A DNA stretch of 64,000 nt, taken from positions 1-64,000 of the IMG/VR virus record IMGVR_UViG_3300032174_000075. One strand, written 5' to 3'. The DNA comes from a virus. The notes under the pieces were generated by a model. That model had not been told where the DNA came from. It searched no databases and worked only from the letters and a program-made list of their open reading frames with translations. Shown here piece by piece: positions 1 through 64,000 of this stretch. The first letter of the stretch is position 1; the number at the start of each line of letters is the position of its first letter. The translations under genes and the position numbers were made by a program.

Positions 1-288
1 GATCCGACCACGCGCAACCGCCAGGGCAACGACATCGGCACCAGCTATCGTTCCGCGATCTTCTATGCCGATGACGAGCAGAAGCGGATCGCCGAGGATA
101 CGATCGCCGATGTCGACGCGTCGGGGCTGTGGCCCGGTAAGGTGGTGACGCAAGTCGCGCCCGCCGGCGACTTCTGGCAAGCCGAGCCCGAGCATCAGGA
201 CTATCTGGAGCGGATTCCCGACGGCTACACCTGCCACTTCATCCGCCCGAACTGGAGATTGCCGGTTCGGCGCAAGGCCGCTTCCTAG
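1..288 (+). CDS. msrA: Peptide-methionine (S)-S-oxide reductase MsrA, 3' part
   Basis: The window opens inside this gene; 95 codons remain before the TAG at 286-288. MsrA reduces methionine S-sulfoxide in proteins, using thioredoxin as electron donor, in the cytoplasm. The visible part carries family signatures: [10 protein letters not shown], then [14 protein letters not shown] and a C-terminal IRPNW. The catalytic GCFW motif lies upstream of the window. Codon use is GC-rich and ordinary, so I read it as host chromosome to the left of the prophage. Confidence 0.93.
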
Positions 289-353
289 GAGTTCGCCGGC
301 GGCTTCGTGCAACGCCGCGGCGCGGCGGCTATGCTGACGGCAACGGTGCGGCG

Positions 354-1610
354 ATGACGGCCATGGAACTGTTCGAGCGGCTGGGACTGGCGCTCGCCAT
401 CGGCCTGCTTTTCGGGGTCGAACGCGGCTGGCAGGAGCGCGAGGGCAAGCCCGGCTCGCGCGCCGCCGGCATCCGCACCTTCGCGCTGATCGGCCTGCTC
501 GGCGGCATCTGGGGGTTGCTCGCCCAGGTCGCCGGCGACGTCGTGCTGGGACTCGCGGCGCTGGGCTTCGCCGGCTGGTTCGGGTTCTTCCAATGGCGCG
601 AGACCGAGTCGGTCGGCAGCCACTCCGCGACCGGTTTCGTGACCGGCCTGCTGGCCTTCGCGCTCGGCGCCTATGCGATGGTGGGCGACAAGGCCGCGGC
701 CGGATCGGTCGCGGTCGCGGCGACCTTCATCCTGGCGGAGCGCCAGGCGCTTCACGGCTTCCTCGAGAAATTGAAATGGGTCGAGCTGCGTGCCGCGCTG
801 ATGCTGCTGGTGATGACGTTCGTCCTGTTGCCGGTTCTTCCCGACGTCGCGATCGACCCTTGGGGCGCCGTCAATCCGCACCAGCTCTGGCTGCTGAGCA
901 TCCTGACCGCGGCGATTTCCTATGCCGGCTATCTCGCCGTCAACCTCGCAGGCGCGCGCAAAGGCCTGCTCTACGCCGGCGCGGCCGGCGGACTGGTGTC
1001 GTCCACGACGGTGACCTGGACCTATGCGCGCCTGTCGCGGCAGAACGCGCAGGGCCGCACCGATCTGGCGGTCGGGATCGTCGCCAGCTGGACGGTGTCG
1101 CTGATCCGCATGACGGCGATCGCCACCGCGCTGGCGCCGTCGCTGGCGATTGCGCTTGGCGCCCCCGTCGCTGCGGCCGTCTGCGTCACGCTCGCGAGCC
1201 TCGTGCTGCTCTATCGCCGCTCGACGCAGCAAGGTGCGGCCGTCGAGCTCGCGCTGACCGACCCGTTCGACATCTGGACGATCCTGCAGTTCACCGCGCT
1301 GCTGGCGGTGGTGATGCTCGCCGCGAAGGTGCTTTCGGCCGGCTTCGGCGAGGGCAGCCTGCTGGGCCTTGCGGCGCTGTCGGGCCTGGCCGACGTCGAT
1401 CCGATCACGCTGTCCATGGCGAAGGACGCCGGCTCGAGCGTGGCGGTGGAGCAGGCCGCGCTCGTCATCCTTGTCGCCGCGGCGGCGAACCTGGTCGCCA
1501 AATGCGCTCTCGCCGCGTCCTTCGGCGGCATGCGCTTCGCCGCGCCGCTGGCCGCCATCGCGTCGCTCGCCATCGTCGCGGCCGGATCGGTGGCGCTTTT
1601 CCTGCGCTGA
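354..1610 (+). CDS. MgtC/SapB-type membrane protein with DUF4010 domain
   Basis: A 418-residue protein of almost continuous hydrophobic helices. The N-terminal part has the MgtC/SapB-like signature (LGLALAIGLLFGVERGW) and the remainder fits the DUF4010 membrane domain (GLVSSTTVTWTYA, ADVDPITLSMA). Proteins of this architecture are widespread in proteobacteria; a role in ion homeostasis is assumed from MgtC, but the substrate is unknown. It follows msrA by 65 bases and is the last clearly chromosomal gene before the mobile region. The first ATG (354) is used; the next in-frame ATG is three codons later. Confidence 0.85.
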   Translation: MTAMELFERLGLALAIGLLFGVERGWQEREGKPGSRAAGIRTFALIGLLGGIWGLLAQVAGDVVLGLAALGFAGWFGFFQWRETESVGSHSATGFVTGLLAFALGAYAMVGDKAAAGSVAVAATFILAERQALHGFLEKLKWVELRAALMLLVMTFVLLPVLPDVAIDPWGAVNPHQLWLLSILTAAISYAGYLAVNLAGARKGLLYAGAAGGLVSSTTVTWTYARLSRQNAQGRTDLAVGIVASWTVSLIRMTAIATALAPSLAIALGAPVAAAVCVTLASLVLLYRRSTQQGAAVELALTDPFDIWTILQFTALLAVVMLAAKVLSAGFGEGSLLGLAALSGLADVDPITLSMAKDAGSSVAVEQAALVILVAAAANLVAKCALAASFGGMRFAAPLAAIASLAIVAAGSVALFLR

Positions 1611-1751
1611 TCAGGAGGCGGGATGACGCTTGCAGAAAGCGGATTTTGCGACCTTGGCAAGGACGGGACAGGGCGCGGTCGTCGCAGCAAGAAACTGCGC
1701 AAGCCCCGTTCAGGCACTCAGGGAGCGTCTGAAGGGGAAACCCTCCCGCCC

Positions 1752-1807
1752 AGGTGTGCTTGCTGCACAATGGAGCGCCTGTTCGGCATCAGGTAGCAAG
1801 CACACCT
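1752..1807. repeat. 13-bp perfect inverted repeat in tRNA-like sequence, candidate attachment region
   Basis: The arms 1752-1764 and 1795-1807 are exact reverse complements (aggtgtgcttgct / agcaagcacacct) around 30 bases. Reading the minus strand from about 1835, the sequence resembles the first half of a class II tRNA (a D-arm-like GTGGCAGAGCGGTCGGTT run). No anticodon loop with U33 and no T-arm follow, so it is not an intact tRNA. It lies exactly where host-like sequence gives way to accessory genes, so a degenerate tRNA or attachment remnant is possible. The 1611-1867 gap shows no gene. Confidence 0.3.
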
Positions 1808-1867
1808 AACCGACCGCTCTGCCACTATCGGTTTACATACCCGTCAGACTCGCAATAAAGCTGCGCC

Positions 1868-2650
1868 ATGAGCGAAAGCTATTGGCGACTAGTCCTGCGC
1901 GATGCCGCTGACCATTGGAGCGGCGAAACGTTCGATCATTGGGGCCGCCGGTTGATAGGCTATATCGTCGAATCCGCTATCCTATTCCTGATCCTCTTGA
2001 ATCTCCCGATTCTGGGAGACGTGCAAGGCGAGGAACGGCTGGCCGTTGCGGGCGCGCTGGCCGCTATCGGTGGTGGTGGACTTTTGTTTTTGTTTGACCT
2101 TGTGACCGCTCCGAAGCGGCTGCACAGAGCTATGGAAACGCGCCTACGTGTGAGACACGACATAATTCTCAACTTTTGGGATTCCGAACGAAGCCTGAGA
2201 ATCCTGGATGTCCTGCAAACGGAGGGAAGGAACGTCTATCGCGATCTGAGTGACATCACGCGGTATGAAGATCGATTCAATGCGTGGGATGAAAAGGTAG
2301 TGGCAGTTCTAAAAGCCGGGTTTTCGATAACCACGCTATACGACTACCAGAACAGCTATGGTGGCGTGTCGGGAATGCTGGGCGGCTATTATAAGATCGA
2401 CAACCTTGACGCCGAATGGGAAGAAAAAAATCAGGAATTGTTAGCTAGGTTCTCGGCACGTCTTGAAGCGCTCGTGGATCTGATAAAGCGCGGCGGCGGC
2501 GTATATGTCGGGCCTATAATGGCTATCCGCGAAATGCTGCACGACGAAGAACAACAAGGGCTCGCGCCCCTTCCGGATGCGACGAGCGACATGAATACGC
2601 TATTAAGCATTGCGGAGGACAAACAGCACGACGCATCCCGTCCTACGTGA
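1868..2650 (+). CDS. Hypothetical membrane-anchored protein
   Basis: This 260-residue protein is not assigned to a family. Residues 30-50 (LIGYIVESAILFLILLNLPI) and about 62-82 look like two membrane helices; the remaining ~170 residues are soluble and probably cytoplasmic, with charged helical stretches. Base composition is lower in GC than the two genes to the left, consistent with acquired DNA. Its 3' end overlaps the convergent DUF6471 gene by 8 bases. Function unknown; an exclusion or stress-sensing accessory gene is only a guess. Confidence 0.7.
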   Translation: MSESYWRLVLRDAADHWSGETFDHWGRRLIGYIVESAILFLILLNLPILGDVQGEERLAVAGALAAIGGGGLLFLFDLVTAPKRLHRAMETRLRVRHDIILNFWDSERSLRILDVLQTEGRNVYRDLSDITRYEDRFNAWDEKVVAVLKAGFSITTLYDYQNSYGGVSGMLGGYYKIDNLDAEWEEKNQELLARFSARLEALVDLIKRGGGVYVGPIMAIREMLHDEEQQGLAPLPDATSDMNTLLSIAEDKQHDASRPT

Positions 2651-2873
2651 GGCGTAGATCGCGGACGCCGATTGCCTCAAGGCATTGCAGGAAATAGGCA
2701 GCGGTAAAAGCCCCACGCGACAGCTTGTTGCGGACATTGACTTCCTTTTCATCAACCCCGATTTCAGCCAGTTTTTCGACCAGCGCTCCGTAGGTCAGCC
2801 CGTGCCTTTTTAGTTCTGATTTCAATAGGTTAGCGGCCCTGGCGTTCCAGTCCACTTTTGGAGCTTTTGCCAC
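2643..2873 (-). CDS. DUF6471 small HTH-like protein
   Basis: A 76-residue protein with the pattern of DUF6471: NLLKSELKRHGLTYGALVEKL, then RNKLSRGAF and a C-terminal FLQCLEAIGV. This compact helical fold resembles HTH regulators. The gene is divergent from the IS1595-type transposase gene at 2977, with a 103-base intergenic region rich in dyad symmetries, so a role in controlling that promoter pair is likely. The functional assignment is inferred from position and fold, not from a characterised homologue. Confidence 0.75.
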   Translation of the reverse strand: MAKAPKVDWNARAANLLKSELKRHGLTYGALVEKLAEIGVDEKEVNVRNKLSRGAFTAAYFLQCLEAIGVRDLRLT

Positions 2874-2976
2874 GTATCACCTATAGTAAAAGAAGTATCG
2901 AATACAGTATTTATGCCCTTGTATTGGCCACGTCAACGTACTACATTCGTTACAGACGTAACGGATTTAGTACCAA
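2874..2976. promoter_or_regulatory. Divergent promoter/operator of transposase cassette 1
   Basis: Direct observations: a dyad CGTTAC-agac-GTAACG at 2948-2963, an 11-bp palindrome AATACAGTATT at 2901-2911, and GTATCGAATAC at 2895-2905. A weak rightward promoter can be drawn (TTGTAT 2919-2924, 17 bp, TACATT 2942-2947), and a weak leftward one starting from TTGACG near 2937. The motifs GTAT-NN-AATAC and TACATTCG recur in the matching intergenic region of cassette 2 near 50015-50030. Promoter calls are tentative; the dyads are exact. Confidence 0.45.
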
Positions 2977-3948
2977 ATGGCGCAGCACTTCCTTCTAAGC
3001 ACAAAGGCCCGGACGCTCAGTCTGGCAAAGGTGCTGCGCCTTTCGGATCAGGAAGCGTATGACGCCTTCCGGGCGATCCGCTGGGCCGATAACGACGGCA
3101 AACCCTATTGCCCGAGGTGCGGTTGCGTAACGGTCTATGAGTTCGAGACGCGCAAGATTTTCAAGTGCAAGGGATGCCAGTCGCAATTCTCGCTTACGTC
3201 CGGGACGATCTTCGCGAGCCGGAAGCTCAACGTGCGCGACATTCTCGCCGCTATCGCAATCTTCGTGAACGGTGCGAAGGGCTACAGCGCGCTCCAATTG
3301 AGCCGCGATCTCGACGTACAGTACAAGACGGCCTTCGTTCTCGCGCACAAGCTTCGCGAAGTGCTCGGCAAGGAACAGGAAGCGGCGAAGCTCAAGGGCG
3401 ACGTTGAAATAGACTCCGCGTATTTCGGCGGATACGTGAAGCCTGCGAACATCAAAGAGCATCGCCTTGACCGCCGCTTGCTCGAAAACAAATCCGGCAA
3501 GCGCCAGTCCGTTGTCATCGTGCGGGAGCGCAACGGTAACTCGCTTCCGGCAGTCTTCAAGTCGGAAGGCGCGGCGCTGGCCTGGATCAAGAGCCGGATC
3601 AGCCTGGGAACGGTCGTGAACGCCGACGATGCGAGCGGGTGGAACGATCTAGCGTCCAAATACGAAATGAAGCGCATCAACCATCAAGAGGCGTATTCAC
3701 TCGACGGCGCGTGCACCAATCAAGCCGAGTCGTATTTCAGCCGCCTGCGTCGCGCAGAAATGGGTCATCACCATCACGTCAGCGGGCCGTACCTGCTTCG
3801 CTATGCCCAGGAAAGCGCGTGGCGCGAGGATGCCCGTCGCGTCGATAACGGCGCCCAGGTCCGCCGCGTGACGGAACTGGCGTTAAAGCGTGGGCCGTCA
3901 GTGGACTTCAGCGGCTACTATCAGCGCCACGTCAGGGCGGCGGGTTGA
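2977..3948 (+). CDS. IS1595-type (ISXO2-like) DDE transposase, cassette 1
   Basis: A 323-residue protein with the full IS1595 layout. A zinc ribbon (C45, C48, C64, C67; CPRCG...CKGC) is followed by the conserved SLTSGT run and a helical region (YSALQLSRDL). The DDE-type core follows: D146 in DVEIDSAYFGG, D217/D218 in VVNADDAS, and N248/E251 in TNQAESYFSRLRR. All catalytic positions are present, so the enzyme may be active. I could not define convincing terminal inverted repeats. It sits between a divergent DUF6471 gene and a convergent membrane-protein gene, an arrangement repeated at 48.3-50.3 kb. Confidence 0.9.
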   Translation: MAQHFLLSTKARTLSLAKVLRLSDQEAYDAFRAIRWADNDGKPYCPRCGCVTVYEFETRKIFKCKGCQSQFSLTSGTIFASRKLNVRDILAAIAIFVNGAKGYSALQLSRDLDVQYKTAFVLAHKLREVLGKEQEAAKLKGDVEIDSAYFGGYVKPANIKEHRLDRRLLENKSGKRQSVVIVRERNGNSLPAVFKSEGAALAWIKSRISLGTVVNADDASGWNDLASKYEMKRINHQEAYSLDGACTNQAESYFSRLRRAEMGHHHHVSGPYLLRYAQESAWREDARRVDNGAQVRRVTELALKRGPSVDFSGYYQRHVRAAG

Positions 3949-3980
3949 GCCAACAAAATTGGTGCTATCATGCTTCAGGC

Positions 3981-4547
3981 TTACTTGCTCGTGCTCGCGT
4001 CAGTTTTTGTAATGGGCGCGACAGTCACATGCCTCTTAATGGTGATCCGTCTATCGCGAATACTGAGCGTCCTGCTAGATATTCGCAGCTCAATTTCAAC
4101 CGTTCCGCTCGACCACCCCAGCGGCGGTGTGAAATAGAATTGATGGGGGAGTGCATCACCCCAAGTAAGTGGCACCCTTCGTTCTGAGCCGACCGGGTCG
4201 ATAGTCCATTGCAAAGGCAATTTCCGGTGCGGGCTGGGGAAGTATTCTAGGCGTCCGCTCATATAGTCCTCACGACAGATCGTCATTTTAGATGGTCTAA
4301 CAACGCGGATGGAATCTAAGACTATTGTTTCGTAGCCCATGTTTCTGGCAACCACCCGGAGACCTAGCAGCCCAGCGTGCTTGGATTTTCCCCACTCGAA
4401 ATTCGCTTCGATTATTGGATCATCGCGCCGCCTGTCGCGGCGAAGAGAAAGCCAAGCAAAAAGCCCCGTGAGAAAGGCCGCAATGCCTGTGATCGCGGTC
4501 GAAACTGCCGTAATCCAATTCGGAAGGTCTTGAGGGTTCTGAGCCAT
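3981..4547 (-). CDS. Hypothetical protein with one N-terminal membrane helix
   Basis: 188 residues, family not recognised. A single strong hydrophobic segment at residues 11-34 (ITAVSTAITGIAAFLTGLFA) is followed by RRDRRRDD, the usual positive cytoplasmic flank, then a beta-rich soluble domain of about 130 residues. Such 'one helix plus beta domain' proteins are common on mobile elements. It is convergent with the transposase gene (32 bases between stops) and may be the passenger of that cassette. Confidence 0.65.
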   Translation of the reverse strand: MAQNPQDLPNWITAVSTAITGIAAFLTGLFAWLSLRRDRRRDDPIIEANFEWGKSKHAGLLGLRVVARNMGYETIVLDSIRVVRPSKMTICREDYMSGRLEYFPSPHRKLPLQWTIDPVGSERRVPLTWGDALPHQFYFTPPLGWSSGTVEIELRISSRTLSIRDRRITIKRHVTVAPITKTDASTSK

Positions 4548-4603
4548 TAATTCGTCAACCTAATGGTCGGTCGGTGCTGGCGCAATTCGGGCCGCGCCTG
4601 TCG

Positions 4604-5029
4604 CTAGGGCAACGCCCAAACCCTCGCGCCCTTCAGCTTTCCGGCGTCGGCAATCTGGCCCCGTAAGTGCTGGGCGCGCATGGCCTGTACGATCTTGAAC
4701 GCCACGGCCGTCGCCAGCACCTTGTCGCGCGCGTCCAGGCCACTCGCTTTCATGGCACGTTCCGCCAGCGCCCGCGTGCAAAGCGGCCCCTCGTCTCTCA
4801 GGAAGCCCTTACAGAGGACCATGAGCCCGCCGCGCTTCCATATCCGGTGAATGTCCACATAGGCCAGCATGTCGGCGTGGTCGCCGCTGGCGTCGAATAT
4901 GGCGATAGCGGCGGTTATGTGGGCGAGATCGGCTCGGGCCTGTTTCAGCCGCGCCTCGTAGCCGACTATGGCTTTCTCTATTTCGACCCTCTTTGACCGG
5001 AGTGTCGTGACGGTTCGAATCTCTGCCAC
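4604..5029 (-). CDS. Hypothetical protein with N-terminal coiled coil
   Basis: 141 residues. The first ~50 residues predict an amphipathic coiled coil (LRSKRVEIEKAIVGYEARLK), followed by a helical domain containing RDEGPLCTRALAERAMKASG and a short basic tail. I do not know the function. It lies four bases downstream of the next gene on the same strand (5034-5288), so the two are probably co-transcribed leftward. The high-GC codon use is host-like, so these two genes may be an older genomic-island pair rather than phage genes. Confidence 0.65.
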   Translation of the reverse strand: MAEIRTVTTLRSKRVEIEKAIVGYEARLKQARADLAHITAAIAIFDASGDHADMLAYVDIHRIWKRGGLMVLCKGFLRDEGPLCTRALAERAMKASGLDARDKVLATAVAFKIVQAMRAQHLRGQIADAGKLKGARVWALP

Positions 5030-5033
5030 GGGC

Positions 5034-5288
5034 CTAGGGCGCCTCGACGATGGCCCATAGCCGGTGCTGGCGGGTGCCGGTCATGGCGACGCCGCGACCT
5101 TCAAGCCGCCTCAGACAGCGCCGGACCTGGCCTGCCACCAGCGGCAACGAGGCGTCGCCATAGCCCACGATCCGCACGACCGAGGCGACAACCTCGACGG
5201 TCGGGACAGGTGCCGGGGAGCGCCGTAGGGCCGTCGTGACAGCCTGGGCTAGCGATGCGTTCTCAAGGCGGGTGCGGTTCCTCGGCAT
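5034..5288 (-). CDS. Small hypothetical protein, winged-helix-like
   Basis: 84 residues, arginine-rich. The middle (VPTVEVVASVVRIVGY, then VRRCLRRLEGRGVAMTGT) resembles a winged-helix DNA-binding domain, with a probable recognition helix ending in RLEGRGV and a beta wing after it. It is the promoter-proximal gene of a leftward pair with the coiled-coil gene downstream. It starts 119 bases from the terminase operon, which runs in the opposite direction. Regulation of that operon is possible but unproven. Confidence 0.6.
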   Translation of the reverse strand: MPRNRTRLENASLAQAVTTALRRSPAPVPTVEVVASVVRIVGYGDASLPLVAGQVRRCLRRLEGRGVAMTGTRQHRLWAIVEAP

Positions 5289-5407
5289 TGCGCCAAGGTA
5301 GAGGGTGGCCTAGATTCTGGCTTCACCCTTTGCGCCAACATACCGGATTTTCGATCTAATCGCGAGTGCGGAAAATCAATTCTCTATCAAGGTACTAGGA
5401 ATTAAAC

Positions 5408-5737
5408 GTGGCACAGCGCGGAAATCCTCATCCTACAGGCGGCAAGCCGGACAAAAGGATGCGCGATGCCTTGATGATAGCCCTTAACCGAGAGGCTGTA
5501 GATAACGAAGGCCGGCCGACTAAGAAACTCTCCTTGATCGCGGACAAGCTGGTGGACTTGGCTATTGATGGCGATGTTCAGGCAATCCGCGAGATTAACG
5601 ACCGGATAGACGGCCGTTCCATTCAGGGCATCAGCGTGAATGATGGTGCGGGCATGAAGATCGTAATCGAGGGCGGTTTGCCGCAGGAAACGGATGCGCC
5701 CCCCGTAGACGACTCACTCGCGAACATGCGTGGCTGA
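5408..5737 (+). CDS. Putative terminase small subunit (DUF5681-like)
   Basis: 109 residues, immediately upstream of and overlapping the large terminase gene by 8 bases. The N-terminus GNPHPTGGKPDKRMRDAL resembles the 'GNP...G' start of DUF5681 proteins, followed by a helical region (LSLIADKLVDLAIDGDVQAI) and an acidic tail. Small terminase subunits bind the packaging site and regulate the ATPase/nuclease subunit. The assignment rests mostly on position, because sequence conservation in this family is low. An AAGGTACTAGGAATTAAACG stretch precedes the GTG start. Confidence 0.6.
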   Translation: MAQRGNPHPTGGKPDKRMRDALMIALNREAVDNEGRPTKKLSLIADKLVDLAIDGDVQAIREINDRIDGRSIQGISVNDGAGMKIVIEGGLPQETDAPPVDDSLANMRG

Positions 5738-7001
5738 AGCCAGGGTCATCCTGCCGACTTTTCACAGGGCACAGGCAGAGATTTACCGGAACCGTGCGCG
5801 CTTCAATGTTCTTCGCTGCGGGCGCCGGTTCGGCAAAGACATCATGATGATCACGATGGCTGCGGACGATGCGGCCAGGGGCAAGAGGGCGGGGCTGTTC
5901 GCCCCCGAGTACAAGCAGCTCATCGAACCATTCGACGCGTTGGACGAGATACTGGCTCCGATCAGGAAACGGGCCAGCCGCAACGAAGGGTCGATCAGGA
6001 CGAAATCGGGTGGCGTTGTCGATTTCTGGTATCTGGATGACAACGAGTTGGCGGGACGTGGTCGAGAATACGACTGCGTCTACATCAATGAAGCGGCGTT
6101 CTCCAAATCACCCGACACGATAGACATTTGGAAGAAGTCGATCCGACCAACGCTTTTGACCCGCCGTGGCTCTGCCTGGGTCTTTGGCACTCCAAAGGGT
6201 ATTGACCCGGAGAACTTCTTCTACGCGTGCTGCACCGATCCGAAATACGGGTTCAAAGAGTTCCACGTACCGAGCAACGCCAATCCCTATGTTCCCCCGG
6301 AGGAGTTTGAACGGGAACGACTGTCGAATGATCCACTGATCTTTCAGCAGGAATTTCTCGCGGAATTTGTGGATTGGAGCGGGCATGCGTTCTTCGAGCG
6401 GGACAAACTGCTTGTAGACGGACAGCCAGTCAAAGCGCCCACACAGTGCGATGCGGTGTTCGCGGTGCTGGACACCGCCGTCAAGACTGGCAAAGAACAC
6501 GACGCCACAGCCGTTCTGTTTTGTGCGCGGTCTCGATTTGGCGGACACCCGCTGGTGCTGCTGGACTGGGATATTCTGCAAATCGAGGGCTCGCTGCTCG
6601 AAACCTGGCTTCCCACCGTCTACGAGAGATTGGAGAGTTTCGCGAAGGCGTGCGGTGCGAGAATGGGATCGCTCGGGGCTTTCATCGAGGACAAGGCCAG
6701 CGGAACGATCCTACTGCAACAGGCGGCGCGTCGCGGCTGGCAGGCCAGGGCGATAGACTCAAAGCTTACCGCAGTCGGTAAAGACGAGCGCGCCATTGCG
6801 GTGTCGGGGCATGTCTACAAAGGCATGGTGAAGCTGAGCGATCAGGCGTTCACGAAAACCTCGACATACAAGGGCGCTACCAGAAACCATCTCTTAGGCC
6901 AGGTCATAGGCTTCCGCATCGGCGACAAGGACGCTACGCGCCAAGACGATTTGCTCGACACGTTCTGCTATGCGGCGGCTATAGCTTTGGGGGATGAGTG
7001 A
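5730..7001 (+). CDS. terL: Phage terminase large subunit (ATPase/nuclease)
   Basis: 423 residues. The ATPase half has a Walker A-like CGRRFGKD at residues 30-37 and a Walker B DCVYINEA near residue 115, followed by the coupling-type segment SAWVFGTPKG. The RNase H-like nuclease half carries the expected acidic residues: LDTAVKTGKEHDATA near 245, FIEDKASG near 318, and a C-terminal QDDLLDTFCYA. It translocates DNA into the prohead and cuts concatemers. The start is GTG at 5730, inside the preceding gene. Length is typical of the family. Confidence 0.93.
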   Translation: MAEARVILPTFHRAQAEIYRNRARFNVLRCGRRFGKDIMMITMAADDAARGKRAGLFAPEYKQLIEPFDALDEILAPIRKRASRNEGSIRTKSGGVVDFWYLDDNELAGRGREYDCVYINEAAFSKSPDTIDIWKKSIRPTLLTRRGSAWVFGTPKGIDPENFFYACCTDPKYGFKEFHVPSNANPYVPPEEFERERLSNDPLIFQQEFLAEFVDWSGHAFFERDKLLVDGQPVKAPTQCDAVFAVLDTAVKTGKEHDATAVLFCARSRFGGHPLVLLDWDILQIEGSLLETWLPTVYERLESFAKACGARMGSLGAFIEDKASGTILLQQAARRGWQARAIDSKLTAVGKDERAIAVSGHVYKGMVKLSDQAFTKTSTYKGATRNHLLGQVIGFRIGDKDATRQDDLLDTFCYAAAIALGDE

Positions 7002-7012
7002 CGAACCATTTC

Positions 7013-7351
7013 TCACTCCTTCCTCTTCTTCGCGCTCGCCCGCCAGCGCTTCTGCGCCTCAGCCTTGCGCTTACGGCGTGCGGCTTTTTCGGCCTCAAGC
7101 TCGGCAATGCGGAGGACTAGATCGTCAGGGTCGTACTCCTTGCGGACGCGCGTGAGGTAGTCGTGGCCAATGATTGTTGCGGGCTGTTCCTTGGCGAGGC
7201 CTGCTAAGGCCTTTGTCTTTGCGGCTACCTCGGCCGCCCGCGCATCAGCCAACGCCTTGCCGCGCGCGACCTTTTCTTGTTTATCCAGAGGACATCGTTG
7301 CGTTGACCAGTGAGCAGTATTGCAGCGGCGGCATGTGGGAGGCTTAGGCAT
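7013..7351 (-). CDS. Hypothetical protein with N-terminal Cys knuckle and basic coiled coil
   Basis: 112 residues on the strand opposite to the late operon. The N-terminus has C8-x2-C11 and C19 (PTCRRCNTAHWSTQRCP), possibly a small zinc knuckle completed by His13. The C-terminal half is a very basic helix (EAEKAARRKRKAEAQKRWR). Its start overlaps the end of the DUF551-like gene upstream by 8 bases, so the pair is transcribed leftward towards terL. Function unknown; it looks like an inserted accessory pair. Confidence 0.6.
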   Translation of the reverse strand: MPKPPTCRRCNTAHWSTQRCPLDKQEKVARGKALADARAAEVAAKTKALAGLAKEQPATIIGHDYLTRVRKEYDPDDLVLRIAELEAEKAARRKRKAEAQKRWRASAKKRKE

Positions 7352-7625
7352 GGGCGCGTTTCTTGCGCCAATGGGTGATGTATTGAGAATTTAATTCGGT
7401 AGGTGACCCGCGATATTGGTGAAGCCACTTTCCATCGCTGTACCACGCATCCGGAACGCCAAAGCTATCAGCAACCCCAAATGACATTGGGGTGGCACAG
7501 ATTTTCAGCCACACATCGACCACGGCCCCGTCTTTTGGCGCAGATTCTATCTTGCGCCACCCTCGGGGGGACCCTTCGATAAAGCCGCCGCTTGAAGTAT
7601 CTACGAGCGCCATCATCCTCTCCAA
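7344..7625 (-). CDS. DUF551-like small phage protein
   Basis: 93 residues. The segment WRKIESAPKDGAVVDVWLK near residues 22-40 matches the 'W..I..AP.DG' opening of DUF551-type proteins, which are frequent in phage early regions and of unknown function. A conserved-looking AWYSDGKWLH and a C-terminal ITHWRKK follow. It is the first gene of a two-gene reverse-strand insertion between terminase and portal. Confidence 0.65.
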   Translation of the reverse strand: MERMMALVDTSSGGFIEGSPRGWRKIESAPKDGAVVDVWLKICATPMSFGVADSFGVPDAWYSDGKWLHQYRGSPTELNSQYITHWRKKRAHA

Positions 7626-7817
7626 ACCCAGTGATGCAGGCCGGGCGTTACTCCGGCTACGGGGCGTAGGTTTCCTGTCACAGTTTCAGGCGTAGCCCGT
7701 ATGCATCCGGGGGCACGCTCTCCACAATAACCGTCCCGCTGGCTTCTCCTCTGCGTCTTGGCAGCACTCTCCATGAGCTATCTACACAGGCGCGTCCACT
7801 TACCGCGCTGCTGCATC

Positions 7818-7845
7818 ACGTAGATACTACGCGTAGAAACTACGC
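7818..7845. promoter_or_regulatory. Palindromic CTACGCGTAG with flanking half-sites
   Basis: A perfect 10-bp palindrome CTACGCGTAG (7827-7836) is flanked by CGTAG (7819-7823) and CTACG (7840-7844). It lies in the 249-base gap (7626-7874) between the reverse-strand pair and the portal gene, which otherwise contains no gene I can support. Half-sites spaced 8-13 bases apart suggest a protein-binding site upstream of the portal gene; this is inferred from symmetry only. Confidence 0.3.
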
Positions 7846-7874
7846 CACGCAACTGAAATCTGGACAGCCCAAGC

Positions 7875-9386
7875 ATGGCGACCATCAATATCCAGGGCTC
7901 CAGTCTTGGGAATGCGCTCCAAGACCTCTTGATGGCGGATGACCTTGAACCGGGCGATGGTCCCGCCTACGCGACGTGCAAAGCTATATTCTCGTACCAT
8001 CCGCTCGGCCAGAAGATCGCCGACGCTCCGGTGGCCATGGCGATGAGTCAGGAAAGGAGAATCGCCGTCCCCGGAAGCCCCGAAGAGCGCGTCGTAGACA
8101 GGTTCAAGAGAACCTGGAAGGCGATGGGGATTGACCACCATATCTTCAACACGAAGCGGCTGTCACGGGTCTATGGCATCGCTTCCGTGGCGATGGTGGC
8201 GGATGGCGTAACCCCTAGCGAGCCGATAGAGTATGACCGGCTTCCTACTCTCAATCTCTCGTTCAACGTGATCGACCCGCTGAACTCGGCAGGCTCGTTA
8301 GTTCTCAGCCAGGACCCGAATGCGATAGACTTTCAAAAGCCGGGAGCGATTACAGTCAACGGCACGGCCTATCATCCTTCCCGCACCTGTACAGTGCTGA
8401 ACGAGGACCCGATCTATCTGGACTACACGCGCTCCGCCTTCGGGTACGTCGGGCGCTCGGTCTACCAACGGGCTCTATTCCCGCTCAAGAGCTTCATCAA
8501 CACCATGCAGACGGACGACATGGTGTCCCGCAAGGCGGGGCTGCTCATCGCGTTCATGAAGATGCCGGGCTCGATCATAGACGGCATTATGGCTGCGGTA
8601 GCGGGTGTCAAGCGTGCCCTTCTTCAGCAAGGCGTCACTGACAACGTTCTCTCCATGGGGAGTGAGGACAAGGTCGAGAGCCTGAATCTGCAGAACATTG
8701 ACGGCGCCTCTAGTGCAGCCCGCCGAAACATCCTGGAGAACATCGCCTCGGCTGTGCCCATGCCGGCGAAGCTTTTGCTTCAGGAAACCTTCGCAGAAGG
8801 CTTTGGCGAGGGCACCGAGGATGCAAAATACATCGCCCAATTTATCGACCGCATCCGTATCGAGATGCAGCCTCTCTACGACTACTTCGACCCTATCGTC
8901 ATGTACAGAGCATGGACGAAGGATTGGTACGAGACGATCCAGAAAGATTTTCCCGAAGAGTTCAGTGGGGTAGACTTCACGACGGCCTTCTACCGCTTCA
9001 AGAACGCATTCACGGCCGTGTGGCCGAACCTGCTTGAGGAGCCGGAAAGCGAGAAGGTCAAGATCGACGAAGTGCGACTGCGCGCGCTGATCTCGATTGT
9101 TCAGGTCCTCATTCCGAACCTCGATCAAGCAAACCGCGCAACCGTCATTCAAACAGCGCTCGACAACATCAACCAGAACAAGGTGCTGTTCCAATCTCCC
9201 TTCGTGCTGGATTACGATGCCTTGAAGAAGTACGAGCCTGCTGAAGCGGAATCCGATACCGGAAGCCCACGGCCCTATACAATCGCCGACAGCGATCCCG
9301 TCAGATCAGCCCTGGACAGCCTCTCGGCCTCTGTTGCAAGACTGCCGGATCGCCGCACAGCCCCCAAGCGGATCGCCGCGCAGTGA
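7875..9386 (+). CDS. Phage portal protein, DUF1073 family
   Basis: 503 residues, the typical portal length. DUF1073-like features include KAIFSYHPLGQKIADAPV near the N-terminus, a conserved VYGIASVAMV, the portal-type clip region ending in MPAKLLLQETFAEGFGEG, and the YDYFDPIVMY helix. The portal dodecamer forms the packaging vertex and binds terminase and the head-tail connector. It is followed, with a 4-base overlap, by a small gene and then a Mu gpF-like gene, the usual order. Confidence 0.9.
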   Translation: MATINIQGSSLGNALQDLLMADDLEPGDGPAYATCKAIFSYHPLGQKIADAPVAMAMSQERRIAVPGSPEERVVDRFKRTWKAMGIDHHIFNTKRLSRVYGIASVAMVADGVTPSEPIEYDRLPTLNLSFNVIDPLNSAGSLVLSQDPNAIDFQKPGAITVNGTAYHPSRTCTVLNEDPIYLDYTRSAFGYVGRSVYQRALFPLKSFINTMQTDDMVSRKAGLLIAFMKMPGSIIDGIMAAVAGVKRALLQQGVTDNVLSMGSEDKVESLNLQNIDGASSAARRNILENIASAVPMPAKLLLQETFAEGFGEGTEDAKYIAQFIDRIRIEMQPLYDYFDPIVMYRAWTKDWYETIQKDFPEEFSGVDFTTAFYRFKNAFTAVWPNLLEEPESEKVKIDEVRLRALISIVQVLIPNLDQANRATVIQTALDNINQNKVLFQSPFVLDYDALKKYEPAEAESDTGSPRPYTIADSDPVRSALDSLSASVARLPDRRTAPKRIAAQ

Positions 9387-9595
9387 CGCTTGCGACCGAC
9401 ATGCACAAGTCGCTAGTGGCTGCAAACCGCGCGAACGAGTTGTACGGGTGCGCCATGCAGGTATTCCAGGCCAACGCACAGCGTTTCGAGTTCGCAGCCG
9501 CAGAAGAAGAGCGCCCCAATCTTCATGCGCTGCTGGATATCTACCTCGACCATTTCCTGGCGGCGAACAAAAGGATGGAAGTGGAGGGCCGCTAA
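9383..9595 (+). CDS. Small phage protein between portal and gpF-like gene
   Basis: 70 residues starting at GTG in a GTGA overlap with the portal stop. It is predicted to be entirely helical (ANRANELYGCAMQVFQANAQ, then LDIYLDHFLAANKRME). Family unknown. The coupled overlap upstream and direct abutment downstream (stop 9593-9595, next ATG 9596) indicate translation with its neighbours and argue that it is real. Confidence 0.65.
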   Translation: MTLATDMHKSLVAANRANELYGCAMQVFQANAQRFEFAAAEEERPNLHALLDIYLDHFLAANKRMEVEGR

Positions 9596-10426
9596 ATGCC
9601 TTCCCGCGACGATCTCTACTCCACCATCACGGACGCCATAAACGATTTTGTCGAGAACGGCTTCACGTCGGCGGAGCGTCTGGCGTACTGGCAGCGCAAG
9701 ATCAAGGACGCAGCCAACCGCACGCTCAAGACACAAGCCCAAATGGAGCAAATGCTCCGGGACGTTCTGGCGGCATCCTATCGGCGGTATGTAGATCGCG
9801 GCGAGATTCTGAAGTTTCACCAAGGCGTAAAGCGATTTACGCTGGACATGGTCAAGCCACAGCTAAGGGCTGAACTGGACCGCCGCATTCTGGCCTCGGC
9901 TGATCTGATCAAGCTCAATCGCGACCAAGCTATTGCAAAAACGCTACGGCGGTTCTCTGGCTGGTCTACCTCGATTCCAAAGGGCGGGACCGACGTAGCG
10001 CAGCGGGCGAAGGTCAAAGAGGGAATCCGCAAGCCGCTTGTCTCGCTCCCGTTCGAGGAACGGCGCGTTCTCATAGATCAGGGGCATAAGCTCGTCGCTT
10101 CTATCAGCGATATAGTCGCCAAGGATGGCGGTGCAATCGCGGCAGTTTGGGAGCACGTCCACCAGGCGGGCTATGACGGACGGCCAGAGCATATCGCCAG
10201 AGACAGGCATGTATTTCTCGTCAAGGATTCGTGGGCTCACCAGAAGGGATTCGTGAAGCCTGGAAATGATGGCTACACGGATGAAGTTGATCAGCCCGCC
10301 CAAAAAATTAATTGCCGATGCCGTTGGCGCTGGGTCTACAATCTGCGCTCTGTCCCGGCTGGCATGCTGACGAAGAAAGGCGAGCTTGCGCTTGCCGAGG
10401 CGCGGGAAAAACTCAATGCCGCTTAG
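9596..10426 (+). CDS. Phage head morphogenesis protein, Mu gpF / SPP1 gp7-like
   Basis: 276 residues. The C-terminal signature is diagnostic: RPEHIARDRHVFLVKDSW, then a Cys-containing INCRCRWRWVYNLR at the end. In this family these residues form a possible metal-binding minihead domain. The N-terminal two thirds is helical and basic. These minor head proteins are packaged in a few copies, contact the portal and may enter the host cell. Position directly after the portal agrees. Confidence 0.85.
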   Translation: MPSRDDLYSTITDAINDFVENGFTSAERLAYWQRKIKDAANRTLKTQAQMEQMLRDVLAASYRRYVDRGEILKFHQGVKRFTLDMVKPQLRAELDRRILASADLIKLNRDQAIAKTLRRFSGWSTSIPKGGTDVAQRAKVKEGIRKPLVSLPFEERRVLIDQGHKLVASISDIVAKDGGAIAAVWEHVHQAGYDGRPEHIARDRHVFLVKDSWAHQKGFVKPGNDGYTDEVDQPAQKINCRCRWRWVYNLRSVPAGMLTKKGELALAEAREKLNAA

Positions 10427-10483
10427 CGTCGTTCACCCGGCAACAGCGAAGTGCGCGAAGATCGACGCGGATTTGGGTTGCGC

Positions 10484-11596
10484 ATGACTATTGCTGCGGG
10501 GGTGCTGTTTCTCACGCCTGGGGTGCCAAAGCCACGGGCTCTGTTCCTGAAGCGTGGTTCTGGAGGTGATTTTTCTGGGCACTGGTGCTTTCCCGGAGGA
10601 CGCCAAGAGGACGGCGAGACGATAGAACAGACTGCCGAGCGTGAGGCTGCGGAAGAAATCGGCTTCCTGCCGAAAGGGTCGCGAACGCCCCTCACGCGCT
10701 CGATATCAATGCCGGAAAGCCCGGCCCCACTCTCCGCTCCCAGCGCGGAGACAATGGCGGGCGAGGCTGTTGTCACCCCCCCGGCAGTCTCGCCCGTCGA
10801 TTACACGACCTTCCTGCAAAAAGTGCCGGAAGAGTTCGCACCGAAGGTCAACGGCGAGCATGTAGGCTGGGCTTGGGCGCCGGTAGACGAGCCTCCCCAG
10901 CCAATGCACCCGGGCTGCCAGATAGCTCTGGACCGCCTGACGATGGACGAGCTGGGCGTGGCAAGGGCGATGGCCGATGGACGGCTTACGAGCCCGCAGG
11001 CTTACGAGAACGTCACGCTTTTCGCCATTCGGATTACGGGAACCGGCCTGGCCTACCGCCGCGCGCATGACGAGTTCGTGTGGCGCGAGCCGGATATCTA
11101 CCTGAACGACGAGTTCCTAGCCCGCTGCAATGGGCTTCCGGTGATTTTCGAGCATCCGAAGAATGCCCTGCTCGACAGCAAAGAGTTCAACGACAGGATC
11201 ATAGGAACGGTCTTGCTGCCCTACATCATGAACAGCGAAGTGTGGGGCATCGCGAAGGTTTACGACCGCGCCGCCATCGCGATCATGATGGAAGACCGAG
11301 ACGATATCTCGACTTCTCCGGCTGTGTCGTGGCGGGATATTTCGGTCAACACCGTCGTCAAGACGGAAGACGGCTCAAAGCTTTTGATTGAAGGCAAGCC
11401 CTCCATCGTGGATCACATCGCGATCTGCTCGCCTAAGGGCGTGTGGGACAAAGGCGGAGATGCACAGGGCGTGCGTATTGATGCGCAGCGCACCACAAGG
11501 TCCAAGCCTATCGAGTTTCCTTCAGCAAAGCTCGATCTAGCGCTTTCAAAAGCGCGCAACCTCGCGCTCGATGAAGCGCTGCGCTCGTTCCGCTGA
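10484..11596 (+). CDS. Nudix hydrolase fused to DUF2213 prohead protease
   Basis: 370 residues from the ATG at 10484; an in-frame GTG at 10451 would add 11. The first ~120 residues carry a complete Nudix box (GGRQEDGETIEQTAEREA followed by AEEIGF, fitting GX5EX7REUXEEXGU). The remainder is DUF2213, a phage prohead maturation protease fold (TLFAIRITGTGLAYRRAHDE, GLPVIFEHPK, ISVNT, IVDHIAICSPKG). The protease would clip scaffold and capsid. The Nudix part would hydrolyse nucleoside-diphosphate derivatives. Such fusions occur in some myoviruses, but their purpose in head assembly is unexplained. Confidence 0.87.
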   Translation: MTIAAGVLFLTPGVPKPRALFLKRGSGGDFSGHWCFPGGRQEDGETIEQTAEREAAEEIGFLPKGSRTPLTRSISMPESPAPLSAPSAETMAGEAVVTPPAVSPVDYTTFLQKVPEEFAPKVNGEHVGWAWAPVDEPPQPMHPGCQIALDRLTMDELGVARAMADGRLTSPQAYENVTLFAIRITGTGLAYRRAHDEFVWREPDIYLNDEFLARCNGLPVIFEHPKNALLDSKEFNDRIIGTVLLPYIMNSEVWGIAKVYDRAAIAIMMEDRDDISTSPAVSWRDISVNTVVKTEDGSKLLIEGKPSIVDHIAICSPKGVWDKGGDAQGVRIDAQRTTRSKPIEFPSAKLDLALSKARNLALDEALRSFR

Positions 11597-11635
11597 GACG
11601 GGCAATCAATCCCAACCTGTCAGAAGGACATTGTC

Positions 11636-12481
11636 ATGACCGAAGAAGAAGAGAAAAAGGCCCGTGAGGATCGCGCCAAGGCCGACGCTGAGGCCGGCGA
11701 GAAGCTGGACAAGCTGCTGAGCCATATGGACTCGTTCGGTAGCCGCATGGACGCTATCGACAAGCGGCTTGACGCCTACGACGAAAAGGAAAAGGCCCGC
11801 ACCGACGCTGAAAGGGCGAAGGCCGATGCTGATGCAAAGGCGAAAGAAGACCCCGACAACATCGCGGCCGACAAGAAGCGCAAGGACGCGGAGGAAGCCG
11901 AGAAAAAGGCGTCCGAAGAGAAAGCTAAGGCCGACGCTGAGGCTGAGACCAAAGCCAAAGAGGAAGAAGAAAAGAAGCGCTCCGACGCGGCCCGTGCTGA
12001 TTCGGCCAGCTTCTCCGACATCAAGGCGGAGATTGCCGCCCTTAAGGCCCGCACGCCTCGCCTCATGACGGACGATGACCACGCTACGTTCTCGACCGTC
12101 CAGGCTCGCGCCGATGGCGTCTATCAGATGTTCGGGGGGCACGCTCCGCCGCCGATGCAGTCGGAGGACTTGAACGCCTACCGTCTGCGGCTTGCCAGCG
12201 CTTTCCAGAGCCATTCTCCCAGGTGGAAGGACGCCAATCTCGTCAAGGTGGCCGTGGACTCCACCACGCTCACCAATGCGGAAGACGATATCTACGAGGC
12301 TGCCCGCCGTGCGGCGCTCGACCCTGCGGACGTTCCCGAAGGCCGCGAGCGCGTAGTCACGCGCGTAGACCGCGAGACGAACCGGCGCACCCTTGAGTTC
12401 GCCCGCAAGGACAGCTTCGTGAAGGACTTCGGCCTACCGCCCCAGTACATCACGAAGTTCATCACTGAACGCCCCAACTAA
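11636..12481 (+). CDS. Scaffold-like coiled-coil phage protein
   Basis: 281 residues. Residues 1-120 are almost only E, K, A, D and R and predict a long coiled coil (KADAEAGEKLDKLLSHMDSF, EEAEKKASEEKAKADAEAE). Residues 140-281 form a conserved globular part (MTDDDHATFSTVQARADGVY, FGLPPQYITKF). Position between the prohead protease and the capsid genes fits an internal scaffolding protein that the protease removes. A GAAGGACATTGTC leader precedes the ATG. Confidence 0.75.
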   Translation: MTEEEEKKAREDRAKADAEAGEKLDKLLSHMDSFGSRMDAIDKRLDAYDEKEKARTDAERAKADADAKAKEDPDNIAADKKRKDAEEAEKKASEEKAKADAEAETKAKEEEEKKRSDAARADSASFSDIKAEIAALKARTPRLMTDDDHATFSTVQARADGVYQMFGGHAPPPMQSEDLNAYRLRLASAFQSHSPRWKDANLVKVAVDSTTLTNAEDDIYEAARRAALDPADVPEGRERVVTRVDRETNRRTLEFARKDSFVKDFGLPPQYITKFITERPN

Positions 12482-12495
12482 AGGAACCATACCCC

Positions 12496-13398
12496 ATGGT
12501 CGCGAATCCTGCTTTCAACCCGTACACTCAGACGAATGCGACGGGCTCCTTCAACATCTCCGCCTCGGGCTTGGTTCAGGGCACGGCGATGGACGATCCC
12601 GCCACCCGCTACAGGCTCGCGGGCGGCTATCTCGCCACGGCTGAAACGCTTCCCATGTGGGGCGGCGTCGGTATCAGCGAATTGGTGCCCGCGCAGAACG
12701 TGTCTCCGTTCCCGCCCAATGCCACGCTCGGCGGCGCCATCTCGCGTGCGACAACGCTCACCGCGCAGGCGGCGGGGCAGCTCACCGGATTTTCGGTCTT
12801 CGACCAGAACTACTCGGCCGTGCAGTCTCCGCAATCTCCGGTTCCGCTCGTCGGCACGGGGGCGACGCTCAATTTCTACCGCCTCGGCTCACTCGCGCGC
12901 GTCAATCTCGCATGCGACCCGTCGCTTGTGTCTCTCGACGGCGGGCTGATCACGCAGCTTGTCTCGTGGGACTTCACCAACCAGCGCCTCATTCCGTATT
13001 CTGCGACCTATCCGCAGACGACGATCACGGGCGCGGTTTGGGCGAGCACGGCTGGCGGACAGACCACATTCACGGTCGGAACCGATCTCACCTCGTACAT
13101 CAATGCCGGCGACGACATTCAGGTGTCCGGCGTGGTTTCGACAGGCGGAACCGGCGTCGGCTTCAACGGCTCGTTCACGGTGGTTTCGATCACTTCGACA
13201 ACCATTGTCGTCACGCAGGCTGCGGCGTCGTCTCCGGGCACCTATTCGTCCGGCGGCATCGTCGTTGCCGGCGGCGGTGCATTGCCCGTGAAGATTCTTC
13301 GTGTCTCGGTCGGCGATTGCATGACCGTCAACTACAATTCGACCAGCGGTTTCGCGACCTGGAACTACCAGGGCTCGTGCGCCACGGTCCAGATTTAA
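12496..13398 (+). CDS. Virion structural protein (decoration or cement-like) with FCCH-like insertion
   Basis: 300 residues, Gly/Ser/Thr-rich and beta-predicted, 14 bases after the scaffold and just before the capsid gene; decoration proteins usually sit here. N-terminal ISASGLVQGTAMDDPATRYR resembles head 'cement' proteins. Residues ~180-260 form a separate beta module (NAGDDIQVSGV, GFNGSFTVVSI, PGTYSSGG) resembling the E1-FCCH-like domain found in many phage proteins. Related modules occur in the sheath and gpJ genes of this phage. Confidence 0.7.
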   Translation: MVANPAFNPYTQTNATGSFNISASGLVQGTAMDDPATRYRLAGGYLATAETLPMWGGVGISELVPAQNVSPFPPNATLGGAISRATTLTAQAAGQLTGFSVFDQNYSAVQSPQSPVPLVGTGATLNFYRLGSLARVNLACDPSLVSLDGGLITQLVSWDFTNQRLIPYSATYPQTTITGAVWASTAGGQTTFTVGTDLTSYINAGDDIQVSGVVSTGGTGVGFNGSFTVVSITSTTIVVTQAAASSPGTYSSGGIVVAGGGALPVKILRVSVGDCMTVNYNSTSGFATWNYQGSCATVQI

Positions 13399-13416
13399 GA
13401 ACCAGGAGAAACGGCA

Positions 13417-14436
13417 ATGCCCAATATCGCTCCGGCCTATGTCACGATCAACCCGTCCTTCACAATGCCGGAGCTGCTGTTGCCATACAGCCAAGCCTCC
13501 GGTGCGTTCGATCTTCTGCCCGATGGGCAGCCGCTTGTGCGCCTTTCGGAAGGCGATCTCGTGGCCTACATCAATCGCATTGATCTTCGCACGCGCATGG
13601 CGTCCGGCCAGTCGGCATACAACGAACTGCCGTCCGTCACGCCCGTGCTGTCGCAGATCAGCGCTCCGTCCTACCTGCTTCGCGTTCGCGCGGAGTACGA
13701 CCATCACGACACGGCCGCGATGAGCCGTCGTGGAGTGAGCATCGTCGAGGCCCAGCGTCTCGGCATGCGGCAGGGCCACTTCCAGCTTCTTCGCACGATG
13801 CTCCTGGACGGCATGAACCCCGCCAACGGCGAGGGCCTGCTGAACACGAACGGCGCCACGGCGACGACGCTCCCGGCCGATTCCAACGGCAACACGACCG
13901 TGCTGACCTACGACAACGGCCAGATGGCCTTCTATCTTGCCCAGCAGATTCAGGCGCTCAAGTCGCGCACCAATCAGCTTGGCATCGGCAAGGAGTTCAC
14001 CATCCTTGGCCCGCAGCGCACCCTCGGCACGTTCGAGTACAACGTCGTCCAACTCACGCAGTATCAGCGCGTGGGCGCGGGCACGGCCTCGACCGCTGGG
14101 ACCGTCAAGGAAATCCTGATGGCAAACGGCGACAAGATCGCCTGGTGCTATGACGATACCTTGATCGGCAAGGGCGCCGGCGGAACCGACGCGGTCATCA
14201 TCTGCATGCCCAAGGTGACGAAGCCGAACGGCGGCACGATCAACACCAACGAGTTCGCCAAGCTTGCGCCGGGCCTGGAAGCGTGTACGCTTCAGCTTTG
14301 CGACATGGCGGCGCCGCGTGAAATCCCGACTCCGATCCCGGGCGGCGCCATCGACATCGTGAGCGAACTGCGCGCTACGTCAGGCTGGGGCGTTCGCGGC
14401 GAAGCGGTGACGATCATCAGCATGGCGTACTCGTAA
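13417..14436 (+). CDS. Major capsid protein, DUF2184 family
   Basis: 339 residues, the right size for DUF2184 HK97-fold capsid proteins. Family-like segments include the N-terminal YVTINPSFTMPELLLPYSQA, the RRGVSIVEAQRLGMRQGHF helix and the C-terminal GAIDIVSELRATSGWGVRGE, AVTIISMAYS. Preceded by GGAGAAACGGCAATG, a good ribosome-binding site suited to high expression. It follows protease, scaffold and decoration genes, the standard order for head genes. Confidence 0.88.
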   Translation: MPNIAPAYVTINPSFTMPELLLPYSQASGAFDLLPDGQPLVRLSEGDLVAYINRIDLRTRMASGQSAYNELPSVTPVLSQISAPSYLLRVRAEYDHHDTAAMSRRGVSIVEAQRLGMRQGHFQLLRTMLLDGMNPANGEGLLNTNGATATTLPADSNGNTTVLTYDNGQMAFYLAQQIQALKSRTNQLGIGKEFTILGPQRTLGTFEYNVVQLTQYQRVGAGTASTAGTVKEILMANGDKIAWCYDDTLIGKGAGGTDAVIICMPKVTKPNGGTINTNEFAKLAPGLEACTLQLCDMAAPREIPTPIPGGAIDIVSELRATSGWGVRGEAVTIISMAYS

Positions 14437-14463
14437 GAGCCAACCCAAGGAGGGTAACCCCGA

Positions 14464-15000
14464 ATGTCTACCTTGTACGTCGCCAACGCGACGAAGCACT
14501 ACCAGGAAATCGTGTACCGGCTTCCCGAGACGCCCGGCGCACGGCGCCAGACCTTGCGTCCCGGAGGGCAAGTCGGAATCCGCGATCTGTCCACCTTGGA
14601 TGTAGAGGCCATCATTCGCCAGAACGTCCCTTATGGCTGGACGGATGTTTCGGCGGTGGACCGCGTGAAGCCCTTTGTCGGCATCGTCTATTCGGCCGAC
14701 AAGCCGGTCAAGGCGGACAAGATCGAAGGCGTGATGGAGCACAACCTGGGAGTCCTGGTCAATCGAGGGCGCCAGAACCGCGAGATGGCGGCGGTTGCCA
14801 CGAACGACATGCTTGAGCGCCAGTTCGAAGCAACGAACATCGCCGACCTCAAGTCCATGGTGATGACCATTGAGGAAGAGGACACCAAGACGCACAGCGC
14901 GGAACTGTCCGAACACTTCACGGTGGATCGGCATGCGGAAGCGGCGCGAACGGAAAGCCAGCGCCCGAAACGCGCAGCCCACGGCGGCGGGCGGAAGTAA
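14464..15000 (+). CDS. Conserved phage structural protein
   Basis: 178 residues after the capsid gene, with AAGGAGGGTAACCCCGA upstream. The N-terminal half is beta-rich (TLYVANATKHYQEIVYRLPE, LRPGGQVGIRDLSTLD) and the C-terminal half a charged helix with a basic end (SQRPKRAAHGGGRK). Proteins like this recur in DUF2184/DUF3383 phages at this position, but I cannot name a function; a head-internal or neck role is plausible. Confidence 0.65.
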   Translation: MSTLYVANATKHYQEIVYRLPETPGARRQTLRPGGQVGIRDLSTLDVEAIIRQNVPYGWTDVSAVDRVKPFVGIVYSADKPVKADKIEGVMEHNLGVLVNRGRQNREMAAVATNDMLERQFEATNIADLKSMVMTIEEEDTKTHSAELSEHFTVDRHAEAARTESQRPKRAAHGGGRK

Positions 15001-15522
15001 GTGGCGCTTGTAGGCCCCACCTATGCCGGGTTTGTTGTTTTCCTGAGAACCGTTGTCGGAATCTCGACCTCTGTTCTGCCCGATAGCGCTCCCGTCATTC
15101 CTGTGGCCTACAGCGTTGCTTTACAGACGGTCAATCCGCAATTGGCTATGGTGGCTTGCGCGCTTCCTGGTGCTCCACTCCCGGACAATACGCCGTCCAT
15201 GTATGCGCTTGCGGTGTACAATCTCGGCGCGGACAACATCATCAATTACGCTCCGGATGTTTCCCCGCCAGTGGCGTACAATGCAGCGGACAACAAGGAC
15301 AACTTGCCCTACTTCGCGTACTTCCGGGCTAAGTGGAAGTGCCTCGATTTTGTCTCTGGTGTCGTCCAGTCGAGCGGAGACGAAGGAACGAACGTTGGAC
15401 TTGTCGTGCCGGAGCAGATGAAAGAGTTGACGCTTGGGAATTTAGCCAATTTGAAAACTCCTTATGGGAGGCGGTACTTGGGAATTGCACAGTCTGTCGG
15501 CACGAACTGGGGGCTGACGTGA
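15001..15522 (+). CDS. Putative head-tail connector (DUF4054-like)
   Basis: 173 residues, starting at GTG immediately after the preceding stop. The C-terminal block LKTPYGRRYLGIAQSVGTNWG fits the conserved end of DUF4054-type adaptor proteins, and MYALAVYNLGADNIINY fits their central region. Such proteins join the portal to the tail. It overlaps the next gene by four bases (GTGA). Confidence 0.65.
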   Translation: MALVGPTYAGFVVFLRTVVGISTSVLPDSAPVIPVAYSVALQTVNPQLAMVACALPGAPLPDNTPSMYALAVYNLGADNIINYAPDVSPPVAYNAADNKDNLPYFAYFRAKWKCLDFVSGVVQSSGDEGTNVGLVVPEQMKELTLGNLANLKTPYGRRYLGIAQSVGTNWGLT

Positions 15523-16010
15523 CGGTGCTTCGCTTGGGGGTAATCGACATTCCCTATGCGAACGCATCCGAGGAGACAGGAAAGCAGCGCTCCGCCAGAT
15601 TGCGCAAGGGCAAGACCGCTCCGAAGATGAAGTCGGAAAGCATCACGACCGGGGACGTGGCGGAGATTCTGGAAGCCAAGTATCACCCGATAGAAATCTA
15701 TTGGGAACTGCACGGGCAAGCGGTTGCGGACAAGATGACTGAAGGCCTTGTCGGCGCAATGGAGAATCTTCTATCCGGCGCACCTTTGGGTGGTAGCCCA
15801 TTCGCGGAAGCCGAAGAGCATATCGACTCCGGGTACAAGGAGTTCATCAATTCCGGGGAGCTCGACCGTCTCGGCTATCCCGGCCTGCCGACGAAAGCCG
15901 CGATCAAAGGTGTCAGCCACCGTTTCAAGAAGAAGCGCGGCGGACAGAGGCCGAGCCTCGTAGACACAGGCCTGTACGTTGCAGCGTTCAAGTCCGAGAT
16001 TGAAGAGTAA
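15519..16010 (+). CDS. Phage head-tail joining or virion protein
   Basis: 163 residues from the GTG at 15519, which overlaps the previous stop as GTGA; longer upstream starts are less likely. Charged, mixed alpha/beta, with a basic C-terminal block (HRFKKKRGGQRPSLVDTGLY) and ending in a motif common in HK97 gp10-like or neck proteins (LVDTGLYVAAF). Likely a connector or tail-completion protein by position. Its stop abuts the next ATG. Confidence 0.65.
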   Translation: MTVLRLGVIDIPYANASEETGKQRSARLRKGKTAPKMKSESITTGDVAEILEAKYHPIEIYWELHGQAVADKMTEGLVGAMENLLSGAPLGGSPFAEAEEHIDSGYKEFINSGELDRLGYPGLPTKAAIKGVSHRFKKKRGGQRPSLVDTGLYVAAFKSEIEE

Positions 16011-17048
16011 ATGTCCTCCATCGGAGAGGCGGGACTACAACAAGCGACGCAAATGCATGCGGCCCTAAGCGAGGGCTTGGATGCAGTCTCGAACTTCCAG
16101 AAGGTCACATTCGAACAATATGTTCGCCTGATTCTGCCGATGGACGGGTCGGTCTTCTGGGTGAAGTCGGCGCTCTTGTGCGATCAGATGCTATTCTCCG
16201 CCTATCGGTTCAATGCGGCGGCACTTCAGGAAGCGGCATCGTCTCGCACATCGTCAAAGCTTGTCGTCGCCGAGGGCGATTTGCACTACGCGACGCAGAA
16301 CACGCAGGGCGAGAGCGACGCGGACGTTATGAACCGGGTCGTATTCACGTCGAAAACGCTTATCGAGGGCCTTCAGGAAGTCGGCCCCTACGTCACGTAC
16401 ATGGCGGAAATCGACGGCATAAGGTTCGCGTTCTCATCCCGTGGGCAGCTTCAGCAGAATGCCGACCTCTATCACTACGTCGGCACCGCCGTTTACGCCA
16501 CGATGGATACACAGGTCATAGACAATCCAGGGGAATTGGACGTTCAAAACGTCGTGGTCTCCAATAGCCTGCCGATCTTCCTTGCCATGAACTACTACGT
16601 GCCGGAAGTGTATGAGGACTTCGGCAACCTGACGCTCCCGATCTATCCGTCCTACTTGGTTCCGAACAATCTGCCGCCGCCGTTCGCGGCCGTGCATATC
16701 GAGCCCTGGGCAACCGAGGCATTGGCGAGTGCGCCGCTTCTGGACAGCACGCTTTCGCATTCGCAGCTTGCACGGGACCGCGTGAAGATCACGCTTTACG
16801 GCAAACGCAATGGCGATGCGCAGGACTTCATGGACTTCCTCTTTCAGCAGTCCATCAATTACGATCAGTTCGGCATGATGGGCCTGCCTATCCTTCGAGA
16901 TGAGAAGAAGACCCAGGTGGAGCTAGGAACCGTGGCGCAGAAGAAGTCGTTCGAGTTCGATATCTCCTACTACCAGACGCGGGCACGAGACATCGCCCGC
17001 CAATTGATCGAAAGTGCCCCTGTCACGGCGCTGGGCAACCCCCTCTAA
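16011..17048 (+). CDS. Phage virion protein of unknown function
   Basis: 345 residues. It starts in a TAAATG junction with the previous gene. It contains MDGSVFWVKSALL, a long central beta-rich part and a C-terminal FMDFLFQQSINYDQFGMMGL. Homologues I recall in DUF3383-type phages sit between the connectors and the sheath and are called structural proteins; a role in the neck or tail terminator is likely. No enzyme motif is visible. Confidence 0.65.
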   Translation: MSSIGEAGLQQATQMHAALSEGLDAVSNFQKVTFEQYVRLILPMDGSVFWVKSALLCDQMLFSAYRFNAAALQEAASSRTSSKLVVAEGDLHYATQNTQGESDADVMNRVVFTSKTLIEGLQEVGPYVTYMAEIDGIRFAFSSRGQLQQNADLYHYVGTAVYATMDTQVIDNPGELDVQNVVVSNSLPIFLAMNYYVPEVYEDFGNLTLPIYPSYLVPNNLPPPFAAVHIEPWATEALASAPLLDSTLSHSQLARDRVKITLYGKRNGDAQDFMDFLFQQSINYDQFGMMGLPILRDEKKTQVELGTVAQKKSFEFDISYYQTRARDIARQLIESAPVTALGNPL

Positions 17049-17069
17049 AATTCCAAGGAGTCTTACGTC

Positions 17070-17681
17070 ATGTCGCAGAACCCCATCGCGGCGCTGATCT
17101 ATGCGCTGTTGCCAACGAATGTTTCCGCTCCGCTTCACGCCGATGCACAGGGCGCAATCGCCGCGTCGGAAGCGCACGGCAACATCTATACGCCGACCAA
17201 AGCCGGGCGGGTGATGATGGGCGCGAACCAGACTGGCGCGACGACTTCCGCCGCTCTGGCAACGACCTACACAGGCCTGTGCCTGTCCAATCCGGCGGCG
17301 AGCGGGGTCAATCTCTCGCTGCTGCGCGTGAACGTCTCGCTCAACGTCGCACCAGCGGCGCTGACGGCATTCGGCCTGATCGCGGGCTATGCAGCGGGCG
17401 GCGTTACCGTTCACACGACGCCGATCACGCCGTTCAACTCGTTCCTGAACGGCACTGCCCCGCTCGCCAAACTCGACGCGGCGTGTACGCTTGTCGGAAC
17501 CGCAGCCTGGGCGCGCTGGCTCGGCGAGACACCGGCTACCACGTCCGTCACGACGTTCAGCGACATGACCAACGGCGGAATCATCATCCCGCCGGGTGGA
17601 TACGTTGCCATCGGCACGACGATTGCCGGTCCAACCGCAGGGCTGCTCGCGTCGTTCCAGTGGGAAGAATGCCCTCAATGA
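17070..17681 (+). CDS. Small virion structural protein
   Basis: 203 residues, hydrophobic, Ala/Thr/Gly-rich, beta-sandwich-like (PAASGVNLSLLRVNVSLNVA, GIIIPPGGYVAIGTT). Such compositions are typical of decoration or tail-surface proteins. Preceded by CAAGGAGTCTTACGTC. It lies between the neck-region gene and the sheath gene. Exact role unknown. Confidence 0.6.
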   Translation: MSQNPIAALIYALLPTNVSAPLHADAQGAIAASEAHGNIYTPTKAGRVMMGANQTGATTSAALATTYTGLCLSNPAASGVNLSLLRVNVSLNVAPAALTAFGLIAGYAAGGVTVHTTPITPFNSFLNGTAPLAKLDAACTLVGTAAWARWLGETPATTSVTTFSDMTNGGIIIPPGGYVAIGTTIAGPTAGLLASFQWEECPQ

Positions 17682-17715
17682 GCCACCCGCTTAAGGGCCG
17701 CAAGGAAATCTCCGC

Positions 17716-19128
17716 ATGACAAACAACATCGTTACCGTCAACGTCTCGGTCACGCAGGCGCCGACGCCGAGCAACCTGCAAAAGTCGGGTTGCTTCGTGA
17801 CGCAAGGGGGCACGACCGGGGCCGCTGGCACGCAAACGCTCCTGACGCAGCTATCGGACCTGACCGCCATCCTCACCCCCGCCAAAGCCATCACGACGCT
17901 TGCATGGGCTTCTGGAACGGTGACGGCTACCGTGGCGGCACACGGACTCGGGTCCTCGGGAACCTTTTATGTGACGATCTCCGGGGCTGTTCCGGCTGCT
18001 TACAACGGCACGTTCCTGGCGACGCTCACGAACGGCACGCATTTCACCTACCCGCTGGCGTCCGACCCAGGTGCGGAGACTACGCCCGGCACCTACCAGC
18101 TCGCATCCGCCGTGCAATTGCTTCAGAAGGCCACCACGTTCTTTGCCCAAGGGGCGGGGCAGGCGGTCTATGTGAACGAGTTGGGATTCGGAAACCCGGC
18201 CGCCGGCGTGACAGCGCTCAATACCTGGATCGGGAACAACCCGAGCGTCTATTATTCCTATCTACTCGATAGAGAATGGGCGTCGGAATCGACCTATCTC
18301 ACGTTCCTGGCGCAGTTCGAAGCGCTCACGTCGAAGACGTTTTTCTTCACGACGATGACGAACAGCAACTACACGGCGTTCACCTCCGCCATGAACTGCG
18401 TCGTCGGCATGATCGAAGCGCCTGCGGTGGCTGCGGCAAACAGTGCCCTAGCGGGAGCCACGGTCGCAGGAACGGAGTTCTCGCTTGCGGCGGCGTTCTG
18501 GGTCTCGCTCAACTACACGCCTTCGTCCACGTCGCGCGTCACGCCTTACGCATTCTCGTTCCTCTATGGCGTCACGGCGTACCCGCTTTCTGGGAATGGA
18601 GCGCTGTTCACGGCCTGGAAGGCGGCGGGCGTCAATTGGGTCGGTTCCGGTTCGGAAGGCGGGCTCACCAATACGATCCTGTATTGGGGCACGACCATGG
18701 ATGGCCGTTCGTTCAATTACTGGTACTCGGTCGATTGGGCGCAGATCAACATCGACATCGACGTTTCAAACGCGATCATCAACGGCTCGAACAATCCGCA
18801 GAACCCGCTCTATCTCAATCAGGACGGAATCAATCGTCTTCAGGCCGTTGCCGCGCGCACGCTTTCGAACGGCATCAGCTACGGGCTCATCTTCGGCAAG
18901 CTTCAGCAGACCGCGCTTACGCCGTCAGCATTCACGGCGGCATATGCGGCGGGACAATTCTCCGGCTCAGCCGTCGTCAACGCCGACCCGTTCACGGATT
19001 ACTACCGCACCAATCCGAGCAATTACCGGCTCGGCGTGTATGGCGGGTTCTCCGTGGTCTACACACCGCTGCTCGGCTTCACGCAGGTTATCTTCAACAT
19101 CAACGTGACGGACTTTGTAGTCCAATAA
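17716..19128 (+). CDS. Tail sheath-like protein, DUF3383 family
   Basis: 470 residues matching the DUF3383 layout: N-terminal NIVTVNVSVTQAPTPS, a central LNTWIGNNPSVYYSYLL, the TFFFTTMT strand, and C-terminal LGFTQVIFNINVTDFVVQ. DUF3383 proteins are contractile sheath subunits, which makes this a myovirus-type tail. Residues ~60-140 (WASGTVTATVAAHGL, AYNGTFLATLTNG, TPGTYQL) form an inserted FCCH-like beta module, probably on the outer face of the sheath. The next gene encodes the tube. Confidence 0.88.
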   Translation: MTNNIVTVNVSVTQAPTPSNLQKSGCFVTQGGTTGAAGTQTLLTQLSDLTAILTPAKAITTLAWASGTVTATVAAHGLGSSGTFYVTISGAVPAAYNGTFLATLTNGTHFTYPLASDPGAETTPGTYQLASAVQLLQKATTFFAQGAGQAVYVNELGFGNPAAGVTALNTWIGNNPSVYYSYLLDREWASESTYLTFLAQFEALTSKTFFFTTMTNSNYTAFTSAMNCVVGMIEAPAVAAANSALAGATVAGTEFSLAAAFWVSLNYTPSSTSRVTPYAFSFLYGVTAYPLSGNGALFTAWKAAGVNWVGSGSEGGLTNTILYWGTTMDGRSFNYWYSVDWAQINIDIDVSNAIINGSNNPQNPLYLNQDGINRLQAVAARTLSNGISYGLIFGKLQQTALTPSAFTAAYAAGQFSGSAVVNADPFTDYYRTNPSNYRLGVYGGFSVVYTPLLGFTQVIFNINVTDFVVQ

Positions 19129-19187
19129 ATGCTACAAGCGCCCTTTCAAGTTCTTGAAGAACTTGGGGTGTACGCGAAGGAACAACA

Positions 19188-19631
19188 ATGGTCGGAAACC
19201 CGCTCACGAACCAAGGCACACTGAACCGGCTTCTTGCCTCGGTCATCATTCCCGCCTTTCCGGAACTGAATGTCACTTCGTCTTTTTTGGGCAAGGAAGG
19301 CGTGACGATCTCGTTCCAGGGGGACATTACGTTGATGATCCCGACGATGACCGGGACCGTGACCTCGCCGGAGCCGTACCAGATGGCTACCGTGCTCGTG
19401 CGGCTCTTGCGCACGCAGCCTTTGGCCGATGCTTTCAAGCAGCAGCTTGAAACCACGGCCCTCATCGGCGATATTACGGTTCGCCCGGATAGCCGCGCAC
19501 TATCCCCCTATCAGTTCATCAATTGCGCGATATCGACGGTGGGCGACTTGGTCCTGAACGGCACGGATGCTGGATACGGCGTCTCCATCGTCGGATACTA
19601 CCCGGTGAACAGTTCGCTATTCGACGGGTAG
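19188..19631 (+). CDS. Tail tube protein, DUF3277-like
   Basis: 147 residues, the length usual for DUF3277 tube proteins, directly after the DUF3383 sheath as in other phages of this type. The beta-rich core (DITLMIPTMTGTVTSPEPYQ), the central QPLADAFKQQLETTALIGD and the ALSPYQFINCAISTVGDL segment support it. The tube is the rigid inner channel through which DNA passes. Confidence 0.8.
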   Translation: MVGNPLTNQGTLNRLLASVIIPAFPELNVTSSFLGKEGVTISFQGDITLMIPTMTGTVTSPEPYQMATVLVRLLRTQPLADAFKQQLETTALIGDITVRPDSRALSPYQFINCAISTVGDLVLNGTDAGYGVSIVGYYPVNSSLFDG

Positions 19632-19650
19632 GCAATAAGGATACTAGCCG

Positions 19651-19860
19651 ATGCGGCTTGAAGTCGGAGTTCTCTACGAAGCGGAAGGCGGCACATTCGG
19701 GCTCTGTACGCAGAGTGATGGCGAAGTGTTTGGCCTCGCCTTCGTCGCTCCGAAAGGTGCACGCGAGCCAATGACCTATCGCATCTACCGCGCAGACGGA
19801 ACAAATGATGGCAACCCTCCAATCGTCGAAGAACTTTGGCGGCTGAGTAAAGGAAGGTAG
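19651..19860 (+). CDS. Small hypothetical phage protein
   Basis: 69 residues between the tube gene and the tail chaperone, on the same strand with 19-base and 3-base gaps. A beta-strand-rich sequence (LEVGVLYEAEGGTFGLCTQS, MTYRIYRADGTND). Family unknown. Its place in the conserved tail block makes it credible. Confidence 0.5.
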   Translation: MRLEVGVLYEAEGGTFGLCTQSDGEVFGLAFVAPKGAREPMTYRIYRADGTNDGNPPIVEELWRLSKGR

Positions 19861-19863
19861 AAT

Positions 19864-20442
19864 TTGAAACTGGACAGAAAGCTCAATTTGGTCATTCCGG
19901 TAACGCAGGACAACAACGTCACCGTTTACGTTCACGCCGCTCCGATCTCCCGCGAGGTGTTCGAGCGGTATTTTCTTGTCATCTCCAAGACGCACGCTCA
20001 AATCCTCGGTGCCGGACTAGGCTGGTCCATCGCGCCGCGTGTCGCGAGCATGATGCTGGAAAAGGTGGCGAAGGAGGACGATTCATGGGAAGGCCCGGCG
20101 GGCGTAGCGCGCGGGCTCATCGGCGACATAGTGCGCCTTGCCAATGTGGCGGTGCCGGATGAAAAGGGCGGGTGGACGACCATCCCGCTTCAGCAGGCGC
20201 TTGATCAAAGCTATTTTTCCGAGGATGACACGGCAGAGATCAAGAATGCCGTGGTTTTTTTTACTGTCGCCTCGTGGATGTATCCCAGAGCGGATCGGAA
20301 CGCGATTCTGAGCGAGGCGATGAAGCTCTGGGGCGGGCGTACCGAATCATCGAACTCTACGGAGTTCGTGAGTTCTTTGCCGATATCGACAGAGACCGCC
20401 AATTCTGGCGCGACGGAGACAGCATCGTCCATTCCACACTAG
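19864..20442 (+). CDS. Tail assembly chaperone, zero-frame product
   Basis: 192 residues starting at TTG. Length, position between tube and tape measure, and the C-terminal TEFVSSLPISTETANSGATE fit tail assembly chaperones of contractile phages. Such genes usually express a longer frameshifted form. Here a T TTT TTT heptamer lies at 20256-20262 in the zero frame, and the -1 frame is open from 20229 to the stop at 20558. These chaperones coat the tape measure during tail assembly and are absent from the virion. Confidence 0.75.
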   Translation: MKLDRKLNLVIPVTQDNNVTVYVHAAPISREVFERYFLVISKTHAQILGAGLGWSIAPRVASMMLEKVAKEDDSWEGPAGVARGLIGDIVRLANVAVPDEKGGWTTIPLQQALDQSYFSEDDTAEIKNAVVFFTVASWMYPRADRNAILSEAMKLWGGRTESSNSTEFVSSLPISTETANSGATETASSIPH

Positions 20443-20558
20443 ATTGGGCCGCGAACGAAGGGTTCTCTCAGGTGTGCGACATGCTCGACTTGTCGTGGGG
20501 CTCCGCGCATGAGTTCCGACAACGGCATTTGATACGGGCGCTTAAGGAGAACTCCTAG
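20262..20558 (+). CDS. Tail assembly chaperone, -1 frame extension (GT-like)
   Basis: The -1 frame reads 98 codons from the slippery heptamer to TAG at 20556-20558. Its second half looks like genuine protein: ELYGVREFFADIDRDRQFW, LDLSWGSAHEFRQRHL. No credible independent start with a ribosome-binding site exists; the only early candidate is GTG 20274, without Shine-Dalgarno. It is therefore probably reached by -1 frameshifting from 19864. Both frames look constrained between about 20330 and 20440, as expected for a dual-coded overlap. The slip site itself is inferred. Confidence 0.6.
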   Translation, partial: YCRLVDVSQSGSERDSERGDEALGRAYRIIELYGVREFFADIDRDRQFWRDGDSIVHSTLDWAANEGFSQVCDMLDLSWGSAHEFRQRHLIRALKENS

Positions 20559-22606
20559 TGGCGATCCGTTCCGTTGTCGAAATCGACGTTCATTCCGAGC
20601 AGTTCAAGGCTTTCTCGGAAAGGTTCGAAAAGTACCAGGAACTGCTTGCAAAGAGCACAGGCTCTTGGTCCAAGACCGACAAGTCCGTCAAGGCGGTTGC
20701 CGATCATCTCACCGCTGCCATCCTCACGCAGACCGACATGCTCGCCAAGGTCATCAAGGGCGAGAATGCCGTAGAGCAATCTTCGAAAAAGACCGCATCC
20801 TCGTGGCGCGACTTCGCCAAAAGCTCAAAGACCGTCGCCGGCAATATCAAGGATGCGACACTTTCGCTTCTGAAGTGGGCGTCAATCGGCGGCATCATTT
20901 CCGGCTTAGCAGGCGTCGGCGGCCTATTTGGAATTGATGCGCTTGCCCGTGGCGTCGGAGATACGCGCCGTCAGTCTCTCGGTCTTGGCACGACGTATGG
21001 AGAGAAGAAGGCATTCGACATAAATTACGGGCGGGTTGTTGACAGCGACTCTTACCTCTCCAACGTCAATGAAGCCCTCCACGACCCAAATAAAAGATCG
21101 ACACTGCTTAGCTTGGGCTTGAACGAGAAGGACCTGCAAGGCGACACGGCTGAGGTGGCTGTTAAGGCGCTGGAAAAGATAAAGGCACTAGCGGACAGGA
21201 CTGACCCGAGGCTTTATAAGTCCACGATGGAAGCGTTTGGTGTCGATAAATTAGTTGGCCTCCAAGATTTCGAGCGTCTAGCCAATCTCTCAAAGCCAGA
21301 GTTTGCTTCCTATCGCAGCCCATATGAGCGCGATAAAAAGACACTCAATCTAGACCAGCGCAATACACGGGCATGGCAAGATTTTGCCAACCAGCTAAAG
21401 CGCGCCGGAGAGCAAATAGAGAATATTTTCGTGCGCAGACTGACTGCGCTCGTTGGGCCGCTCGATAAGTTCTCTCAAGCTGTTGTGAAGTCGATTGACA
21501 CTTTCGTAAACAGCAAGGAATTTGATAAGTGGATAAAAGCATTTGCCGACGATATCAAATGGGCGGCAACTACGCTCGGGTCGCAAAAATTCCAAGACGA
21601 CATCAAAGCGTTCGCGACTAACATAAGTTTGGCGGCGAAGGGGATTGTAGACGCACTGAAGTTTCTCGGAATAATTCCGAAGTCGAAAGAGGAAACTCTA
21701 AAGGGCGCGCAAGCGGGGCCACCAAACGCTCACATTCCCGGACAGCCAGTCTATACCGAGAAGGACATTGCCCAAATCAAGGCTGCCAACGGAGGAGACT
21801 ATAAAAACGCGCGCGCAATCATAGATGCTGCTGAAAAGCGGCACCATCTCCCAAGCGGCTTTCTGTGGAACCAATTCGGTGCCGAGTCCGGCTATGGCAA
21901 GCACCTGAAAAGCCCTGCTGGCGCCCAAGGGCCTATGCAGTTAATGCCCGCAACGTCCAAGCGGTTCAACGTGAAGAACCCTTACTCTCTTGACGAGAGC
22001 GCGGAAGCCGCAGCAAAATACGACGAACTCCTGCTAAAGAGATTTAAGGGAAGCCTGGCTAAGACTGCGGCAGCTTATAATTGGGGCGAAGGAAACGTCG
22101 ATAAAGACGTAACACGCCACGGCGATAATTGGGCCTTGCCGAAACATCTCCCGAATGAAACCAAGGACTATATCGACAAAATCGTTTCCGGAAAGGGGTT
22201 GTCGCAAGGCGTAAAAATACAGACTGACCAATCCCAGACCGTGATAGCCGAAGATTCAGAGGCTCGGGCGCAACGTGACCGAGCCATGGGTGCAGCCGAG
22301 GCCAGTTCCAAAAGCCTCAAGCGCATTTCTGAGCATCTTACGCGGGAGATTGGTAGCTGGCGCATTCCTTTCAGAGCTCCTGCGAAAGAAGAGAAGCCAT
22401 CTCACGCCGATATCAAGGCGTTGGCGCAGGCTTACTCAGATGGGGCAGGAAAGAATCGCGCCACAAGAGCGCCACAGGACAAATCAGTTAGCCCAACGCG
22501 CCCAATGCCCAAGACCCAGCCGGACACGGCGCGCGCAGTCCGCATAGACATCAACAACAACACTGGCGGAAACGCTGTCATAATCGCGAGCCAGTTGCCA
22601 CAATGA
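20558..22606 (+). CDS. Tape measure protein with lytic transglycosylase domain
   Basis: 682 residues from GTG 20558, overlapping the previous stop by one base. Residues 1-400 are mostly helical with a hydrophobic stretch near 110-125 (IGGIISGLAGVGGLFGI), as in tape measures. Residues ~425-550 carry a soluble lytic transglycosylase/lysozyme-like domain: FLWNQFGAESGYGKHL with the catalytic-type Glu, PAGAQGPMQLMPAT and TAAAYNWGEG. It sets tail length and would locally open the peptidoglycan at injection. It is followed by an ATGA overlap with the next tail gene. Confidence 0.85.
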   Translation: MAIRSVVEIDVHSEQFKAFSERFEKYQELLAKSTGSWSKTDKSVKAVADHLTAAILTQTDMLAKVIKGENAVEQSSKKTASSWRDFAKSSKTVAGNIKDATLSLLKWASIGGIISGLAGVGGLFGIDALARGVGDTRRQSLGLGTTYGEKKAFDINYGRVVDSDSYLSNVNEALHDPNKRSTLLSLGLNEKDLQGDTAEVAVKALEKIKALADRTDPRLYKSTMEAFGVDKLVGLQDFERLANLSKPEFASYRSPYERDKKTLNLDQRNTRAWQDFANQLKRAGEQIENIFVRRLTALVGPLDKFSQAVVKSIDTFVNSKEFDKWIKAFADDIKWAATTLGSQKFQDDIKAFATNISLAAKGIVDALKFLGIIPKSKEETLKGAQAGPPNAHIPGQPVYTEKDIAQIKAANGGDYKNARAIIDAAEKRHHLPSGFLWNQFGAESGYGKHLKSPAGAQGPMQLMPATSKRFNVKNPYSLDESAEAAAKYDELLLKRFKGSLAKTAAAYNWGEGNVDKDVTRHGDNWALPKHLPNETKDYIDKIVSGKGLSQGVKIQTDQSQTVIAEDSEARAQRDRAMGAAEASSKSLKRISEHLTREIGSWRIPFRAPAKEEKPSHADIKALAQAYSDGAGKNRATRAPQDKSVSPTRPMPKTQPDTARAVRIDINNNTGGNAVIIASQLPQ

Positions 22607-23322
22607 GCGGACTCGGAAAATCCGTCTTCCAACTCGCATTCCAAAGCAGCCCGATCATTTTAGTGGATGGGATTGCAACAGGTCTGCCAACGGGCAGCAT
22701 GTTGCCGATTATCGCGATTACAGAGCCTTTGAACCTATTGGGAGGAATTTTGACGGGTGGCGATCTATCGCCAGACAACTTCTTTGCTAGTTTCTCCCCC
22801 GTACCTGGGGCAACACTGATCGACCAGCAGGTTGGACATTATCCGTTTGCGAATCAGGCTGTTGCGGCGAACGCTGTGATTGCTCAACCTCTGACAATTT
22901 CCTTGAAAATGACGTGCCCCGTCCGCCTCGGGCTTGGATATTTTACCAAACTCGCAACCATGATTACATTGCAAACAGTCCTGGCGAAACACAATGGAAT
23001 GGGCGGCACATACATCATAGCCACCCCGTCCTTTTTTTATACAAACTGCATTATGCTGCGAATGAGCGATGTTTCCGGCGGCGACAGCAATCAAGTTCAA
23101 ACGACGTGGCAACTAGATTTTGAAAAGCCGCTCCTCACACTCAACGATGCACAAGAGGCCCAAAGCTCGCTCTTGCAAAAGCTGACTAATGGCACAAAGA
23201 TTTTAGGTATCCCCCTCTGGTCCGGCTTTGAGTCTCTTCTAGGAGATGCAGGAAGTCTCGGCGGCATAGGCTCTGTGCAATCCGCTCAAGGGGTTGCGGG
23301 CGCGGCAATCCCTCCGTCATAA
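22603..23322 (+). CDS. Tail/baseplate protein following the tape measure
   Basis: 239 residues in an ATGA overlap with the tape measure. The C-terminal tail is Gly/Ala-rich; central parts (AQPLTISLKMTCPV, GGTYIIATPSFFYTNCIMLR) are beta-rich, as in small baseplate-assembly proteins at this position of contractile phages. The family name is uncertain; the role is assigned by order (tape measure, this gene, hub, spike). Confidence 0.65.
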   Translation: MSGLGKSVFQLAFQSSPIILVDGIATGLPTGSMLPIIAITEPLNLLGGILTGGDLSPDNFFASFSPVPGATLIDQQVGHYPFANQAVAANAVIAQPLTISLKMTCPVRLGLGYFTKLATMITLQTVLAKHNGMGGTYIIATPSFFYTNCIMLRMSDVSGGDSNQVQTTWQLDFEKPLLTLNDAQEAQSSLLQKLTNGTKILGIPLWSGFESLLGDAGSLGGIGSVQSAQGVAGAAIPPS

Positions 23323-23336
23323 GGCACAGGCTACTT

Positions 23337-23606
23337 ATGGCCCAACTCATTCTCTTTCAGCCAGGTCAGACCAACCCGCCATTCCAGTTCCAGGCGACGC
23401 TAGACGGGATACAGTACACAGCGACGGTGCGGTGGGGCTTGATGGGGCAGCGGTGGTATCTCAGTCTTTTTACGCTCGACGGCGTCCGTGTTTTCACACT
23501 CCCGATGGTCAGTAGCCCGGATAACTATGACATCTCTCTGACGGCCGGGTATTTCGCCACGAAACTGATCCTCCGCGAAGCGTCGCAGACTTTTGAGATT
23601 GACTAG
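23337..23606 (+). CDS. Small baseplate protein (DUF6983-like)
   Basis: 89 residues, all-beta (QFQATLDGIQYTATVRWGLM, RWYLSLFTLDGVRVFTLPM). This is the pattern of the small proteins found between tape measure and hub in DUF3383-type phages (annotated DUF6983 in some). Likely a small baseplate or tube-distal protein; no direct evidence of function. Confidence 0.6.
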   Translation: MAQLILFQPGQTNPPFQFQATLDGIQYTATVRWGLMGQRWYLSLFTLDGVRVFTLPMVSSPDNYDISLTAGYFATKLILREASQTFEID

Positions 23607-23609
23607 CCC

Positions 23610-24650
23610 GTGCGATACTATTCCATCATTATCAAAAACTCCGATGCCTCTATCTACCGGCCTCCATCGCTTGCTTCACTGAAGCTCCCCGCAAGTTGGA
23701 CTAGTTTTGTCAACAACCAGACCATTCCCGGCGCGCTCGATATTCAAATAGAGGCTTATCTCGCGGCGTTTAATGCGCCAGTGGCCGGAACATTTGTTCG
23801 CGTATGGGGAATCTCTATCGAGGAGATAGGCCAGGCTAGTGACCTTCGAGGGAAAAATATTCAAGTTTTTGCCGGGATGCAAAAGGGACTCCCGCTAGCG
23901 AATCCGGCGCAGTCAGGTCTTATCCTTCAAGGCTATATCTTCAAGTCGTTTGGGAACTGGGTTGGCACAGACCAGACATTGGATTTGATTGTTGTGGCCG
24001 GCGATAGTCCGTTCGGAACTGGGTCTAAGGCCTCTCCAAAAAACATAATCCATCTGTGGGCCAAAGGCACGCCGCTTTCAGAGGCGATTAAGTCAACGCT
24101 GACGACCGCCTTTCCGGGCTATGAAGTGGATATTAGCATAAACCCAAAGCTCGTATTGACAGAACAAGATACTGGCTACTACGAATCTGCAACACAGTAT
24201 GCGCAGTATATTCAAGCTCTCAGTAAGTCGATTATAAACGACCAAGCTTATTTAGGGGTTTCGATTGTACTGAAAGAAAAAAAATTCACCGTCTATGACG
24301 GGACGACAAAAACAACGGCCACGACCATAGATTTCAAGGACCTAATCGGGCAGCCAACTTGGATAGGCCCGCAGGAAATTCAGGTCAAAACTGTTATGCG
24401 GGCAGATATCGCGGTGGGGGCTTATGTCAAGCTTCCGGTTACGCAAACGACGACGACCTCGGAAGGGGCGCTTCCGGCCGGTAACGCACCACGGGCAAAT
24501 AGCATCTTTCAAGGGGAGTTTTTCGTAAAGAGCATGAGCCATTTTGGCCGGTTTCGTCAGCCTGACGCCGCAAGCTGGAATACGATACTTGACCTCGTGG
24601 CGCCTCCGGGTGCGGCGGGGACAGGTGACGACCTCGGAAGGGGCGCTTAA
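23610..24650 (+). CDS. Baseplate hub protein (gp27/gpD-like)
   Basis: 346 residues from GTG 23610. The fold pattern, with an N-terminal IEAYLAAFNAPVAGTFVRVW, ALSKSIINDQAYLGVSIVLK and a C-terminal IFQGEFFVKSMSHFGRFRQP, fits hub proteins with two tube-like domains. The central hub trimer joins the tail tube to the spike, which is encoded by the next gene with a one-base TAATG overlap. Confidence 0.7.
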   Translation: MRYYSIIIKNSDASIYRPPSLASLKLPASWTSFVNNQTIPGALDIQIEAYLAAFNAPVAGTFVRVWGISIEEIGQASDLRGKNIQVFAGMQKGLPLANPAQSGLILQGYIFKSFGNWVGTDQTLDLIVVAGDSPFGTGSKASPKNIIHLWAKGTPLSEAIKSTLTTAFPGYEVDISINPKLVLTEQDTGYYESATQYAQYIQALSKSIINDQAYLGVSIVLKEKKFTVYDGTTKTTATTIDFKDLIGQPTWIGPQEIQVKTVMRADIAVGAYVKLPVTQTTTTSEGALPAGNAPRANSIFQGEFFVKSMSHFGRFRQPDAASWNTILDLVAPPGAAGTGDDLGRGA

Positions 24651-25318
24651 TGGCTGACAACGCTCAGAAAACGCCATTTGCCCAATCCATTCAGACCTTC
24701 GTCGAAGGCAAGGTCCAGGACGGCATACAGCTACTTGGCAAAGCTTTTCCCGTCTCCATCGTCACGATCAACGATTGGTCGGCAGTCGTCAAATTCGAGA
24801 TGAACGCAGCGCCGTTCACGTTGCCGAACATAGAAGTTCCACTTGCCCTCTCCGTGTACGAAAGGCCGCCGCTTCAGGTGGGGGATAAGGGATGGGTCCG
24901 TGCTGCCGACGTTCGATTGGGCGGCGTTACCGGGCTAGGCAGTGGCGTTCCTGGACTCACACTGCCGGCAAACCTCTCCGCGTTGGTGTTTGAGCCCATA
25001 TCGAACATCACTTGGGATGCCCCGCCAGACAAAAATGCGTATCTCATTCAGGGACCGAACGGGTTCATTTTCCGCAACGTCGCCAACGACTATTCGATCA
25101 TCGGCAACGGCTCGCACATTCAAGTAAAATACGGAGGGCGGACTTTCACGGTAGATGGAGCGCAGCTTGTAATGGCTTACGACTCCTCAAATTCCGTGAC
25201 CGTCGATTCGTCCGGTGTCGCCATCCTGGGAACCTTGACGATCAACGGCGCCCCCTATCTGGCGCATGTTCATTCCGACGTTACGAGCGGAACCGATTCG
25301 ACAGGTCCGGTGGCATGA
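24650..25318 (+). CDS. Baseplate spike / puncturing protein (gp138/gpV-like)
   Basis: 222 residues. An N-terminal OB-like domain (FPVSIVTINDWSAVVKFEM, YERPPLQVGDKGWVRAADV) is followed by a repetitive beta-helix stem and a C-terminus YLAHVHSDVTSGTDSTGPV. The HxH there is the apex motif that binds an iron ion at the tip of P2 gpV/phi92 gp138-type spikes. The trimer pierces the outer membrane on contraction. The stop overlaps the HNH gene as ATGA. Confidence 0.8.
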   Translation: MADNAQKTPFAQSIQTFVEGKVQDGIQLLGKAFPVSIVTINDWSAVVKFEMNAAPFTLPNIEVPLALSVYERPPLQVGDKGWVRAADVRLGGVTGLGSGVPGLTLPANLSALVFEPISNITWDAPPDKNAYLIQGPNGFIFRNVANDYSIIGNGSHIQVKYGGRTFTVDGAQLVMAYDSSNSVTVDSSGVAILGTLTINGAPYLAHVHSDVTSGTDSTGPVA

Positions 25319-25920
25319 TTTTGAGGCACAAAGTCTGCACTAAATGCAAGATAGAAAAGTCCTTAGAAGAGTACGCCAAACACGCGTCTCTTAAAGACGG
25401 GAGACAAGTTCAGTGCAGAGCATGCCACAAAGCATACAATGCTCAAAACAAAGCGCGGATCGCAGCACAGAGGAGAGATTGCTATCGGAAGAATCCTGAC
25501 AGGATTAAAGCGAAAACTAGGGAATGGTATCGCAACAACCGACGGGCGGCTATTCAGTATCAGGCCGAATATCGCCGCGAGAACGCGGCGTCTCTTCAAG
25601 AGAAGGACGCAAAACGGCATGCCAAGAATAAGGCCGCTGCAAAAACGTGGCGGCATAACAGAAAGGCCAGGGTCAGAAATTCCGGCGAAAGGCTTTCTCC
25701 GGATATCGTGACAAAACTTTTGTCCGAGCAGAATTTCAAATGTCCGTACTGCCTTGGAGACTTGCGCGTGGTCGGACATCATATTGATCATTATGTTCCG
25801 ATCATTCTTGGCGGGGGAAATTCGGATGATAATGTTCAGCTTACTTGCCCGCTTTGCAACCTAAGAAAGGGAAGCAAGCACCCGATGAATTTTTTACCAA
25901 AGATTGGGTCGTGTCATTAG
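25315..25920 (+). CDS. HNH endonuclease inserted in the baseplate genes
   Basis: 201 residues from the ATG overlapping the spike stop. An N-terminal Cys pair (CTKCK, CRACH) precedes a long basic linker full of N, R, K and Q. The C-terminal HNH domain has CPYC, the HHIDHYVP core and LTCPLCNLRKG. Freestanding HNH genes of this type are usually homing endonucleases. It lies exactly between two baseplate genes with overlaps at both ends, and its AT-richer, basic linker differs from its neighbours, so I read it as a recent invader. Confidence 0.85.
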   Translation: MILRHKVCTKCKIEKSLEEYAKHASLKDGRQVQCRACHKAYNAQNKARIAAQRRDCYRKNPDRIKAKTREWYRNNRRAAIQYQAEYRRENAASLQEKDAKRHAKNKAAAKTWRHNRKARVRNSGERLSPDIVTKLLSEQNFKCPYCLGDLRVVGHHIDHYVPIILGGGNSDDNVQLTCPLCNLRKGSKHPMNFLPKIGSCH

Positions 25921-26263
25921 AACATGGGGACGCGTGCCAGACAATAACGGCGGGCTTACACAGTGGGTGATGGTAGAGACAGCTCAAGACGGGTCAAACG
26001 ACCTCATATGGCTCGTGACGCTAATCCAGTGCCTAAAATTGAACCTTAATGAAAGTCCATTTTATGCTGGCTATGGCATCCCCGCCAAGCAATCCGTGAT
26101 CCAGCAAGTCGCGCCTGATTTCAACGTCGCCTTGACGCAGCAACAGTTCTCGCAATATTTCGCCGCGCTGTCGGTGACGAAGCGCAACCTGCCAACGCCA
26201 ACCTATGATATCCGGGTGACGACGAATCAGGGCGTTTCGATAACGACGACGGTTCCCGTATGA
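25904..26263 (+). CDS. Baseplate protein between spike and gpJ (gpW/gp25-like position)
   Basis: 119 residues from TTG 25904, starting inside the HNH gene. The N-terminus VIRTWGRVPDN and the beta-rich middle (QWVMVETAQDGSNDLIWLVT) with C-terminal TYDIRVTTNQGVSITTTVPV look like the small wedge proteins at this position. An alternative start after the HNH stop would remove conserved-looking residues. The gene may have lost its original ATG when the HNH gene inserted. It overlaps gpJ by ATGA. Confidence 0.65.
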   Translation: MGRVIRTWGRVPDNNGGLTQWVMVETAQDGSNDLIWLVTLIQCLKLNLNESPFYAGYGIPAKQSVIQQVAPDFNVALTQQQFSQYFAALSVTKRNLPTPTYDIRVTTNQGVSITTTVPV

Positions 26264-27690
26264 GCGATTTGCCGACGATCATAACCAAGGATGGATTACA
26301 GCCGCAGACGCCAGCGGAACTTCGCGCCCAACTCATCGCATTGGCCGTCGCCGAAAGTCCCGGCCTCACCGCTACTCTCCCGGGCGCGCTTATCGAGGAT
26401 ATCGCCTCGACACAGGTAGCTGGCCTGACGCTGATCGACAGTGCCAGAGTGGAAACGGTCGATTCTCTGACGCCTTACGGGGCAAACGCATTTCTGCTGA
26501 ACGAGCTTGGTCAGATTTACGGCGTCCAGCAGGGCAAGCAGACAAGCACCTCCGTCTACGAAGTGTTCTCCGGGACGGTCGGGTTTATCGTCCCGCGCGG
26601 ATTTACGGTCAGCGACGGCACGCATCAATTCATCGTTCAAGACGGAGGGGTCGTTCAATCCGGTGGCTCGACAGCGCCTCTCTTCTGCCTAGCGACAGTC
26701 ACGGATTCATTCGCCGTCCCGGCAGGAACCGTTACGACGCTCATCACGTCCGTTCCTGGGAGCATCACCCTTTCTTGCACAAATCCGCAGGAAGGAATCC
26801 CAGGGACCGGCATGCAGAGCGAGAGTGACTATCGAGCCCAAGTGCTACAGGCCGGCAAAGCCGCCGCACAGGGCATGCCAACGTTCCTGAAGACGCTGGT
26901 AGGGCAGGTATTCGGCGTCCAGCAGCGCCTCATCTCCATGCGCCAAGCGAACGGAGGCTGGGAAGTCATCGTTGGCGGGGGCGATCCCTATGCCGTGGCA
27001 TATGCGATTTTCCAGGCCCTGTTCAACATCAACAATCTTGTCGGCTCGACGATTGCGATTACAGCGGTCACCAAGGCCAATCCCGGCGTTGCGACAACCG
27101 ATCTCAACCACGGCCTAGTGACCGGGCAGAACAACGTCAACATCGCCAACGCGGCAGGCGGCGGCTTTACGGTGATCAATGGCGGACCATACACGGTTAC
27201 CGTCATAGACGAAAAGAGATTCAGCTTTGCCGTCGATACGTCCGGATACTCCGGCACGTACACGGCAGGGACCGGAACTGTCACGCCGAATGCCCGCAAT
27301 ATCGCCGTCTCGGTCAACGACTATCCCGACACGTATTCGATCCCCTTTGTGGTTCCGCCTCAGCAGTCGGTCACAATCGGCCTGACATGGAACACGACGG
27401 CGACAAACTCCGTTTCCGCAACGGCGGTAGCAGAGGCCGGGGCACACGCTATCGCGAACTATGTGAACTCCATCCCTGTAGGAAGCCCGATCAACCTATT
27501 CGAGCTGCAATCGGTGTTTCAGGTGGCGGTGGCGGATTTGATCCCGACGCCGCTCTTGTCGCGGATGATCTTCACGGTTTCGGTCAATGGCGTGCCGACG
27601 ACTGTGGATTCCGGCACGGGCCTTTTTGAGGGAGACCCTGAGAGCTTTTTCCAGATGAGCCCCACCGACTGCGTAATCGTGCAAGGGTGA
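26260..27690 (+). CDS. Baseplate J-like protein with FCCH-like insertion
   Basis: 476 residues. Baseplate J signatures: LTPYGANAFLLNELGQIYGV, then GTVGFIVPRGFTVSDGTHQF, the SESDYRAQVLQAGKAAAQGM segment and a C-terminal ADLIPTPLLSRMIFTVSVNG. Residues ~266-348 (VATTDLNHGLVTGQNNVNI, YTVTVIDEKRFSFAVD, SGTYTAGTG) form an inserted beta module of the E1-FCCH-like type. gpJ forms the baseplate wedge that senses fibre contact. Part of the spike - gpJ - gpI block. Confidence 0.85.
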   Translation: MSDLPTIITKDGLQPQTPAELRAQLIALAVAESPGLTATLPGALIEDIASTQVAGLTLIDSARVETVDSLTPYGANAFLLNELGQIYGVQQGKQTSTSVYEVFSGTVGFIVPRGFTVSDGTHQFIVQDGGVVQSGGSTAPLFCLATVTDSFAVPAGTVTTLITSVPGSITLSCTNPQEGIPGTGMQSESDYRAQVLQAGKAAAQGMPTFLKTLVGQVFGVQQRLISMRQANGGWEVIVGGGDPYAVAYAIFQALFNINNLVGSTIAITAVTKANPGVATTDLNHGLVTGQNNVNIANAAGGGFTVINGGPYTVTVIDEKRFSFAVDTSGYSGTYTAGTGTVTPNARNIAVSVNDYPDTYSIPFVVPPQQSVTIGLTWNTTATNSVSATAVAEAGAHAIANYVNSIPVGSPINLFELQSVFQVAVADLIPTPLLSRMIFTVSVNGVPTTVDSGTGLFEGDPESFFQMSPTDCVIVQG

Positions 27691-27694
27691 GCGC

Positions 27695-28297
27695 GTGCTG
27701 ACGCAGATCATAAAACCCTATTTGTACGAAGAATACGCCGATGACGAAAACATTCAGGCTCTTGTGGACGCATGGTCTACGATTGCCCAGCAATACATGG
27801 ATTGGTTTGTCACCGTAAACCTTCCAATTTACACGGGGCCAGTCGTCTCAGGCGCGCTTCTGGACTGGGTAGGGCAAGGCCTTTATGGGATTGCCCGGCC
27901 CGTCCTTCCCTTTGGCGAGGCATCGGACGACGGGCTCTACAACGCGCTTCTATTCGACGAGCTGACATTCGACGACTCGGATATCACCAGCTCAGGGTCG
28001 TTCATCACAGACGACGACACGTACAGGCGCGTCATCACTTGGCACTTCTTCAAGGGGGATGGCAGGCAGTTCACGATTCCCTGGCTGAAGCGCCGCATCA
28101 TGCAGTTCCTGACTGGTGTGAACGGCATTCCCATCAACATCGACCAAACTTACGACGTGTCCGTGATGATCAGCGGAACGATAGCCACCATCACAATCCC
28201 AGCATCGTATTCGTTCGCCAATATCTTTCAGGCGGCGGTTGATGCTGGGGCATTGGAATTGCCATTTCAGTTTTCCTGGGCTGTCACGGTGGTATAA
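27695..28297 (+). CDS. Baseplate protein gpI-like (DUF2612)
   Basis: 200 residues from GTG, four bases after gpJ. The N-terminal segment (YADDENIQALVDAWSTIAQQ), LLDWVGQGLYGIARPVLPFG, and RRVITWHFFKGDGRQFTIPW with LKRRIMQFL match DUF2612, the gpI-type protein that connects gpJ to tail fibres. It is followed at once by the first tail-fibre gene. Confidence 0.8.
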   Translation: MLTQIIKPYLYEEYADDENIQALVDAWSTIAQQYMDWFVTVNLPIYTGPVVSGALLDWVGQGLYGIARPVLPFGEASDDGLYNALLFDELTFDDSDITSSGSFITDDDTYRRVITWHFFKGDGRQFTIPWLKRRIMQFLTGVNGIPINIDQTYDVSVMISGTIATITIPASYSFANIFQAAVDAGALELPFQFSWAVTVV

Positions 28298-28306
28298 GGA
28301 TAGGCA

Positions 28307-30850
28307 ATGGCCGCGACGAAATATCAGCTAGCCGCCAACCTTGCGAAGTCCACGCTCGCCTCGAATCTTTCATCCGGCGGCACGACGATCTCGCTTGCGC
28401 CGGGCACGGGCGCATTGTTTCCGTCACCTGGGGCGAACCAGTATTTCACCTTAACCTTGAAGGACGCCGCGACAGGGACATTCACCGAGATTGTCTGGTG
28501 CACGGCCCGAACCACGGATACGCTGACGGTCATCCGCGCCCAGGAAGGAACGACGGCACGGGCTTGGCTTGCGGGCGATCAGGCGAACAATCTATGGACG
28601 GCAGGCTCGTTCCAAAACCTGACGCAGCCAACCGACCTTCAGCAGCAGGCGCCGAACTACGCCCTGACGACCGGCGACAATACCCTGGTTGCCACATTGT
28701 CAGTCGTCCCGGCTGCATATGTGGCGGGCCTCACATTGCGGCTCACCAAGAACGCAAATCCCAATACGACAGCGGTCACCCTGAACGTCAATTCCTTGGG
28801 GGCTAAGTCTGTTGTTCATACGGACGGAACTGCGCTCGCGTCCGGCGATCTTCCGGGAAACTCGACGTTTATTGTCGTCTATGACGGCACGAAGTTTGTT
28901 CTACAGGGCCTTTCTACCGCCGCTGGCATTTCAACGTCGCAGCTCCAGCAACAGGCCGGCAATTACGCCCCCGATACAGGAAGTGCAAATTCCCTTGTCG
29001 TAACGCTCAATCCCGTTCCGGCGAACCTTGCCTTTCTCGTCGGCGTTCCGATTCGGATCAAAAAGAGCGCGGCTGCGAACACAGGCGGCTGCACGCTCGC
29101 GGTCAATGGCCTTGCTGCTACGGTCATGAAATACGCCGATGGCTCGACGCTGAAAGCCGGAGACTTGCCCGCGAATGGTGTTTTCGAGGCGGTCTATGAT
29201 GGCACACAGTTTGTGCTTCAAGGCCCGACAGGCGCGGCACAGACCGACAATCTCGCTGCTGGGGCCATACAACAGCAGGCCGGGAACTTCGCGGTCGATA
29301 CGGGCACGGCAAACGCCTTAGTCGTCACGCTATCGCCTGTTCCCGCTTCCTTGGCGTCGATCTTGGGCTCGCCCATTCGCATCCAGAAAGGAGCCGCCGC
29401 GAATACGAGCACTTGCACGCTGGCAGTGAATGGACTGACAGCGACCGCGATAAAATACGCAGACGGAACTTCGCTGAAGGCTTCCGACCTCCCGGCAAAT
29501 GGAGTCTTGGAAGTCAGCTACGACGGCACGCAGTTCATTCTGCTTTCCGTCTCAGGCAGTTCGCAGGTTGGCTCTTTGGCTGCGTCCGCCATACAGCTTC
29601 AAACCGGAAACTATGCCGTCGATAGCGGAAGCGCGAACGCGCTGGCCGTGACGTTGAGCCCTGTTCCGGCGAACTTGGCAGCGCTGGTCGGGACTCCGAT
29701 CCGCATCAAGAAATCCGGCTCGGCGAATACGGGGAGCTGCACCTTGGCCGTCAACGGGTTCACGGCAACGGCTGTGAAGTACGCCGATGGTACGTCCTTG
29801 AAGGCGGGCGATCTTCCCGCCAGCGGGGCGATAGAGGTTGTTTACGATGGGACGCAATTCGTCCTTCTATCGGTTACCGGCGCGACGCAGGTTGGAGGAC
29901 TTGCTGGTGCTGCAATCCAGGCTCAAGCAGGAAACTATGCGCTAACGACCGGAGACAATACGCTTGTCGCGACGCTGTCGCCGGTTCCGGGAGCATATGC
30001 CGCTGGATTGACGCTCCGTCTGACGAAGAATGCGAACGCGAACAGCACGGCTGTGACGCTGAATGTGAACAGCCTTGGTGCAAAGAATGTCGTGCATAGC
30101 GATGGCTCGGCGCTGGCTGCTGGTGATTTGCCTGCCAATTCGACCTTTGTAGTCGTCTACGACGGCACGAGTTTTGTTCTGCAAGGTCTTTCGGCAGTTG
30201 CCGGGGTAACAGAAACACAATTACAGCAGCAAGCCGGAAATTACGCGGTGGATACAGGGTCAGCCCTGAATGCCATAACGATCACGCTGGACCCTGTTCC
30301 GACATTGACGGAACTGATTGGCGCTCCGATCAGAGTCAAAAAGAGTGCGAACTCAAACAGCGGCGCCTGCACGCTCAATGTGAACAGTCTTGGCGCGATA
30401 GAGATCAAATACGCCGATGGCGCAAGCATGCGGAGCGCCGATCTTTATTCGAACAGCCTTTTTACTGTCATCTATAACGGGACCGTTTTTGTTTTGCAGA
30501 GCATTACCGGCACGCGGCAGATAGTAAATCTGCTCGGCGACAGGGCGATCACCGATAATGGGTTTCTGCGGATAGGTTCGCTGCTCCTGCAATGGGGACT
30601 GACACTGCCGTTTTCGACCGCAGACGGTGTTCAGACGATCAATTTCAACACAGCCTATACCGTCAAGTGTTACGGCGTGAGTCTTGTCGGCATCAACCCA
30701 TCTGGCGGAACAGCCTTGAGTTTTGATACCTTCCCTGAAGCAGTGGACTTCAGTTCTTCCACGGCCAGCTTCACGGCACTAATGCAGGCAACGGACGGCT
30801 CCGCTACGAATACGCAGAAAGCTGTCGCTTGGTTCGCTTGGGGGGATTAG
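28307..30850 (+). CDS. Repetitive tail fibre protein
   Basis: 847 residues. Residues 1-110 form the attachment part. From residue 111 there are six repeats of about 100 residues, each opening with a variant of [LI]Q.Q.[AG]NYA..[TS]G and ending with a YDGT.FVL.. strand. Repeats 1 and 5 (TTGDNTLVATLS, NVNSLGAK) form one subtype and repeats 2, 3, 4 and 6 (IRIKKS, CTLAVNG) another, giving the order A-B-B-B-A-B. The C-terminal ~100 residues (FLRIGSLLLQWGLTLPFSTA) resemble a gp53-type receptor-binding tip. It recognises the host surface. Confidence 0.82.
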   Translation: MAATKYQLAANLAKSTLASNLSSGGTTISLAPGTGALFPSPGANQYFTLTLKDAATGTFTEIVWCTARTTDTLTVIRAQEGTTARAWLAGDQANNLWTAGSFQNLTQPTDLQQQAPNYALTTGDNTLVATLSVVPAAYVAGLTLRLTKNANPNTTAVTLNVNSLGAKSVVHTDGTALASGDLPGNSTFIVVYDGTKFVLQGLSTAAGISTSQLQQQAGNYAPDTGSANSLVVTLNPVPANLAFLVGVPIRIKKSAAANTGGCTLAVNGLAATVMKYADGSTLKAGDLPANGVFEAVYDGTQFVLQGPTGAAQTDNLAAGAIQQQAGNFAVDTGTANALVVTLSPVPASLASILGSPIRIQKGAAANTSTCTLAVNGLTATAIKYADGTSLKASDLPANGVLEVSYDGTQFILLSVSGSSQVGSLAASAIQLQTGNYAVDSGSANALAVTLSPVPANLAALVGTPIRIKKSGSANTGSCTLAVNGFTATAVKYADGTSLKAGDLPASGAIEVVYDGTQFVLLSVTGATQVGGLAGAAIQAQAGNYALTTGDNTLVATLSPVPGAYAAGLTLRLTKNANANSTAVTLNVNSLGAKNVVHSDGSALAAGDLPANSTFVVVYDGTSFVLQGLSAVAGVTETQLQQQAGNYAVDTGSALNAITITLDPVPTLTELIGAPIRVKKSANSNSGACTLNVNSLGAIEIKYADGASMRSADLYSNSLFTVIYNGTVFVLQSITGTRQIVNLLGDRAITDNGFLRIGSLLLQWGLTLPFSTADGVQTINFNTAYTVKCYGVSLVGINPSGGTALSFDTFPEAVDFSSSTASFTALMQATDGSATNTQKAVAWFAWGD

Positions 30851-30878
30851 AATATCATGAGGTCGAAGGAACTTTGAC

Positions 30879-32315
30879 ATGAACATTTTCCGATGCGTGG
30901 TTGGCGCAACGTTGGTCGCGCTTGGTTTAGCGACTGGGGCTGGTGCGCAAACTCAGACCGCGCCAGTGCCGCAGTGCCAGTATCAGCCGAGCGGCGTCCA
31001 AGGTGGCACGCCGTCGTCGTGCGGCAATCTTCAAGGCTTTATCGGCAGCGACGGGAAGGTTCATCAAGTCTCGTCAACGGACCCCCTGCCAACGGCCGCC
31101 AGCAGCGGCGGAACGGTCAACCAGGGCACGCCTAACGCTGGCGGGACTGCCTCATGGTGGACGCGCCTTGTCGACAATCTCGGGTCTGCGATTACCTCGA
31201 CACTGAATGGCGGCAAGCAATCTCTCGACGTGAACGTGAGCGGGTCGGCGCTGCCAGCGAACGCGGCGCAGGAAACCGGGGGAAATCTCGCCACTATCGC
31301 GACCAATACGACGGGGGGTGCGACTGCTGTAAGACAGGATACCGGCAATGCGTCGCTTTCTACGATTGCGACCAACACAACTGGTGCATCAACATCAGCG
31401 AAACAGGACACCGGAAATACATCACTGTCTTCAATCGACACGAAGTTGTCGTCACAGGCAACGGCCGCGAATCAAACTACTGGCAATACATCACTTTCAA
31501 GCATCGACACGAAACTCACCAGCCAGGCGACGGCGGCAAATCAGACGACGGCGAATGGTTCACTCTCGACGATTGCCACGAATACGACCGGGTCCTCTAC
31601 CGCAGCGAACCAATCTGCGATTCAGGCGCCCGTTGCCCCTGCCACAGCAACGGCGACGAAGTCTGTTCTCGGCGGGTGCCAATACAATTCGGCCGGCATT
31701 ACGCCTACAGATGGGCAACAGTTCGCACTCCAATGCGGGCCGAAGGGCGGCCTCAGCGTTGGCGGTAGTGTCGCTTCTGCGGCGACGGACAACGGAAACC
31801 CCGTCAAGACGGGAGCGGTGTACAATTCATCGGTTCCTACGGTCACGACAGGACAGCGGGTCGATACGCAGGCCGACGCGCACGGCGACACGAAGATCGT
31901 CCCTGCGGATGCAAATGGCGTGCCTATCGACCCCACGCAGCCTGCGCCGATTTATGCCGCGCCTTGTGCGACGAATGCTTGCGGAATTTCCCGCGTTGCA
32001 TCTACGGCGGTCGAATCCGGCCATGTCATCAAGGCCAGTGCCGGAAATCTCTATGACCTACAGGTCACGACGGGGGCGGGCGCTGGAAACGTCATGGTAT
32101 TCAATTCGACGACGGTTCCGGGTGACGGAGCGGTTACGCCGGTCATCTGCGCGCCTGTTGCTGCGAACTCGATGATCGACATTGGCGCTGGCGGCGACCC
32201 GCCTGGGTACTTCACGACGGGGATATCCGTCGCATTTTCAACTGCGGCAGGTAGCGCCGCATGTCTAACCAAAACGGCCTCCTCGACTGCATTCTTCTCT
32301 TGGAAGTCACAGTGA
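30879..32315 (+). CDS. Repetitive phage protein with Sec signal peptide
   Basis: 478 residues. The N-terminus has a clear signal peptide (MNIFRCVVGATLVALGLATG, AGA cleavage motif near residue 23). Residues ~140-255 are short repeats of the form [TD]TGN.SLS.I.TK / TTGASTSAKQ, predicting a fibrous trimer. The C-terminal ~130 residues are beta-rich and similar in style to the next gene. It lies inside the fibre locus, one base overlapping its successor. A secreted fibre is unexpected for a cytoplasmically assembled virion. Confidence 0.72.
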   Translation: MNIFRCVVGATLVALGLATGAGAQTQTAPVPQCQYQPSGVQGGTPSSCGNLQGFIGSDGKVHQVSSTDPLPTAASSGGTVNQGTPNAGGTASWWTRLVDNLGSAITSTLNGGKQSLDVNVSGSALPANAAQETGGNLATIATNTTGGATAVRQDTGNASLSTIATNTTGASTSAKQDTGNTSLSSIDTKLSSQATAANQTTGNTSLSSIDTKLTSQATAANQTTANGSLSTIATNTTGSSTAANQSAIQAPVAPATATATKSVLGGCQYNSAGITPTDGQQFALQCGPKGGLSVGGSVASAATDNGNPVKTGAVYNSSVPTVTTGQRVDTQADAHGDTKIVPADANGVPIDPTQPAPIYAAPCATNACGISRVASTAVESGHVIKASAGNLYDLQVTTGAGAGNVMVFNSTTVPGDGAVTPVICAPVAANSMIDIGAGGDPPGYFTTGISVAFSTAAGSAACLTKTASSTAFFSWKSQ

Positions 32316-32776
32316 TGCGCAAAACGCTCTTGCTTGTTGCCGTCGCATTCTGCGTTGGGCTTATATCGCATTCCAGCGCTGACACTGCCTCGGTCAGCGG
32401 TGTGCCGGCGAAGACGACGAACATTGTCTCGGCCAAAAGCGTCAACCTTCAATCGACGGGCGATCAAGGCACGATCTCGATCCCACCGCAGATTACGAAG
32501 TACGCGGTCACGGCCGTACAGATCACGAATTGCTCCGCTACGCCTATTCTGGCCCAGCCCGCGATCTACACGGGAGCCAGCGCGTCCGGGACGAACATTG
32601 TGGCTGCGGCTGTCATTACGACGGCGACGGCGACAACAAAAGTTGTCAATTCTACGGTCGTAGCAGGAACGCTGACCACGGCACTCACGGCCTCGACGCT
32701 CTACATCAACGTCACTGTCGCGAACTCCGGGGCGTTGACGTGTGATTTTTACGTTGTCCTGAATGACCTGAGCTAG
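32315..32776 (+). CDS. Small secreted beta-rich protein in fibre locus
   Basis: 153 residues from ATG 32315, which overlaps the previous stop; a longer upstream start is unlikely because it would bury the signal. The N-terminus MRKTLLLVAVAFCVGLISHS is a signal peptide. The mature part is Thr/Ala/Val-rich with two cysteines (ITNCSATPILAQPAIYTGAS, GALTCDFYVVLND), possibly a disulfide, fitting an exported protein. Function unknown. Confidence 0.65.
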   Translation: MRKTLLLVAVAFCVGLISHSSADTASVSGVPAKTTNIVSAKSVNLQSTGDQGTISIPPQITKYAVTAVQITNCSATPILAQPAIYTGASASGTNIVAAAVITTATATTKVVNSTVVAGTLTTALTASTLYINVTVANSGALTCDFYVVLNDLS

Positions 32777-32784
32777 GGGGCTGC

Positions 32785-33630
32785 ATGAACCGCCGCGATC
32801 TACTCAAGGCCATGGCGACGGCTCCGATCATCGGGGCGCCGAATATCGCTCGCGCGGGCTACATATACGGCCGCAAACCTTGGGTGCCGACAGACCTTGG
32901 CACACAACTCGTCGCATGGTGGCGCGCGCAAGACTACACGCTTATGGTCGATGATGGCTCGGGGCTGATATCGAGTTGGAAGGACTATATCGGCGGTCTC
33001 ACCGTTACGGCGACGACCACGGCACGTCCCACCTGGAGCGCGACAAGCTTCAACAGCAGCTACCCCGGACTAACCTTCGATGGATCAGCAAACTGTTTCG
33101 TTGCAACCTCATTCGGCGCTTTGCCGACCGGCTCGACGGCCGGAGAGATTTGGTGCGTGGCGACGCAGACCGTCGCGCAGATAGGCTATGTCTGTTCCTA
33201 TGGCGGCACCGCTGGCGGGACTCTTCGCCGAGCCGGCGTCAACGCGACATTCCATCCGAACGGTGGCGATGGCACGACAGCTCTTGCCGATAGCGGAACC
33301 AATCTGGTTTCATCTCCGGCGATTTGGGGGATTCAGTTCAGCGGGACGACGGCAAATGGTTGGATCAACGGAACAGCCTTCAATTCAAACCCGACGACCA
33401 TTGGTTCGCTCAATACGCTCACGACACGCCTTCGCATCGGCTCAAACAACGGCTCGTCAGCCGCAAGTTTCTTCGGCGGCGTGGGCAGCGATATTCTGGT
33501 AGTGAGCCCCACTTTATCGACAGCGAATCGGCAAAATCTTGAAGGCTATTTCGCTTGGGCGCGGGGCATGCAGACGGCTTCGAACTCATTCCTTCCTGCC
33601 TCGCAGCCCTACAGATATGCTCCGCCCTAA
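32785..33630 (+). CDS. Concanavalin-like protein with Tat-type signal
   Basis: 281 residues. The N-terminus MNRRDLLKAMATAPIIGAPN with IARA has a twin-arginine pattern (RRDLLK), a hydrophobic stretch and an AxA-like cleavage site. The rest looks like a LamG/concanavalin A-like lectin fold (LVAWWRAQDYTLMVDDGSG, YPGLTFDGSANCF, FFGGVGSDILVVS), often used for glycan binding. Third consecutive gene of the fibre locus with an export signal. It might bind host surface sugars. Confidence 0.7.
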   Translation: MNRRDLLKAMATAPIIGAPNIARAGYIYGRKPWVPTDLGTQLVAWWRAQDYTLMVDDGSGLISSWKDYIGGLTVTATTTARPTWSATSFNSSYPGLTFDGSANCFVATSFGALPTGSTAGEIWCVATQTVAQIGYVCSYGGTAGGTLRRAGVNATFHPNGGDGTTALADSGTNLVSSPAIWGIQFSGTTANGWINGTAFNSNPTTIGSLNTLTTRLRIGSNNGSSAASFFGGVGSDILVVSPTLSTANRQNLEGYFAWARGMQTASNSFLPASQPYRYAPP

Positions 33631-33645
33631 GCCAGAGATATTGAA

Positions 33646-36156
33646 ATGACCGTTGGCACTCAATCCGTGACGATCATCGGCAATGCCACAGGGCCTCGCG
33701 GTCCTGCCGGGCCTCAAGCGCCTGCGCCGACCGTTGCGGACGTGGAAACCTTTCGTAAGTCGAGCTTTGGCGATACCAGCGCGATCTTCGTCTCTGGGTA
33801 TTACGGCTTCGGCACGCCCGGGGGTGGGTTGTTCTTGTATGATCTAGCCGCCGGTGCCGACAATGGCGGAACGGTCTTGCATGATTCCGGAGGACGCCCC
33901 TTCGTCCGGCAGAACTACACAGGCTCCATCTATGAGTGGGGCGCGAAATGTGACGGCGTGATGTCCACTGCGCCAGGGGCGATAACCATAGGGTCCAGTA
34001 CATTTACGTCTCCAATTGCGTTGACGCAGGCCGATATCGGAAAGCCGATTGCCATTGTCGGCGCTGGGGCTAGCGATGGAACGCTCGCCACTACGATTTT
34101 GAACGTCGATGTTACTGGGTTAATTCTGACCCTTTCCACTCCCGCAGTTTCGACCGTTCCGACATATCTAGCGCGCGCCGCAGGGGCAATCGTCACGCCT
34201 GGCTCGGCTTATGTGGTCGGCGATCAAAGCGTTATGTCGGACGGCACGACTATCTTTGTTGCTTCCGTTGGTTCGTCCGGAGAGATCACAAAATTCCTTG
34301 TCATGGCGCAGGGTGCCAATATTGCGACGTTACCCGGCACGCTCACGCAAAGCAGCACGACAGGCGCTGGGCATGATTTTACATGCACGCTTTCATACAC
34401 TGCCAGCGGGCAGTTTGCCTATGCAACAAACGACGGCGCAATTCTGAATACCGCGCTGGCTTGGACCGCAGCAAATCCAAATGCGCCCGATGTAAGTATT
34501 CCACGAAAAGTTCTCGCGACCACGACGCCGATCTTGATGCCGTCCGGAGAAGTTCATCTTCGTGGTGGAGGAGGATTGAGTCTAAACAGCAACGCGGGGG
34601 CGGGCATTCTTGCTTTGGCGCCTATGAGCACGGGCGTCGTCTATCGCTCTTCGACGGCCGGAACAGGCGGGGGTGGCGTTCACAGCCTTTGGGTCGATGC
34701 TTACCAGCTCGCCCCATCCGCGACTGAACATGCCGGCGGACGAGATTTCATCTGGGAAAGCGTTTCTTCGCGAAATGGCCTAGTCCAGAACCACTATGCC
34801 CACGGCTCGACCACGGATGCTTGCGCGGGCGTGCTGTATACGCGGCCAGATGCGCGCGTTATCACGCAAACCTTCGCCAGAATCGACAAGGCCGCCCTCT
34901 ACGGGTTCAATTTCCAATCGAACGGAGGACCCGGAACTATCAATTCCCCGGCCTCATCGAACAGTCTGACCTCGGCTATCGAAGATGCGACCTCGGGACT
35001 TCATATCTCCAGCGGCAATATCTTCGGGGCATGGCCTTACGCGCCGCAATACGGGATCAATGTCACTGGGCAGGCAACCCTAATTGGAAATCAAACCGGA
35101 GGCCCGAGGATCGCGGGAGTGCGCGTCGCCGCCGGAAGGGTTCTGTGCCAAAATACTTACGTCCAGTTTGGCGCAACCACATATGCTGGCCCTGGAACTT
35201 ATGGCGTCCTGATCGAGGCTACTGGGTCCCCTTATTTTACCAACGATTGCGTGGTCATGGGGACGACGACCGATAGCGATATCGGCGCTGGCAATGTTAT
35301 CCACCAAAACGGTTCGCCAGGAACTGGGACCGTCGTCCAGAATAATGCCAACGCGACATATTCTTGGCCCCCGGCCTCGAATGCCTCTACCGCTTCGATA
35401 TGGGCTCAGCCGACGACAAATGGCCTAGCCTCGGAAGCGGCAACCCTTTTGTCGCCAGCAATGGGATTCACGCAGTTCAATCTCTATGACACGTTGTTCC
35501 GCGCGATAGGGCCAAGCATCCTTGCGAAGCTTGATTTGCTGTATGTCTTTGTCGCCTTGGACGAGATAACGGCGCTCATCAATATCGCGAACCCAAGTGG
35601 TCCGGTATGCCTGAAGGTCGGGGCGCCAATCTTCACGGCCCTTGGCGGGTATACTGGCAACGGTTCTGGTTATCTCGACAATCAGATCATCACGAGCACG
35701 CTCACCAAGTTCGTGTTGAACGATGCTTCAATGTTCGTTTGGACGGGGGATGATCAGGCCGCGAACAATTCGTATGCTGTAGGGCAAGCCAGTTCTCCGC
35801 GCTCGCGCATCAATCCAAGAACGGCCTCTTTGAAACTTCTTACGCGCTCGCAAAGCGCGACGGACGACTCTACGGTCGGCAACGTAGCAAACAGCATCGG
35901 TATGACTGGTTGGACGAGAAACGCAGCGCCGAGCTACACGCAATACAAGGACGCTGTTGTAGTCGGAACGCCGGCCACAGCTTCTACAGCGCGCGGAAAC
36001 GCCGACATGACATTTCTTTCCGATTCGCTGGCTACTTTCTCGACGCGAAACATTCAAGCATTTGCGTGCGGCGGTTATCTGACGCCCACGGAGGTGACGG
36101 GGCTATTCACTCCGATGCGCGCCTACCTCGTGTCGCAAGGCCAGCCGGTGACCTAA
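33646..36156 (+). CDS. Tailspike: collagen-like stalk, beta-helix and lectin-like C-terminus
   Basis: 836 residues. A short collagen-like GPRGPAGPQAP segment near residue 19 is followed by a domain with YEWGAKCDGV near residue 103, the usual opening of pectate-lyase-type beta-helices. A long Gly/Asn/Thr-rich repetitive stretch then runs to about residue 590. The C-terminal ~230 residues (LGGYTGNGSGYLDNQI, GNADMTFLSDSLATF) resemble a concanavalin-like domain. It is likely a polysaccharide-binding or depolymerising tailspike. No signal peptide, unlike the three genes before it. Confidence 0.75.
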   Translation: MTVGTQSVTIIGNATGPRGPAGPQAPAPTVADVETFRKSSFGDTSAIFVSGYYGFGTPGGGLFLYDLAAGADNGGTVLHDSGGRPFVRQNYTGSIYEWGAKCDGVMSTAPGAITIGSSTFTSPIALTQADIGKPIAIVGAGASDGTLATTILNVDVTGLILTLSTPAVSTVPTYLARAAGAIVTPGSAYVVGDQSVMSDGTTIFVASVGSSGEITKFLVMAQGANIATLPGTLTQSSTTGAGHDFTCTLSYTASGQFAYATNDGAILNTALAWTAANPNAPDVSIPRKVLATTTPILMPSGEVHLRGGGGLSLNSNAGAGILALAPMSTGVVYRSSTAGTGGGGVHSLWVDAYQLAPSATEHAGGRDFIWESVSSRNGLVQNHYAHGSTTDACAGVLYTRPDARVITQTFARIDKAALYGFNFQSNGGPGTINSPASSNSLTSAIEDATSGLHISSGNIFGAWPYAPQYGINVTGQATLIGNQTGGPRIAGVRVAAGRVLCQNTYVQFGATTYAGPGTYGVLIEATGSPYFTNDCVVMGTTTDSDIGAGNVIHQNGSPGTGTVVQNNANATYSWPPASNASTASIWAQPTTNGLASEAATLLSPAMGFTQFNLYDTLFRAIGPSILAKLDLLYVFVALDEITALINIANPSGPVCLKVGAPIFTALGGYTGNGSGYLDNQIITSTLTKFVLNDASMFVWTGDDQAANNSYAVGQASSPRSRINPRTASLKLLTRSQSATDDSTVGNVANSIGMTGWTRNAAPSYTQYKDAVVVGTPATASTARGNADMTFLSDSLATFSTRNIQAFACGGYLTPTEVTGLFTPMRAYLVSQGQPVT

Positions 36157-36518
36157 TGGCGCAGAACAACGCCGACTACAACGGAGTCCTGAGTTGTGTT
36201 CAGGACGACCGAGTCACGCCGATCTACCTGACGGCAGACGGAACGTCAGGCGGGACGCCGCTGCATCTTGAACTGTGGCTGCGCCAATCTCCGGGCGGCC
36301 CAGTCGTGGCGGAGTTTTCCACGGTAGACAATACCCTTGTTATTCTTGAGCCTCCGAACGACAATCAAATATCCTGGCACATTCCGTTCACGACGATGCA
36401 GACACTCGCGGCAAATCTCTATTACGGCGACGTGCTCGCGTTGGTGTCGGATACGTCTAGGCTTGGATACGGCTCGCTCTTGTTTCCAGTAGAGCAAGGA
36501 TCGACGGAAATGGAGTAG
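36156..36518 (+). CDS. Small beta-rich protein, possible fibre chaperone or cap
   Basis: 120 residues from ATG 36156, overlapping the tailspike stop by one base (TAATG). All-beta with alternating hydrophobics (LHLELWLRQSPGGPVVAEFS, LYYGDVLALVSDTSRLGYGS). A short gene coupled to a tailspike is often a folding chaperone or accessory tip protein. Last gene of the rightward tail operon before a hairpin and the reverse-strand operon. Confidence 0.6.
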   Translation: MAQNNADYNGVLSCVQDDRVTPIYLTADGTSGGTPLHLELWLRQSPGGPVVAEFSTVDNTLVILEPPNDNQISWHIPFTTMQTLAANLYYGDVLALVSDTSRLGYGSLLFPVEQGSTEME

Positions 36519-36544
36519 AAGACAGCCTGTCTCTGAGGTGCCGC

Positions 36545-36577
36545 GCCCGGTCACGCTTGAATGCTGGCCGGGCTTTG
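36545..36577 (+). terminator. Probable rho-independent terminator of the tail operon
   Basis: GCCCGG (36545-36550) pairs with CCGGGC (36568-36573), with further partial pairing inside, followed by TTTG. It lies between the convergent ends of the tail operon and the reverse-strand regulator operon. The T-run is short, so efficiency is uncertain. Confidence 0.5.
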
Positions 36578-36592
36578 CATATCCGGGCGATT

Positions 36593-37429
36593 TCAAAAAT
36601 GCATCCTGTCGCTATCTATGGTGTCGATCATCCGCAAGCCGTCGGTGCCGGGTATTTCTTGGTCCAGCGAGATCGGCGCGAATAAAAATGGATGCATTCT
36701 CCGCACACGAGCCAGCGCCTTCGGAACAGCCGTCTTCATTTCACCGGGACGGAGTGAGCCCTCTAAGATCGCAAGGATGATGTCTTGGCAGACATCCGCT
36801 CGAATGAAGTGAGGGACCTGCGCCGGAACCATCCGATTGACCATTGCTAGAAGGCCAGTCGGGTCGTCGCGTTCGCTGTCCAAATATGGATAGCATTTTT
36901 CCCGCGTTGGCGTATGGCGAAGGTCGTTTTCGCGATTGACGAGCTTTCGCCTGTTCCTGATTACCGAGCACAACGACTTGCTTATCCCAAGGCGTTCGCA
37001 TATCTCAGTTGGCCTGATGCCTTGATGGCTGAGCGCTATCACGGCCTTTGTTGTTTCGTTAAATTCCCGCGCGCTATATCGACGAATCTTTATGCCAGTG
37101 TCGGCCAAAATTCGCTTCACTTTATCTATTGAAACCAAAAACTTCTCTCCGACCTTTTCAAGCGTCGCGCCAGACAGATATTCGGCGACAATTTCCGCCG
37201 TCGGAAACGTCGCCCTTTCTTGCTGATAGCGCTTCTTGATTAGATCGAAGCCATGGCGTTCTGTAACGCCGTTGCGAATGGCGACTTGGCGAATTGTCTC
37301 CCGCGAAAGCCCATATACACTCGCTATTGACTGCAACGAATGCTCTCCGCTTTGTAACATCGCAATGATTTCGCAGTTCCTCGCGGTCCTGTCGGCACAT
37401 GGGGGAGGCTTTTTGCGAGCGCCTGTCAC
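36593..37429 (-). CDS. Regulator with three HTH units and a sigma-factor-like C-terminal module
   Basis: 278 residues. Three HTH-like units can be drawn: residues 20-55 (SIASVYGLSRETIRQV, similar to sigma-70 region 4.2), 76-113 (LEKVGEKFLVSIDKVKRIL) and 125-163 (IRPTEICERLGISKSL). Residues ~180-272 contain FIRADVCQDIILAILEG, resembling the 'DL.QE' helix of sigma region 2.1, and ISLDQEIPGTDGLRMIDTID, resembling the 'SLD.PI...LGD.I' segment near the end of sigma region 3. The same module is present in the 576-residue protein of this operon. Last gene of a coupled four-gene unit. Sigma-like function is inferred. Confidence 0.75.
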   Translation of the reverse strand: MTGARKKPPPCADRTARNCEIIAMLQSGEHSLQSIASVYGLSRETIRQVAIRNGVTERHGFDLIKKRYQQERATFPTAEIVAEYLSGATLEKVGEKFLVSIDKVKRILADTGIKIRRYSAREFNETTKAVIALSHQGIRPTEICERLGISKSLCSVIRNRRKLVNRENDLRHTPTREKCYPYLDSERDDPTGLLAMVNRMVPAQVPHFIRADVCQDIILAILEGSLRPGEMKTAVPKALARVRRMHPFLFAPISLDQEIPGTDGLRMIDTIDSDRMHF

Positions 37430-37617
37430 TGCCTCTTCAACTCCTGTATCCTCTCCAGCGCCTCCATGAGGGCGATGATCTGGGGGGATGGTGAGCGTAA
37501 TCCGGTTTCCATTTCTCGCACTCGCTTGTTCGGGCTTTCGAGGCGGAGCTTTTCGCCGAACTGAGTCACGGATAGCCCGAGGCGGAGACGGAGCGCGCGG
37601 ATTTCAAAAGGGGTCAT
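37426..37617 (-). CDS. XRE-family HTH regulator
   Basis: 63 residues forming essentially a single Cro/CI-type HTH: LRLRLGLSVTQFGEKLRLES, then RVREMETGLRSPSPQIIALM. It overlaps both neighbours by four bases (ATGA-type), so it is translated together with them. Likely a DNA-binding partner or autoregulator of this operon. Confidence 0.8.
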   Translation of the reverse strand: MTPFEIRALRLRLGLSVTQFGEKLRLESPNKRVREMETGLRSPSPQIIALMEALERIQELKRQ

Positions 37618-39344
37618 TTGAATGCTGCCTCCGCTAAGGCCATGACCTTCTCCCGATAGGTTTTGGGCCGGCCTTCGTCAGTAGGCGGCAGAACAGTCAT
37701 AAGCGTTGCTTTCTCTGCGTCAAAAACAATTCGCACATTTTTACCCCGCACTCGTATCCATCCCTCGAAAGCGTAGCCGTGATCATCGCCTTTGTGCGCC
37801 GACTTCACACCAGACACTCTTCCTTCTGAGACCGCCGCGCGCATCTCCCGGTTTACAGCCGTTGTCCATTTGATCCCATAGCGCTCTTCTAATCTGGCAT
37901 GATTGTGCAACGTGCCATCGTCTAAATGCCGCAACTGTTTGGGGTCGAGATTCTGGAGAATTTCCTCGGCGTCAAAATAATCTACGTATTGATCATCTTT
38001 CATATGTAGACGGCGCTGTTCGTCGCGCACCTGATGATGGTAGACATCATCGACCTGTGATGGCGGATAGAAGCGGTGGTCAATCGCATCCCAAGCGCGC
38101 CGTTTCTCGTTCATCTGCTCGACGCGCCACTCATCTTGAGAAATCGACGCTTCAAGGCGGTCATATTCATCGCCGTCATTCTCGGCAGTTAATGACAGCG
38201 CGTGACCCGCTTGTTCAAAATTTTCCCTATAGAACTTCGTCACAAACCAACGGACGTTTGTCTGCTTGGCCTTAAGTTCGGCTATCGTGACGCGTCCTTC
38301 TAGCATCGCCAGCATAATCTCTTGTACGATATCGGAGCGCATATGAGGCGGGATAGATTTTGGTATAAGAGAGTTCGCTTCCAAGAGATCGGCGTGCTCG
38401 TCACGAACCTTCGCGATATATGGAAACTGTAGCAGTTCGGCGCCAGCATGATTGTGAAGGCGAAGGACCTTCTTGGGCTGCGGCAATATTTGCCGCCAAG
38501 TATATGACGGCTGAAAGCCCTTATCGAGAGCGTACCTCACGATTGATTGCGGAGAACGCCCAAGCGCATTTGCCGCTAATTCGACGTTCGCATTGTTCTC
38601 ACAGAACCTTTCAAGCGCAGTCTTTTCGGATTGAGTCCACCAAGTTCGCGTACTCATCCAAGCGCCGCCGACGTAGCGGTTTTGCCCTATTTCGTAATTG
38701 TGCGCTCTGGCGTCTCGCTCTGCGAACATGAAAGAGCGAAGCTTTTTACGGGCTGTGCAAGAACTTTTCTTCCCATAGCCGACATGCGCCTCTAAAACTT
38801 TCCCCCACGATGATCCGTTATTTACATCGTTGATCGCAACGATGGTCATAAGAACCTGCTTCCACGTCAGTTTTGTGGCGCGAAACGGCGTGCCTGATGT
38901 AAGTGAGTAACTGTACCCGCATCTCTGGCACTTAAAGAGGTGCCTCCCCGTATCTCTCGTAATATGATAGCTCACCCCATGGGCGCACTCTGGGCATATC
39001 GGCTCTCCGTCGGTTTCTGGCCAACGAAGCTGTTTGAAAAGTTCGCGAGCCGCCCATTCCGAAAGAGGTTCAATCGCCTCTGGAGTGAGGGCCTTTGCGG
39101 CAGGGCTAGTCATGAAAGCGCTGCCGGAAGTGTAGCAAGAGCGGCATACTCCAATGCTGCCGGGAAACTTATTGGCCCCACATTTTTTGCACGTTGAATA
39201 TGCTTCTTCTCGGTCCTCCTTAAGGAGATTTGCTGCGTCGCTTTCATTTGCCGCCAATATGGCGTTGTTCGATATAAACGCGCCGCCGTGTTCCTTGTAG
39301 AGCGGCTTACGGCCTTTGTTGTGTCGCGACCTACGCGTGCCCAT
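37614..39344 (-). CDS. Domesticated IS1595 zinc-ribbon protein with sigma-like module
   Basis: 576 residues. Zinc site 1 is C52/C55/C67/C70. Residues ~90-205 match the N-terminal part of IS1595 transposases: zinc ribbon C117/C120/C139/C142, then YSYSLTSGTPFRATKLTWKQ. The DDE catalytic domain is absent. An HTH/SANT-like segment follows (residues 236-275, VELAANALGRSPQSIVRYAL), then the module shared with the 36593 gene (residues 307-395, PPHMRSDIVQEIMLAMLEG). The C-terminal ~120 residues weakly resemble DUF4258 (FEGWIRVRGKNVRIVFDAEK). A DNA-binding regulator built from a transposase is the best reading. Confidence 0.75.
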   Translation of the reverse strand: MGTRRSRHNKGRKPLYKEHGGAFISNNAILAANESDAANLLKEDREEAYSTCKKCGANKFPGSIGVCRSCYTSGSAFMTSPAAKALTPEAIEPLSEWAARELFKQLRWPETDGEPICPECAHGVSYHITRDTGRHLFKCQRCGYSYSLTSGTPFRATKLTWKQVLMTIVAINDVNNGSSWGKVLEAHVGYGKKSSCTARKKLRSFMFAERDARAHNYEIGQNRYVGGAWMSTRTWWTQSEKTALERFCENNANVELAANALGRSPQSIVRYALDKGFQPSYTWRQILPQPKKVLRLHNHAGAELLQFPYIAKVRDEHADLLEANSLIPKSIPPHMRSDIVQEIMLAMLEGRVTIAELKAKQTNVRWFVTKFYRENFEQAGHALSLTAENDGDEYDRLEASISQDEWRVEQMNEKRRAWDAIDHRFYPPSQVDDVYHHQVRDEQRRLHMKDDQYVDYFDAEEILQNLDPKQLRHLDDGTLHNHARLEERYGIKWTTAVNREMRAAVSEGRVSGVKSAHKGDDHGYAFEGWIRVRGKNVRIVFDAEKATLMTVLPPTDEGRPKTYREKVMALAEAAFK

Positions 39345-39510
39345 GGCGCCCTTCCTCCATGAGCGTCACGTTGTATTTCTCGGTCAGGTCTGAAATCCAG
39401 TCGCGCAGAAGATCGGCGCGCAGCACCCAATCGAGCGATTCCCAGTCGGCCGGAAACTGGACGGAACCTTCGCCATCCGCGAAACTTGCGAGCAATTTGG
39501 GCTTTGTCAT
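39331..39510 (-). CDS. Small leader protein of the reverse-strand regulator operon
   Basis: 59 residues (MTKPKLLASFADGEGSVQFP, then DWVLRADLLRDWISDLTEKY). The reading frame overlaps the start of the 576-residue protein gene by 14 bases, so it is the first of four coupled genes. A GAGGAGTCGAAG leader precedes the ATG. Acidic, mixed alpha/beta, family unknown; I have the impression of similar proteins in rhizobial phages but cannot name one. Confidence 0.6.
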   Translation of the reverse strand: MTKPKLLASFADGEGSVQFPADWESLDWVLRADLLRDWISDLTEKYNVTLMEEGRHGHA

Positions 39511-39879
39511 CTTCGACTCCTCGCCCTCGTTAGGGCTGTAGCGGCGCGGGTGGTGCGCCTATCGACGGCTAGGATTGAGCCACAGCCCCGTTGACAGGTC
39601 AAGGCTGAAAGCGCACATTTCCGCTCGGGAACGCCGCCGCTACAGCTAGGCGTGGCTTGGCCGGGAGAGACGGCTGTGTCGCTGCATCGGCGAGCCTTTG
39701 CCTTAACGGCAATCCTTCACGGAGGGTTGAAGCCTATCGTAACAGACGGCTTGCGCAAAGGCTCACCGCTGCAACGATAATCGGAGACGGGCATGCGCGA
39801 GAAAACTTGCATCGGCGACGGCGGCTCTTCGTTCGTCGGCGCTGGCAACTCCGCCTAACCACCAAGGAGAACATCCCTC
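39511..39879. other. 369-bp intergenic region with long inverted repeats
   Basis: No gene seen. A perfect 12-bp inverted repeat joins 39535-39546 (gctgtagcggcg) and 39635-39646. A 21-bp imperfect pair joins 39681-39701 and 39755-39775 (18 of 21 positions complementary), with smaller hairpins between. A TTGACA at 39591 lies within TTGACAGGTCAA and could be the -35 of a rightward promoter (spacer 17, CACATT) for the lysis genes. It may hold a structured RNA or binding sites between the reverse-strand operon and the holin. Confidence 0.4.
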
Positions 39880-40206
39880 ATGGCCGCGCCCTCCGCTCCG
39901 GTTATCGTCGCCACGAAGTCAGCGTGGCTTTCAAAGACGAATTGGGTTGCTGGCCTGACAGGTCTTGGAGCGATCGTCACGCAGTTCACGCCACTATTGC
40001 CGCCAGAGTGGCAAGGGAAGGCGACGGCCTTTGTCGCGCTGCTTGGTGCGGTCGGGGTGTGGATCACAAGGACGTTTTTCACTACCAGTCTCACGCCATC
40101 ATCTACGGCTGACCTTCCTTCCGCTGCCAATGCCATCCGAGCCTCTGGCGCATCCGAGGCGCAGGTTGTGGACGCCTTGAACGCCGCTCAGATTACCGCG
40201 AAATAG
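39880..40206 (+). CDS. Putative holin
   Basis: 108 residues with two hydrophobic helices at about 20-40 (WVAGLTGLGAIVTQFTPLLP) and 47-66 (ATAFVALLGAVGVWITRTFF), a short loop between them, and a soluble Ala/Ser-rich tail. This topology and the ACCAAGGAGAACATCCCTC leader fit a class II-type holin that permeabilises the inner membrane at lysis. It starts a run of small membrane proteins. No endolysin lies next to it. Confidence 0.7.
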   Translation: MAAPSAPVIVATKSAWLSKTNWVAGLTGLGAIVTQFTPLLPPEWQGKATAFVALLGAVGVWITRTFFTTSLTPSSTADLPSAANAIRASGASEAQVVDALNAAQITAK

Positions 40207-40216
40207 GAGTGCTATC

Positions 40217-40426
40217 GTGACTGCGTGGTTTCTGATAATGAGCATACTCATTTACTCAGGCGATGATGGATCTTGGCATAGACAATACCAAGTCCGGGAT
40301 CAGGCCTTTCCATCTCAGGAAGAATGCGAAGTCGCGCGTTATCACAGGACGCACAACGACTATTTCGACGGCGATCTACAAACCGCTTGCGTCGAAGTGA
40401 CACTGCTTCCGAAGATCGACAGATAG
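40217..40426 (+). CDS. Small protein with N-terminal hydrophobic segment
   Basis: 69 residues from GTG. A short hydrophobic start (TAWFLIMSILIYSG) is followed by a soluble part with two cysteines (EECEVARYH, LQTACVEV), consistent with an exported or membrane-attached lysis-region protein. Family unknown. Confidence 0.5.
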   Translation: MTAWFLIMSILIYSGDDGSWHRQYQVRDQAFPSQEECEVARYHRTHNDYFDGDLQTACVEVTLLPKIDR

Positions 40427-40434
40427 GAGTCCCC

Positions 40435-40818
40435 ATGAATCCCCTCAAATCCCTCGCCCTGGCCTCCGTAGTGGCAACCTCCCTTGGCGGCTGTCAGACA
40501 GTCGCCAGCCTTCTGACGGGCCAGAGCGTGGCCCAGGTGGCGCCTACGACCATCGCGGACGCGGAGAAAGCGTTAACGATTGCGCACTTGGCCTATCAGG
40601 CCCTCGGGGAAACTCTCAAGTCAGGGGCGGATAGCGGCATTCTCCATGGTCCCAATGCTGCAACTGCGAAGAGCTACTATGACAAAGCTGGCGACTACCT
40701 CGACGTAGCGGACAAGGCCGATGCGGCTGCGAACGCGCAGGGTATTTTCTCCGCTGTCGCCAGCGCCGAGTCGTTCATCACGCAGGCCAAGGCGCTTGTG
40801 CCGAGTACGAGCCACTGA
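40435..40818 (+). CDS. Lipoprotein of the lysis region
   Basis: 127 residues from ATG 40435 with a TAGGAG ribosome-binding site. The signal SLALASVVATSLGGC has a lipobox with Cys20. The mature part is helical (DAEKALTIAHLAYQALGETL, YYDKAGDYLDVADKADAAAN). Similar lipoproteins stand beside holins in alphaproteobacterial phages. An o-spanin role is possible, although it is longer than typical Rz1. Confidence 0.65.
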   Translation: MNPLKSLALASVVATSLGGCQTVASLLTGQSVAQVAPTTIADAEKALTIAHLAYQALGETLKSGADSGILHGPNAATAKSYYDKAGDYLDVADKADAAANAQGIFSAVASAESFITQAKALVPSTSH

Positions 40819-40824
40819 GCCGTC

Positions 40825-41007
40825 ATGAACGAGGAGCTTCTGAGCGCGTTTCGTGAGTGGTGGCACCAGAAGGCCCGCCACGGCGAGACGGCCTCCGCTG
40901 CTGCGACTTCTTTGGAGAAGCACCTTTTGGAGCGCGGCTTCATGATCGTGCGCGCGGAACGCCATCTTGCCGCCACTGAATGGAGTCTCGATCCTGAAAG
41001 GGTGTGA
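40825..41007 (+). CDS. Small hypothetical phage protein
   Basis: 60 residues, six bases after the lipoprotein stop, helical and charged (LLSAFREWWHQKARHGETAS, KHLLERGFMIVRAER). Family unknown; position within the co-oriented block is the main support. Confidence 0.45.
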   Translation: MNEELLSAFREWWHQKARHGETASAAATSLEKHLLERGFMIVRAERHLAATEWSLDPERV

Positions 41008-41060
41008 ATCGCTACGATGGCCCTTTCCTTCCCCGCCCGCTAACGCCTAGGAGCCCTCCC

Positions 41061-41267
41061 ATGGACGCCACACAGATTGTCTCCCTCATCACCTCCCTCG
41101 CCGATCTTGTCGCCAAGCTCGCCCCGCTGGCGACTCAGGGTGGAGCGGTCCTTTCCGAAACCGATGCGAACGCCGTTCATGGCGCCCTTCTCAAAGCCGA
41201 GGAAGCCACAGCGGCGCTCCGCCCCCAGGTTGACGCCGCCCTGGACGCTGCCGCCGCCCGAGGCTGA
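41061..41267 (+). CDS. Small helical phage protein
   Basis: 68 residues from ATG 41061, chosen for the TAGGAGCCCTCCC leader rather than the upstream ATG 41004. Fully helical (QIVSLITSLADLVAKLAPLA, GALLKAEEATAALRPQVDAA). Such proteins follow holins in several rhizobial phages; function unknown. Confidence 0.55.
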   Translation: MDATQIVSLITSLADLVAKLAPLATQGGAVLSETDANAVHGALLKAEEATAALRPQVDAALDAAAARG

Positions 41268-41299
41268 GACTTACACCCGCTAGGGGCGTTTACTCCGGT

Positions 41300-41722
41300 A
41301 TGACATTGCATGAGCGCTTTTCGGCTGGCTCAAGTGCCGCTATACCTAGTGGCACGAGGAACGGTTCGCGCTATAGTTGGAAGGCGCTGTTAACGAGGGC
41401 TTGGGAGGCAATGGGCGGGATAAACCTCAGCGCGGGCCAGTTCAACATCGCAAGCTTCCTGTCCGTGATCGCAGTCGCGGCGGTCCTTTGGTTCGGCAAC
41501 CTCGTGACCGGGGACCATGAGAAGATTTCCGGGATTGCAGGCGGCGTCCAGAATATCCAGACTTCCGTCGCCGGCATGCAGGCGCAGGTATCGACTCTAC
41601 AGGGCCAGGTCACGGCATTCCAGGGCGATCTTGCCGAGATGCGCGCCCGGCTCGATTGCGCCCAAGGCGTCGGGACCGTGGCAGGATGCGAACGCAAGCG
41701 CCGGATGGCGCCAACGCAATGA
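41300..41722 (+). CDS. Membrane protein with C-terminal coiled coil, possible i-spanin
   Basis: 140 residues (or about 103 from an inner ATG at 41411). One transmembrane helix (IASFLSVIAVAAVLWFGN) is followed by a coiled coil rich in Gln (QTSVAGMQAQVSTLQGQVTA) and a terminal Cys-containing segment. N-in topology with a periplasmic coiled coil fits Rz-type inner-membrane spanins. It overlaps the next gene by ATGA. Confidence 0.5.
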   Translation: MTLHERFSAGSSAAIPSGTRNGSRYSWKALLTRAWEAMGGINLSAGQFNIASFLSVIAVAAVLWFGNLVTGDHEKISGIAGGVQNIQTSVAGMQAQVSTLQGQVTAFQGDLAEMRARLDCAQGVGTVAGCERKRRMAPTQ

Positions 41723-42030
41723 GCGACGCTGGTGGATTGTCTGCGCCAGGAAGTGCGACGGTCACAAACGACGAGCGCCTGACCAATACGAATGGCACGC
41801 TGGTTTCCGTCCGACTCGGGGAGGATGAACGTCGGGCGCTCCGCTGGCTTTCTCCTCTCTTGATCTTCGTCGGCTTCAATCTCGCGCTAAGCCTTGTGCT
41901 CTATTTCGAGTGGCAGCGCGCCGCGACCAATTACGCGCTTGTCTATAGCCACCAGCTTAAGGAAGAGGCATACTTGGCGGCGCATGGGGTGGACGTGACC
42001 AAGTTCGGTGACGCTCTGCCAGAGCCGTAG
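41719..42030 (+). CDS. Single-pass membrane protein
   Basis: 103 residues from the ATG in the ATGA overlap. One helix near residues 48-68 (LLIFVGFNLALSLVLYFEW); the C-terminal ~35 residues are soluble (YSHQLKEEAYLAAHGVDVTK). Probably forms part of the lysis or membrane module with the preceding gene. Family unknown. Confidence 0.55.
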   Translation: MSDAGGLSAPGSATVTNDERLTNTNGTLVSVRLGEDERRALRWLSPLLIFVGFNLALSLVLYFEWQRAATNYALVYSHQLKEEAYLAAHGVDVTKFGDALPEP

Positions 42031-42038
42031 GAACGACT

Positions 42039-42428
42039 ATGGGTTGGGCAGTCGGTGAAGGCAAGGACGGCCGCGATATCGGGTACGGCGTTCCTGCGCT
42101 GTGTGATCATCCGTGCTGCAATGCGAGAATCAATCGCGGTCTCTCTTTCGTCTGTGGAATGATAAATTCGCCTGGCGAGGATCGCGGCTGCGGTTTGCAT
42201 TTCTGCCTGGACCACCTTCGCCATTCGCAGCGCTTTGGGCAACTCTGCCCCCGGCGCTGGCCGAAGAAGCTTGAGCCTTTCGAGCGCAAGCCGGACTTAC
42301 ACGAATGGACCTCCCATAAGATGACAGATGAGACTTGGCAGGAATGGCGCAACACGCATCTTGCGGAAGTCGAGGATTACCATCGCAGAATCGGCGGCGA
42401 AGAAATGCCGCATGTCGAAAGCACATAG
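42039..42428 (+). CDS. Cys/His-rich phage protein, probable zinc binder
   Basis: 129 residues. The first 65 residues carry CDHPCCNARINRG, SFVCGMIN, GCGLHFCLDHLRHS and LCPRRW, enough Cys and His for two zinc sites. A helical WQEWRNTHLAEVEDYHRRI tail follows. Similar RING-like Cys patterns are found in small phage proteins of unknown role. Confidence 0.6.
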   Translation: MGWAVGEGKDGRDIGYGVPALCDHPCCNARINRGLSFVCGMINSPGEDRGCGLHFCLDHLRHSQRFGQLCPRRWPKKLEPFERKPDLHEWTSHKMTDETWQEWRNTHLAEVEDYHRRIGGEEMPHVEST

Positions 42429-42690
42429 AGGAACGGCGCTGGCAATGGATTGGCGCGAAGATACCAGCCGTGAGAATGAAGCGCATGCTGGCGATATATT
42501 AATCGCAGCCCGGCGCCTTAACAGGCTGGCAGTGCAAATGAAGGCACTCGGATATGTGGACATAAAGCCGACGCTCGGGGACGTTCAGAATGTTCCAATC
42601 AACAAAGTCTATGACGCGCTATCCGACATGCTTGAAGAGGCTCTAAACCGAATAGGAGATTTGCAATGTCCGGTGACGATGACGACGTGA
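42412..42690 (+). CDS. Small hypothetical phage protein
   Basis: 92 residues from ATG 42412, inside the end of the previous gene; an ATG at 42445 is also possible. Helical (ILIAARRLNRLAVQMKALGY, VYDALSDMLEEALNRIGDLQ). Overlaps on both sides suggest translational coupling. Function unknown. Confidence 0.5.
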   Translation: MSKAHRGTALAMDWREDTSRENEAHAGDILIAARRLNRLAVQMKALGYVDIKPTLGDVQNVPINKVYDALSDMLEEALNRIGDLQCPVTMTT

Positions 42691-42851
42691 TCATTCACAG
42701 GGTCCAGCACAACACCACAACCGACACGGCGACACCCGTAACGGGCTCACGAGCCGACATGGCCGCGCTCATGTCGCATATCAATATCCCAGCGCTCCCA
42801 AGCCAGTCTCAGAAGGACTTGGCGAATGCAATTGTGGCGCTCACGGCGTGA
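42666..42851 (+). CDS. Small hypothetical phage protein
   Basis: 61 residues with an AGGAGATTTGCA leader inside the preceding gene. Acidic start (SGDDDDVIIHRVQHN), then a Thr-rich linker and a C-terminal helix. Family unknown. Confidence 0.45.
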   Translation: MSGDDDDVIIHRVQHNTTTDTATPVTGSRADMAALMSHINIPALPSQSQKDLANAIVALTA

Positions 42852-42917
42852 GGGCAATCTGAGAAACCGCCGCGCGACGGCTTCGCGCATAGCAGAAGAA
42901 GCAGTAGGAGAAGAAGC

Positions 42918-43217
42918 ATGTTCACGATCAAACTTTACAAATACGACGGTGCCAACCAGAAGGTTTTCGCGGCCGAGAGCTTTTCGATTTTGCGCGGGAG
43001 GAACTCTGGGAGCACTGACGGCCCATGTAGTTCCTGGTCGGAAATTACCGCGCATATGAAGAACCAAAACGACGCCGTGAGGTTCGATATCGGCGACAGC
43101 CCCTATCAGCCAAGCGGCGGGGTTTGGGAAAGGGCCATCATCGAAAACGCCGCCGGCCGCACGACAGAGATAATCGGAGCGGACCAGCCCTATAAGGCGC
43201 CAGTGGCCCAAGCCTAG
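42918..43217 (+). CDS. Hypothetical phage protein
   Basis: 99 residues preceded by AGTAGGAGAAGAAGC. Beta-rich start (FTIKLYKYDGANQKVFAAES), a middle with WSEITAHMKN, and an end VWERAIIENAAGRTTEII. Followed by a strong terminator, so it ends a transcription unit. Function unknown. Confidence 0.6.
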   Translation: MFTIKLYKYDGANQKVFAAESFSILRGRNSGSTDGPCSSWSEITAHMKNQNDAVRFDIGDSPYQPSGGVWERAIIENAAGRTTEIIGADQPYKAPVAQA

Positions 43218-43246
43218 TCGCCCTTTCCCCCTAGACGTGCTACAAG

Positions 43247-43276
43247 AGCCCCGCTGGGCGACTGGCGGGGCTTTGC
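43247..43276 (+). terminator. Rho-independent terminator
   Basis: AGCCCCGC (43247-43254) pairs perfectly with GCGGGGCT (43265-43272) around a 10-base loop, followed by TTTGCCTTTG. It lies 30 bases downstream of the 42918-43217 gene and separates it from the next small rightward gene. Confidence 0.75.
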
Positions 43277-43308
43277 CTTTGAGTGCGCGCGGCAGGCGAG
43301 GAACAATC

Positions 43309-43512
43309 ATGATAGATAACGAACTGCTTGGTTTGGTCGTGGCGCAGCAAGGTAGGAAATACCTTACGCGTGGCGGTAAGGTTGTCGGCCCGCTTCGTCT
43401 AGGCGGGGAAGGGATGGAAGACCATTATCTGAGCGGCGGCCACGCGTGGCATTCGTCTGGAGAGGGCTGCGGTGATCCCGATTATGACCTTGTGCAGGAA
43501 GTCTCTGAATGA
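43309..43512 (+). CDS. Small hypothetical protein
   Basis: 67 residues from ATG 43309 (GAGGAACAATC leader). Gly-rich, beta-like (YLTRGGKVVGPLRLGGEG, HYLSGGHAWHSSGEGCGDPD). It overlaps the next gene by ATGA. Function unknown. Confidence 0.5.
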   Translation: MIDNELLGLVVAQQGRKYLTRGGKVVGPLRLGGEGMEDHYLSGGHAWHSSGEGCGDPDYDLVQEVSE

Positions 43513-43868
43513 GTGGCCGCGCGGGCATTAGTTGCAAGCCTCCTCGCCAATTTGAGGAAGGATGGGTGTCGGTACTCACCGCCTGTTCGATGGCCGCTGA
43601 GTATGTGAAGCGTGCTGGGCTGTCTCTGCGCTATCGAAGCGCGAAGAGCGAGGCCTGTTATTACATCATGCCTGGTCGATTTGGGCTACTGCGAATCGCC
43701 ACCCATTCGAAGGGTGGCAAGAACCCAGACATGAAAGACGGACCGGCCATCGTCAGCGTCACATTCCCGGAAGCCAACCTGCGTGGCTTCACAAGAGAGC
43801 ACGTCGAGAACCATGCAGCGAACGGGATTGGTCTGTATCTCATTCGTTCGAAACGAACAGACTCATAG
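43509..43868 (+). CDS. Hypothetical phage protein
   Basis: 119 residues, ATGA-coupled to the previous gene. Contains AGLSLRYRSAKSEACYYIMP and the repeated G.LRIATHS strands, ending IGLYLIRSKRTDS. Mixed alpha/beta; not assigned. Confidence 0.55.
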   Translation: MSGRAGISCKPPRQFEEGWVSVLTACSMAAEYVKRAGLSLRYRSAKSEACYYIMPGRFGLLRIATHSKGGKNPDMKDGPAIVSVTFPEANLRGFTREHVENHAANGIGLYLIRSKRTDS

Positions 43869-43880
43869 AAGGGCTAGAAC

Positions 43881-44315
43881 ATGGCTGACGACACCGACGA
43901 ATCAGACGGACTCCAGCGGCTCCGGGAGATCAGCGGAAAGCTGGTTGACATGGACCCGGACCTGTTCCAGCAGATTATCGACGCGCTGCCCGACGCGCTT
44001 TTGATTGCGGATGCGCAGTCGAAAATCCTGCTCGTCAACAAGCAATTGGAACTCATGTTCGGCTGGCCGCGCACAATGCTCATGGGCCAGCGCCTCGACA
44101 TGCTCATGCCCGAGGAGGTCCGCACAATCCACAAGGCGCATTTCGACGATTACTTCATGAATCCGTCCGCGCGCCCGATGAACATGGGCAAGCACCTCAC
44201 GGGGCTGCGCCGGGACGGCCGCTTGGTCACCGTGCAAATCAGCCTCGGCCCGATCATCAGCCCGCAAGGAACATGGGGGCTCGCACTTATCCGGCGTGCC
44301 ATAGACGGCAAGTAA
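43881..44315 (+). CDS. Stand-alone PAS domain protein
   Basis: 144 residues. After a short helical start, residues ~30-140 are a canonical PAS domain: ALPDALLIADAQSKILLVNK, LMFGWPRTMLMGQ, MLMPEEVRTIHKAHF and the C-terminal strand pair LRRDGRLVTVQISLGPI. There is no kinase, GGDEF or DNA-binding part, so it must act by binding a ligand or a protein partner. Its stop abuts the ATG of a coiled-coil membrane protein (44316), which could be its partner. PAS-only proteins are uncommon in phages. Confidence 0.82.
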   Translation: MADDTDESDGLQRLREISGKLVDMDPDLFQQIIDALPDALLIADAQSKILLVNKQLELMFGWPRTMLMGQRLDMLMPEEVRTIHKAHFDDYFMNPSARPMNMGKHLTGLRRDGRLVTVQISLGPIISPQGTWGLALIRRAIDGK

Positions 44316-44687
44316 ATGGTCGGGGAGGTGAATAGCGATTTTCGCGAAACTCTCATCCGCCAACTTGAAAATCAGGAGCGGGCGTTTGAACGGCTTGAAG
44401 CGAAGGTGGACCAGCTCCGCGTCGAGAAATTGGCAGAGATCAGAACCGAGATAAACGACGCACGCCGGGAGTCCGCATCGGCGGTTTCTCTCGCTAGGGC
44501 GGATGCTGCGTCCGAGATAGCCCGCGTTCGATCCGATGCTGCTGCTGATGCTGCCACTCTTCGCACCACGACCAGCGAAAAGCTTGCGGCCCTTCAGGTG
44601 CGGTCTGGGCTATGGGGCGGCATGTCTGGCGGAATTGCAGCCCTCCTCGCAGCGCTGGCGGTCTATGTCGCCAAGGGCGGCCATTAG
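44316..44687 (+). CDS. Coiled-coil tail-anchored membrane protein
   Basis: 123 residues directly after the PAS gene (TAAATG junction). Residues 10-90 form a long coiled coil (RQLENQERAFERLEAKVDQL, DARRESASAVSLARADAASE); residues ~100-120 form a C-terminal membrane helix (GGIAALLAALAVYVA). The layout resembles XhlA-type or spanin-like phage proteins. It may anchor the PAS protein to the membrane (inference from coupling). It ends four bases inside the convergent 44684 gene. Confidence 0.6.
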   Translation: MVGEVNSDFRETLIRQLENQERAFERLEAKVDQLRVEKLAEIRTEINDARRESASAVSLARADAASEIARVRSDAAADAATLRTTTSEKLAALQVRSGLWGGMSGGIAALLAALAVYVAKGGH

Positions 44688-44977
44688 CTCAGCGGCGTCC
44701 ATGCCCAAGCATCGGGGCAATCTCCGCGCTTATAGAACCACGCCGCAGCCCCGTTTATCGAGTTCGTGATCTTGAGAATTACGCGGTTCAAGTCCCCGTA
44801 AGAATCTTCCGCGCCGAGTTTGATCGCGAGCGCCTTCGCTCTGTCCTCGTTCTTCGTCAGGAATGTTCTGCGTGAATGCGTGCGAAGATTGTAGACGCTG
44901 CCGTGCCATGGAAGCGCGGATTTCTCTTCTGAGGACGGCAATCGCGCAGGCAGAAAGCTTTCCGGTGCTGGCGGCAA
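44684..44977 (-). CDS. Last gene of leftward early operon 1, hypothetical
   Basis: 97 residues counted from a TTG at 44977. The frame stays open upstream to an ATT at 45034 and the added residues look natural (KIGKGRPRFFGGN), so the true start may be a rare ATT or uncertain. C-terminal part: DRAKALAIKLGAEDSYGDLN, GAAAWFYKRGDCPDAWAW. Family unknown. Confidence 0.5.
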   Translation of the reverse strand: MPPAPESFLPARLPSSEEKSALPWHGSVYNLRTHSRRTFLTKNEDRAKALAIKLGAEDSYGDLNRVILKITNSINGAAAWFYKRGDCPDAWAWTPLS

Positions 44978-45046
44978 GTTCCCGCCAAAGAAGCGCGGGC
45001 GCCCCTTCCCGATCTTCGATGTCTTGCTCGCAATCTACAGGCGGTC

Positions 45047-45280
45047 CTACTTCTTCGTCTGTTTCTCAGGCAGCTTTCCGAGCGCGCCAACGCAGACCTG
45101 ATAGCGCCCGCCACCTTCATCAAGCAGACCAATGCCGCCCAGGACAACAGCCGTCCCGCCATTCGCGTGTATCCAACGCTGCGCCGCGCAGACGAGGTTA
45201 TGAGCATGATCGCCTTTGCGGTATCGCAACCACGTCCACTTTGCTTTGCGCTTCTTCACGGGCGTCGCTCTTCTGCTCAT
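45047..45280 (-). CDS. Small basic hypothetical protein
   Basis: 77 residues, very basic N-terminus (RRATPVKKRKAKWTWLRYRK), then HNLVCAAQRWIHANGGTAVV. It overlaps its upstream neighbour by four bases. Possibly nucleic-acid binding; unassigned. Confidence 0.5.
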   Translation of the reverse strand: MSRRATPVKKRKAKWTWLRYRKGDHAHNLVCAAQRWIHANGGTAVVLGGIGLLDEGGGRYQVCVGALGKLPEKQTKK

Positions 45281-45591
45281 TTCGACACCGCCCTTTGCTG
45301 CGTTATCGCTATGGCCGCATCTATTAGTGCTTCAGAGCGCTTCCCATTTATCGCGGACGCGAAGGCGTCCGTCTGAACTTGTCGAGACGGGTCAGCCTTG
45401 GACACAAGGTACGCAGCCCTCATGAGAGCGCTCTCTCGCCTATTCTTCTCGTTTTTCCTGTTGCGCTCGTTTGTCGAATCCGTTCGAGCTCGCCGTTTTG
45501 CGAGGACGGTGCACGCCTCTTGGATTTGATCTTTCGTGCCTTTCAAAAGTACACGCACTGCGGCGCTCCTAGCTAGTTGTCCGTTCGCCAC
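45277..45591 (-). CDS. Hypothetical phage protein
   Basis: 104 residues, helical and charged (RTDSTNERNRKNEKNRRESA). Four-base overlap with the next gene and a 23-base overlap with the previous gene, so part of a coupled run of small leftward early genes. Function unknown. Confidence 0.5.
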   Translation of the reverse strand: MANGQLARSAAVRVLLKGTKDQIQEACTVLAKRRARTDSTNERNRKNEKNRRESALMRAAYLVSKADPSRQVQTDAFASAINGKRSEALIDAAIAITQQRAVSK

Positions 45592-45949
45592 CAGCGAGCC
45601 GGAAGTAAACGATATCGTCAGGGTGGAGTTCGTAGCTGCGCTCCGGTTGCGTCCCGTAAGCCGCCGCTTCGATCTGAAAGCGATCCATTGCCGTGCGATG
45701 CGTGTTGATCTTGTTGGCGCATTCTTGGAGTCGCCCTTGCAGGGTAGGATCGAGAACGATCTGCACGTTCTTCCCGCCGGTCACCTCGTATTCCCGCACT
45801 TCGACACCGGCCGCTTTGGCGGCGCCAATCGCTTTATCTTGCTCATGGCCCCACCAGTTCAGGCGCTCCGTGTGGTAGTCGCACTCACGAGCAGCCGCAT
45901 CGCTGATCTGCTTGCCTGTGAATTGAAATGTGTGCTCTTGGCGTTTCAT
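45569..45949 (-). CDS. Hypothetical phage protein
   Basis: 126 residues with a helical first half (DAAARECDYHTERLNWWGHE, QDKAIGAAKAAGVEV) and a second half beta/helical (TGGKNVQIVLDPTLQGRLQE). No recognised domain. Two bases separate it from the next upstream gene. Confidence 0.55.
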   Translation of the reverse strand: MKRQEHTFQFTGKQISDAAARECDYHTERLNWWGHEQDKAIGAAKAAGVEVREYEVTGGKNVQIVLDPTLQGRLQECANKINTHRTAMDRFQIEAAAYGTQPERSYELHPDDIVYFRLAGGERTTS

Positions 45950-45951
45950 TT

Positions 45952-46125
45952 CTAAAGTCTCCTAGCTTTTCTCTTGCGCAGGTGGCGGCTGATCTGCTCT
46001 GGATATTCTTCGATCAGCCGGTCAAGGATTCGCATGTCTTCTGCGAATTTGGCCGACGCCTTTTCGAAGTTCTTGGCAAATCGCTCTTGGCGATCCCAGT
46101 CTCTCTGCGTCACTTCGCGCGGCAT
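45952..46125 (-). CDS. Small basic helical protein
   Basis: 57 residues from the inner ATG at 46125 (GGAGACGCC leader). DWDRQERFAKNFEKASAKFA and a terminal RHLRKRKARRL suggest a helical, possibly DNA- or RNA-binding peptide. Unassigned. Confidence 0.45.
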   Translation of the reverse strand: MPREVTQRDWDRQERFAKNFEKASAKFAEDMRILDRLIEEYPEQISRHLRKRKARRL

Positions 46126-46141
46126 GGCGTCTCCTATTGTG

Positions 46142-46333
46142 TCATCCGTAGTACGGTAGAGAAAACCATTCTTTTTCTGACAGCACGAAAGGCATGGCAC
46201 GCGTCTTGCGCACCATCACGTATCCTTTCGCACGCGCCATGAGCGTGACGCGTCCTCCGCGAAACACACGCGGCCTCTTGAGCGCCTGAATGCAGTCCTC
46301 GCATTCATCGTTGATCTTGTGAGGCTTCAACAT
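46142..46333 (-). CDS. Small Cys-containing hypothetical protein
   Basis: 63 residues preceded by AAGGAGACCGAA. Contains CEDCIQALKRPRVFRGGRV and a C-terminal MPFVLSEKEWFSLPYYG. Typical small phage early protein; function unknown. Confidence 0.5.
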   Translation of the reverse strand: MLKPHKINDECEDCIQALKRPRVFRGGRVTLMARAKGYVMVRKTRAMPFVLSEKEWFSLPYYG

Positions 46334-46343
46334 TTCGGTCTCC

Positions 46344-46655
46344 TTAAATGTCTGCGTCGAACGGCGAGATGATGGATACCGCCGACGCGCTGATGACGGT
46401 ATCGACCGACACGTTGAAGCGGTTCTCTATATCGACGCGCATTCGGCCAGACACCAGAACCCGTACGCGATCTCCAAAGCTCAGATACACATTCACATCC
46501 GTCTTGAACCAACCCGGCATGATCGCGGCTTTCTCGTTCGCATCCACGTCCGGGAAGTTTCTGCGGAAGCCGAAAAGGCGGCGTGCGTGATCTCGCCACG
46601 TTGGAATATGCGTCATGCAAAAGGTGTCCGGCGCCTCGTCTTGAGCGGTCATCAC
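46344..46655 (-). CDS. Hypothetical phage protein
   Basis: 103 residues. The C-terminal half is beta-rich (WFKTDVNVYLSFGDRVRVLV, VDIENRFNVSVDTVISASAV). It overlaps its upstream neighbour by four bases. Unassigned. Confidence 0.5.
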   Translation of the reverse strand: MMTAQDEAPDTFCMTHIPTWRDHARRLFGFRRNFPDVDANEKAAIMPGWFKTDVNVYLSFGDRVRVLVSGRMRVDIENRFNVSVDTVISASAVSIISPFDADI

Positions 46656-46969
46656 GCATTTCCCTTCGCTTTGAGATGGTCCTTCGCAAACTGCTTGATG
46701 AAGTCCTGTAGCTCGGCCTCGATCAAAGACATGCGCCGAAGGTCGCGGTCGGTCGCATCCTCGCCGGAATCGAGAAACGTCATGATGCTGCCGAACAGGT
46801 GTTGTGCGCCGGCGAAGAATGCCATCCGCATTTCGCGAACCTGATCCTCTGGCGCATCCTTCGCCATAGCGGTCATGCGGAGTCCAACGAACCCAGCCTC
46901 GATGATTTTGCCGCTATCGCTGAGCGCCTTTGTGAGCTTGGCGGCTTCTTCGTTGACGTTGATGGTCAT
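46652..46969 (-). CDS. Hypothetical helical phage protein
   Basis: 105 residues from ATG 46969, preferred over a longer version because the extra N-terminus lacks similarity to coding sequence. Helical and acidic (NEEAAKLTKALSDSGKIIEA, LFGSIMTFLDSGEDATDRDL). Unassigned. Confidence 0.5.
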   Translation of the reverse strand: MTINVNEEAAKLTKALSDSGKIIEAGFVGLRMTAMAKDAPEDQVREMRMAFFAGAQHLFGSIMTFLDSGEDATDRDLRRMSLIEAELQDFIKQFAKDHLKAKGNA

Positions 46970-46983
46970 GCTCGGCGCTCCGC

Positions 46984-47175
46984 TCAGGTTGTCTGTTTCT
47001 TGCCCCGTACATTCCCACGTTCCCAGGCTTTCGATAGCTCTGGTGTCGCAAAGAATGAGAAGTGGCAATTGATCTGGTTCGGACCATCTTTGCGCGCCAG
47101 GTATCCAGCCCTCTCGGCTTGCTCTTCCGAACGAGATTCGGGCTTGAGGCGATGCGCGAGTGATTGATCGGCCAT
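46984..47175 (-). CDS. Small hypothetical protein
   Basis: 63 residues from ATG 47175 (TAGGAGCACGGAAG leader). RSEEQAERAGYLARKDGPNQ and INCHFSFFATPELSKAWERG. Unassigned, co-oriented with the run of early genes. Confidence 0.45.
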   Translation of the reverse strand: MADQSLAHRLKPESRSEEQAERAGYLARKDGPNQINCHFSFFATPELSKAWERGNVRGKKQTT

Positions 47176-47203
47176 CTTCCGTGCTCCTAACGTTTTGTCT
47201 GCT

Positions 47204-47599
47204 TCAACATGGACGCTGATATTGTTCGGCGAACTTCTGCGCGCTGAGAACGCTGAACACGCCCTCTGCATCGCGAATGATCACGTCGCCGATCTCCGCG
47301 CGCAGATGGCCACCACGCTGCTTGATCAGAATATAGGGCGGATAATGATCCGGCTTTCGCAGCGATTTGAGATATGCCGCGAGGTCTCCCTTCAAAGAAA
47401 ACCATTCGCTATGAACGCGATATTGCATGAAGCGATGGTGAAGATGACGTTCTTCATGGACGCCGCCGCGACGAACGCGCAGCAAAATACATTCTTTGTG
47501 GTTATGCGTCTGGATGGACGCTAGGCGCCTGAACACGTCTTTCGCGTGCCCGATCTTCACTGGGCCACGGTCGCCAGCCTGGATGAAATAGATGGTCAC
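47204..47599 (-). CDS. GIY-YIG-type nuclease domain protein (T5orf172/MUG113-like)
   Basis: 131 residues from GTG 47599. The first 75 residues match the T5orf172 branch of GIY-YIG domains: IYFIQAGDRGPVKIGHAKD, FRRLASIQTHN, EERHLHHRFMQYRVHSEWF. These domains cut or bind DNA. Start and stop overlap with the RHH gene (GTGA), so it is the second gene of leftward early operon 1. Confidence 0.78.
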   Translation of the reverse strand: MTIYFIQAGDRGPVKIGHAKDVFRRLASIQTHNHKECILLRVRRGGVHEERHLHHRFMQYRVHSEWFSLKGDLAAYLKSLRKPDHYPPYILIKQRGGHLRAEIGDVIIRDAEGVFSVLSAQKFAEQYQRPC

Positions 47600-47751
47600 T
47601 TGCGCTCGACTTCTTTCAAAGCCAATTCCAGGCCGCGCAATAAAATTTGCGTGATGGATGGCGCATACGGGTCTTTTGAGCGGTCCGTAGCTTTTTCCAG
47701 CCGCGCCGCCTGGGAGTCTGGGATTCGGATAGTCGCGGTTCTGTCAGCCAT
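47596..47751 (-). CDS. Ribbon-helix-helix repressor-like protein, apparently leaderless
   Basis: 51 residues: a beta-strand start (RTATIRIPDSQAARLEKATD), then TQILLRGLELALKEVERK, the pattern of Arc/MetJ-type RHH proteins. The A of its ATG lies six bases past the -10 (TACAAA) of a good promoter, so transcription should begin at or next to the start codon, and no Shine-Dalgarno precedes it. It heads the leftward operon that includes the GIY-YIG gene. RHH proteins usually repress their own promoter. Confidence 0.72.
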   Translation of the reverse strand: MADRTATIRIPDSQAARLEKATDRSKDPYAPSITQILLRGLELALKEVERK

Positions 47752-47757
47752 GATTAT

Positions 47758-47800
47758 TTTGTAGGACAAGCTTTACAAGTTGTCAAGTCCGTACTATATC
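47758..47800. promoter_or_regulatory. Divergent early promoters with tandem ACAAG operator motifs
   Basis: Leftward: TTGACA (47786-47781), 17-bp spacer, TACAAA (47763-47758). Rightward, overlapping: TTTACA (47772-47777), 17-bp spacer, TATATC (47795-47800). Between them lie ACAAG (47766-47770), ACAAG (47775-47779) and TCAAG (47783-47787), spaced 9 and 8 bases, the kind of array an RHH dimer-of-dimers binds. The arrangement looks like a two-way switch. Binding by the 47596 protein is inferred. Confidence 0.6.
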
Positions 47801-47822
47801 ACCCGGGAGATGGAGGCCGCAG

Positions 47823-47969
47823 ATGCCTAGTTTGACCGAAAATGAACTGCAGAATCTGCACAGGCTACCGTTCGCGGAACGCAGCCTGATCTCGATGCGG
47901 TGTCATATCGCGCGGAATGAGCCGCGGGCGGTGCGCGACCAAATCCTTCGCGACGCAATCAATAGCTGA
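47823..47969 (+). CDS. Small protein opposite the RHH gene
   Basis: 48 residues (PSLTENELQNLHRLPFAERS, then RNEPRAVRDQILRDAINS) with a GGAG ribosome-binding site. Helical, first gene of the rightward unit from the divergent promoter. By position it could antagonise the RHH protein; the sequence itself is not informative. Confidence 0.5.
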   Translation: MPSLTENELQNLHRLPFAERSLISMRCHIARNEPRAVRDQILRDAINS

Positions 47970-47980
47970 GGCCTCTGACC

Positions 47981-48175
47981 ATGACAATTTTTCGAGTGAG
48001 GTTCCAAGTGCAAGGCGGCCATGTGCATTGTCGCCTGTTCGCCGCTGCGCAGCGTGGCGTGACGTTCGCCAAGTGCGGCGACTTCGTCGTGCGCAAAGGC
48101 GCGGAGTTTCGTGACTTTGTGGCGGCTTTCGAGAATGCTGATTCGGAACTATGCACTTGGGAAACCCAAGCCTAG
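47981..48175 (+). CDS. Small beta-rich hypothetical protein
   Basis: 64 residues, 11 bases after the previous stop. Alternating strands (IFRVRFQVQGGHVHCRLFAA, GVTFAKCGDFVVRKGAEF). Similar small proteins occur in rhizobial prophages; function unknown. Confidence 0.5.
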   Translation: MTIFRVRFQVQGGHVHCRLFAAAQRGVTFAKCGDFVVRKGAEFRDFVAAFENADSELCTWETQA

Positions 48176-48199
48176 GTCTAGCGGCAAGTTGTGGACACC

Positions 48200-48355
48200 A
48201 TGACGGACCGTGACCGCTCCTCCACAGCGACTCAGATACCATTCCCGGAATGGTGGCAGCATCGGGCTGCTGATGAAGGGCGTGTAGATGGCGCGCGACA
48301 CGATACTTGGGCTCGGGCTTACGTTCGCGCTTCTGTTTATTCAGTATCGGTATAG
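48200..48355 (+). CDS. Possible small ORF overlapping the next gene
   Basis: 51 codons from ATG 48200 to TAG 48353-48355; begins TDRDRSSTATQIPFPEWWQH. The second half overlaps the 48288 gene in another frame. The first half (FPEWWQHRAADEGR) resembles in style the WWHQKARHG segment of the 40825 protein. Weak support. Confidence 0.25.
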   Translation: MTDRDRSSTATQIPFPEWWQHRAADEGRVDGARHDTWARAYVRASVYSVSV

Positions 48356-49058
48356 AGACATGCCCGCTCCAATTACGGCGGCCGGCATTGCCTTTGGGGT
48401 CGCGCTGATGCTTTGGCCCTACTTGCCCTTTCCACAGAAATACAATGCGCCCATTTTTGTGGCCCTCTGTTTGTTGGCTTTGTGCGTAGGCGTGGCTGAT
48501 TGGGTGTACGAGATATATAGTCAGACGGAGATCACCGAGCGGCCCATTCAAAATGCCCGTCCGGTAACGCCAAAGGCATCACCGCAGCATGCAACCAGCG
48601 CCGCAGGGTCGCCTGTTGTAGCCCCCGAGAAGCCTCACGTTGACCCGCGACGAAGATTCGTCGTTCCACTTCGCGCGTTCTATGCTGAGGGCGATGAAAT
48701 TATTCGCTTTTTGGCCGGCGCAAATACAGAAGATGAATTTAAGAAAAGGCAAGACCGGTTGTGGGATTGGACGACTCGCATCGGACTGTGGACATGCAAG
48801 AACATGGGGGAATCTGCGATGGCCAAAGCAATACCCCTTACACTTGATCCTTATGTTGCCGCCGCCCATCCTATTCCCGGGGAAGAATTGCTCTCTGCGC
48901 AAAAGAACGCGCTGCTGACTATGATAGGCGTTGTTCAAGAAAGATTGTCGTCTCTAATAGAGCACGACACATGGGACCCAATTGGCGAGCCAATCTTACC
49001 AAAGGAAGGGTGTGAGGCTGTGGTTGGAAAGGCAACCGATCCGGCGGCAAAGTTCTGA
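48288..49058 (+). CDS. Hypothetical membrane protein next to transposase 2
   Basis: 256 residues. Three hydrophobic segments occur in the first 75 residues (TILGLGLTFALLFIQY, AAGIAFGVALMLWPYLPF, IFVALCLLALCVGVADWVY), then a Pro/Ala linker and a soluble helical domain (RRRFVVPLRAFYAEGDEIIR, RLWDWTTRIGLWTCKNMG). It is convergent with the transposase gene, four bases apart, like the 3981 membrane protein beside transposase 1. Function unknown. Confidence 0.65.
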   Translation: MARDTILGLGLTFALLFIQYRYRDMPAPITAAGIAFGVALMLWPYLPFPQKYNAPIFVALCLLALCVGVADWVYEIYSQTEITERPIQNARPVTPKASPQHATSAAGSPVVAPEKPHVDPRRRFVVPLRAFYAEGDEIIRFLAGANTEDEFKKRQDRLWDWTTRIGLWTCKNMGESAMAKAIPLTLDPYVAAAHPIPGEELLSAQKNALLTMIGVVQERLSSLIEHDTWDPIGEPILPKEGCEAVVGKATDPAAKF

Positions 49059-49061
49059 CGT

Positions 49062-49988
49062 TCATGCAGCCCGCTTCCGAATTGGGTCCTGATACATCAA
49101 CCGTGCGCCTGCGCTAAGTGCAATCGCCTTCATGGTTCGCTCCGCGTCCGAACTCTTGCGCTCGTTCCAGCGATAGGAGAACTCGTTGCAGTAGCGGTGC
49201 AGGTGGGTCTTGCTGACGCTGTGGAATGAGCCGGTGATACCGCGCTTAAGCAGCGCGAAATAAGACTCCGCATCGTTTGTCGAGACGCCGTCGCGGGCAT
49301 ACTCGAACTTCGCATGATTGACCGTCTCGTGGCCGCCCTCGAACCACTTGCCCACGCCACGATAAGAAATGAGCTGGTCGGTCTGGATTTGCGAAGACGG
49401 ATGCACATTGTTGCGGATCGCGTCTTGCAACGTCTTGGCGGTGATATTCGCAATCGGCCAAGAGCGGACGCGCCCGCCACGCTCGACCAATGCGACGACG
49501 GGAGCCTTATCGGTCCCGCGACCTTCCTTGGACTTCTTGCCGCTATGTTTGCGCGGCTTGCCGCCGACATAGGTTTCATCCGCGACCACGATGCCTTGAA
49601 GGAGCCCCTTCAATGGATTTTGCGCCATCGCGTGCCGGATGCGGTGGTTCAAGTGCCACGCGGTGCGATAGGAACCGAGGCCAAGCTGGCGCTGCAATTG
49701 AAGGGCGCTTACGCCTTTCTTTGAAGAACACATGATCGAGAAAGCCATGAGCCAAATCCTGATCGGAAGGTGCGAGGCTTCCATGATCGTGTTCACGGTG
49801 ACGCTGAATTGCTGCGCGCAGCCATTGTTGCATTTCCAAACGCCGGGACGATGCTTCTTGCCCTTGAATTTTGTGTGGCCTTCGACGCAGCCGCAATGCG
49901 GACAAACCGGACCCTTCGGCCAGACGATGCCCTCTAGCGTTTCGCGGGCTTGATCTTCGGTCATTTTGGACAGTTCGGAGAGGTTCAT
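49062..49988 (-). CDS. IS1595-type DDE transposase, cassette 2
   Basis: 308 residues from ATG 49988; a start at 50027 is less likely because it overlaps the promoter dyad. Zinc ribbon C29/C32/C53/C57 (CPHCG...CNNGC). Catalytic positions: D137 in VVADETYVGGKPRK, D204 in IQTDQLISYR, and N238/E241 in STNDAESYFALLKRG. The intact YVGG.PRKH and SYFALLKRGI motifs are typical of the ISNwi1/ISXO2 branch. Divergent from a small HTH gene and convergent with a membrane protein gene. Confidence 0.9.
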   Translation of the reverse strand: MNLSELSKMTEDQARETLEGIVWPKGPVCPHCGCVEGHTKFKGKKHRPGVWKCNNGCAQQFSVTVNTIMEASHLPIRIWLMAFSIMCSSKKGVSALQLQRQLGLGSYRTAWHLNHRIRHAMAQNPLKGLLQGIVVADETYVGGKPRKHSGKKSKEGRGTDKAPVVALVERGGRVRSWPIANITAKTLQDAIRNNVHPSSQIQTDQLISYRGVGKWFEGGHETVNHAKFEYARDGVSTNDAESYFALLKRGITGSFHSVSKTHLHRYCNEFSYRWNERKSSDAERTMKAIALSAGARLMYQDPIRKRAA

Positions 49989-50056
49989 CGGTTCGGCCCT
50001 TGATCGTGTATGCAGTATGTAATACATTCGAAGCCGTTGTCAAGCGGAGTGCATAC
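49989..50056. promoter_or_regulatory. Divergent promoter/operator of transposase cassette 2
   Basis: Leftward promoter: TTGACA (50043-50038), 18-bp spacer, CATACT (50019-50014). The dyad GTATGTAATAC (50015-50025) lies between them, and TACATTCG (50023-50030) overlaps it. An outer inverted repeat TGTATGCA ... TGCATACA brackets the whole segment. GTAT-NN-AATAC and TACATTCG are shared with cassette 1. The HTH protein encoded at 50057 is the natural candidate to bind here. Confidence 0.55.
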
Positions 50057-50275
50057 ATGGATTTCAAGAAAGCTACCGATGAGTTGCTGGCCGGGATCAG
50101 CCATCAGGAATTGGCGGATGCCTTGGGCTGTTCGGTGCCAACCGTGCGGCAGGCCAGGCTGGACGAAGGCGCCAAGGCCCGCAGGAGCCCGCCAGAGGGC
50201 TGGCAGGCGGTTGTGGCGAAGCTTGCCAAGGCGCGGGCGGCTGGGCTCCTACGGCTCGCGGGTCGGCTCCAATAG
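50057..50275 (+). CDS. Small HTH regulator divergent from transposase 2
   Basis: 72 residues from ATG 50057. An HTH is clear in the first half (LLAGISHQELADALGCSVPT, VRQARLDEGA); the second half is a basic helix (WQAVVAKLAKARAAGLLRLA). Its position head-to-head with the transposase and the dyads between them suggest it controls that promoter. It stops 18 bases before the 3' end of the tRNA gene. Confidence 0.72.
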   Translation: MDFKKATDELLAGISHQELADALGCSVPTVRQARLDEGAKARRSPPEGWQAVVAKLAKARAAGLLRLAGRLQ

Positions 50276-50293
50276 GCCGGTTGACAAGAATCG

Positions 50294-50383
50294 TGCCCGC
50301 AGCGAGACTCGAACTCGCACGGCTCCGGCGAAGGAACCGGGGGATTCCAGGTCCCCCGCGTCTACCAGTTCCGCCATACGGGC
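50294..50383 (-). tRNA. Leu-type (class II) tRNA with abnormal anticodon loop CCUGGAA
   Basis: Read on the minus strand: acceptor stem GCCCGUA/UGCGGGC (7 bp) with A73, D-arm GCG..CGC with GAACUGGUAGA loop, anticodon stem GGGGA/UCCCC (6 bp if extended), long variable arm GGUUCC/GGAGCC, and T-arm GCGAG-UUCGAGU-CUCGC. CCA is not encoded. The body is Leu-like. The anticodon loop (genome 50345-50351) is CCUGGAA, which places UGG at 34-36 and C at 33 instead of U. A GGA reading would break two stem pairs. It is either an unusual missense tRNA or a decayed gene. Confidence 0.8.
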
Positions 50384-50439
50384 CACGATTGAGGGCTTCT
50401 CCGGCCCGGGTAGGACCAAGACCGGAGAGCCTGTCAGCG

Positions 50440-50466
50440 ACGCCGCCTTCGGGCGGCGTTTTGCTT
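50440..50466 (+). terminator. Rho-independent terminator
   Basis: ACGCCGCC (50440-50447), loop TTCG, GGCGGCGT (50452-50459), then TTTGCTTTCT. A strong rightward hairpin of the UUCG type. It could end transcription of the HTH gene reading past the tRNA. The stretch 50467-50653 that follows shows no gene. Confidence 0.75.
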
Positions 50467-50653
50467 TCTAGAGGCTGCTAAGGCGGTTCCATGGGCGAAT
50501 CTCCTGGGGTTGCCTTCGGAGATTGGCGAGACGGGATTTCGCCGTCGAAATCCGCGCGTAATTCGCCGCCATTTCGCCGCCGATTTTGGCAAGCATTGAT
50601 TTCAAAGAGTTTTTTAGATCGAAACCCGCCGGAAGGTGTCGAAAATTCGCCAC

Positions 50654-51778
50654 TTAGACGTTCTTTGCGGTTGGCTTCCGCCCCCTTTTTAGGGTGCCTG
50701 TACCGCGAAGTTTGCGAATCGCCGCTCGGGTTACAGATTTCCCTGGAAACATGCCTTCCGCCGATTTCCACGCATGGTCTTCTGTTTGCTCGGCCTCAGT
50801 AAAAAGCTTGGTGTAGAGCGCGTACCATTCTTTCAGGTGGCCTTCTGCTACCGGTCGCCCGTTTTCTTCTTCTTGTTCTGCGATCTCTGTCGTTGGCGAA
50901 GGATCGGGAGCCGCGGAAGGTCCCGCTTGAGGATTGAAGTCTTTCGGAAGCAAAGCGCGAACGCCGTTTGGTTCAAATCTAACGCCGCAATACCTCACCG
51001 TCGTAGGGTCGGCTACCAGTCTACTGGTCGGATCAAGGTAGATTGTCGCATCGCCGGTTTTCCAAAAGCTGTGCTTCGAATCTATACCCTGAATGTGACC
51101 CCAAAAGTCGCCGTCAATAGGCACGAACTCGGATAGTTCGGGTGGGTTGAATCCAGTTTTCCACGATTCTATGGCAGCTGCAGATTTGAGGACACTGCCT
51201 CGCAAGCGCTCCATAATTGCGGTCACGGCCGCTTCCGCACCTAGCGCCCGTTGAAGGACAGCCAACGACTCGTTCGGTGCCAGCCACGCAAGGAACTCTT
51301 CGGGCGAGATGGTTTTGTCAGGCGCGGTTTCGGTGCGCACCGGGAGGTCGACCGTCGCGACCTTCTCTTTTTGCGTTGGCAATATTGGAAATGGCTTCGG
51401 CAAATCAGCAATCATTGCGCTGATGCCAGCGGGATCAAATCGTATGCCAAATACCCTTACCGTTCGGTGCATAGAATGCTTTGAGCCGGCGAAAAGATGA
51501 AGAGAGAAATTGATGTCGGCTGTATCCCACCAGTCGGGGGATTTGCTTGACACTTGAGACCAATACCTTTGAGGAATGAGAAACCCTAGTTTGAGTTCAG
51601 TCGGATTTTCAAATGCTGCGGATTTGGAAGCTGCTCGTATCTGTCCCCCTTTTAGACGTTCCAGAATCGCGCGCGACGCAACACCAATATCCGGAATGCG
51701 CTCTTGAATAAGGGTCAAGGCCTGTCTGGGTAAGAGCCAGGTAACGAGCTCGTCGGCTGCTAAGCCGCTATCTGACAT
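50654..51778 (-). CDS. Protein with tandemly duplicated ~115-residue domain and basic C-terminus
   Basis: 374 residues from ATG 51778 (a longer upstream frame looks non-coding). Residues ~10-123 and ~159-277 are copies: [16 protein letters not shown] / [31 protein letters not shown] / [30 protein letters not shown] / [15 protein letters not shown]. Residues ~315-374 ([42 protein letters not shown]) resemble a small DNA-binding domain. Each copy has a helical start and a strand-rich end. Family unknown to me. Single leftward gene between the tRNA/terminator and a rightward small-gene cluster. Confidence 0.7.
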
Positions 51779-51895
51779 TCCCCACTCCGGCAGGGCTCCG
51801 AGATGTGAGAGGGGAAGCGCGCCGGAGTGCCGCGCTTGTCGGATGGCCGTCCTATCCCCTGCACAAGTTATAGCTGAATCGGGTATGCTTGGGAC

Positions 51896-52027
51896 ATGGC
51901 AAAAGCGAAAACCAAGAAGCCGCCAGCCGAGAACAAGCCCATTGGGTTTGAAGACTTTGTCCGCGCCGCCATGGCGACAGGGAAGCCGCCAAAAGCCAAG
52001 CCCAAGAAGCGGAAGGCGAAAAAATGA
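51896..52027 (+). CDS. Small Lys/Pro-rich basic protein
   Basis: 43 residues: basic flanks (AKAKTKKPPAENK, PPKAKPKKRKAKK) around a conserved-looking GFEDFVRAAMATGK. ATGA-coupled to the lipoprotein gene. Probably nucleic-acid binding. Family unknown; I recall similar short proteins in rhizobial genomes. Confidence 0.5.
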   Translation: MAKAKTKKPPAENKPIGFEDFVRAAMATGKPPKAKPKKRKAKK

Positions 52028-52314
52028 GAACCTATGGCGCGGTTGCGGTCGCAATCATTCTGGCTAGCTGTGGCGGTCCATCCAAAAAGCAGGACGTGGC
52101 TTCCTGCAACCTGGAAGCCCTGCGGGTCTATAGCCATGAGCACGGCCCCGACCTAAGCGGCCTCATCGGCCAATACACGGCCACCTGCATGGAGGCGAAG
52201 GGCTACAAGATGACCTTCACGGCGAGAGAATGTGCCGCCCATGGCGGCGACTTCTTGCTCCAGGAAATTGAAGCAGACTGCTACGTCAGGGAAAATTCCC
52301 TTTGGGCACAATAG
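52024..52314 (+). CDS. Small lipoprotein
   Basis: 96 residues. Signal RTYGAVAVAIILASC with lipobox Cys16. The mature part is Cys-containing (ASCNLEALRVYSHEHG, YTATCMEAKGYKMTF, ARECAAHG, ADCYVREN). An exported small protein, possibly altering the envelope in lysogeny; inferred only from the signal. Confidence 0.6.
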   Translation: MRTYGAVAVAIILASCGGPSKKQDVASCNLEALRVYSHEHGPDLSGLIGQYTATCMEAKGYKMTFTARECAAHGGDFLLQEIEADCYVRENSLWAQ

Positions 52315-52318
52315 GTTG

Positions 52319-52683
52319 ATGCCGGTTTGCGAAGTGCATAGTTCCGTCCGAAGAAACCCTGCGCCGAATGTCCATGGCGTCGCGATGTAAAGCCTGGCCG
52401 CTTTCCGCCAGAGAGATACCGCGCCTTGGCATGCACTGCTGAGGATATGAGCAGCCACATCTTCGCGTGTCACAAGAGCGCGGACGACAAGCCTACCGCC
52501 TGCGCAGGATTTATCCTTCGTGGCGCGGATCACAATTTGTCCTTGCGCCTCGCATATTGCCATGGCGAAGTGGGCGAGATATCGGATGGTGGCTATCCGC
52601 TTTTCGAGAACTATCGGCAGATGGCACATGCGAACGGGGTGAAGCCTAATGACCCCGCGCTTAGAAACTGCAGGGATCGTTAG
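52319..52683 (+). CDS. DUF6283-like Cys-rich protein, apparently frameshifted near its start
   Basis: From 52342 the +1-phase frame reads a convincing DUF6283 protein: PCAECPWRRDVKPGRFPPER, then IFACHKSADD and CAGFILRG. That frame has no ATG, GTG or TTG between the upstream stop (TAG 52339) and the conserved CAECPW. An ATG at 52319 opens a different frame that ends soon after. A heptamer A AAC CCT (52354-52360) sits where a -1 slip would join the two. This is either programmed frameshifting, a small deletion or a sequencing error. A short version from TTG 52426 would lack the first Cys pair. Confidence 0.6.
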
Positions 52684-52693
52684 AGAGTTCGCC

Positions 52694-52855
52694 ATGGCGA
52701 AAGACCAATACCCCAAGGACTACAACCCTCCCGAACGCGGCACGTGCGAAGTGTGCGGCTATGTCACGAAGGGCTGGACGAAGAAGTGGCTGGCGCGCTG
52801 TCCCAAGCACTGGCAGGCGCTATTGCCCGAAGGCCATCTCGGATCGCTTGCATGA
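52694..52855 (+). CDS. Small zinc-knuckle protein
   Basis: 53 residues from ATG 52694. CEVCGYVTKGWTKKWLARCP with the following KH gives a C-x2-C...C-x2-H zinc site. It overlaps the next gene by ATGA. Function unknown. Confidence 0.55.
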   Translation: MAKDQYPKDYNPPERGTCEVCGYVTKGWTKKWLARCPKHWQALLPEGHLGSLA

Positions 52856-53064
52856 CTTCACCGCTTGATCAGATGATCCTAGCCGCTGTCCGCTGTACCA
52901 AGTGCGGCGCGCAGGGCTATGGAAAATGCGGTTGCTGGACTCGGTGCCAGAAGTGCCAATGCATGTACGAAACCGGGAAAGAGTGTAGGCGCTGTGCTGG
53001 CGAGCCTCTGACGATCGTCGCCTCGACGAGCAAGCCGAGCAGGCGAAAGAGAAACCGGGCATAG
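52852..53064 (+). CDS. Small Cys-rich protein
   Basis: 70 residues from the ATG in an ATGA overlap. Eight cysteines in CTKCGAQGYGKCGCWTRCQK and CQCMYETGKECRRC predict two zinc knuckles, followed by a basic tail (KPSRRKRNRA). Probably binds nucleic acid or protein. Last gene of this rightward cluster. Confidence 0.55.
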   Translation: MTSPLDQMILAAVRCTKCGAQGYGKCGCWTRCQKCQCMYETGKECRRCAGEPLTIVASTSKPSRRKRNRA

Positions 53065-53110
53065 CGCCCGCGTTATACTCACTCCGCGCCCTGCGTATAC
53101 ACGCTGACTT

Positions 53111-53362
53111 TCACTTAATCCTTTTCGGGCCATGCTTTGTCAAGAGGTAGACGTTGCCTTCGCTATCCGTCATGCAAAGTACGTCATCGGCGCCGACCTG
53201 ATTTCGTGGTTCTGAGTCGAAGCATGGCACAGTTGCTCGCGGGCCAGCCGCAGTCGTAGTTGTAGTTCGTCGCTGTTCAGTGACCCGCTGTCCGCATCCT
53301 AATATCGCCACAGCAATAGCGCAGAATGCAGCATAGCATAGGACGCGGATCGCGCTAGTCAT
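53111..53362 (-). CDS. Small lipoprotein, end of leftward early operon 2
   Basis: 83 residues. Signal AIRVLCYAAFCAIAVAILGC with lipobox Cys23, then a Thr-rich linker and a beta-like end (DDVLCMTDSEGNVYLLTKHG). Overlaps the HNH gene by 8 bases. Function unknown. Confidence 0.6.
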   Translation of the reverse strand: MTSAIRVLCYAAFCAIAVAILGCGQRVTEQRRTTTTTAAGPRATVPCFDSEPRNQVGADDVLCMTDSEGNVYLLTKHGPKRIK

Positions 53363-53726
53363 CGCGTAGCTGCCTTACGTTCGGCTTCCAGTCTTGGCGC
53401 ATGGGGCGGGAGGGCCAGGGGCGCTTGCTTGCTTTCGGCAGAATGTGTTTCTTGCGCTTGGCGTATATGGATGATTTCTCGGCAACGTCGGCCGCGTTCT
53501 TGTCCGGGAGGCAATTACAGCACGTCAGACAGAGATTGTCTTCTGCATTCCGACCTGAATTTACTAGGGCGACGCGATGCTCAAGCGTCCATTTCTCGCC
53601 GGCACGGATTAGCCGTGCGCAGCTATGGCATCGACCCTGCTCGCGTTCGAAGACACGCAGTCGCACGCGTGGCGGAGCTGGCGTATCGTCCGTTCTTCCG
53701 CTCCACGGCTTCACGCTGCGCGGCAT
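53355..53726 (-). CDS. HNH endonuclease
   Basis: 123 residues. RLRVFEREQGRCHSCARLIR, EKWTLEHRVALVNSGRNAED and NLCLTCCNCLPDKNAADV form the HNH fold with Cys pairs for zinc and the EH/N catalytic elements. The C-terminus is basic and Trp/Arg-rich. It lies in the recombination block (NinB, RecT upstream), where small HNH enzymes often assist recombination or packaging. Confidence 0.85.
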   Translation of the reverse strand: MPRSVKPWSGRTDDTPAPPRVRLRVFEREQGRCHSCARLIRAGEKWTLEHRVALVNSGRNAEDNLCLTCCNCLPDKNAADVAEKSSIYAKRKKHILPKASKRPWPSRPMRQDWKPNVRQLRDD

Positions 53727-53729
53727 ATC

Positions 53730-54032
53730 TTATCGCTCGCTGCTTTTTGTAAGATTTGAAACGGCGATGATGGCCGCAATGTCAGCCCTGAGCTTTTCCG
53801 CAGCCGCAACGATATTCTCCGCTGAGTTCAAGAGCTGCTTCCCGCCACCAGAGTAAACGATAGCCTCAAGCTCCCCTACTTGATATTCTCGGGTTGCTAC
53901 TCGGGTCCCGCACTTCTTGCACACTTTGCGACGGTATACGGAATTGTTGCGCCCCTGGCGACTGTCGCAAGTATACATCGGTGCCCCGCATTTCGGGCAC
54001 ATAATTCCGTGAGCCTTACGGGCCATCCCCAC
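53730..54032 (-). CDS. NrdR-like zinc-ribbon protein without ATP-cone
   Basis: 100 residues. CPKCGAPMYTCDSRQGRNN, then YRRKVCKKCGTRVATREYQV follows the NrdR ribbon (C..C, DSR, RRR.C..C..R..T.E) closely. The ATP-cone that follows in NrdR is absent; instead there is a helical tail (NIVAAAEKLRADIAAIIAVS). It may bind DNA or sit in a recombination complex. Phage proteins with this ribbon are often placed beside NinB. Confidence 0.72.
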   Translation of the reverse strand: MGMARKAHGIMCPKCGAPMYTCDSRQGRNNSVYRRKVCKKCGTRVATREYQVGELEAIVYSGGGKQLLNSAENIVAAAEKLRADIAAIIAVSNLTKSSER

Positions 54033-54035
54033 GAT

Positions 54036-54470
54036 CTACCCGCCCTCTTGTGCTTGTGCGGAGAGGGAGGTGGAGGCATCTTGCTCTTGCCCGTCATGGA
54101 ACGTCACGCCGTTGCTCGCGCCCCACGCTGCGATACATTCGATAAGATCGCTCATTTCCTGCTTGGAAAGATCGGACGAGCGATAGCCGAGCGGGATGAC
54201 TGTAGCACCGTCCAGGGCTGGGATGAACTCGACTTCGCAGCCGAGCGCCTTCATGAAAAGAACTTTCCAAATATGCGGCGGATACTTGCGGCCGTTGTGC
54301 TCCTTCTGCGCCGCCACGTCGGTCAGCATGGCCCACATGCGGTCATTTTGGGGCAAACTTCTTTTCTGCGCCTTGAACTCAACCCGTGTCCCGAACGGTG
54401 CCGCTTTCACGTAGCGGCATGCGCGCTCTTTGACGGCGGTGCTGTTGAGAACGAGGAGATGGCGGCTCAC
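54036..54470 (-). CDS. ninB: NinB-type recombination protein
   Basis: 144 residues matching NinB (lambda Orf): RYVKAAPFGTRVEFKAQKRS, LPQNDRMWAMLTDVA, YPPHIWKVLFMKALG and SKQEMSDLIECIAAWG. Lambda Orf binds SSB-coated ssDNA and supplies the RecFOR mediator function for phage recombination. It is four-base overlapped with recT, consistent with a shared recombination operon. Confidence 0.88.
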   Translation of the reverse strand: MSRHLLVLNSTAVKERACRYVKAAPFGTRVEFKAQKRSLPQNDRMWAMLTDVAAQKEHNGRKYPPHIWKVLFMKALGCEVEFIPALDGATVIPLGYRSSDLSKQEMSDLIECIAAWGASNGVTFHDGQEQDASTSLSAQAQEGG

Positions 54471-55570
54471 CTTTTCTTTGCCTCTTTGAACAGCGCAGTA
54501 GATTTATCGGCGCAGGCTTCTTTCCATGCGGCGACTTCGGCAGGCATATCGCCTAGGTCAGACAGGACCGCATCGCGCAAGGCTTCAATCTCGCGCTCCG
54601 ACGTAAAGCCCTTCAATTCCTCGTACTGATCGGAAAGCCAGTCTTTGAATGCGGCGGCTTTGTCCTGTTCCGTGGCCCGAGCGACGGTAACTGTCTCTGC
54701 CTGTGGAGCGACAAAAGATTGCTCGCCGAGGGTCTCGCGCATGTCCGCTTGAGGACTGTGTTCAAGCTTAGGGGCTGGCGGCGGCGCTGGGGGCGGCGTC
54801 AATGCAATAGTTTCCGGCCTATCTGAGAAGTCGAAATTCGCCTCATCGTCGCGCTGGATAATCTCGCGCATCTGATCGCTCACAGGAACTGTCTTGACGC
54901 CGCGCCGGAGAACGGATTTGCGGTAGCCCTCGCTCTGGAACTTCGTCCACATGAGAGAGTTCTTCGCCTTCGATTGCTCCCGCGTCTGTTCTATTTGAGT
55001 GCAGTCCATGACTTCGCGGTGAAGAATCGTGCCGTCCTCGCGCTTGTAAATGCAGTAGGCGCCGATCATCTTGCCACGGTCTGTCCCGAGGCGAGCGGGC
55101 TCATGCTCGATTTTCGGGTCATCTCCCTGGTGCCAAATGAAGCGGTCAGCCTCATGCACGACTTCTGCGTTGGCTATGATTCCGTCCAGTTCGCGAAGGC
55201 GCTTGCGAAGGCCTGCAGCCATCGGATTCCACTGCGCCTGCTTTTCCCACCTGTCCGGCTGGCCTTTCTTGGCGACGTTCACATTGTAGACGGCGATATG
55301 GCCTTCGCGACCATCAGGCACCAAGCCGTCCTGCGCCGCACGAACAACGGACGCCATGACCGTTCGCATTGACGCTTGGAGAATTGCCGGGTCTTGCCGC
55401 ACCGCCGCGATGACTGTATTTTTGAATCGAGCTGGCGAAATCGTTGACGGCAGCATCGAAGCAAGTGAGGCGGCGCGCTCTTCGAGCTCCGCCTCAAATT
55501 GCTTGTAGATCGTAAGCGCCCCGTCCTTCCGAGCGCCGGGCGCGCCCTCATAGTGGCTTTGGTCGCTCAC
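54467..55570 (-). CDS. recT: RecT-family single-strand annealing protein
   Basis: 367 residues. The RecT core is clear: RFKNTVIAAVRQDPAILQAS, AAQDGLVPDGREGHIAVYNV, WNPMAAGLRKRLRELDGIIA and LMWTKFQSEGYRKSVLRRGV. It promotes annealing of complementary ssDNA. A variable acidic linker and a C-terminal helical domain follow. No RecE-like exonuclease is seen in the window; the upstream 55567 gene may supply another function. ATGA overlaps on both sides. Confidence 0.92.
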   Translation of the reverse strand: MSDQSHYEGAPGARKDGALTIYKQFEAELEERAASLASMLPSTISPARFKNTVIAAVRQDPAILQASMRTVMASVVRAAQDGLVPDGREGHIAVYNVNVAKKGQPDRWEKQAQWNPMAAGLRKRLRELDGIIANAEVVHEADRFIWHQGDDPKIEHEPARLGTDRGKMIGAYCIYKREDGTILHREVMDCTQIEQTREQSKAKNSLMWTKFQSEGYRKSVLRRGVKTVPVSDQMREIIQRDDEANFDFSDRPETIALTPPPAPPPAPKLEHSPQADMRETLGEQSFVAPQAETVTVARATEQDKAAAFKDWLSDQYEELKGFTSEREIEALRDAVLSDLGDMPAEVAAWKEACADKSTALFKEAKKR

Positions 55571-56514
55571 CGCACGTCCTTTTCCGTTGTGACCGTCACG
55601 CCTGGAACGGTATGGCCAGCGTCCACAGCCCGCTGTGCGAGCCTGGCGATAAGATCGACAAGTTCTCTGTGGCCCCGAAGGAAATTGTAGACGGCGTCTT
55701 GATCCGTGACTGTTGCGCGCTTGACTTCCTTGATCGTCGCGGCGCGGCCGTAGGCTCCCTTGATTGCCGTGATGGGCACAGGGGCAGCCTCGGGAGGCGG
55801 CGGTAGCGGCGGAGGCGGAGCTTCCGGGTGCGCCGCCAATTGCTCGGCCAAGGCCTTCTTACGGGTCTCCTCAGCGGCGAGGCGCGCTTGCTCGGCTGCT
55901 CGGGCCTTACGGGTCTCGTATGCTCCCAGCGCGGCCCTGAGGGCGTCTGCGGCTTCCTTGGCCCGCTTCACGATAGGCTGCCAGCGGGCGTCCACGGCCT
56001 TCCCGGCTTCCAGGTGAGGCTTTTTGAGGGCTTCCCGGCGCTTGTCGGCTTGGCCGCTCAATTCGTTCAGGCGAGCCCGTGCGGACTGCGCCTTTGCCGC
56101 CGTCTCATCGTCTTTGATATCGACATAATCTTGCGCGTTGGCGGCGGCGGATTCGATCTGCCCGGACAGAACGTCAGCCTCATCCTGCGGAGGATCGTTG
56201 TGGCCTGCTGGCGGGGGAGATAGCGAAGCGGTTACGGCCGCATCCTCATCGAACCATATGCCAGTCTCGACGCGGCTACGGTAGGCTTCCTCGGTCACGG
56301 GCTTGTCGCACACGAAGTTCCAAATCCTCGCCGGATCGGAACTGGCGCCATCAACGAGCGCCACGAGTTTGCCTTCGTGTTCCCAAATGGCGACGGGTAG
56401 AAGGGCGCCCCCTTTGGCGGCGCGCATTCTGTAAAACCCCGGCTGCGCATCGCCATCATGAACGGGCGGCGAGTTTCCCGCGAGCGCGCTCTGCCAGAAA
56501 TCATATCCTGTCAT
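55567..56514 (-). CDS. Coiled-coil phage protein co-transcribed with recT
   Basis: 315 residues from ATG 56514. N-terminal ~75 residues are compact (YDFWQSALAGNSPPVHDGDA, FYRMRAAKGG). Then comes a long charged coiled coil (KRAKEAADALRAALGAYETR, AEQARLAAEETRKKALAEQL), a poly-proline segment and a C-terminal domain (GAYGRAATIKEVKRATVTDQ, VDLIARLAQRAVDAGHTVPG). Similar genes precede recT in other phages; function not established. ATGA overlap with recT. Confidence 0.68.
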   Translation of the reverse strand: MTGYDFWQSALAGNSPPVHDGDAQPGFYRMRAAKGGALLPVAIWEHEGKLVALVDGASSDPARIWNFVCDKPVTEEAYRSRVETGIWFDEDAAVTASLSPPPAGHNDPPQDEADVLSGQIESAAANAQDYVDIKDDETAAKAQSARARLNELSGQADKRREALKKPHLEAGKAVDARWQPIVKRAKEAADALRAALGAYETRKARAAEQARLAAEETRKKALAEQLAAHPEAPPPPLPPPPEAAPVPITAIKGAYGRAATIKEVKRATVTDQDAVYNFLRGHRELVDLIARLAQRAVDAGHTVPGVTVTTEKDVR

Positions 56515-56528
56515 CGTTTTCTCTCTGT

Positions 56529-56966
56529 CTACGGCGTGTGCCGAGGGTGCATCTTGTCGTAGGCTTGGCCTACCGCGAAAGGAACCATTGTGCTGTGAGG
56601 TATTGGCTGTTCCACAACGGCGCAGTCGAGACGCTTGGGAGGACGGAAGCATTCGTTATTTTCCTTCCAGCATCTCATTTCCCATTGAGATTCATTATAG
56701 ACCACCGTCCAGTCTTCTATTGAAGTAGTCTGGTAAGGGCGGAAGGCAGAAAAGTTGCTGTGAGTCTTGAAGCTGGGGCGGCCGCTTCCAATCTTTCTTT
56801 CCCTGCCAGCACAATCGAAAATCGAGACTATGCCGACGCCGTTTCGGGCAACCTCGATTTTAAGCCACGGATTCCCCCATTGGTCGGGCGCCGTGATCGT
56901 AAAACTTGTGAAGCTGCTAACAGCGGCGGCTTGGAGAGCCACTGCTAGAAATATTGCCGTGCTCAT
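56529..56966 (-). CDS. Secreted or membrane-associated small protein
   Basis: 145 residues from ATG 56966 (AAAGGAGACGGA leader). A signal-like start (STAIFLAVALQAAAVSSFTS) precedes a beta-rich mature part with several cysteines (IVSIFDCAGRERKIG, MRCWKENNECFRPPKRLDC). Function unknown. Confidence 0.55.
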   Translation of the reverse strand: MSTAIFLAVALQAAAVSSFTSFTITAPDQWGNPWLKIEVARNGVGIVSIFDCAGRERKIGSGRPSFKTHSNFSAFRPYQTTSIEDWTVVYNESQWEMRCWKENNECFRPPKRLDCAVVEQPIPHSTMVPFAVGQAYDKMHPRHTP

Positions 56967-56976
56967 TCCGTCTCCT

Positions 56977-57285
56977 TTATTTCGCCGTTGCGGCGAAAAG
57001 CTTCTTCGGGTCCAGGCATAGCGCCTTTGCGAAGGCGAATACGTCGGAAAGCAGCACACGCTGGCGCCCAAGCTCGATATTGGCGATGGAGCCGCGAGAG
57101 TACCCGAGCCTGTCGGCCAATTCCTGTTGCGAAAGCTCCATGTCGAGACGCGCTTCCCGTACCGCAGCCCCGAACAGAACATAGGGCCGCTCGCATTGCA
57201 ATACCTCGCGTGTTACATTGACGACGCGGTAGACCCTGCGCTGGCCGGAGACTGTCCGCTTGGTTTTGACCCGCCTCGGGCTCAT
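56977..57285 (-). CDS. XRE-family HTH regulator
   Basis: 102 residues from ATG 57285, in an ATGA overlap with the upstream gene. The HTH is canonical: AAVREARLDMELSQQELADR, LGYSRGSIANIELGRQRVLL. The N-terminal ~35 residues are basic and possibly strand-forming. A repressor or activator within the early operon; its target is unknown. Confidence 0.8.
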   Translation of the reverse strand: MSPRRVKTKRTVSGQRRVYRVVNVTREVLQCERPYVLFGAAVREARLDMELSQQELADRLGYSRGSIANIELGRQRVLLSDVFAFAKALCLDPKKLFAATAK

Positions 57286-57539
57286 CCGCCCCTCGCCTCC
57301 GCTATGGCCTCTTGCCATGCTGTATCGGATGGAGTGTTGTCGGAGATGGCGGCGAGGAGTTGATCAAGCTGTTCCTGGACCGCAGTTATGCCGCACAGAG
57401 CTTGTGCATTCTGCATCGCAGAGACATACGTTGCCGTTGCATCCTTGACCATCCTGCGCGCGCGGCGTTCTGCATCCGCTTGGTCATCGCTTATGCCGGA
57501 GTGGTGGGTGGAATCGTGGTAGAGGGGTATGGCACTCAT
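57282..57539 (-). CDS. Hypothetical phage protein
   Basis: 85 residues, helical (DATATYVSAMQNAQALCGIT, EQLDQLLAAISDNTPSDTAW). Four-base overlaps on both sides with neighbouring early genes. Unassigned. Confidence 0.5.
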   Translation of the reverse strand: MSAIPLYHDSTHHSGISDDQADAERRARRMVKDATATYVSAMQNAQALCGITAVQEQLDQLLAAISDNTPSDTAWQEAIAEARGG

Positions 57540-57769
57540 GGCTCCGAACAGCTCCCAGTTTCGCGGATATTTTCAGCCGCCAAAACAAGGGCTTTGGCCA
57601 TACGGACTTGTTCCTCGGTGGGGACATCTTCGTAATCTCGGTCATCATCTTCCGAGAAGTAGTCCGTGATTTGATGAGCGAGCCACATGAGGTCAGCAAA
57701 CGGCATGGCCGAGATGCAGGACATATACTCTTTGTGTTCCCTGGTTGTGCTGATTGAGTCGCTGCTCAT
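57536..57769 (-). CDS. Hypothetical acidic phage protein
   Basis: 77 residues, acidic and helical (FADLMWLAHQITDYFSEDDD, EEQVRMAKALVLAAENIRET). Coupled by overlaps to the preceding and following genes. Unassigned. Confidence 0.5.
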   Translation of the reverse strand: MSSDSISTTREHKEYMSCISAMPFADLMWLAHQITDYFSEDDDRDYEDVPTEEQVRMAKALVLAAENIRETGSCSEP

Positions 57770-57990
57770 TCTGTCCTCCAGATGCGGTACTGGTTGTTAT
57801 GCTTGCCGTGAACGAATTTCTTTGGCGCGTTCCGAACACAAGCAGATTTTGCTGCTGCTGCTGCTGGGCCCGCGCCCTTCGATGGGAACAGAAAGCTATC
57901 TCCTACTTCCATCTTGGCCCACGGATACTTTGTGATGCGTCCGCGCGGCGGCAGTGGGATGCCTCGGTCAATTTGTATTTCATCGCTCAT
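57766..57990 (-). CDS. DUF7303-like small phage protein
   Basis: 74 residues from ATG 57990 (GAGGCAGGAGAATCT leader). PWAKMEVGDSFLFPSKG and a C-terminal KFVHGKHNNQYRIWRTE match the small 'M.VGDSF...RVWR' proteins common in phages. The protein at 63435 (FDMKVGATLLFDGAK, GGVRVWRLE) is a second member. Confidence 0.6.
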   Translation of the reverse strand: MSDEIQIDRGIPLPPRGRITKYPWAKMEVGDSFLFPSKGAGPAAAAAKSACVRNAPKKFVHGKHNNQYRIWRTE

Positions 57991-58189
57991 AGATTCTCCT
58001 GCCTCTTCGGCTCGTCGGTTTTTGGACCTCAATTACCGCCTCATCATCCCGCCGTATCTCCTCCGGCCTCGCTCCGCAGTCTGCACAATCTCCCGTCTCA
58101 TCGGTGAATGTGTGCATGCAGCGGCCAGAGAGGGCGAGTTCGATCTTGTCGAGCAAGGGCTTTAGATCGGAGAGGGCGTCGTGTGTCAT
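57980..58189 (-). CDS. Small zinc-binding-like protein
   Basis: 69 residues. ALSGRCMHTFTDETGDCADC supplies Cys/His ligands for a small zinc site; basic C-terminus (KPTSRRGRRIYER). Overlaps the next gene by 11 bases. Unassigned. Confidence 0.5.
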   Translation of the reverse strand: MTHDALSDLKPLLDKIELALSGRCMHTFTDETGDCADCGARPEEIRRDDEAVIEVQKPTSRRGRRIYER

Positions 58190-58208
58190 GTCTCAGGCCT
58201 GTGCGTTG

Positions 58209-58865
58209 CTAAGCAGCCATGCCAGGAAACACGCGGCTGACCTGAATTTTCCGGTCTTTTACATGCGGGTCTTTTGCGACAGCCCGAGGCCCGCTTTTGT
58301 ATAGGTGCGTTGCGAGGTTAACCGCAGCGCCCCATTGTGCGCCGGAAAGCCCGAGCACCTTGACCCGCTCGTTTGCGAAGCCGTTCTTTTCGATGGCGGC
58401 CCGATCCTTGGCCCACGCTTCCGCATCTTCCCACTTCGCGGCGTCATATTTCGCCGCAAGTAAATGGCGGAGAATTTCAGCCGCAGTGATTTGGATGCAT
58501 TGTTCATAGCCAGGGCCTAAGCCCCCCATCTCGATTGACCAGACTGAAACGCCGTCATCCCATCGCTTGAGCCAGTCTGCCGCGTCAGCACCGTAACGCT
58601 GAATATCGCTGTACTCTTCGTCTTCAGCCTCGGTTCGATACCAAGCCTTCTGTCCGTTGACGAACAGCCCGCGCACCCGACGCCCAAGGTTGTCTTTCGG
58701 GTAGAACCGCGCAGTTTCGCCCGTGTGCGGCGCGCCGTGGAAATCTTTACCGCAATGGATAGTCCAGCCGCCGCACGTGATGGCATAGCCACCACCGCTG
58801 TCTTGCGATACGTTGTCGATTGCCATCTCTTCGAAATCGTCGTCGTTTTGCGGGTAAGAGGTCAT
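58209..58865 (-). CDS. Hypothetical phage protein
   Basis: 218 residues from ATG 58865, preferred over 58901 because ACAGGAGCCCACGAG lies just upstream. The first half is beta-rich (GGGYAITCGGWTIHCGKDFH, RRVRGLFVNGQKAWYRTEAE), the second helical (AAEILRHLLAAKYDAAKWED). No domain recognised. Confidence 0.6.
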   Translation of the reverse strand: MTSYPQNDDDFEEMAIDNVSQDSGGGYAITCGGWTIHCGKDFHGAPHTGETARFYPKDNLGRRVRGLFVNGQKAWYRTEAEDEEYSDIQRYGADAADWLKRWDDGVSVWSIEMGGLGPGYEQCIQITAAEILRHLLAAKYDAAKWEDAEAWAKDRAAIEKNGFANERVKVLGLSGAQWGAAVNLATHLYKSGPRAVAKDPHVKDRKIQVSRVFPGMAA

Positions 58866-58897
58866 CTCGTGGGCTCCTGTGTCTTTCGGGGTCGTTT

Positions 58898-58981
58898 TCA
58901 TTGTGGCCTCATGAATGCAATCGCTGCCCCTATCGCAAGAGCAAGCGGGACAAGACGCCAGAAGATGGGCCAGCCGGTCAC
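58898..58981 (-). CDS. Possible 27-residue membrane peptide
   Basis: GTG at 58981 overlaps the upstream gene stop as GTGA, and the TGA at the end overlaps an ATG as ATGA. The peptide WPIFWRLVPLALAIGAAIAF is one membrane helix. The coupled overlaps are the only support besides hydrophobicity. Confidence 0.35.
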   Translation of the reverse strand: MTGWPIFWRLVPLALAIGAAIAFMRPQ

Positions 58982-59232
58982 TTTTTACCTCTTCCTAAGT
59001 TGATGCCGGCCAGGAAGGATTCCATGATTGCCCAACCGTAAAAGACTGGCGAGCCGTATAACTCTCCGTCCGCGCGGGGGAAGAGAGTTTTGCGAAAAGC
59101 GTCTGCCGCTTGGAAATCTTCATCTGGCCTATCCAGCGGGGTAACTCTTTTGCGTGGCTTTCGCGGGCGACCGTCCCGACGAATTGGGTTCTTTGCGGTC
59201 GGGCTGCGGCTTCTGCCTTGCAAATATTTCAT
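58978..59232 (-). CDS. Hypothetical phage protein
   Basis: 84 residues. A basic start (RSRSPTAKNPIRRDGRPRKP) is followed by DRPDEDFQAADAFRKTLFPR and YGSPVFYGWAIMESFLAGIN. Unassigned member of the early operon. Confidence 0.5.
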   Translation of the reverse strand: MKYLQGRSRSPTAKNPIRRDGRPRKPRKRVTPLDRPDEDFQAADAFRKTLFPRADGELYGSPVFYGWAIMESFLAGINLGRGKK

Positions 59233-59239
59233 CTCTGTT

Positions 59240-59377
59240 CTACCTCCCGCTCATCATCAAAAGCCATCCCACTATCCCCACAAGAGCCATAGCGCCAGCG
59301 AGTACAGCAGGGACGGTAATCCATGCGGGGAATAAACGCGGCTCGCGTCGCCATTTCTGGCGCCAATGGTTGCTCAT
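59240..59377 (-). CDS. Small single-pass membrane protein
   Basis: 45 residues from ATG 59377 with a GGGAGGCGGCACG leader. Basic start (SNHWRQKWRREPR) then one membrane helix (VPAVLAGAMALVGIVGWLLM). Function unknown. Confidence 0.5.
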   Translation of the reverse strand: MSNHWRQKWRREPRLFPAWITVPAVLAGAMALVGIVGWLLMMSGR

Positions 59378-59391
59378 CGTGCCGCCTCCCT

Positions 59392-59625
59392 TTATTTGAC
59401 CGCAAGATTGCGGCGCAGATTTTCCAAAAGCTCTTTCGCGGCCTTCTTTCCGGCGCACGATCCGCATAAATCGTCAGTACGACATTGCCATGCGATAGAG
59501 CCATACTGGTAGTTGAGCTTTGCGCGGCATTCGTCGCAATGCACCCAGCCGCGCGGAGTAGTGTAACATACTAAGCGACGCCGCCCGTCAGCTGACATAG
59601 TCCACTTTCTTGTCATCCAGTTCAC
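59392..59625 (-). CDS. Small zinc-ribbon protein
   Basis: 77 residues. CDECRAKLNY, then WQCRTDDLCGSC gives a four- or five-Cys ribbon; the C-terminal helix is basic (KKAAKELLENLRRNLAVK). Similar to small phage proteins of unknown role. Confidence 0.55.
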   Translation of the reverse strand: MNWMTRKWTMSADGRRRLVCYTTPRGWVHCDECRAKLNYQYGSIAWQCRTDDLCGSCAGKKAAKELLENLRRNLAVK

Positions 59626-59634
59626 GGCCGCTCC

Positions 59635-59781
59635 TCAATCTTTTTCTGCTTCGGGATGCTCACGCCGCGCTTTACCAAGCGCCGCAAGATATACAGCCGC
59701 GCACTTTTCAACGAGCACGAGGACTTCCGGGTCCATCCGCTCAAGCACAGACGCTGCAAACGGTCGTAAAGTAAATCTCAC
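59635..59781 (-). CDS. Small helical protein
   Basis: 48 residues from GTG 59781 (VRFTLRPFAASVLERMDPEV, VEKCAAVYLAALGKARREHP). Same frame as, and just downstream of, the winged-helix-like gene at 59800. A 20-residue Cys-containing frame from a tandem ATG overlaps it. Support is moderate. Confidence 0.35.
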   Translation of the reverse strand: MRFTLRPFAASVLERMDPEVLVLVEKCAAVYLAALGKARREHPEAEKD

Positions 59782-59799
59782 CGCCCATGCCGCACTCCA

Positions 59800-60003
59800 T
59801 CATCGTCCCGCCTCCTTCAGCGCCTTATAGCCCTTCGCCGACAAGCTGACGCGACTTAGCGGACCCCAGAGATAGCCGTCGTCGATCAATCGTTTCGCCA
59901 GGGTGCGTGTTTCCAGATTGCTCTTTGTCGAGAGGTCAATCGGATTTGGATTCTCGCGGATGACGGAGAGGAAATCGAGGTCGGAGGGGGAGAGGGGCGT
60001 CAT
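59800..60003 (-). CDS. Small winged-helix-like protein
   Basis: 67 residues: SPSDLDFLSVIRENPNPIDL, LETRTLAKRLIDDGYLWGPL, VSLSAKGYKALKEA. The helix-turn-helix plus 'L....G' wing pattern fits a small winged-helix DNA-binding protein. Target unknown. Confidence 0.55.
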   Translation of the reverse strand: MTPLSPSDLDFLSVIRENPNPIDLSTKSNLETRTLAKRLIDDGYLWGPLSRVSLSAKGYKALKEAGR

Positions 60004-60014
60004 GCCGTGCGGCC

Positions 60015-60557
60015 TTATTGCGCCTGCTCGTGTTGTGTAGTGTCGATCACCAGGGGCTTGATGGTGAGATCGAACGGCTTGTCAGAGTAGAGATAGTCGC
60101 CGGACCATTGCCAGTATCGTCCATCGGCACCGAAGCAATAGATGTAGGGCTCAGACTGCCCATATACGCCGTCTTCGCCGGGACCATCCATGAGTTGGTA
60201 ATTCCCGCTTCTGTCGCTGTCCTTGTCGGTGTCGGCGATGCCGGGGTAAGGCATCCACTCGTATTGCTTGGTTTGCGTGATCCGCTTTCCGGCGGAGGTG
60301 CATTTGCCAGAGACTGTGAGATATTGAACCGGCTGACCGGACTGGTTCAAGAAAACCACATATCCGATGATGCCAGGTTTCCCGAATAGAAGGCGCCGGT
60401 GCTTGATGTTCTCGATTTCGTAGCTGTAGGTCTGCTCCTTGGAAACTTCGGCGTCGGCCTGACGACGCTGTGCCTCGACGGCGCTACGCGGAGGAGGCTG
60501 CTGGTCGCACCCGAACAGCGCGACGGCGATTGTGATCAATAGAATTGCTCTTTTCAC
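60015..60557 (-). CDS. Phage-encoded lipoprotein
   Basis: 180 residues. Signal KRAILLITIAVALFGC with lipobox Cys17, a short Gln/Ala linker, and a beta-rich domain (RRLLFGKPGIIGYVVFLNQS, GQPVQYLTVSGKC, PYIYCFGADGRYWQWSGDYL). ATGA overlap with the upstream membrane protein, so the two probably act together in the envelope. Such pairs recur in phages of diverse hosts; superinfection exclusion is a possible but unproven role. Confidence 0.72.
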   Translation of the reverse strand: MKRAILLITIAVALFGCDQQPPPRSAVEAQRRQADAEVSKEQTYSYEIENIKHRRLLFGKPGIIGYVVFLNQSGQPVQYLTVSGKCTSAGKRITQTKQYEWMPYPGIADTDKDSDRSGNYQLMDGPGEDGVYGQSEPYIYCFGADGRYWQWSGDYLYSDKPFDLTIKPLVIDTTQHEQAQ

Positions 60558-61036
60558 TGATTTTCTCCTTGGCAGTAGGAAGGGCTATACGAAACCGGAA
60601 GTGGCTCGTAAGCCTCAGTTGAGATAGGTAGATAGTGCTCCGGGTTTTTGAAAATTCCGGCATCGAGTCGCGATGCGCGCGAATTGTAGTCCGCAACGAG
60701 ACTCTGGCAGACTTGTTTGATCCCAGTCAGTTCAGTCATTCGCGCCGATGCGCGTTCGGGCGTGTGGGCCTCCGCGTAATGCAGGTTTTCTTCTGCTTCA
60801 TGGATTTGCGCCGGGAAAACCTGTAGCCTTGCGTTCGCGTCGTGGAAGTACCGATATTGCATGAGTGCGTTGTCGGGGTCGATGATACGTCGAGCGACGG
60901 TCGTTCCGCTGTTCACCACGGAGAACGGGAGTGTGATAACGCCGAAAGCGCATCCCGCCATCACCAGAAAAAACAGCGCGGCGAAGGTCCAGAAAGCCCA
61001 CTTCACAACAATGCCGACAGTAATCTCTTCGTCCAT
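60554..61036 (-). CDS. Inner-membrane protein paired with the lipoprotein
   Basis: 160 residues. A membrane helix at residues ~12-35 (WAFWTFAALFFLVMAGCAFG) precedes a periplasmic, mostly helical domain (YFHDANARLQVFPAQIHEAE, LVADYNSRASRLDAGIFKNP) with two cysteines. Overlaps the lipoprotein start by four bases. Together they look like a membrane/periplasm pair. Function unknown. Confidence 0.68.
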   Translation of the reverse strand: MDEEITVGIVVKWAFWTFAALFFLVMAGCAFGVITLPFSVVNSGTTVARRIIDPDNALMQYRYFHDANARLQVFPAQIHEAEENLHYAEAHTPERASARMTELTGIKQVCQSLVADYNSRASRLDAGIFKNPEHYLPISTEAYEPLPVSYSPSYCQGENQ

Positions 61037-61067
61037 GCCGTCCTCCTATGGAGTTTGCTGTTCGTCG

Positions 61068-61562
61068 CTATGCCGTCTTGGAATCTAGTTTTTCCATCCT
61101 TGCCGCCTCTACCTCCGCAAAGCAGCGCAGAATCTTCAGCAGTTCGACGGCATAGATGCGCTCGGGCCCGGTCTCGCTGCGCTTGATCTCCCCAGCCTCA
61201 TCGGCGATCCTGATGGCGCGGGCAGATTCGCGGAGTTGGGCGAGGAGGGGTTCGAGAGTGTGTAGGATGGCAATTAATTTACCCCTGTCACAGTGAGCCT
61301 TGAACCCGTCCGGATCAAAGAAGGATGCTGCGGTCGTGTTCTCGTCATCATCATAGATGACGTGACGTGCCTCGATTTCCAACAAATCAAGGCCAGCTGT
61401 GGTCAGTCTACCAAACTCTTCCGCCGCGAGAAGGGTGCGGATCGCAGCAGCGGCACGTCGGGCGAGCGGATCGCCAGGCGACAGGTCCAAGCCCATGCGG
61501 CCTTCTGCATCAAGATCGCGCAGCAGCGATTCCAAATCTAGCGCGTCAGTAGAGGCGGTCAT
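61068..61562 (-). CDS. Hypothetical phage protein
   Basis: 164 residues, helical and acidic (LESLLRDLDAEGRMGLDLSP, AAAAIRTLLAAEEFGRLTTA, AVELLKILRCFAEVEAARME). ATGA-coupled to its upstream gene. Unassigned. Confidence 0.55.
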   Translation of the reverse strand: MTASTDALDLESLLRDLDAEGRMGLDLSPGDPLARRAAAAIRTLLAAEEFGRLTTAGLDLLEIEARHVIYDDDENTTAASFFDPDGFKAHCDRGKLIAILHTLEPLLAQLRESARAIRIADEAGEIKRSETGPERIYAVELLKILRCFAEVEAARMEKLDSKTA

Positions 61563-61732
61563 GACTCGCCCCTCTCCGCGACGCTGTAAAACTCTCTGAC
61601 GATCTGAAGCGAGCTTTGTAGGTTTTGCCCGCGTTCGCAGGCTTTGTAGCCCAACTCAAACACAAGCTCGATAGTCGCCATTTGGCTTCTGGTGACTAGG
61701 GGCTTAGCGCTATCTCTTGTGGGAGCGCTCAT
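61559..61732 (-). CDS. Small helical phage protein
   Basis: 57 residues (PLVTRSQMATIELVFELGYK, QSSLQIVREFYSVAERGES), with four-base ATGA overlaps both upstream and downstream. The double coupling makes it credible despite its size. Unassigned. Confidence 0.5.
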   Translation of the reverse strand: MSAPTRDSAKPLVTRSQMATIELVFELGYKACERGQNLQSSLQIVREFYSVAERGES

Positions 61733-62013
61733 CCCTCTACCTCATCCGGGTTGGCAGGCGCAGGCTCGGTAGCCTTCTCATTGACGACTCTCACCTGGAC
61801 CTCATACTTCGTGCCGTTGAAGTCGGTGAACAGCATCGCATAGCGGCAGTCTCCAACCGTCTCTATAGCGCCGACGCTGGTAAAGACCTTCTCCGTGTCG
61901 CCAGGAAGAACCGCGCGCTTGATGAGCGAGGCTAGATAGGCTGGGTAGACGAGCGTTCGCGGTGCCGTAACAGCGCGGAGCATGTTGTTTATCTCGGCCA
62001 CGAGGTCAAACAT
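61729..62013 (-). CDS. Hypothetical phage protein
   Basis: 94 residues from ATG 62013, which lies in an 8-base overlap with the upstream gene. Helical start (FDLVAEINNMLRAVTAPRTL), then strands (RYAMLFTDFNGTKYEVQVRV) and an acidic end. Unassigned. Confidence 0.5.
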   Translation of the reverse strand: MFDLVAEINNMLRAVTAPRTLVYPAYLASLIKRAVLPGDTEKVFTSVGAIETVGDCRYAMLFTDFNGTKYEVQVRVVNEKATEPAPANPDEVEG

Positions 62014-62329
62014 TGTGACCGCCGCGAGCAAGCGCACGAGCGCGGGTTAGGGCCGCTGCGTAGGTTGGCATCCCTAAGTGGGCTGTGTGAGATATCGCGC
62101 GGTAGTCGGCCTTCACCGTATCGCAAGCGTGGATAAAGTGGAGAGGCTTCCCCGCTATCGCAGATGCAAAGCGACAGATCAGACAGTCCTTAGAGCTTAG
62201 CGGGTCATATGCCGTGCTCGCGTCTTGCGTCTCCAACCAAGCGATCAGCCCATGCAGATCGGGCGTGAACTTGCGCGCTGGCGCATCGGTTGTGGGCATT
62301 TCGATTGGGAGGCGGGATTTGAGGAACAT
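62006..62329 (-). CDS. Hypothetical phage protein
   Basis: 107 residues with a TAGGAGATCGCACC leader. DLHGLIAWLETQDASTAYDP, SKDCLICRFASAIAG (C-x2-C) and a C-terminal AHLGMPTYAAALTRARALA. I know similar short proteins in phages of Hyphomicrobiales but no function. Confidence 0.55.
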   Translation of the reverse strand: MFLKSRLPIEMPTTDAPARKFTPDLHGLIAWLETQDASTAYDPLSSKDCLICRFASAIAGKPLHFIHACDTVKADYRAISHTAHLGMPTYAAALTRARALARGGHNV

Positions 62330-62340
62330 GGTGCGATCTC

Positions 62341-63021
62341 CTAATCAGTCCAACTGACCGTACCGACAGGCGTTGTCCCGTTCGCTTCGTGCTGCGCCAT
62401 TTCTTCGATGTAGGCGAGCGCCCAATCATCCGGGATCGCGCCGTAGTTCTGCTGCGGCCAGCCAGGATGCGACATGTCGTGGATCAAAGAGGCCGCTCCA
62501 GCAAAACCGTATTTGTCTTTCAGCTTCCATCCGGCGGCACCAGCCATGTTCACGAGATGGCCAGCCGTGCACATTGGCGTGTTGCAGATATTCGGCTCCG
62601 GCGTCGGGCGTTCTGGCCCGAAGGTCGATTGCTTGAATGCCCGCTTCTTCGCTTGAATGTCAGCCAGAAGATGCGTGTAGGGTTTTTCGAGGACAGGGAT
62701 ATCTCCGAACGCCGCTCTCAGGGCGCTCGGGGTCCAGCCCGCCGCGATCAGGGCGCTCGGGGTCCAGCCCGCCGCTCTCAGGGCGCTCGGGGTCCAGCCC
62801 GCCGCTCTCAGGGCGCTCGGGGTCCAGCCCGCCGCTCTCAGGGCGCTCGGGGTCCAGCCCGCCGCGATCAGGGCGCTCGGGGTCCAGCCCGCCGCGATCA
62901 GGGCGCTCGGGGTCCAGCCCGCCGCTCTCAGGGCGCTCGGGGTCCAGCCCGCCGCGATCAGGGCGGAGAATTGGCGGCTCGCCATCAAAGCCAATTCGTG
63001 CCGTGTAAATTCCTTCGCCAT
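62341..63021 (-). CDS. Phage protein with eight perfect 10-residue repeats
   Basis: 226 residues from ATG 63021, preferred because AGAGAGGA lies six bases upstream. After AKEFTRHELALMASRQFSAL come eight copies of AAGWTPSAL[R/I], encoded by 30-bp units that differ only in the last codon. The C-terminal ~125 residues form a separate domain (LEKPYTHLLADIQAKKRAFK, NICNTPMCTAGHLVNMAGAA, QQNYGAIPDDWALAYIEEMA) shared with phage proteins I recall without function. The frame also continues upstream into the neighbouring gene because of a ten-C run. Confidence 0.75.
   Translation of the reverse strand: MAKEFTRHELALMASRQFSALIAAGWTPSALRAAGWTPSALIAAGWTPSALIAAGWTPSALRAAGWTPSALRAAGWTPSALRAAGWTPSALIAAGWTPSALRAAFGDIPVLEKPYTHLLADIQAKKRAFKQSTFGPERPTPEPNICNTPMCTAGHLVNMAGAAGWKLKDKYGFAGAASLIHDMSHPGWPQQNYGAIPDDWALAYIEEMAQHEANGTTPVGTVSWTD
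62711..62950. repeat. Eight tandem 30-bp repeats
   Basis: Units start at 62711, 62741, 62771, 62801, 62831, 62861, 62891 and 62921. All share the same 26 bases; only four (tctc or gatc, positions 6-9 of each unit) vary, in the order t-g-t-t-t-g-g-t, with a partial ninth (gatc) at 62951. They encode the AAGWTPSAL[R/I] repeats on the minus strand and leave all frames open. Confidence 0.97.
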
Positions 63022-63023
63022 TG

Positions 63024-63246
63024 TCATTCCTCTCTCGCCTGAGTGGGCGGGGGGGGGGTAGGCTAGAACGTCGTTGTCGTTATATTTTCCGGCTGGGCAT
63101 GTCGTGAAGAAATGCTCCTCGACGCCACGCCTCATAACTGCCATGTTGACAATCGCGTCGGCGTTCTGCTCGCTCTTGTTTCTTTCAAGAACGCGGACGT
63201 GATGCGGCGCCCTGATCTCCACTTCGATCACGTCAACCATGGACAT
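63024..63246 (-). CDS. First gene of leftward early operon 2, frame-fused to the repeat gene by a poly-C tract
   Basis: Starts at ATG 63246 behind GAGGAGATGAAG. Reads SMVDVIEVEIRAPHHVRVLE, NADAIVNMAVMRRGVEEHFF, TTCPAGKYNDNDVLAY, then a run of ten C (63058-63049). With ten C there is no stop and the frame fuses to the repeat protein. With nine C the gene would end at TGA 63026-63024, overlapping ATG 63027 as ATGA, like most junctions in this operon. About 73 residues if separate. Function unknown. Confidence 0.6.
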
Positions 63247-63276
63247 CTTCATCTCCTCAGAAACTGTCTCCGCCGA

Positions 63277-63331
63277 CCTGGGCTCTCTCGGGGGCTGTCG
63301 AAGGGGCTAGGGATATCCGAGAGGACCCAGG
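63277..63331 (-). promoter_or_regulatory. Long stem-loop in the leader of early operon 2
   Basis: 63277-63291 and 63317-63331 are complementary at 13 of 15 positions (cctgggctctctcgg / ccgagaggacccagg). The structure lies between the probable leftward promoter and the first start codon at 63246. No T-run follows, so it is not a simple terminator. A regulatory leader hairpin or processing site is plausible. Confidence 0.5.
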
Positions 63332-63346
63332 CCGGGGAGTGAGGGG

Positions 63347-63404
63347 AAGGTAGACGGGGCTATTTCGGTTGTCAAGCATGTTAATCTGATAAAAGCGCTT
63401 GACC
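63347..63404. promoter_or_regulatory. Divergent early promoter region
   Basis: Leftward: TTGACA (63375-63370), 17-bp spacer, TACCTT (63352-63347; a weak -10). Rightward: TTGACC (63399-63404) as a possible -35. The two -35 elements form an inverted repeat GTCAAGC (63371-63377) / GCTTGAC (63397-63403), so one regulator could cover both. CTTGACAAC is shared exactly with the 47.8 kb and 50.0 kb intergenic regions. Confidence 0.5.
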
Positions 63405-63434
63405 GATACAATTTCTTTCGGTAAGCAGAATTTT

Positions 63435-63644
63435 ATGCCAATCAAACATTCTGACCCGCCGCCTCCGCGCCGTCCGAACTACTCCAAGCAGGTGTTCGAT
63501 ATGAAGGTGGGGGCAACCCTTCTATTCGACGGTGCAAAGCCACGAAGCATCCAAGCTATCTGTTCACGCATCGGGGCTGACGAAGAACGCAAATACGTCA
63601 CCGAAAAGCAGAATGGTGGCGTGCGCGTGTGGAGGCTCGAATGA
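63435..63644 (+). CDS. DUF7303-like small phage protein
   Basis: 69 residues from ATG 63435, first gene of the rightward unit. FDMKVGATLLFDGAK and the final NGGVRVWRLE match the same small family as the 57766 protein; the Pro-rich N-terminus (DPPPPRRPNYSK) is also typical. ATGA overlap with the next gene. Function unknown. Confidence 0.6.
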   Translation: MPIKHSDPPPPRRPNYSKQVFDMKVGATLLFDGAKPRSIQAICSRIGADEERKYVTEKQNGGVRVWRLE

Positions 63645-64000
63645 GCGTTCCCTACGCTGGCGCTATGAGCGGCGGTAAGGCTCGTGACGAAATCACCCGG
63701 CTCCTGCAACGGTTCGGGTGCGAGTCTGTCGGATTCATGGATGACTTCGCCGAGCGTTCGGTTTTGCTCGCCTTCGTGCATCGCGGGCGTCCGATACAAC
63801 TCCGCGCTTCTGCTAAGGGCTGGGCGCAAATGTACCTCAAGGAGCATCCATATACGCACCGGATGAGAAAGTCCCGCCCCGAGCACGAACAGGATGCGCT
63901 CGCGCAAGGCACCATCGCCATTAATTCAGTCCTCCGGGATTGGGTGAAGGGCCAATTGACCGCCGTGGAAACGGGGATTCTCTCGTTTGAGGCCGTCTTC
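63641..64000 (+). CDS. Conserved phage protein, 5' part
   Basis: 120 codons are present and the gene continues past the window. VPYAGAMSGGKARDEITRLL, GCESVGFMDDFAERSVLLAF and IQLRASAKGWAQMYLKEHP form a pattern that recurs in phage early regions without known function. Coupled by ATGA to the preceding gene. Confidence 0.65.
   Translation, partial: MSVPYAGAMSGGKARDEITRLLQRFGCESVGFMDDFAERSVLLAFVHRGRPIQLRASAKGWAQMYLKEHPYTHRMRKSRPEHEQDALAQGTIAINSVLRDWVKGQLTAVETGILSFEAVF

Follow-up and report, generated by a model that had tools for sequence, protein, structure and literature searches.

Four consecutive genes on the minus strand interrupt the rightward late genes of the virus record IMGVR_UViG_3300032174_000075, and two of them encode large proteins that end in, or contain, the same unusual module. 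The question raised by this locus is whether the block belongs to the late program of the phage or was added to it, and what its proteins may do. The window analyzed here, a stretch of 64,000 nucleotides, is part of the 74,820-base viral record.

Layout and origin of the cassette

The initial annotation described four overlapping minus-strand genes forming a translationally coupled operon. The ORF listing confirms all four, with overlaps of 14, 4, and 4 bases, and supports a coupled operon.

39331-39510, minus strand: gene 1, 59 aa, open reading frame with a ribosome-binding site
37614-39344, minus strand: gene 2, 576 aa, characterized by Pfam, tblastn, alignment, and a predicted model
37426-37617, minus strand: gene 3, 63 aa, XRE/HTH_3 protein (HTH_3, E 4.4e-5)
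36593-37429, minus strand: gene 4, 278 aa, GTG start, three tandem HTHs and a C-terminal module
36545-36573, no strand assigned: hairpin (z -2.55) between the convergent tail-side gene and gene 4
39679-39777, no strand assigned: imperfect 23-base inverted repeat (arms 39679-39701 and 39755-39777, 87% complementary, 53 bases apart)

As read from the sequence, a Shine-Dalgarno-like stretch precedes every start (GGAG, GGAGGAAGG, GGAGG, and AGGAG for the four genes). The 576-codon open frame of gene 2 lies in DNA of 52% GC and is therefore not due to chance. The XRE assignment of gene 3 also holds, as Pfam HTH_3 scores 23.9 bits against a cut-off of 23, and the 59-aa product of gene 1 has no significant family match.

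The cassette had been placed between the last tail gene and the holin. Its flanks are indeed rightward tail-side and holin-like genes, but one short rightward gene was missed (36156-36518, 120 aa), which follows the gene ending at 36156 and has its stop at 36518. The cassette is thus convergent with this gene, and the hairpin between them is a possible two-way terminator. On the other side, a stretch of ~370 bases separates gene 1 from the rightward lysis-like genes, beginning with a holin-like gene at 39880. Its 108-aa product matches no PHROG family and is called holin-like from the look of the protein. The inverted repeat in this intergenic stretch, whose minus-strand RNA gives a fold z of -2.96, is absent from the other viral contigs searched and is a possible control site. 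An Rfam search of 36000-40300 returned nothing, and promoter-like sites for the cassette occur at chance level.

This layout would also fit an ordinary lysogeny or superinfection-immunity operon, in which the XRE and HTH proteins would be plain repressors and the module would serve for oligomerization only. The XRE gene, the multiple HTHs, the strand opposite to the late genes, and the inverted repeat upstream are all consistent with such an operon. We consider it quite unlikely, because the phage has another XRE gene elsewhere (56977-57318) and the sigma-like finger described below is kept in unrelated architectures.

The terminase and portal are nearest to those of DUF1073-portal myoviruses of Yersinia, Pantoea, Klebsiella, and Shewanella (46-50% identity). 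A relative of the baseplate gene of the window is carried by 19 viral contigs, and both the module and gene 2 are absent from all 19, most of which are fragments. The longest of these contigs, G395 at 51.8 kb, shares the gene order of window 5.7-30.8 kb, which spans terminase through tail. It lacks the cassette, its rightward tail genes passing unbroken into the lysis genes. This continuous run speaks against a core late-gene switch, one of the roles first suggested for the block, and the absence of the cassette from a syntenic relative suggests that it is probably an addition in a variable region. Moreover, the GC content is 52-53% in genes 2 and 4, compared to about 57-61% around them. An opposite-strand block of differing composition that is missing from a syntenic relative has the traits of a moron, and the cassette is most likely an acquired, moron-like element among the late genes of a temperate-type myovirus.

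The initial annotation also treated the four genes as one system, which would be expected to occur elsewhere. Searches of 50,697 phage records, scans of viral contigs, and 385 sampled genomes did not recover all four together. As far as tested, the four-gene set is unique to this record, the outcome that the initial annotation had named as refuting, while its module recurs in other phages. In Ochrobactrum phage POI1126 and two related contigs, the module gene is preceded, at a distance of a few genes, by a small XRE-like gene, in another arrangement. PADLOC gave weak HTH matches only.

Several further features lie outside the cassette. Beyond the window (record 73657-74379, plus strand; L088:9657-10379) is a gene whose 240-aa product has a NusG domain at its N-terminus (PF02357, 32.3 bits) and is possibly a paralogue of a phage or host transcription elongation factor. 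Within a leftward gene for 303 aa, a 30-base unit is repeated in tandem about twelve times (window 62650-63009). The left end has an MgtC/DUF4010 gene with the look of host DNA.

Domain composition of genes 2 and 4

Gene 2 combines part of a transposase with the module shared with gene 4.

Residues 52-71: CxxC-CxxC ribbon, preceding the IS1595 zinc ribbon
Residues 95-144: IS1595 zinc ribbon (PF12760)
Residues about 61-227: DNA-binding half of an IS1595 transposase (zinc ribbon and following helices)
Residues about 230-280: homeodomain/Myb-like HTH (predicted model)
Residues about 318-415 (38100-38393, minus strand): sigma-2-like module
Residues about 495-555: C-terminal domain, predicted helix and four strands (low confidence)

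The IS1595 zinc ribbon noted earlier is borne out by Pfam (42.0 bits over a cut-off of 25.4). Residues 61-227 align with IS1595 transposases as far as the start of the DDE domain and have 30% identity to a transposase copy in the same window (2977-3948), whereas the DDE catalytic domain (PF12762) is absent from gene 2; all three DDE domains of the record lie elsewhere. The model of residues about 230-280 resembles Tc3 transposase and others (Z about 5). In the module, one helix keeps D-I-V-Q-E and the finger motif is degenerate. The C-terminal domain has no match in Pfam or phages, and a toxin reading, based on its appearance by eye, was dropped for this reason. The protein as a whole was not found in the 50,697 phage records, a search of viral contigs with exact peptides yielded one doubtful short match, and a class-wide genome search returned matches to the transposase half only. 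No relatives beyond the transposase half and the module were found in these phage, viral-contig, and genome searches.

The record has three intact but diverged IS1595-family transposase genes.

Window 2977-3948, plus strand: IS1595-family transposase gene
Window 49062-50027, minus strand: IS1595-family transposase gene
Record 70573-71463, minus strand: IS1595-family transposase gene

Two of the three are near the two ends of the record, and none has obvious terminal inverted repeats. A pair of 23-base inverted repeats (91%; window 48144-48166 and 52324-52346, 4.2 kb apart) lies around the internal copy. Neither a tyrosine integrase (PF00589) nor a resolvase-type recombinase (PF00239) was found in the record, and an IS1595-type transposase could serve phage integration.

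Gene 4 has a simpler composition.

Residues 11-52, 57-110, and 120-171: three tandem HTHs (AlphaFold; several HTHs also by Pfam)
Residues 193-278 and stop (36593-36853, minus strand; domain about 190-278): module, finger ISLDQEIPGTDGLRMIDTIDSDRMHF

AlphaFold predicts three confident helices in the module (190-200, 207-223, and 228-245), followed by coil. Similar HTH arrays occur in phage HNH/homing endonucleases and in Cbp1, and the third HTH of gene 4 resembles LuxR/sigma-4 at Z 6-7, tied with generic HTHs. Residues 163-278 (116 aa) match positions 109-219 of the 219 positions of PHROG 24127 (E 2.1e-9). The N-terminal half of that family is not matched, since the match begins at profile position 109 and the triple HTH lies outside it.

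The shared module and its possible relation to sigma factors

The module common to the 576-aa and 278-aa proteins is detected by tblastn within the record (E 2e-7) and by alignment. It corresponds to the C-terminal domain of PHROG 24127, which other phages fuse to unrelated DNA-binding arrays, and carries the tail motif S[LI]DxPIxGTDGLxxxDtixSD. Matches by tblastn include Brevundimonas phages Leszy and Delta and Ochrobactrum phage POI1126. A pattern scan for the finger motif identified 25 loci in viral contigs and eight in genomes (half of them Brucella), a set that includes true sigma factors and PHROG 37022 proteins having the finger alone in common. Because these loci came via the finger motif, a second scan used the helical part of the module alone. 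It recovered three new proteins, all three with SLDAP[IML] at the right place, which argues that the helical part and the finger form one domain. Among 385 sampled genomes of the class, the module occurs solely in the Brucella centre genome.

At least five kinds of N-terminal array are joined to the module: HTH arrays, NUMOD3-like repeats (assigned by eye and by weak homing-endonuclease matches), basic YRxxNPEK repeats, Sf6-terminase-like repeats, and the IS1595 half. A constant module on changing DNA-binding arrays makes a conserved partner probable. In one locus (L041), the terminase gene follows the module gene at a distance of about 2.7 kb, a position usual for late activators. In three phages, HNH-type endonuclease-like genes, recognized by eye, lie one or two genes upstream of module genes.

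L040, 6616-7110: HNH-type gene near the module gene
L042, 2820-3203: HNH-type gene near the module gene
L053, 6611-7246: HNH-type gene near the module gene

Such neighbors raise the alternative that the module is unrelated to sigma and that the proteins target DNA for homing or transposition elements, or for immobile remnants of them, with the module serving dimerization or strand handling. For the N-terminal arrays, the matches are to the DNA-binding parts of HNH/homing endonucleases (phrog_59, 7168, 655, and 20467) and, in gene 2, to the IS1595 transposase. On a Streptomyces plasmid, a relative of the HTH array lies between endonuclease VII and integrase genes. We nevertheless regard this alternative as rather unlikely, as the module has no nuclease or DDE motif and its finger also occurs in true sigma factors, where it joins region 2 to region 4.

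A sigma-region-2-like module had been claimed for both proteins from the outset. The shared module is real and its finger motif is clear, but the helical part is weak, and Pfam Sigma70_r2 (PF04542) has no match in gene 2 or gene 4 at E up to 10. In true phage sigma factors (L027 type), the sequence equivalent to the tail of the module links region 2 to region 4. Gene 4 carries the sigma finger motif common to these proteins and to region 3.2 of RpoD/RpoH, a match that is partly selected because the true-sigma loci came from a finger-derived pattern. The L027-type proteins themselves reach 25.6 bits for Sigma70_r2 (cut-off 24), and beyond the linker they match region 4 more weakly. Two profile comparisons point in the same direction without being decisive. 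The helical part and ECF region 2 align collinearly over 47 columns (P 0.007, 0 of 60 column shuffles), and the full module aligns with RpoD/RpoH proteins at region 3.2 (P 0.007, 0 of 60 shuffles). At the position of D-L-x-Q-E in sigma region 2.2, which is a beta-prime contact, gene 2 has D-I-V-Q-E and gene 4 D-V-C-Q-D.

The structural model of gene 2 is poor (pLDDT 55), and its residues 305-381 align with region 2 of Mycobacterium tuberculosis sigma-H at Z 4.3, which is within noise (rmsd 4.2, 72 residues). The module profile found no sigma factor in the PDB (best match E 0.92), Foldseek searches of the PDB with the models of genes 2 and 4 gave nothing at E 0.001 or better, and the VIA-align rows for gene 4 were taken up by the third HTH, not the module. 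With a module HMM, two of 16 sigma factors beat their own shuffles. An apparent ranking of sigma factors above random ORFs by this HMM was discarded, since the decoys were unmatched and matched shuffles gave a weak result.

The finger is also found in PHROG 37022, a family listed as of unknown function. Its proteins (one of 133 aa) align with L027 over 72 columns (E 5e-11) and show no region 4 match, and the helical parts of the module and PHROG 37022 gave no alignment. Loci of this type (L019, L020, L022, L024, L025, L029, L035, and L036) have a sigma-region-2-like part and the finger. In the cassette proteins, no region 4 HTH follows the module: the HTHs are N-terminal, and gene 4 ends at the finger. 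At the sequence level, the module is sigma-like and not a member of the sigma-70 family, and we infer, with moderate support, that it is remotely descended from sigma.

Proposed role and comparison with known systems

Our main reading, with a probability of about 0.45, is that the locus is an acquired, mobile regulatory cassette in which genes 2 and 4 would bring RNA polymerase to DNA sites via a mimic of sigma region 2 and finger, most likely activating transcription. The N-terminal arrays (the IS1595 half and Myb-like HTH in gene 2, the three HTHs in gene 4) would pick the DNA site, and the common module, which resembles sigma region 2 and finger with no region 4, would dock on the beta-prime clamp of the host core RNA polymerase, which the finger makes the most likely partner. 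The two proteins may thereby act like a sigma factor whose upstream DNA-recognition part has been shifted to the N-terminus, with particular phage or cassette promoters as their most likely targets. The XRE protein of gene 3 probably autoregulates the operon.

Phage-encoded polymerase inhibitors exist, and the module could instead dock on RNA polymerase and inhibit it, either by competing with host sigma or by blocking initiation at selected sites, for host takeover or phage exclusion. The same data bear on activator and inhibitor alike, and a cassette opposite to the late strand and missing from a syntenic relative is as expected for accessory genes. Inhibition is nonetheless unlikely, as a general inhibitor would need no DNA-binding arrays and no relation to known polymerase inhibitors is seen. 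Activation is our first choice because site-specific DNA-binding arrays are kept throughout the family.

A broader and more tentative proposal is that the module defines a phage pseudo-sigma family of reversed domain order, in which region 2 and finger stand behind swappable arrays from homing endonucleases, terminases, and transposases. If so, swapping the array would address new promoters or sites, and phages would have made initiation factors from a minimal core-binding piece of sigma and the DNA-binding arrays of selfish elements. PHROG 24127, now of unknown function, would also gain one. The literature searched describes no phage protein with such an architecture.

Prophage induction modules that pair an XRE regulator with a small orphan protein encoded by a divergent gene (PMC10432266) resemble the cassette, which likewise has an XRE gene and a small orphan protein. 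By analogy, the transcription factors could control the 59-aa protein, which would disable a lysis repressor. This is very improbable, as the 59-aa gene is the first of the same operon rather than divergent, and the cassette adds two large sigma-mimic-like proteins.

IS1595 transposases have the zinc ribbon and following helices in common with residues 61-227 of gene 2, which lacks their DDE domain. PHROG 24127 proteins (POI1126 gp58 and Brucella prophages, with relatives in Leszy and Delta) have the same C-terminal module with a SLDxPIxGTDGLxxxDxxxSDxxHF tail, but differ in their N-terminal arrays, with no IS1595 part and no four-gene reverse operon. The L027-type ECF-like phage sigma factors and PHROG 37022 have a region 2-4 linker and finger nearly identical to those of the module. 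However, L027 has a Pfam region 2 and a C-terminal region 4, whereas the module of the window has no detectable Pfam region 2 and is followed by no region 4. A further parallel, drawn from described role only, is T4 gp55, a region-2-only sigma that drives late genes while gp33 replaces region 4 (PMC2988020). In both cases, the upstream part would be supplied by other means, but in the cassette proteins a DNA-binding array is fused N-terminally. A review of T4 late transcription asks why no fused late-transcription sigma exists (PMC2988020); if our reading is right, genes 2 and 4 would be a natural fused late-type sigma with a different DNA-binding part.
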